23,540 nt of DNA from a virus: IMG/VR virus record IMGVR_UViG_3300032296_002022, positions 1 through 23,540 of that record. The stretch is one strand, 5' to 3'. Below are positions 1 through 23,540 of this stretch, piece by piece (position 1 is the first letter of the stretch; the number at the start of each line of letters is the position of its first letter). The notes beneath the pieces are model-generated. The model had not been told where the DNA came from, did not search any database, and was given only the letters and a program-made list of their open reading frames with translations. The position numbers were made by a program, and so were the translations under genes.

Positions 1-7085: not shown

Positions 7086-7757
7086 ATGACCACAACCATT
7101 ACCGCAGTTGCAGGAAAGAATCATATCAGCCATGCGCTGTTTCTTGATTTGACCTTAGACACAACCACATACTATATCAGCAGTGCCTATAGAAATTACA
7201 CCATTGATGGCAATGTGTATAATCGTTTGGGTTCATTGTTGCAAGCGGGTAGTTTAACTGATGACCTTAAGACCAGTAATGGTGATGTGGTAATCAGTCT
7301 CAGTGGCATTCCAACAAGTTTGATTAATCAGTTTACATCTGCACCAATCAAAGGTGGTAGCGTTAAGATACGCAGAGGTTTTTTTGACACTGCTACTAAT
7401 ACATTGGATACCAGTCAAGTTTATACACGCTACAATGGTATCATAACTAATTATGCCATCGATGAAACCATGGATCCTCTCACAGGTGATAGAACACATA
7501 CCATTGCTGTTACCTGCGCCAGCATTAACCAATTGCTTGAAAACAAAGTAACAGGTCAAAGAACCAATGGCAGTGATAGAAAGAAATACTATCCTGGTGA
7601 TATCAGTTTTGATCGTGTTAAGGATCTACAAAATACCAGTTTTGACTTTGGTAAACCATTCTCAGGTGGTACTGGCTATGGTGGTGGTGGCTATGGCGGC
7701 GGTGGAGGCGGCGGAGGCCGCTTTGATGACTTTAATTTTGATATGAACATGAGGTAG
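7086..7757 (+). CDS. Minor tail protein of the DUF2163-like tail hub class
   Basis: 223 residues. The N-terminal part follows the layout of the common phage tail protein class with DUF2163/BR0599-like sequence: a start with -ALFLDL, then YNRLGSLLQAGSLTDDLKTS, a VVISLSGIP segment, a SVKIRRGFFD strand, an RYNGIITNY strand and a later CASINQLLENKVTGQRTNGS. The ending KKYYPGDISFDRVKDL matches the usual RYPGD-GF--V--L block. These proteins sit at the distal tail and link the tail end to the hub. The last 30 residues are a glycine-rich tail (GYGGGGYGGGGGGGG) followed by an acidic and aromatic end, which is not usual and may bind the neighbouring hub or adhesin. Confidence 0.7.
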   Translation: MTTTITAVAGKNHISHALFLDLTLDTTTYYISSAYRNYTIDGNVYNRLGSLLQAGSLTDDLKTSNGDVVISLSGIPTSLINQFTSAPIKGGSVKIRRGFFDTATNTLDTSQVYTRYNGIITNYAIDETMDPLTGDRTHTIAVTCASINQLLENKVTGQRTNGSDRKKYYPGDISFDRVKDLQNTSFDFGKPFSGGTGYGGGGYGGGGGGGGRFDDFNFDMNMR

Positions 7758-7759
7758 AC

Positions 7760-8218
7760 ATGATTAGATATGCAAGCATGGACGACTTTGATAGAATTAT
7801 AGATATGATGAAAAACTTTGCAAATGCAAGTCCATTGAATATCTATCATGATCCTGTATACAATGAAAGAACTGTGAAGAATTCATTGATGCGTATCATA
7901 CGCAATGGTTGTATCATTGTTGCCGATGATGCAGATGGTGTGGCACAAGGCATGATTATTGCAGCCATTGAGCAGGACCTTTGGTTGCCACACATAAAAG
8001 TTCTTAGAGAAATAGCATGGTGGGTAGAACCCGCACATAGAAAAACCACAATGGGATATAAATTAATTCGCCGCTACATGGAAGTAATTGAAACATTAAA
8101 AGAAAAAGATATTATCAATTACGGTACATTAGCAACACTGACTAATAGTCCGATCAAGGGCATGGACCGCTGGGGTTGGCAAAATATTCAACAACACTAT
8201 GTAATGGGAGAAGCATAA
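7760..8218 (+). CDS. GNAT-family acetyltransferase-like protein in the tail gene cluster
   Basis: A 152-residue protein with GNAT layout. It starts MIRYASMDDFDRIIDMMKNF (alpha-1 region). A mid-strand follows (GCIIVADDADGVAQGMIIAA, equal to beta-2/beta-4), then REIAWWVEPAHRKTTMGYKL, where EPAHRKTTMGYKLI corresponds to the acetyl-CoA pyrophosphate loop (V-P-(Q/R)--G-G--L). The loop is altered because the usual second glycine is missing. The end has ATLTNSPIKGMDRWGWQNIQ, like N-----F--R-GF in GNAT proteins. GNAT genes next to the tail hub recur in many phages. The substrate is unknown; modification of a tail or host protein is a guess. Confidence 0.75.
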   Translation: MIRYASMDDFDRIIDMMKNFANASPLNIYHDPVYNERTVKNSLMRIIRNGCIIVADDADGVAQGMIIAAIEQDLWLPHIKVLREIAWWVEPAHRKTTMGYKLIRRYMEVIETLKEKDIINYGTLATLTNSPIKGMDRWGWQNIQQHYVMGEA

Positions 8219-10783
8219 ATGGCATTCGTAACAATTGGTGCAGCCATTGCAAGTGCGATTGGTCTAACCGGCACAATCACAGTAGGTCTGTTAGGCGCAC
8301 AACTTAGTATTGCAGGTGCATTGGTTGCCGGCACAATTGCTGCTGGTCTAACTGTTGCTACTGCAAAGGCCATGGGCGGCAAAGTTCCCACTGCCAGTGA
8401 CAATGGTATCAAAATTCAATTACCTCCTGCCACAAACAACAAGATACAAAAACTCTATGGTCGTAACTTTACTGGTGGCATAATCATAGATGCAGAAATT
8501 AAAAATCAAAACAAAACCATGGCTTACGCATTGGTACTCAGTGAATACAAAGCCGGCGAAACATGGAGCATAAACAAAATATATCGTGGTGATACCGAAT
8601 TAGTATTTGGTAGCAGTTCACAAGCACATATTGTTGTTAGTGGTATTGACCCTAACAGCACCAGCACTAACGCAATTGGTATCGACTCTGGTAAGAAAGC
8701 CAAGTATCCAAATGGTAGATTGCGTTGTAGAGTGTATGCCGGCGGCAGTGCCGCTGCAAATCAAATTTTTCCCGTTCCTGGTGGCGGTGTAACAGCGGTA
8801 GATGCATATGGCAGTGGCTCTGGTCAGTTTTTAAATTGGTCCAGTGCAAATACCATGGAAGATCTCGTATTTGCTGTATTCGAATGCGACTATGACCCAG
8901 ACAATAACATTTTGGGTCTAGACGCTGTTACATTTGATATTAACAATGCCCTCAGTGAACCCAGCAATGTGTTGTTGGATTATTTGCGCAACGACCGCTA
9001 TGGTGTAAACTTAGCCAATACATTCATTGACACTGACAGTTTCAATACTTGGAATACCTATGCAAACACCAGCGTGCAGTATATTGATAGTAGTAACACC
9101 ACAGTAAGCCACACAAGATACAGTGTGGATGGTGCTATCAATACATTTGATCCTGTAAAAACAAATATTAACAAGATCTGTCAAGCAGGCGGTGCATTCT
9201 TAACCTATAACAATAAGAATGGTAAATTTGGTATTGTGGTTAACCGTGCTGCTACAGCTGGTGAACAAGCCAATGCATATGTGTTCAATGACGATAACAT
9301 TGTTAGTAAGATAACAGTAAGCAGTACTGATTTGTTTAGTCTATACAACCAATTGGAAGCAGAATATCCCAGTGTTATTCAGCGAGATCAAACTGACACA
9401 GTGTTTATTGAAACACCCAGCGGTGATCGCAATCCCAATGAACCAGATAACAAATTAACCTTTAGATTAGACATGGTCAATGACCGTGCGCGAGCAATTA
9501 ATCTTGCTAACATTGATCTGCGACAAGGTCGCTTCAGCACAGTGTTACAATTTAGAGCAGATTATCAAGCACTGCAAGTAGATGTAGGTGATGTGGTTAA
9601 AGTAACCAATGAAACCTATGATTTTACAGATAAATTATTCCGCGTAATGCGCACAGTTGAAATTGAAGATTCAGATGGCATGCTCAGCGTGGATGTTACG
9701 CTATTAGAATATGATGACAGTGTGTATACGCATACAGTCGAAAACAGTGATACACCACCAGGCAATACTGAAATCTCCAATTGGTGGATGTTTAATAACA
9801 ATGCTAATATTACCATTGGTAACATCACTGTAGCAGACAATGTAGTGTATGGTAGCAATGCCAACATCTACAATCCCAGCAATGGTACTGTAGTTGCTAA
9901 TATCGACATTGATGCAGCATTGATAGCAGCCAACATCAACTTTGGTAACACAGTGCCATGGATCAACATTCCTGTAACCATTCCTGCAAATACAACATTT
10001 GATACTGTGGTTATCGAAGTAGTTAATGACAACACCAGTAACACCAACACAGACAATGGTATTACTACAACAATTATTAGACCACCAGGTGAAAGCAGAT
10101 ACTTTGATCCAGGTGGCACATTTAACTTTGTGCGTGATATAAGAAACTTCACAAACCTAAATGGTGGTGATGATTTTGCACTGCAAATCCATTTGGAAGA
10201 TAGTGTAAGCAAAACAAAGAGCAATGTTGTAACCACAGCAACAATACCTATCAATGTGCAGAATATCATTGATCACAAACAGGTTGCAGCATTTGGTGCA
10301 GGTGGTCAATTCATTGAAGCCGGTATAACCACTGATGTTGCCAACAGCACAACCTATGCTAATATTGCTACCGCTTCATATAATCTAGAAGGTGTTGAAC
10401 AAGGCGTATACAGCATTGACAGTAGCGCACTTACCGGAGGCCTGTATGGATTGAATGATTATGATGTTGCGTTTAGAACCAATGTGCGTGTGGAATGGGC
10501 AAATACAACCAATACTGTATATGTAAACTATGGCGGTGCAGGAGTATTGTTTGAACAAACACCTGCAGGCACACCACCACCTATTGTGTTTGATAACAAT
10601 GAAATTATTCTAGACGCAGTACAATTAAATGCAATATTCCCTGGTGTTGCAACAAACATGGTACCAATTCAAGCCAATGTATGGAGTCAAGGTTACAGCA
10701 CATTAGATGAAGATGGATCAACACCGCGACTATTTGGTGATATCAAACACAACATGTTCAAAGTAACCAACTCAGAGAGATAA
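8219..10783 (+). CDS. Central tail hub / tip attachment protein (lambda gpJ-like)
   Basis: The 854-residue product begins with a strongly hydrophobic region (about residues 4-50, GAAIASAIGLTGTITVGLLG and onward). A beta-rich entry, IKIQLPPATNNKIQKLYGRN, follows, similar to the start of gpJ-like hub proteins (P-A-(N/E)----VVYG). The middle contains DLVFAVFECDYDPDNNILGL, then LLDYLRNDRYGVNLANTFID, typical of hub proteins (LL--L-(N/D)-RYG). A KTNINKICQAGGAFLTYNNK block fits the same family. Residues 400-510 hold the hub beta-domains (GDVVKVTNETYDFTDKLFRV). The C-terminal half is Asn- and Thr-rich beta sequence, probably fibronectin-like domains that contact the host receptor. Start follows the GNAT stop without spacer. 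Confidence 0.85.
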   Translation: MAFVTIGAAIASAIGLTGTITVGLLGAQLSIAGALVAGTIAAGLTVATAKAMGGKVPTASDNGIKIQLPPATNNKIQKLYGRNFTGGIIIDAEIKNQNKTMAYALVLSEYKAGETWSINKIYRGDTELVFGSSSQAHIVVSGIDPNSTSTNAIGIDSGKKAKYPNGRLRCRVYAGGSAAANQIFPVPGGGVTAVDAYGSGSGQFLNWSSANTMEDLVFAVFECDYDPDNNILGLDAVTFDINNALSEPSNVLLDYLRNDRYGVNLANTFIDTDSFNTWNTYANTSVQYIDSSNTTVSHTRYSVDGAINTFDPVKTNINKICQAGGAFLTYNNKNGKFGIVVNRAATAGEQANAYVFNDDNIVSKITVSSTDLFSLYNQLEAEYPSVIQRDQTDTVFIETPSGDRNPNEPDNKLTFRLDMVNDRARAINLANIDLRQGRFSTVLQFRADYQALQVDVGDVVKVTNETYDFTDKLFRVMRTVEIEDSDGMLSVDVTLLEYDDSVYTHTVENSDTPPGNTEISNWWMFNNNANITIGNITVADNVVYGSNANIYNPSNGTVVANIDIDAALIAANINFGNTVPWINIPVTIPANTTFDTVVIEVVNDNTSNTNTDNGITTTIIRPPGESRYFDPGGTFNFVRDIRNFTNLNGGDDFALQIHLEDSVSKTKSNVVTTATIPINVQNIIDHKQVAAFGAGGQFIEAGITTDVANSTTYANIATASYNLEGVEQGVYSIDSSALTGGLYGLNDYDVAFRTNVRVEWANTTNTVYVNYGGAGVLFEQTPAGTPPPIVFDNNEIILDAVQLNAIFPGVATNMVPIQANVWSQGYSTLDEDGSTPRLFGDIKHNMFKVTNSER

Positions 10784-10788
10784 TTGCA

Positions 10789-11178
10789 ATGTTTAGAACT
10801 ATCTATAATAAAATAACAGGTGAAATTGTTACTTGTCAAAAATACAATGATGCATTGTTGCAGGCAAAATTATCTGAGAATGCTGATTGGGATTACATCA
10901 ACTTGTATACCAAAGGTGTTACCAATATTCGTGTTGATACACTTACTAAAAAACTTATGCGTGTTGCACCACCTGCAGAAAATATACCATTGTTGATCCG
11001 AGACCGACGCAAACGATTGTTAGCCAACAGTGATTGGACACAGATGCCAGACAGTCCACTATCTGAATCAAAGCGTGCAGAATGGGCCGCTTATAGACAG
11101 GCCTTGCGTGACTTACCAGATGATCAAGGCGGTGTAAATAGTTTTGCTGATGTAGCATGGCCCACACCACCGGTATAA
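10789..11178 (+). CDS. Phage tail assembly chaperone (Phage_tail_APC type)
   Basis: A 129-residue protein whose C-terminal half matches the well-known pattern R--R--LL--SDWTQ-PD-PLS----W--YRQ-LRDLP---------WP-PP. Readable pieces are IRDRRKRLLANSDWTQMPDS, ESKRAEWAAYRQALRDLPDD and DVAWPTPPV. Such domains occur at the end of many fibre genes and as separate small proteins that help fold or attach tail fibres. The N-terminal half (MFRTIYNKITGEIVTCQKYN) resembles short beta domains of the same small proteins. It lies between the hub and the adhesins, with a 5-base gap to the hub and AGGAG before the next gene. Confidence 0.85.
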   Translation: MFRTIYNKITGEIVTCQKYNDALLQAKLSENADWDYINLYTKGVTNIRVDTLTKKLMRVAPPAENIPLLIRDRRKRLLANSDWTQMPDSPLSESKRAEWAAYRQALRDLPDDQGGVNSFADVAWPTPPV

Positions 11179-11188
11179 GGAGATCGAG

Positions 11189-11347
11189 ATGTATAGAATG
11201 TTAGTAATTTACAAATTTGGTAGACTAAGCAACGAAGTAGAACACACAGGTGCAGATCGCACTGCGTGTATGGCACAAGTAGATGCTGCATTAGAACAAA
11301 ATCCTGCATTAGAATATACTATTGCAGATGAAGGTCCTGTAACCTAA
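11189..11347 (+). CDS. Small protein of unknown function between tail chaperone and glycine-rich adhesin
   Basis: 52 residues, starting MYRMLVIYKFGRLSNEVEHT. The ATG lies 8 bases after an AAGGAG box (11177-11182), and the stop is followed by AAGGAG for the next gene, so it fits the operon spacing well. The sequence is a beta strand, a short charged region and a helix (CMAQVDAALEQNPALEYTIA), a compact mixed fold. No family is recognised. Confidence 0.65.
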   Translation: MYRMLVIYKFGRLSNEVEHTGADRTACMAQVDAALEQNPALEYTIADEGPVT

Positions 11348-11356
11348 GGAGTCACT

Positions 11357-12622
11357 ATGTTCAGTGGTGGGATAACAAAGTTTAAAAATCCAAATGGTGG
11401 TTCACCGGTAACACAAACGCCTGAACCTACATTCAGTGTGACCACTGTATTGAATAGCAGCACTGTGCAATATCTAGTAAACACAAATCTTACCGAAGAA
11501 CAAACATTGTATTACACGCTTTTAGGCAATGTAACCAATCAAAACTTTACCACTGGCGGTATAAGTGGTTCGTTTGCAGTAAACAGTTTTGGCAGTGCAA
11601 CTGTAAGTTTAAATTGCAATGTATATCATGATATTGGAAATACCAATACATTCCAATTTCAATTACGCACTGGTGGTATTGATGGCACTGTAGTAGATGT
11701 TGGCGATAATGTAACAATTCAAAGTCAAACTAATATTACTGCAACCGGTGGTAATATTTCTTCAATATCTGGATTTAAAATTCATACATTTGACACACCA
11801 GGTAACACTACATTTACTATCAGCAGTTTTGGTAATTATGGTTGGGCACTCACAGATTACTTCCGCACACTTATTGTTGGTGGAGGTGGAGGCGGCGGCA
11901 GAACTGCAAGCACATCATATATTGCCGGCGGTGGTGGTGGCGGTGGCGGATTCTATCAATCTAATACTGTTGTAACCGATATGGGATTAGGCACATATAA
12001 TATTTCTGTTGGCGCCGGTGGTATTGTATCCGATTTTGGTAGTTCGTTACAAGGCGGCGGAAACAGTAGTTTTGGGTCTAATGTTGTAACAGGTGGCGGC
12101 ACCGGTGGTAGTGGATATCCAAGTAGTGGAACCAGTACTGGTAGTGCAAGTAAAACTGGTGGCCTAGACCGTGGCGCCGGCGGCGGTGCAGGTGCTGGTG
12201 CATTTGACACACCTAATGTTACTATTAGTGGTGGTGCTGGAACTAATTCTGGTGGTGCTGGTCGTCGTAGTGCCAGTGGTGCATTTGGCACATTTGTAGG
12301 AGGTGGTGGAGGTGGTGCAAATACCGCTGGAACCACCGGAACCATCTCAGGATCAACAATTGTGCCAGGACCAGGTGGTAATGGTAATATCAGTACAATC
12401 ACTGGTAATGCTGTTTATTATGCTGGTGGTGGTGCAGGCAGTGGCCGTTGGCTTAGCAATACCACAGTATTAACTGCTATTGGTGGATTAGGTGGTGGTG
12501 GTAATACCAGCGTAGCAGGAACCAACGGCTTAGGTGGTGGTGGTGGTGCTAATGCTGTAGGTGGCGGTGGCGTTGTTATTGTATCTTATCCAGATGTTGG
12601 GTCATTTAGATACTTTACATAG
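11357..12622 (+). CDS. Glycine-rich tail adhesin
   Basis: 421 residues with two parts. Residues 1-130 are a beta-rich domain with Thr/Asn content that probably binds the tail tip (TVLNSSTVQYLVNTNLTEEQ). From about 155 on, after the switch point FGNYGWALTDYFRTLIVGGG, the protein is built of glycine runs (GGGGGGG, IAGGGGGGGGFYQS, GRRSASGAFGTFVGGGGGG) separated by short variable segments. This layout is typical of phage adhesins with polyglycine-II helices, such as gp38-type tips, where the variable loops between the runs contact the host surface. It ends GGGGVVIVSYPDVGSFRYFT. Position next to the hub and fibre genes supports a role in host recognition. Confidence 0.75.
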   Translation: MFSGGITKFKNPNGGSPVTQTPEPTFSVTTVLNSSTVQYLVNTNLTEEQTLYYTLLGNVTNQNFTTGGISGSFAVNSFGSATVSLNCNVYHDIGNTNTFQFQLRTGGIDGTVVDVGDNVTIQSQTNITATGGNISSISGFKIHTFDTPGNTTFTISSFGNYGWALTDYFRTLIVGGGGGGGRTASTSYIAGGGGGGGGFYQSNTVVTDMGLGTYNISVGAGGIVSDFGSSLQGGGNSSFGSNVVTGGGTGGSGYPSSGTSTGSASKTGGLDRGAGGGAGAGAFDTPNVTISGGAGTNSGGAGRRSASGAFGTFVGGGGGGANTAGTTGTISGSTIVPGPGGNGNISTITGNAVYYAGGGAGSGRWLSNTTVLTAIGGLGGGGNTSVAGTNGLGGGGGANAVGGGGVVIVSYPDVGSFRYFT

Positions 12623-12625
12623 CCA

Positions 12626-12718
12626 TATCTAGGTGGTTTTTCAGTCAATCATATAAATATAAACAATAACGCCCAATTGGCCTTAGTCATTGGGAAGTTC
12701 CCTTAGGAGGCGATCACA
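12626..12718 (+). promoter_or_regulatory. Intergenic region with nested palindromes before the structural protein gene
   Basis: A 96-base gap, the largest inside the tail operon. A weak hairpin (CCAT/GTGG) is followed by five T residues at 12636-12640 and may act as a weak terminator. Further on, CCCAAT (12672-12677) pairs with ATTGGG (12689-12694), with the palindrome CCAATTGG inside it, and GGGAAGTTCCC (12692-12702) is a second palindrome that shares GGG with the first, so the two stems exclude each other. AGGAGG (12705-12710) starts 14 bases before the ATG. The layout could control translation, but no promoter is convincing. Confidence 0.35.
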
Positions 12719-13480
12719 ATGGGTAAATTATTAGATTTTAGTCAATATCTCGGGGGTCCAGACGATGTCGAAGTCATCGAAATGTTCCCAAGACAACAAA
12801 AGCGTTTTGTTTACAACTTTGGTTCAAATGTAAGCACATACACTTTCAGCGCCGATGTTCAAACCATTGTGCTCGATACTGTTTCATATGACAGAGCCAC
12901 TGGCAATATTGTGTTCACTGACACAAATGTTATTGGTTACTTCCAAAACACTGCAAACATTGTAGCCGCTACATATATCAATACTAGCCAATCCAACACT
13001 GGCATTGTAGAGTTTACTATTCCCAGCGATAGATACACAGGCACCATTATGCCTAATGCACGCGAAAATGTTGTAATGAGCGTGGTAGCATTTCAATGGC
13101 AAGATGCAACTAGTCCTCCAAGAAAGGACATGCATCGTTGGGCTGTAGTAGAGCGTTGGGAACCAGGTGTTACAATCGGTGATCCAACTTTAGATACTAA
13201 CTTTGTGCGCATGGGTGTTGGCTCAATTGCTGCAATTACATCAAACGCCAGCAGCAATGCTTCGCGTGTTGAAGGCACATACACAGTAGGTGGCCTAAGC
13301 AGCAGAAATGGTGATGGCGCAACATTTGAAATTGTTGTTGGTGCAACAGGTGGCACCACAGTCAAGATTGCAGGGCGTGGTGTTGGTTACTTGCCAGCAG
13401 AAACAATTACTATTAGAGACAGTCAACTGGGTAGCGGCGGCGCACCTGACATTTTAATCACAGTAAGTTCAACAATCTAA
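12719..13480 (+). CDS. Virion structural protein, fibre-proximal
   Basis: A 253-residue protein starting MGKLLDFSQYLGGPDDVEVI. The N-terminal part (about 20-130) is a beta-rich domain (KRFVYNFGSNVSTYTFSADV). It is followed by an aromatic and basic segment with KDMHRWAVVERWEPGVTIGD, and a C-terminal domain with GDGATFEIVVGATGG and then GRGVGYLPAETITIRDSQLG. The G-GY----TITI pattern with a following GG-PD--I-V strand is a repeat unit known from marine phage structural proteins. It is followed 12 bases later by the giant fibre gene, so it probably anchors or extends the fibre. The exact role is not recognised. Confidence 0.5.
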   Translation: MGKLLDFSQYLGGPDDVEVIEMFPRQQKRFVYNFGSNVSTYTFSADVQTIVLDTVSYDRATGNIVFTDTNVIGYFQNTANIVAATYINTSQSNTGIVEFTIPSDRYTGTIMPNARENVVMSVVAFQWQDATSPPRKDMHRWAVVERWEPGVTIGDPTLDTNFVRMGVGSIAAITSNASSNASRVEGTYTVGGLSSRNGDGATFEIVVGATGGTTVKIAGRGVGYLPAETITIRDSQLGSGGAPDILITVSSTI

Positions 13481-13492
13481 GGAGGGCCACCA

Positions 13493-16400
13493 ATGGCAAA
13501 TATCGTTGTAACGGCTACTCCGTCAGATGTAAATGTAACTACATCCATCAGTAACATTACGGTTACTGATTCGGAAACTAATGTTAGTTTTAATGTTAGC
13601 ACAACCACAAATACTGTTAATGTTACTACAACACAAAGCAACATCACTGTTGCACAAGGTGTTGCAGTTAGTAACAATGAAATCCGTGCTGCTATCAGCA
13701 ATGTATTTCCAATTCTATATGATGTAACCAATGGTATCATCAGCATTGACGAAGATAGCATTAACATTGCTAACGCAATTCTCAATGGCAATATTACACT
13801 AAAGCAGTTCCAAGAAACTGTTTACAATCATGGTAATGTTACCAGCGGCACACTAAGTGTCAATATTTCAAATGGTACTATCCATACCGCAACATTGGGT
13901 GCAAACCTAAGTCAAATTAGTTTTAGTAATTTAAGTGCTGGTGGCAGTGCTACAATTATCTTACGTCAAGACCCAATTGGTCATAGACATTTGATTACAA
14001 CAGACAGCAGTTGGAACAATTGGTTGTTTGTTGGTGAAAATGAATCACTTGCATTAGATCCAAATACCTACACTGCAATCAGTGTTACCTATGATGGCAC
14101 AAAATATTTTGCCGCAGTAGGTTCCTTTGACACAACTATTATTACCAACAGCCAATTGGCCAACAGTAATATTATTATTAATGGTCAAACATTTGAATTA
14201 GGCAGTAGCGGTAATATCACTAACTTCCTTGCAAACATTACCATGCAACAGAATCTCACTGTTGATGGTGCGCTTACTGCTGAAAGTATCAGCAGCAATA
14301 CAACTGTATTTGCAAATGGTATTATTACATCAAACACATATGTGGTAACACCACAATTGTATTTGGGAACACCAAATACCAGCAATGATAAACCTATCAC
14401 TGCATATGGTGCAGGTGGCAGTGAATCTGCCGCAGGTCAACTTGTATATGATGCTAATGATGCAAATGAAACAGGCAAAGATGGTGTTTGGAAATTTGCT
14501 AATGATACAAGTGGAACTTATTACAAGTTACCAACCAGCACCACAGATTTACTAGAAGGCAACAACTTATATTTTACAGCCGCCCGTGTGCGCGGCAATG
14601 TTAGTGCTGTAGATGCCGGAGGTGCAGGTTCATTTACCTATAACAGTGGTACTGGTGCATTTACTTACACTGGTGCCAGCGACGCAGAAATTCGCAGTGC
14701 ATTGAGTGCAACAAGCCCAATTACCTATAACAGTGGGACAGGTGCAATTGGCTTAAGCGGCACAGCAAATATTACCACAACAGGTAATATCAGCGGTGGT
14801 TATATTTTAGGTAATGGTGCATTCTTAACTGGTGTTGCAACACCATATGGCAATGCCAATGTTGCCGACTTCTTAGCCAATGGTTTTGGTAGCAATACTA
14901 TTACTACAACTGGTAATATCTTTACTGGCAATGCAGAAGTTAGATCATTAATTCTTAACCCACTTGCTGCAAATGCGCTCATTACCGCAGAAAATGCCGG
15001 TGATGATTTATATATTCAAGGCGATGGTGTTACAATTGCCATTGACCGTAGCACAGCCGGTGATGACAGTTTCCGTGTAATTAATGATCGCGATGGCAGT
15101 GTGTTGTTCCAAGTTGGTCCCGACTCAGGCACGCTATCACCATTATGTGGCACTCGTGTGACAGGTGATCTATATGTTGGAACTAATGATGCATCAAACA
15201 TCACAGGAACATTCTATGTTCGTGCAAGTTCTGGTGATATCAATACCAAAGGTGGATTAGAAACAGATGGTCAAATCCGCACAGACAGTGGTGGATTAGC
15301 AATCTATGCACCCAGTGGCAACATTCAAACAGACCAATATTTCTTAGGTGATGGTAGTTTACTGTCAGGTATCGCTTCAAACACAGGTGTTGTAAGTTAT
15401 ATTGCTACAGTGCCTCTAACAGTTGGTGGCAACTTAACTGTAAATGGCAACATCAATGCCACAGGTAACTTGAATTATCAAAACGTCACTGACTTGTATG
15501 TAACCGATCAAAAGATCACACTAAACAGCAATGCTGCCACAAACTCAAATGTGCAGATTATTTCTAATCGTCCTACTGCAACCAGCACAGAACTAAAATG
15601 GAATGAACAAAGCACACGCTGGGAATTTACCAATGATGGCACAACATACTATCCAATTCCCACAAGCACCACTGACTTGGCTGAAGGCACAAACTTATAC
15701 TTTACTGCGGCAAGAGTGCGCAGCAATATCAGTGTTGGTGAGAACTTAACTTACAGCAACAGTACTGGTATCATTGGCATGAGCAACAGCCTTGCCAACA
15801 TCAACAGCATCAGCACAGAGACTGGTCAAGATCTAGTATTGATTTCTGAGGATCCAGTTAGAATCCGCGCACGTCAACGCAATGCTGTTATCACAGACAG
15901 TGCAAATATTGCTGGTGCAGGTTATGGTTTACATGTAACAACCACATTCTACAATGATCCTCCATTCTTAACATACAGTGGCAGTGGCGAACTAAAAACA
16001 ATTGTGCTGGATGGCACAGTTACAGCCGGCAGTAATGTAATCACTGGTGTATCAAACATACAGGATCTAAAAGGCAATCCATTAACTATTGGTAATATTG
16101 CAGCAAATTATGTGTTCATGGATGAGCCATTAGTGTCTGTGTCAACATTTTTCCCAGCAGGAACTTATGTTGTTAGTGCCAGTGGCAGCAACATTTTCAT
16201 GAGTGCAAATGCATTGTATTCTGACAGTTTAAGTGTCAGCGGTGGCTTAGGCTCATTCAGTCCTGGCGCACGCGATACTGTAACAGGACTACTGGTTGCA
16301 TTTGAAAGCAACTATGATGGTGGTGGTGCAAACGCACAGCAAGTTGATTTTAACCTAATGGTTGATCCAAAACCGCGTTATGGTTATCCATCAACTGGCC

Positions 16401-18667
16401 CTATTGCTACAGACTTTGCATACAGCATTGGCACCAGCAGTGATTACAGTGCTAACAGCACCATTGTAACAAAATACATGATTGGCCTCACTGACTTTAG
16501 TGCAAGTAAAACAGTTGGTCAGTTTGATAGAGGTCTAGTAGTTGGTAATGGTGACTTAACCAACCGCGGTGAAAATGATGGTTTTGCTACCTTTGGTCTA
16601 AATGTAGTCTGGGATGGAACTGCTAATAGTGCCACAGAATATGGCACAACCACAGGCGTGTTCCCACAGATTCTACTTAAGAGTTATACACAAGGTACAA
16701 ACCAGGCTCAAAGTGGTGCGCTTACTACTTCAGGACCAAGAATTTTATTCTTAAGTGCTAACGGTAATGCATCACAAGATCCATTAACCACATACGCCAG
16801 AGCCACACAAGAACTAGGCAAGATTGCTTGGACTTCAACTACATCAGCATCAACAACTCCTAGCACCACAGGTCCAGCCGCATACATCAGTGCAGTTTCA
16901 CTGAAAGATCAAACTGGTGGTAACCCAGGTGATGTGGGTATGTATTTGGTTGCTTCACCAACCAACAGTGGTACTAACACCAGTGCAGTTGGTGGCATAG
17001 GTGCTAGAGCATTGTGGGCAGGACATCACCAAGGTAACACATTAATTAGTGCAGGTGCTAGAACCAACGGCACCAGTGGTGACATTTATTTTGCACCAGC
17101 ACGTCAAGCCAGCAACCGCGGTAACGCAATGCAAATGGCTGATCAAGTTATTAACACTGGATCAGGTTCAACACAATGGGCCAGAGTTGGTTATGACAAC
17201 CCAAGCGCCAACACTGGTAGTAGAATATTTGTAACCAATGGTTTCAACTCAAGTGGCACACGCAGTGGTAACTTGTCATTGGGCATTAACCGCAATGACA
17301 ACAGTGTTGGCTTTGGTAACAAGTATTGGGCATTCAAACTACAACCAGGCAGTGATAACTTAGTTCTCACAGAAGATGGCACAGTTAGAACCACATTTAC
17401 AGGTGGCAACATCAGTGCTACAGCATTCTATGGTGACGGTGGTAATTTAACCAATGTTACTGCAACAGCAAATACATTTGATAATATTGTTGTTGCAGGT
17501 CAAAGTAATGTTGTTGCAAGTGGTAGCAGTGCATTAACACTTGTTGCTGGCAGTGGTATGACAATTACCACAGATGCATCAACGGATACAATTACATTTA
17601 CATCAACTGGTGGCGGCGGAACATATGGCGATGCTAATGTTGCAACATTCCTTGCTGCATATGGTAGCAATACAATTGTAACCACAGGTAATATTACTGC
17701 TGGTAATACTATCGTAAATGGTGTTACATTCAATGCAAGCAACATTGCACCAACCAGTGGACAAATCCGCTACAACACAGACTTTGGCACACATCAAGTT
17801 GGACTAGATGGCAGCAATGTCATGCTTATGGGTCAAGACCTTGTTGTGTATGCTCGCAATGATGAAGCAACTACATTGCTCAAAGGTGAAGTAGTGCGTA
17901 TCAGCGGCGCAAGTGGTGACAAAGCAACATTAAAGCGTGCAACCAATGACAGTGATGCTAACAGTGCTACCACAATTGGTATTGTTAAGAGTGACATTGC
18001 TGTTGGACAATTAGGTTATGTAGTAAGCCAAGGTGTTGTTAATGGATTGAACCTAGGTGCATATACCTCAGGTGACAAACTGTATTTGGGCAATGTAGCC
18101 GGCACATTTACTAATATCAAACCCAGCGCACCAGAACACTATGTGTTCATTGGTGTTGTTGAAAAAGCCAATGCAGGCAATGGTCAAGTATTAGTGCGTG
18201 TGCAGAATGGTTTTGAACTTGATGAAATACATGACATCAAGTTAACCAGCGTTCAACAAAATGACATGTTGATCCGCAACAGCGGCAATACATTATGGGT
18301 TAACCAAAGCGTCAGCAGTGTTGTTGCTAATACCAATATCACACTCAAGCAGTTTAGTGAAACACGAGTTGCATTGGGCAATGTAACTGGTGATCAAAGC
18401 AGCAACATCAACCTTGCTAACGGATCAATCTTCACAATGACTGCAACTGGTAACATCACAATCAGCAGTGTAACAGGAGCCACAGCAGGTAGCAGTGCTA
18501 CACTGATCATCACACAAGATGGTAGTGGTAACAGATTGTTAACCAGTACAATGAAGTTTGCTGGTGCAAGTAAAACACTAAGCACTGCGGCTGGTGCAAT
18601 AGACATTATTAGTTTGTTCTATGATGGCACAACTTATTACGCATCATTAAGTAAAGGTTATGCATAA
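13493..18667 (+). CDS. Giant tail fibre protein with internal repeats
   Basis: 1724 residues, very rich in Asn, Thr, Ser and Gly, beta-repetitive. Visible modules: an N-terminal Thr/Val-rich region (1-95); a domain beginning NITLKQFQET at about 100-210 that is repeated at the C-terminus as NITLKQFSET (about 1615-1724); TTDLxEGxNLYFTAARVRxN at about 347-372 and 723-748; YGxANVAxFLA-GSNTI-TTGNI at about 452 and 1378; and three copies of the GDGxxL(T/S) fibre motif near 435, 615 and 1310. Residues about 1444-1580 form the widespread virion module with LLKGEVVRISG, VVSQGVVNGLNLGAYTSGDK and PEHYVFIGVVEKA. No enzymatic site is seen. It probably forms a long trimeric fibre that binds host surface polysaccharide. 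Its stop overlaps the LamG gene start by one base. Confidence 0.85.
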   Translation: MANIVVTATPSDVNVTTSISNITVTDSETNVSFNVSTTTNTVNVTTTQSNITVAQGVAVSNNEIRAAISNVFPILYDVTNGIISIDEDSINIANAILNGNITLKQFQETVYNHGNVTSGTLSVNISNGTIHTATLGANLSQISFSNLSAGGSATIILRQDPIGHRHLITTDSSWNNWLFVGENESLALDPNTYTAISVTYDGTKYFAAVGSFDTTIITNSQLANSNIIINGQTFELGSSGNITNFLANITMQQNLTVDGALTAESISSNTTVFANGIITSNTYVVTPQLYLGTPNTSNDKPITAYGAGGSESAAGQLVYDANDANETGKDGVWKFANDTSGTYYKLPTSTTDLLEGNNLYFTAARVRGNVSAVDAGGAGSFTYNSGTGAFTYTGASDAEIRSALSATSPITYNSGTGAIGLSGTANITTTGNISGGYILGNGAFLTGVATPYGNANVADFLANGFGSNTITTTGNIFTGNAEVRSLILNPLAANALITAENAGDDLYIQGDGVTIAIDRSTAGDDSFRVINDRDGSVLFQVGPDSGTLSPLCGTRVTGDLYVGTNDASNITGTFYVRASSGDINTKGGLETDGQIRTDSGGLAIYAPSGNIQTDQYFLGDGSLLSGIASNTGVVSYIATVPLTVGGNLTVNGNINATGNLNYQNVTDLYVTDQKITLNSNAATNSNVQIISNRPTATSTELKWNEQSTRWEFTNDGTTYYPIPTSTTDLAEGTNLYFTAARVRSNISVGENLTYSNSTGIIGMSNSLANINSISTETGQDLVLISEDPVRIRARQRNAVITDSANIAGAGYGLHVTTTFYNDPPFLTYSGSGELKTIVLDGTVTAGSNVITGVSNIQDLKGNPLTIGNIAANYVFMDEPLVSVSTFFPAGTYVVSASGSNIFMSANALYSDSLSVSGGLGSFSPGARDTVTGLLVAFESNYDGGGANAQQVDFNLMVDPKPRYGYPSTGPIATDFAYSIGTSSDYSANSTIVTKYMIGLTDFSASKTVGQFDRGLVVGNGDLTNRGENDGFATFGLNVVWDGTANSATEYGTTTGVFPQILLKSYTQGTNQAQSGALTTSGPRILFLSANGNASQDPLTTYARATQELGKIAWTSTTSASTTPSTTGPAAYISAVSLKDQTGGNPGDVGMYLVASPTNSGTNTSAVGGIGARALWAGHHQGNTLISAGARTNGTSGDIYFAPARQASNRGNAMQMADQVINTGSGSTQWARVGYDNPSANTGSRIFVTNGFNSSGTRSGNLSLGINRNDNSVGFGNKYWAFKLQPGSDNLVLTEDGTVRTTFTGGNISATAFYGDGGNLTNVTATANTFDNIVVAGQSNVVASGSSALTLVAGSGMTITTDASTDTITFTSTGGGGTYGDANVATFLAAYGSNTIVTTGNITAGNTIVNGVTFNASNIAPTSGQIRYNTDFGTHQVGLDGSNVMLMGQDLVVYARNDEATTLLKGEVVRISGASGDKATLKRATNDSDANSATTIGIVKSDIAVGQLGYVVSQGVVNGLNLGAYTSGDKLYLGNVAGTFTNIKPSAPEHYVFIGVVEKANAGNGQVLVRVQNGFELDEIHDIKLTSVQQNDMLIRNSGNTLWVNQSVSSVVANTNITLKQFSETRVALGNVTGDQSSNINLANGSIFTMTATGNITISSVTGATAGSSATLIITQDGSGNRLLTSTMKFAGASKTLSTAAGAIDIISLFYDGTTYYASLSKGYA

Positions 18668-19428
18668 TGTTTGCATCACGCGGCGGATTTAATTTTACTA
18701 AAAGAAATGCTAGGACATTAACCGCCACAGCACAGGCACAGGTTAGCACCGCTGAAAGTAAATTTGGTGGTGCTAGTGCTCGCTTTGATGGCAGTGGTGA
18801 TTACATCACAATGACTGCAAACAGTGAAGTATCATTTGGCACTGCGGATTTTACTATGGAGTTTTGGTTTAGAACTGTAAACAAACCCAGTGGCGCCAGT
18901 GGCAATGGACGCTTCCCAGTAATCTTTAAGACCAATGGTGCAAGTACATTTACCAATGGTAACAACTGGTTAGGTGTTTATGATCGCCATTCAACTATCA
19001 ACAACACAAAACTAAGTGTATTTTGTCCAACATTTTATTTTAGTAATGGTAGCGTAGCATTATTAACCAGCACCAGCAATGTAAGCAATAATGTTTGGAC
19101 ACATGTTGCAATTGTGCGTGACAGCGGAGATTTTAAATTATTCTATAATGGTAATTTAGAAGCCACACGAACAGGCACAGCAAACCTCAACATTGATACA
19201 GCCAGCGGCACAACCACTGTTAGAGATATTAGAATTGGCATGGGTGACACACTCAACGACAACAGTTACAATGGTTATGTTGATGAGGTTAGAGTTAGTA
19301 AAAATGTACGATATACTGCTAATTTTACACCATCAGCATATTCTTTTACCAGTGATGCAAACACATTATTATTAATGCATGCTGATGGCACCAATGGCAG
19401 CACAACTTTCACAGATGATAATACCTAA
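18667..19428 (+). CDS. LamG / concanavalin-A-like lectin domain protein
   Basis: 253 residues with one LamG-type domain. Readable blocks are GGASARFDGSGDYITMTANS, FGTADFTMEFWFRT, NNVWTHVAIVRDSGDFKLFY with NGNLEAT, and YNGYVDEVRVSKNVRYTANF. These are the usual strands of the jelly roll that binds sugars. The end (NTLLLMHADGTNGSTTFTDD, then NT and stop) is normally the linker into a second LamG repeat, so the protein seems cut down to one unit. The first 45 residues (RTLTATAQAQVSTAESKFGG) are also linker-like. It overlaps the fibre gene by one base and is therefore likely to bind the fibre or host glycans. Confidence 0.85.
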   Translation: MFASRGGFNFTKRNARTLTATAQAQVSTAESKFGGASARFDGSGDYITMTANSEVSFGTADFTMEFWFRTVNKPSGASGNGRFPVIFKTNGASTFTNGNNWLGVYDRHSTINNTKLSVFCPTFYFSNGSVALLTSTSNVSNNVWTHVAIVRDSGDFKLFYNGNLEATRTGTANLNIDTASGTTTVRDIRIGMGDTLNDNSYNGYVDEVRVSKNVRYTANFTPSAYSFTSDANTLLLMHADGTNGSTTFTDDNT

Positions 19429-19437
19429 GGAGCAAAC

Positions 19438-19572
19438 ATGCCAGTAATGCGTGTAACCAGAGATGGAAAAACTTATTATCGTTGGGGCAATAGCGGCAAA
19501 CTATACCCAACTCGTGCGCAAGCAGAAGCACAAGGCCGCGCGGCATATGCCAGCGGTTATAAACAATCATAG
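19438..19572 (+). CDS. Small basic phage protein (YRWG type)
   Basis: 44 residues, MPVMRVTRDGKTYYRWGNSG followed by a helical end, QAEAQGRAAYASGYKQS. An AAGGAG box precedes the ATG. The pattern YRWG--GK-Y-(T/K)-A-A--QGRA--ASGY is recurrent in small proteins of phage structural regions, but their function is not known. The basic helix suggests binding to nucleic acid or virion. It follows the LamG gene by 9 bases. Confidence 0.65.
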   Translation: MPVMRVTRDGKTYYRWGNSGKLYPTRAQAEAQGRAAYASGYKQS

Positions 19573-19583
19573 GAGAACAGAAA

Positions 19584-19637
19584 ATGGCTTACGGAAAACC
19601 AAAACCAAAACCAAAACCACGCCCTGGACGCAAGTAA
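19584..19637 (+). CDS. 17-residue Lys-Pro repeat peptide
   Basis: The product MAYGKPKPKPKPRPGRK has four KP units and is strongly basic. It has its own AGGAGA box (19571-19576) with 7-base spacing to ATG 19584, and it lies between two small genes with ordinary spacing (11 and 9 bases). This argues for real translation despite its size. A KP-rich extended peptide could bind DNA or membrane, but no family is recognised. Confidence 0.45.
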   Translation: MAYGKPKPKPKPRPGRK

Positions 19638-19646
19638 GGAACTAAC

Positions 19647-19784
19647 ATGACCCTAGTAGAAAAACTTAGTTTGCGTCTAACAGAACAACAACTTGAAATA
19701 TTTTTACAATTGGTTGAACAGCACAGTGGCGATATACCTGTGCATGATTTGTTTAGGCAAGCACTCAATACAGTAGAGGAATAA
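19647..19784 (+). CDS. Small helical protein of unknown function
   Basis: 45 residues starting MTLVEKLSLRLTEQQLEIFL. It is nearly all helix, with leucine-rich heptads (LSLRLTEQQLEIFLQLVEQH) followed by DIPVHDLFRQALNTVEE. It may be a dimerising coiled-coil or ribbon-helix-type protein. AAGGA (19636-19640) lies 6 bases upstream. It ends 4 bases before the next gene, so translation is probably coupled. Confidence 0.55.
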   Translation: MTLVEKLSLRLTEQQLEIFLQLVEQHSGDIPVHDLFRQALNTVEE

Positions 19785-19788
19785 AGAT

Positions 19789-20037
19789 ATGGCACGCCCA
19801 CAACCGCTTAGTGTAGAACACCAAATCCAATTGCATGAATTGCACAGTGAAATAGAAGTGATTAAAAATAATCACCTACATCATTTGCAAATTGATGTGT
19901 CGGATCTTAAAACCGAATTAAAAGAAACCAAAGACAGTTTTGAAAAACGATTTGATCGTTTGGATGAAAGGTTGTGGTTGGTGATTGGTTTGGTAGTTAC
20001 CACACTAGTTGGTATTGTTGTTTCAGGAATAATGTAA
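19789..20037 (+). CDS. Coiled-coil protein with C-terminal membrane anchor (XhlA-like, possible holin accessory)
   Basis: 82 residues in three parts: a short polar N-terminus, a long heptad helix (about 12-60, HELHSEIEVIKNNHLHHLQI then LKTELKETKDSFEKRFDRLD), and a single hydrophobic segment, LWLVIGLVVTTLVGIVVSGI, at the C-terminus. This layout (cytosolic coiled coil plus tail anchor) is that of XhlA-type proteins that take part in lysis, and of some holins. The position in the small-gene cluster at the end of the late operon fits a lysis role, although no endolysin was recognised nearby. Its stop overlaps the next start by one base (TAATG). Confidence 0.6.
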   Translation: MARPQPLSVEHQIQLHELHSEIEVIKNNHLHHLQIDVSDLKTELKETKDSFEKRFDRLDERLWLVIGLVVTTLVGIVVSGIM

Positions 20038-20345
20038 TGGCAGTGCCACCAAAAGAATTGCGCGATGCAGCACAGCGTGCGCTAGATGTGAGAGCAGAAC
20101 TGGCACCCAGTGCTAGAGCAGGCACACCGGTAGGTATTGCACGAGCCAGAGATATTGCTCGTGGCGCTGACCTAAGTAGATCTACGCTGTTACGCATGCA
20201 CAGTTATTTGAGCAGAACAGAAGGTGAATACAAGCGTGCAAGATCACAAGGTAAGGACATTACCAATAGCAAGCAGATACTTGCAACAGGTCTTTGGGGC
20301 GGACCCAGTGCGTTGGCTTGGGTTAGGCGTGAATTAGACCGATAA
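20037..20345 (+). CDS. Small basic protein with LWGG-xxxLAW motif, function unknown
   Basis: 102 residues, starting at the ATG that overlaps the upstream stop (TAATG). An upstream extension in the same frame would run into the membrane segment of the previous gene and is not chosen. The protein is basic and helical (KELRDAAQRALDVRAELAPS). It has a C-terminal conserved-looking block ILATGLWGGPSALAWVRREL; the LWGG---(L/G)-W pattern recurs in small phage proteins and in parts of phage head proteins. It is the last gene before a strong terminator. The function is not known. Confidence 0.6.
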   Translation: MAVPPKELRDAAQRALDVRAELAPSARAGTPVGIARARDIARGADLSRSTLLRMHSYLSRTEGEYKRARSQGKDITNSKQILATGLWGGPSALAWVRRELDR

Positions 20346-20364
20346 GATCAAATAAAATATTGTC

Positions 20365-20392
20365 AAAAAACCGCCTTAACCGGCGGTTTTTT
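20365..20392 (+). terminator. Rho-independent terminator closing the late operon
   Basis: CCGCC (20371-20375) pairs with GGCGG (20382-20386) across a six-base loop. The stem extends through six A residues before and six T residues after, so it also works on the reverse strand. It follows the last small gene by 20 bases. Confidence 0.92.
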
Positions 20393-20393
20393 A

Positions 20394-20422
20394 TTGACTT
20401 TACTAAATAAAAGTGTTATAGT
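20394..20422 (+). promoter_or_regulatory. Sigma-70 promoter
   Basis: TTGACT (20394-20399) and TATAGT (20417-20422) are separated by 17 bases, nearly consensus. The predicted start is near 20429, followed by an AGGAG box (20436-20440) and ATG 20446. The -35 box begins two bases after the terminator T-run. It should be read by host polymerase. Confidence 0.8.
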
Positions 20423-20445
20423 TAGATTTATAGTTAGGAGATATT

Positions 20446-20880
20446 ATGAACTTATTTTTTGAATCACCACCAAGAGAATTACATTATACGGTAAAATCAC
20501 CAAAAACTAGTAACACCAAGTATACCGAAATAGACAGCAATGAAATGTCATATATTTTAGCAGTACTTGAAGAATTTCTAGATCATATTGATAAAAAACA
20601 AAATGTTAATGCTGTTCAGCGTGAATTTTATTATCAAATTTTTGTAGTTGAAAGAAAAACGCTGCCAAAACCCAAAAAAGAACAAAGACGATTTAACACA
20701 TATGAAACTTTTATTAGAGGCATTATTAACAATGCCCGTTCAGGCTCTCGAGACTTGAGTATAAAAGTATTTGATGATGTTATTGAATCTACAAACATGG
20801 CAGTAAGTTATTTTCAGAACTATCACCCCGAACATTTAGCAAACATCACAGTGTATAAACTTATACCTGTTAAAATTTAA
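20446..20880 (+). CDS. Protein of unknown function, first gene of the second operon
   Basis: 144 residues, charged and mostly helical, starting MNLFFESPPRELHYTVKSPK. Segments readable as helices are NEMSYILAVLEEFLDHIDKK and TYETFIRGIINNARSGSRDL. The sequence has a basic Lys/Pro patch (KTLPKPKKEQRR) in the middle and ends in a beta-like strand (ANITVYKLIPVKI). There is no signal peptide or membrane segment, and no family is recognised. It lies directly behind a host-type promoter and is more AT-rich than the structural genes, so an early or regulatory role is possible. Confidence 0.6.
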   Translation: MNLFFESPPRELHYTVKSPKTSNTKYTEIDSNEMSYILAVLEEFLDHIDKKQNVNAVQREFYYQIFVVERKTLPKPKKEQRRFNTYETFIRGIINNARSGSRDLSIKVFDDVIESTNMAVSYFQNYHPEHLANITVYKLIPVKI

Positions 20881-20890
20881 GGAGTTAACA

Positions 20891-21322
20891 ATGCAAAGCA
20901 AGTATAACGGTGGCAAGCACTATTTGATCAATCCACAAAAGAATACAAAGTTTAAGCAACAGTGGGGCATCAGCACCTACGACCTAGCGCGAGTAGAGGA
21001 TACCACACCAGATGCAATCAACATGCGTGTAATGAAGTTTGGCACACCATTTCAACGCAGAAGCAAGATAACCTTTTGGGAAGAGCAGTTTGGTAAGACA
21101 CTGGGTGAATTGGCTGCAGAGCGTGGTGTGCATCCACTTACAGTTACCAATAGATATAAAATGTATAGATCATTGGATCTACTACCAGGTCACAAAGCCA
21201 GAGAAGATCTGCGTGATAACAGTTGGATGACAGAAAAGAAATACAAGCGTTGTCAAGAGCGCACATTCTTTACATTAGAATGGGCATTGCAACGATTGGA
21301 AAAACTTAATTGGGAATTATAA
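20891..21322 (+). CDS. Helix-turn-helix DNA-binding protein
   Basis: 143 residues with two HTH-like segments. The first is YDLARVEDTTPDAINMRVMK (about 28-47). The second and clearer one is KTLGELAAERGVHPLTVTNR (about 74-93), which follows the usual rule: helix, turn with Gly (ERGV), recognition helix. The rest is basic, with Trp/Phe residues and a helical end (LEWALQRLEKLNWEL). Such proteins act as small regulators or DNA-binding factors in phages. It is preceded by AAGGAG (20879-20884) and followed by a GC-rich hairpin. It may control the neighbouring promoter regions, where direct repeats and a palindrome lie; this link is inference. Confidence 0.65.
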   Translation: MQSKYNGGKHYLINPQKNTKFKQQWGISTYDLARVEDTTPDAINMRVMKFGTPFQRRSKITFWEEQFGKTLGELAAERGVHPLTVTNRYKMYRSLDLLPGHKAREDLRDNSWMTEKKYKRCQERTFFTLEWALQRLEKLNWEL

Positions 21323-21328
21323 AAGAAA

Positions 21329-21352
21329 GCCCCGGGGGTTTAATCCCGGGGC
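21329..21352 (+). other. Very GC-rich hairpin after the HTH gene
   Basis: GCCCCGGG (21329-21336) pairs perfectly with CCCGGGGC (21345-21352) over an eight-base loop. No T-run follows on the + strand, so it is not a standard terminator in that direction; on the reverse strand it is followed by CTTTCTTTT. It may block RNA decay from the 3' side or act as a terminator for reverse transcription units. It stands out in an AT-rich region. Confidence 0.7.
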
Positions 21353-21382
21353 CAATTGCGTATAATAATAGGAGTATTTTTT

Positions 21383-21445
21383 ATGCAACATGTAGCAGGT
21401 ATTAATAATGACACCTTGGTTGGAGACCTATGGCAAAGAACTTGA
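21383..21445 (+). CDS. Possible 20-residue leader peptide
   Basis: An AGGAG box (21370-21374) with eight-base spacing precedes ATG 21383, and the frame gives 20 residues (starting MQHVAGINND). The coding span overlaps most of the long-range stem 21392-21399/21448-21455, so translation would open the stem's 5' arm. Peptide or only structured RNA: both are possible. Confidence 0.25.
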   Translation: MQHVAGINNDTLVGDLWQRT

Positions 21446-21477
21446 TCCCTGCTACAATAATATTTAGCAAAAACCAC

Positions 21478-21506
21478 AAAAAAGCCTTGACTTACAGGGT
21501 TTTTTT
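21478..21506 (+). terminator. Weak terminator overlapping a promoter
   Basis: AAAAAAGCCT (21478-21487) pairs with AGGGTTTTTT (21496-21505), with one G-G mismatch and only three GC-containing pairs. The loop and the stem end contain the -35 box TTGACT. The T-run ends at 21506. The weak stem makes the terminator call moderate. Confidence 0.4.
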
Positions 21507-21514
21507 GTTATACT
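21487..21514 (+). promoter_or_regulatory. Sigma-70 promoter for the polymerase gene
   Basis: TTGACT (21487-21492) and TATACT (21509-21514) are 16 bases apart. The predicted transcript starts near 21521, inside the first of two direct repeats, about 138 bases before the polymerase ATG. Same -35 box as the promoter at 20394. Confidence 0.75.
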
Positions 21515-21549
21515 TTGATAGTGGACTTAGCGATTTGTTGATAGTGGAC
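21515..21549 (+). repeat. Two 12-bp direct repeats TTGATAGTGGAC
   Basis: Perfect copies lie at 21515-21526 and 21538-21549, 23 bases apart (about two helix turns), beginning directly behind the -10 box and covering the expected start of transcription. This position fits operator sites or protein-binding iterons. Confidence 0.8.
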
Positions 21550-21553
21550 AGAA

Positions 21554-21567
21554 ATAGTATATACTAT
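21554..21567 (+). repeat. 14-bp perfect palindrome ATAGTATATACTAT
   Basis: A perfect inverted repeat without spacer, five bases behind the second direct repeat. AT-only except for one G and one C, it fits a binding site for a dimeric protein. Confidence 0.75.
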
Positions 21568-21572
21568 GATGA

Positions 21573-21592
21573 ATATGGGGACATATGGGGAC
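21573..21592 (+). repeat. 10-bp tandem repeat ATATGGGGAC x2
   Basis: Two perfect adjacent copies (21573-21582, 21583-21592). Like the 12-bp repeats they end in GGAC, so the four sites may be related. The second GGGGA also lies at ribosome-binding distance from ATG 21597. Confidence 0.8.
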
Positions 21593-21596
21593 CACA

Positions 21597-21656
21597 ATGT
21601 CTTTAACTAAGTGTTTAACAGTTACAACTTGTTCAAACAGATATGGAGTTATGTGA
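21597..21656 (+). CDS. Possible 19-residue leader peptide before the polymerase
   Basis: ATG 21597 lies 4 bases behind GGGGAC and opens a 19-residue frame (MSLTKCLTVTTCSNRYGVM) that stops two bases before the polymerase ATG at 21659. The close spacing would allow coupled translation. The evidence is only the ribosome-binding distance and spacing. Confidence 0.25.
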   Translation: MSLTKCLTVTTCSNRYGVM

Positions 21657-21658
21657 AT

Positions 21659-23212
21659 ATGAGTTATGAATTAAAAAATTATTCAATTGGTGTTATTGCT
21701 GATCATATGCAGCAATTTTATCCGATTAAAACAAAAAGCAATAACAGCATCAGTTATGCGAGTATTGCACAAAAGTATATCGATATCACAGTAAATGCAC
21801 TTCTTTATGGAGAAGCAGGTGAAAACACTGATACTTATTACATTTGGAAGAAAAGTTTAAGTGATCAACTTACAAACAAGTATAATGGTAACAACATGTG
21901 GTATACATGGTTGACTCAGAACTACCCCTTATTTCAAACAATACGCAACGGATATAATATCACAGATCCACAAGCGAGTCTTGTGCAGTCATATGTGAGT
22001 GTAGAGGAGTTGATTCTTTACACATATCATAACAATCATAGACTTGCAAGTCTAATTGATATTCCCAGAGGTGATGTAACAGTTACGCCCATTGATACAG
22101 AGTCATTGAGCAATTACAGAGACAACTTAGTATACTACAATGCCAATGAGGGGGATAAAGTTGCACGAGATAGACGCAACAGAGATATTCACAGGTGTGG
22201 ACTCATACTTGCACTTGCAGAGATCAATAGCGGTCAATTGGTGCAGGGTCACAGCAACAGTGATTGGCCACGTCATTACCTCACAGGTGTTAACTTACAA
22301 AATGGCACAGCCAGTGGTGTGCGTGAAGCCAGTTTAGGTAAAACCTACAAGTACGATATCAACAGCAGTGCATTTGCATTTAAGGCCACAGTAATACAAG
22401 AGTATGCACGGTCACAGGGCAGTGACTATGTGCCACGCACAATGTTGCAATTGCTGTCAGATAAGCGTAGTGTGCGTGATATGTTGGCCTATGATGTGCT
22501 TAAGAGCACACGCACCACAAAAGAACATAAACTAGAGTTGATCAAAGAAGCCATTACCAGCATGGGCTTTGGTTGTGATCCCACTAGACCACGCAATGCA
22601 ATTGAAAACATTATTTGGAATCGCGAGGACTATGCTCGCTTTACGGATCATCCATGGGTTAAAGAGTTTCAAACGGAACAACAGTTGTTTACGGAGATTG
22701 TAAGACAAACCTACACCAAAGAATGGACGAAGGCAAATATTCCTGCCGCACTTAAGGGTAATCGCTATAGCCAAAGCAAACTAGAAGCATACTTGTATGC
22801 GCAGTTTGAAACTGAATTGATGCAGAAGATTCAGCACAGCATTGGCAGTGACAACATCATACTGTGGGTGCATGACTGTGTTTATACTAATAAAAGAATT
22901 GACTTAGACTACTTTAATCGTGTGCCCAAGGCCATGGGCTATCCATTGATTCGTTTCAGCAGTGAACGAGTGGAACCTGTGCGATATAACAAACTTGATA
23001 ATCTTACCTCAGACTTACAGCAATTAAGTCATCGCAATAACATTGCACAAGAAGAAGCAGTAGCACAGGATTATACCAGCAGTTGGATTGACAGTGCCAC
23101 AGCAGAAATATTTTCAAATCGAATTAACATTCCCATTGCCAATGTGGAAATTGAAACTGCTTGGGAAGAATTTAACATAGAGAGGTCAAAACAATATGAA
23201 AAATACATTTAA
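21659..23212 (+). CDS. Compact palm-domain polymerase of the family A / single-subunit RNA polymerase superfamily
   Basis: ATG 21659 has a GGAG box (21645-21648), so the 517-residue form is preferred over a GTG start at 21611. NLQN (212-215) followed by VREAS (221-225) matches the DPNLQNIP...IRQAF region of family A DNA polymerases. Motif A is DINSSA (Asp233), close to T7 RNA polymerase DGSCSG, and Ala238 sits at the steric-gate position (Glu710 in Klenow, Gly542 in T7 RNAP). Motif B is KEAITSMGFG, with Lys296 and Phe304 in the spacing of K-(8)-YG, but no Arg four residues before the Lys. Motif C is WVHDCVYT (His405, Asp406), much like VHDCYWT of mitochondrial RNA polymerase. Motif spacing (63 and 110 residues) is nearer to Klenow than to T7 RNAP. 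No exonuclease motif is seen. It may be a replicative or a transcribing enzyme. Confidence 0.6.
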   Translation: MSYELKNYSIGVIADHMQQFYPIKTKSNNSISYASIAQKYIDITVNALLYGEAGENTDTYYIWKKSLSDQLTNKYNGNNMWYTWLTQNYPLFQTIRNGYNITDPQASLVQSYVSVEELILYTYHNNHRLASLIDIPRGDVTVTPIDTESLSNYRDNLVYYNANEGDKVARDRRNRDIHRCGLILALAEINSGQLVQGHSNSDWPRHYLTGVNLQNGTASGVREASLGKTYKYDINSSAFAFKATVIQEYARSQGSDYVPRTMLQLLSDKRSVRDMLAYDVLKSTRTTKEHKLELIKEAITSMGFGCDPTRPRNAIENIIWNREDYARFTDHPWVKEFQTEQQLFTEIVRQTYTKEWTKANIPAALKGNRYSQSKLEAYLYAQFETELMQKIQHSIGSDNIILWVHDCVYTNKRIDLDYFNRVPKAMGYPLIRFSSERVEPVRYNKLDNLTSDLQQLSHRNNIAQEEAVAQDYTSSWIDSATAEIFSNRINIPIANVEIETAWEEFNIERSKQYEKYI

Positions 23213-23447
23213 CTTAAGGCCGCGAGATTTAGAATGCATAGATCATCCCATGCATATCAATTGGGATACTGCGGATGCCGCCGGCAATCCATCATTGTGT
23301 TGTAGTATTTGCGTTAGTAAAACCCGAGGATCGCGCCTAGGCCAACCTCGTTTTATTAGATTTTTAAAAACCATGGAAATACAGCCTTTAATTGATATGG
23401 GCGTAGAAGTAAGATTTGATATAGACAAATATTGCAAGGATGTATAA
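23196..23447 (+). CDS. Small Cys-containing protein of unknown function
   Basis: 83 residues, starting MKNTFNLRPRDLECIDHPMH, overlapping the polymerase end by 17 bases. Cys residues form a CCSIC cluster (about 35-39) with further Cys14, Cys80 and nearby His residues, so metal binding is possible, though no standard zinc finger is recognised. A basic stretch follows (SKTRGSRLGQPRFIRFLKTM). The overlap suggests expression with the polymerase. Its stop overlaps the next start by one base (TAATG). Confidence 0.55.
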   Translation: MKNTFNLRPRDLECIDHPMHINWDTADAAGNPSLCCSICVSKTRGSRLGQPRFIRFLKTMEIQPLIDMGVEVRFDIDKYCKDV

Positions 23448-23540
23448 TGAGCAAAGAATTAAGAGAAATATATCGCAAAGATGGTGAAATAGATGGCAGA
23501 TGTCAAGTAGCACGCCGTTGGGCAAGAATAGATGCTCACA
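23447..23540 (+). CDS. Start of a further gene, cut by the window end
   Basis: The ATG overlaps the previous stop (TAATG), and the frame is open to the window end, giving 31 residues starting MSKELREIYRKDGEIDGRCQ. The sequence is basic and helical. Too little is visible for a call. Confidence 0.5.
   Translation, partial: MSKELREIYRKDGEIDGRCQVARRWARIDAH

Follow-up and report, generated by a model that had tools for sequence, protein, structure and literature searches.

Minimal superfamily A polymerases of phages that lack the glutamate sugar gate, with a tentative role in priming

It has long been asked how polymerases of a single fold switched between deoxyribonucleotides and ribonucleotides. 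In Klenow, E710 keeps ribonucleotides out by steric hindrance, and Glu710 together with Phe762 forms the gate of Pol I (PMC9324360). Small relatives of Pol I have been described in mobile elements. The TV-Pol proteins of Sputnik V13, virophages and transposons were proposed to act as primase and polymerase (Iyer, Abhiman and Aravind 2008; PMC2579912). CCPol-MP of SCCmec is a demonstrated primase (Bebel 2020; PMC7581432, PMC10061031). CCPol, the sole TV-Pol tested, prefers dNTPs and retains the equivalents of E710 and F762 (PMC7581432). By analogy, TV-Pol and CCPol are the closest described kind to the phage enzymes presented here, and they were overlooked in a sequence-only reading of the same DNA. 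These natural enzymes, of roughly 350-520 aa with one of 767 aa, keep the frame of a DNA polymerase with the sugar gate gone, and the gate-less members come from a number of divergent lineages and include one from a cultured phage.

The window, the whole 23.5-kb stretch of DNA that was analysed, is a tailed-phage record; its first 19.4 kb or so carry the head and tail genes, and an early-type region follows. The ORF, its homologs, an AlphaFold model and a fold search mark the gene at 21659..23212 (+) as a minimal superfamily A polymerase, open throughout and encoding 517 aa from an ATG. A GTG upstream, at 21611, would lengthen the protein, but the relative in L004, which is 82% identical, begins at the same Met with the identical MSYELKNYSI. 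The two genes differ mostly by silent changes (dN 0.14, dS 0.88, dN/dS 0.16). The shared Met and the low dN/dS show a genuine gene kept by purifying selection. Each degenerate DNA pattern written for a polymerase motif has a single match in the window and none in 100 shuffles, and a regex of the motif chain, run across 6,453 ORFs, matches only members of the family. Elsewhere in the window, a protein with a LamG/concanavalin-like lectin domain (18667-19428; Pfam E 3.7e-17) follows the long fibre gene and likely serves host attachment. A weak match to GNAT-like acetyltransferases (7760-8218) lies inside the tail module, and L003 has one too.

The 517-aa protein had no match in a sequence search of Pfam, PHROGs, NCBIfam, PDB sequences, 50,697 phage records and 72,556 plasmids, and searches of these sources with two sequences found nothing either. 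In the close relative L005, the slot of the polymerase is taken by a protein of 352 aa that shows this motif chain, and the two kinds share a colinear palm. An alignment of both kinds retrieved homologs from other IMG/VR phages, with lengths of 463, 485 and 512 aa. A profile built without the phage 7757 protein then matched that 767-aa protein of the cultured Desulfovibrio phage 7757 (E 2e-12). The active site stays conserved among members down to about 20% identity. The family is real, rare among the collections searched and very diverse; it is undescribed, and scattered over phages. The uncharacterised phage proteins A0A6J5NAK1 and A0A6J5NHK2 are probable further members. A scan for NLQN-x16-YDxN gave 16 stretches, only one of them genuine (L094, the contig of L004), and scans of genome contigs found no further relatives. 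Two alignments made for aiming the searches held artificial rows and were excluded as evidence. Weak matches in MT835981 and MT836032 (L086, L087) were rejected as chance, the surrounding DNA being bacterial-looking. These two records, labelled bacteriophage, resemble bacterial chromosome and carry a threonyl-tRNA synthetase, a two-component system and a DXP reductoisomerase.

A nine-sequence palm profile of the family matched family A DNA polymerases over the whole palm (score 31.1, P 0.0022), and none of 120 column-shuffled references did as well (maximum 21.5). The hairpin, motif B and motif C stand in register, and motif A is a few residues off. With two-sequence profiles alone hhalign was marginal (P 0.016-0.02), and it became convincing only with nine sequences. 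Against phage single-subunit RNA polymerases the nine-sequence profile scored 17.6, within its shuffles (8 of 120 as good). The references comprised only five DNA polymerases and four RNA polymerases, so the missing RNA polymerase kinship is a weaker result than the DNA polymerase kinship. In Pfam, the family lies below detection by DNA_pol_A (PF00476), and the single-subunit RNA polymerase entry PF00940 gave no match.

From two sequences AlphaFold reached a pLDDT of 30; from eight family sequences it reached about 70-94 across most of the stretch between residues 141 and 445, and residues 1-140 and the final 50-70 of this model are unreliable. Strands 229-235, 400-404, 407-410 and 432-438 and helix 288-303 are modelled as in Pol I. 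In the PDB fold search, Klenow was the best match (E 7.5e-6), followed by apicoplast Pol I, Bst and Taq enzymes, and RNA polymerases were absent from the first 50 matches. Two matches, 4dqq and 4dqr, are by their titles Bst E658A ternary complexes with rCTP, and Bst E658 is the counterpart of Klenow E710. Global TM-scores are low (0.30-0.40) and the rmsd large, which we put down to the unreliable ends of the model. Matches in BFVD include the Zamilon virophage replication protein. A resemblance of DINS to the family B motif DxxSLYP was dropped, motif C being HD and the fold matching family A.

Prediction thus yields a right-hand palm with a confident palm/fingers core, and the profile kinship is with family A DNA polymerases and not with an unrelated family. 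The earlier proposal is borne out as to a minimal polymerase, free of an exonuclease, within the Pol I/T7 RNAP superfamily. Its picture of a balanced hybrid of DNA and RNA polymerase is not, as profile and fold both side with family A and the features that recall RNA polymerases are limited to GRxY and the losses of Glu and Phe762. Profile and model together indicate that the protein is a distant Pol I relative within superfamily A, consisting of palm and fingers only.

The motifs had been placed correctly from the sequence, with NLQN at 212-215, VREA at 221-224, DINSSA at 233-238, F304-G305 and VHDCVYT at 404-410. At 22265..22306 (+), WPRHYLTGVNLQNG is a beta-hairpin with a conserved Arg (R205; GRxY in relatives) and the Q of NLQN, and corresponds in hhalign register to the T/DxxGR motif of superfamily A. 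The Arg is conserved in the family and unaligned in the 352-aa branch. NLQN itself, read earlier together with VREA as a family A signature, is present but is no strict family feature, relatives having NIQN, ALQG or SLQG. Its equivalents in relatives are preceded by GRxY, the Tyr of which is common to single-subunit RNA polymerases and missing from DNA polymerases.

Motif A (YDINSSAF, 22352..22375, +) carries the catalytic Asp233 and, at the steric-gate position, Ala238. Motif B, the O helix (22544..22573, +), reads K296-x3-T300-x3-F304-G305. An alignment of nine family members with reference polymerases agrees with the earlier assignment of Ala238 to Klenow Glu710 and of Phe304 to T7 RNAP Tyr639, and equates Phe304 also with Klenow Tyr766, K296 with Klenow K758/T7 RNAP K631 and T300 with Klenow F762. 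Across the family, the Glu710 position, five residues past the motif A Asp, is Ala, Ser or Val, with Glu in 0 of 8 testable members; at the Phe762 position members have Thr or Asn, and none has Phe or Tyr; and the Tyr766/Tyr639 position is Phe, Asn or Tyr. On these alignments, the missing Glu gate is a property of the whole family. Asp233, Lys296, Gly305, Glu384, His405 and Asp406 are invariant in members where present. Glu384 is family-specific and lies ahead of motif C in E384TELM (22808..22822, +). The motif C hairpin (WVHDCVYT, 22865..22888, +) carries the catalytic Asp406, and the two palm Asp stand in Pol I order and register. Motif C had been taken as a mark of RNA polymerases; the DNA polymerase of phiKMV carries VHDAVYT, hence VHDxVYT is not specific to them. 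The reported DNA-polymerase-like spacing holds. The distance from motif A to motif C is 173 aa, and 166 aa in the 352-aa protein of L005. DNA polymerases range from 163 to 232 aa here, and phage RNA polymerases, whose palm insertions the family does not have, from 213 to 275.

In relatives, the gene order is a conserved gene of about 100 aa, an HTH protein, a gene of 114-122 aa, the polymerase, small genes, terS, terL and portal. The upstream HTH-like protein of the window (143 aa; 20891..21322, +), kept in relatives, has very weak sigma-70 similarity. A terminator-like hairpin (21476-21508) overlaps a sigma-70-like promoter with an extended -10 (21487-21514), together spanning 21476..21514 (+), both as consensus matches only. 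The polymerase gene is preceded by sigma-70-like promoters, and promoter-like sites are not enriched over shuffles. The 3' end of the gene is overlapped by the gene for an 83-aa protein with CxxH...CCxxC (23196..23447, +), whose homologs lie at the corresponding position in L004 and nearby in L005. This protein is a possible zinc ribbon and a candidate partner of the polymerase. A different CxxH...CxxC protein overlaps the polymerase stop in L123; L121 and L122 have no such Cys protein.

We tentatively favour, at slightly less than an even chance, a minimal primase or primase-polymerase that starts phage DNA chains in the manner of TV-Pol and CCPol. The two metals would sit at Asp233 and Asp406, the template would be held by Arg205, and Lys296 with Phe304 would take the incoming triphosphate. 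With Ala for the gate Glu and Thr for Phe762, ribose would not be excluded; the primers would therefore be RNA or mixed, and the host replisome would extend them. Computation shows the family, the class of fold, the catalytic residues, the lost gate and the purifying selection, and detected no further replication enzyme beside the gene; the priming role, the sugar use and any role of the Cys-rich neighbour are inferred. The family A profile match, the AlphaFold palm and the lack of a Glu gate in the members argue for it, as does the precedent of TV-Pols as proposed primases and CCPol-MP as a demonstrated one (PMC2579912, PMC7581432, PMC10061031). Polymerase-bearing contigs of 20, 25 and 29 kb gave no match to DnaB, PolA, PolB, PolIII-alpha or the DnaG zinc model, the last of which also misses T7 gp4, and this too supports priming. 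Phage 7757 adds a further argument. Its unannotated 142-kb genome (OR395405; L126/L136) has a T4-like replisome with clamp loader, PolB, UvsX and a DnaB-type helicase, so its family member is not the main replicase; no primase was recognised in its replication region. The phage also encodes a ClpP-like protease. Counted against priming are that no helicase gene was seen beside the polymerase, the missing Arg of RxxxK, the preference of CCPol for dNTPs and its retained E710 and F762, the fragmentary genomes, which may hide other enzymes, some phage relatives without the gene in the slot, and the two members without the Cys-rich neighbour.

A primer-dependent DNA polymerase for gap filling, replication or lesion bypass, which tolerates ribonucleotides or excludes them through another residue, appears quite unlikely. 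Pol I is the closest relative by profile and fold, the motif spacing is that of DNA polymerases, and bypass enzymes likewise have no exonuclease; but it would be unusual for an enzyme that uses dNTPs to have lost Glu710 and Phe762 throughout its family, and phage 7757 already owns a replicative PolB. Transcription of phage genes by a very small RNA polymerase, of an origin separate from the T7-type enzymes, is improbable too. It would fit the absence of a Glu gate, the resemblance of the GRxY hairpin to T7 RNAP DWRGRVY and of K-x7-[F/Y]-G to T7 RNAP K631...Y639G, and the place of the phage 7757 member among baseplate genes, outside the replication cluster. Profile kinship and fold speak against it, as do the missing palm insertions, a size below that of T7-type enzymes with promoter-binding domains, and the lack of any repeated phage-specific promoter motif upstream of the window genes. 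The sequence-only reading had left a choice between a phage transcriptase and an unusual replicative or priming enzyme; the priming option is favoured, and the transcriptase is disfavoured by the missing palm insertions, the lack of repeated phage promoters and the sigma-70-like promoters ahead of the gene. An accessory or conflict enzyme outside replication and transcription, such as one for template-independent or host-targeting nucleotide transfer, would suit the variable slot but is very unlikely, since the active site is complete and of the template type, with the hairpin Arg and the O-helix Lys, and is kept to about 20% identity.

The polymerase seems to behave as a module that phages exchange. 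L004 and L005 (contigs 3300043424_000193 and _000100), from the same metagenome, share gene order, a 67% identical terminase and a portal start that is near-identical by eye, and hold very different polymerase branches in one slot. The polymerases of the window and L004 are 82% identical, while the TerL proteins of L004 and of L002, the near-twin of the window, share only 43% identity. Swapping of PolA and PolB types has been described for other phages (PMC11348598). Some relatives have no polymerase in the slot: L003 has none, L008 and L009 have DNA methyltransferases there, and L010 has an AAA ATPase, which makes the region before terL an exchange hot spot. The methyltransferases lie at 683-6026 of L008 and the ATPase at 1553-2596 of L010. 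Between terL and portal, an FkbM-like methyltransferase is found in L002 (1032-2563, with a glycosyltransferase-like protein) and L004 (6491-7195).

The family may explain how replication starts in small phages without a recognised primase. Since gate-less DNA-polymerase frames exist in natural enzymes, the sugar-switch question becomes directly testable with purified proteins. Somewhat unlikely, in our estimate, is the broader proposal that a family making RNA or mixed primers arose inside the Pol I lineage by gate loss, independently of T7-type RNA polymerases, so that ribonucleotide polymerisation would have originated twice within superfamily A, here in one of its smallest known cores.

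TV-Pols resemble the phage family in their superfamily A core without nuclease, often of 400-600 aa and in small viruses (PMC2579912), and the hairpin Arg, two palm Asp and fingers Lys are found in both. In the RxxxK of TV-Pols, the phage family keeps the Lys, which is invariant, and replaces the Arg by L, I, T or V. TV-Pols are tied to D5-like helicases, whereas neither such a helicase nor a transposition gene was seen fused or adjacent in the gene lists of the incomplete phage contigs. The phage family also has its own N-terminal region and no gate Glu, and a search of Microcystis phage LMM01 gave no match. As TV-Pols were compared by description, plus the Zamilon fold match, the Arg is missing and no helicase link was seen, the family is not filed as TV-Pol. 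CCPol-MP and the PolA-SSB primases share with it an A-family polymerase domain standing alone and need a small neighbour protein for priming (PMC7581432, PMC10061031); the phage candidate neighbour is Cys-rich. CCPol adjoins a helicase and, as the main difference, keeps E710 and F762. From Klenow, Bst and T7 gp5 the family departs in lacking Glu710, Phe762 and Arg754 equivalents, exonuclease and a detectable Pfam DNA_pol_A match, while palm/fingers fold, motif order and spacing are alike. Set apart from single-subunit RNA polymerases (T7 gp1, N4 RNAPII) by profile and insertions, it shares with them the absent gate Glu, GRxY and K-x7-[YF]-G, and its HDC motif is also that of N4 RNAP2.
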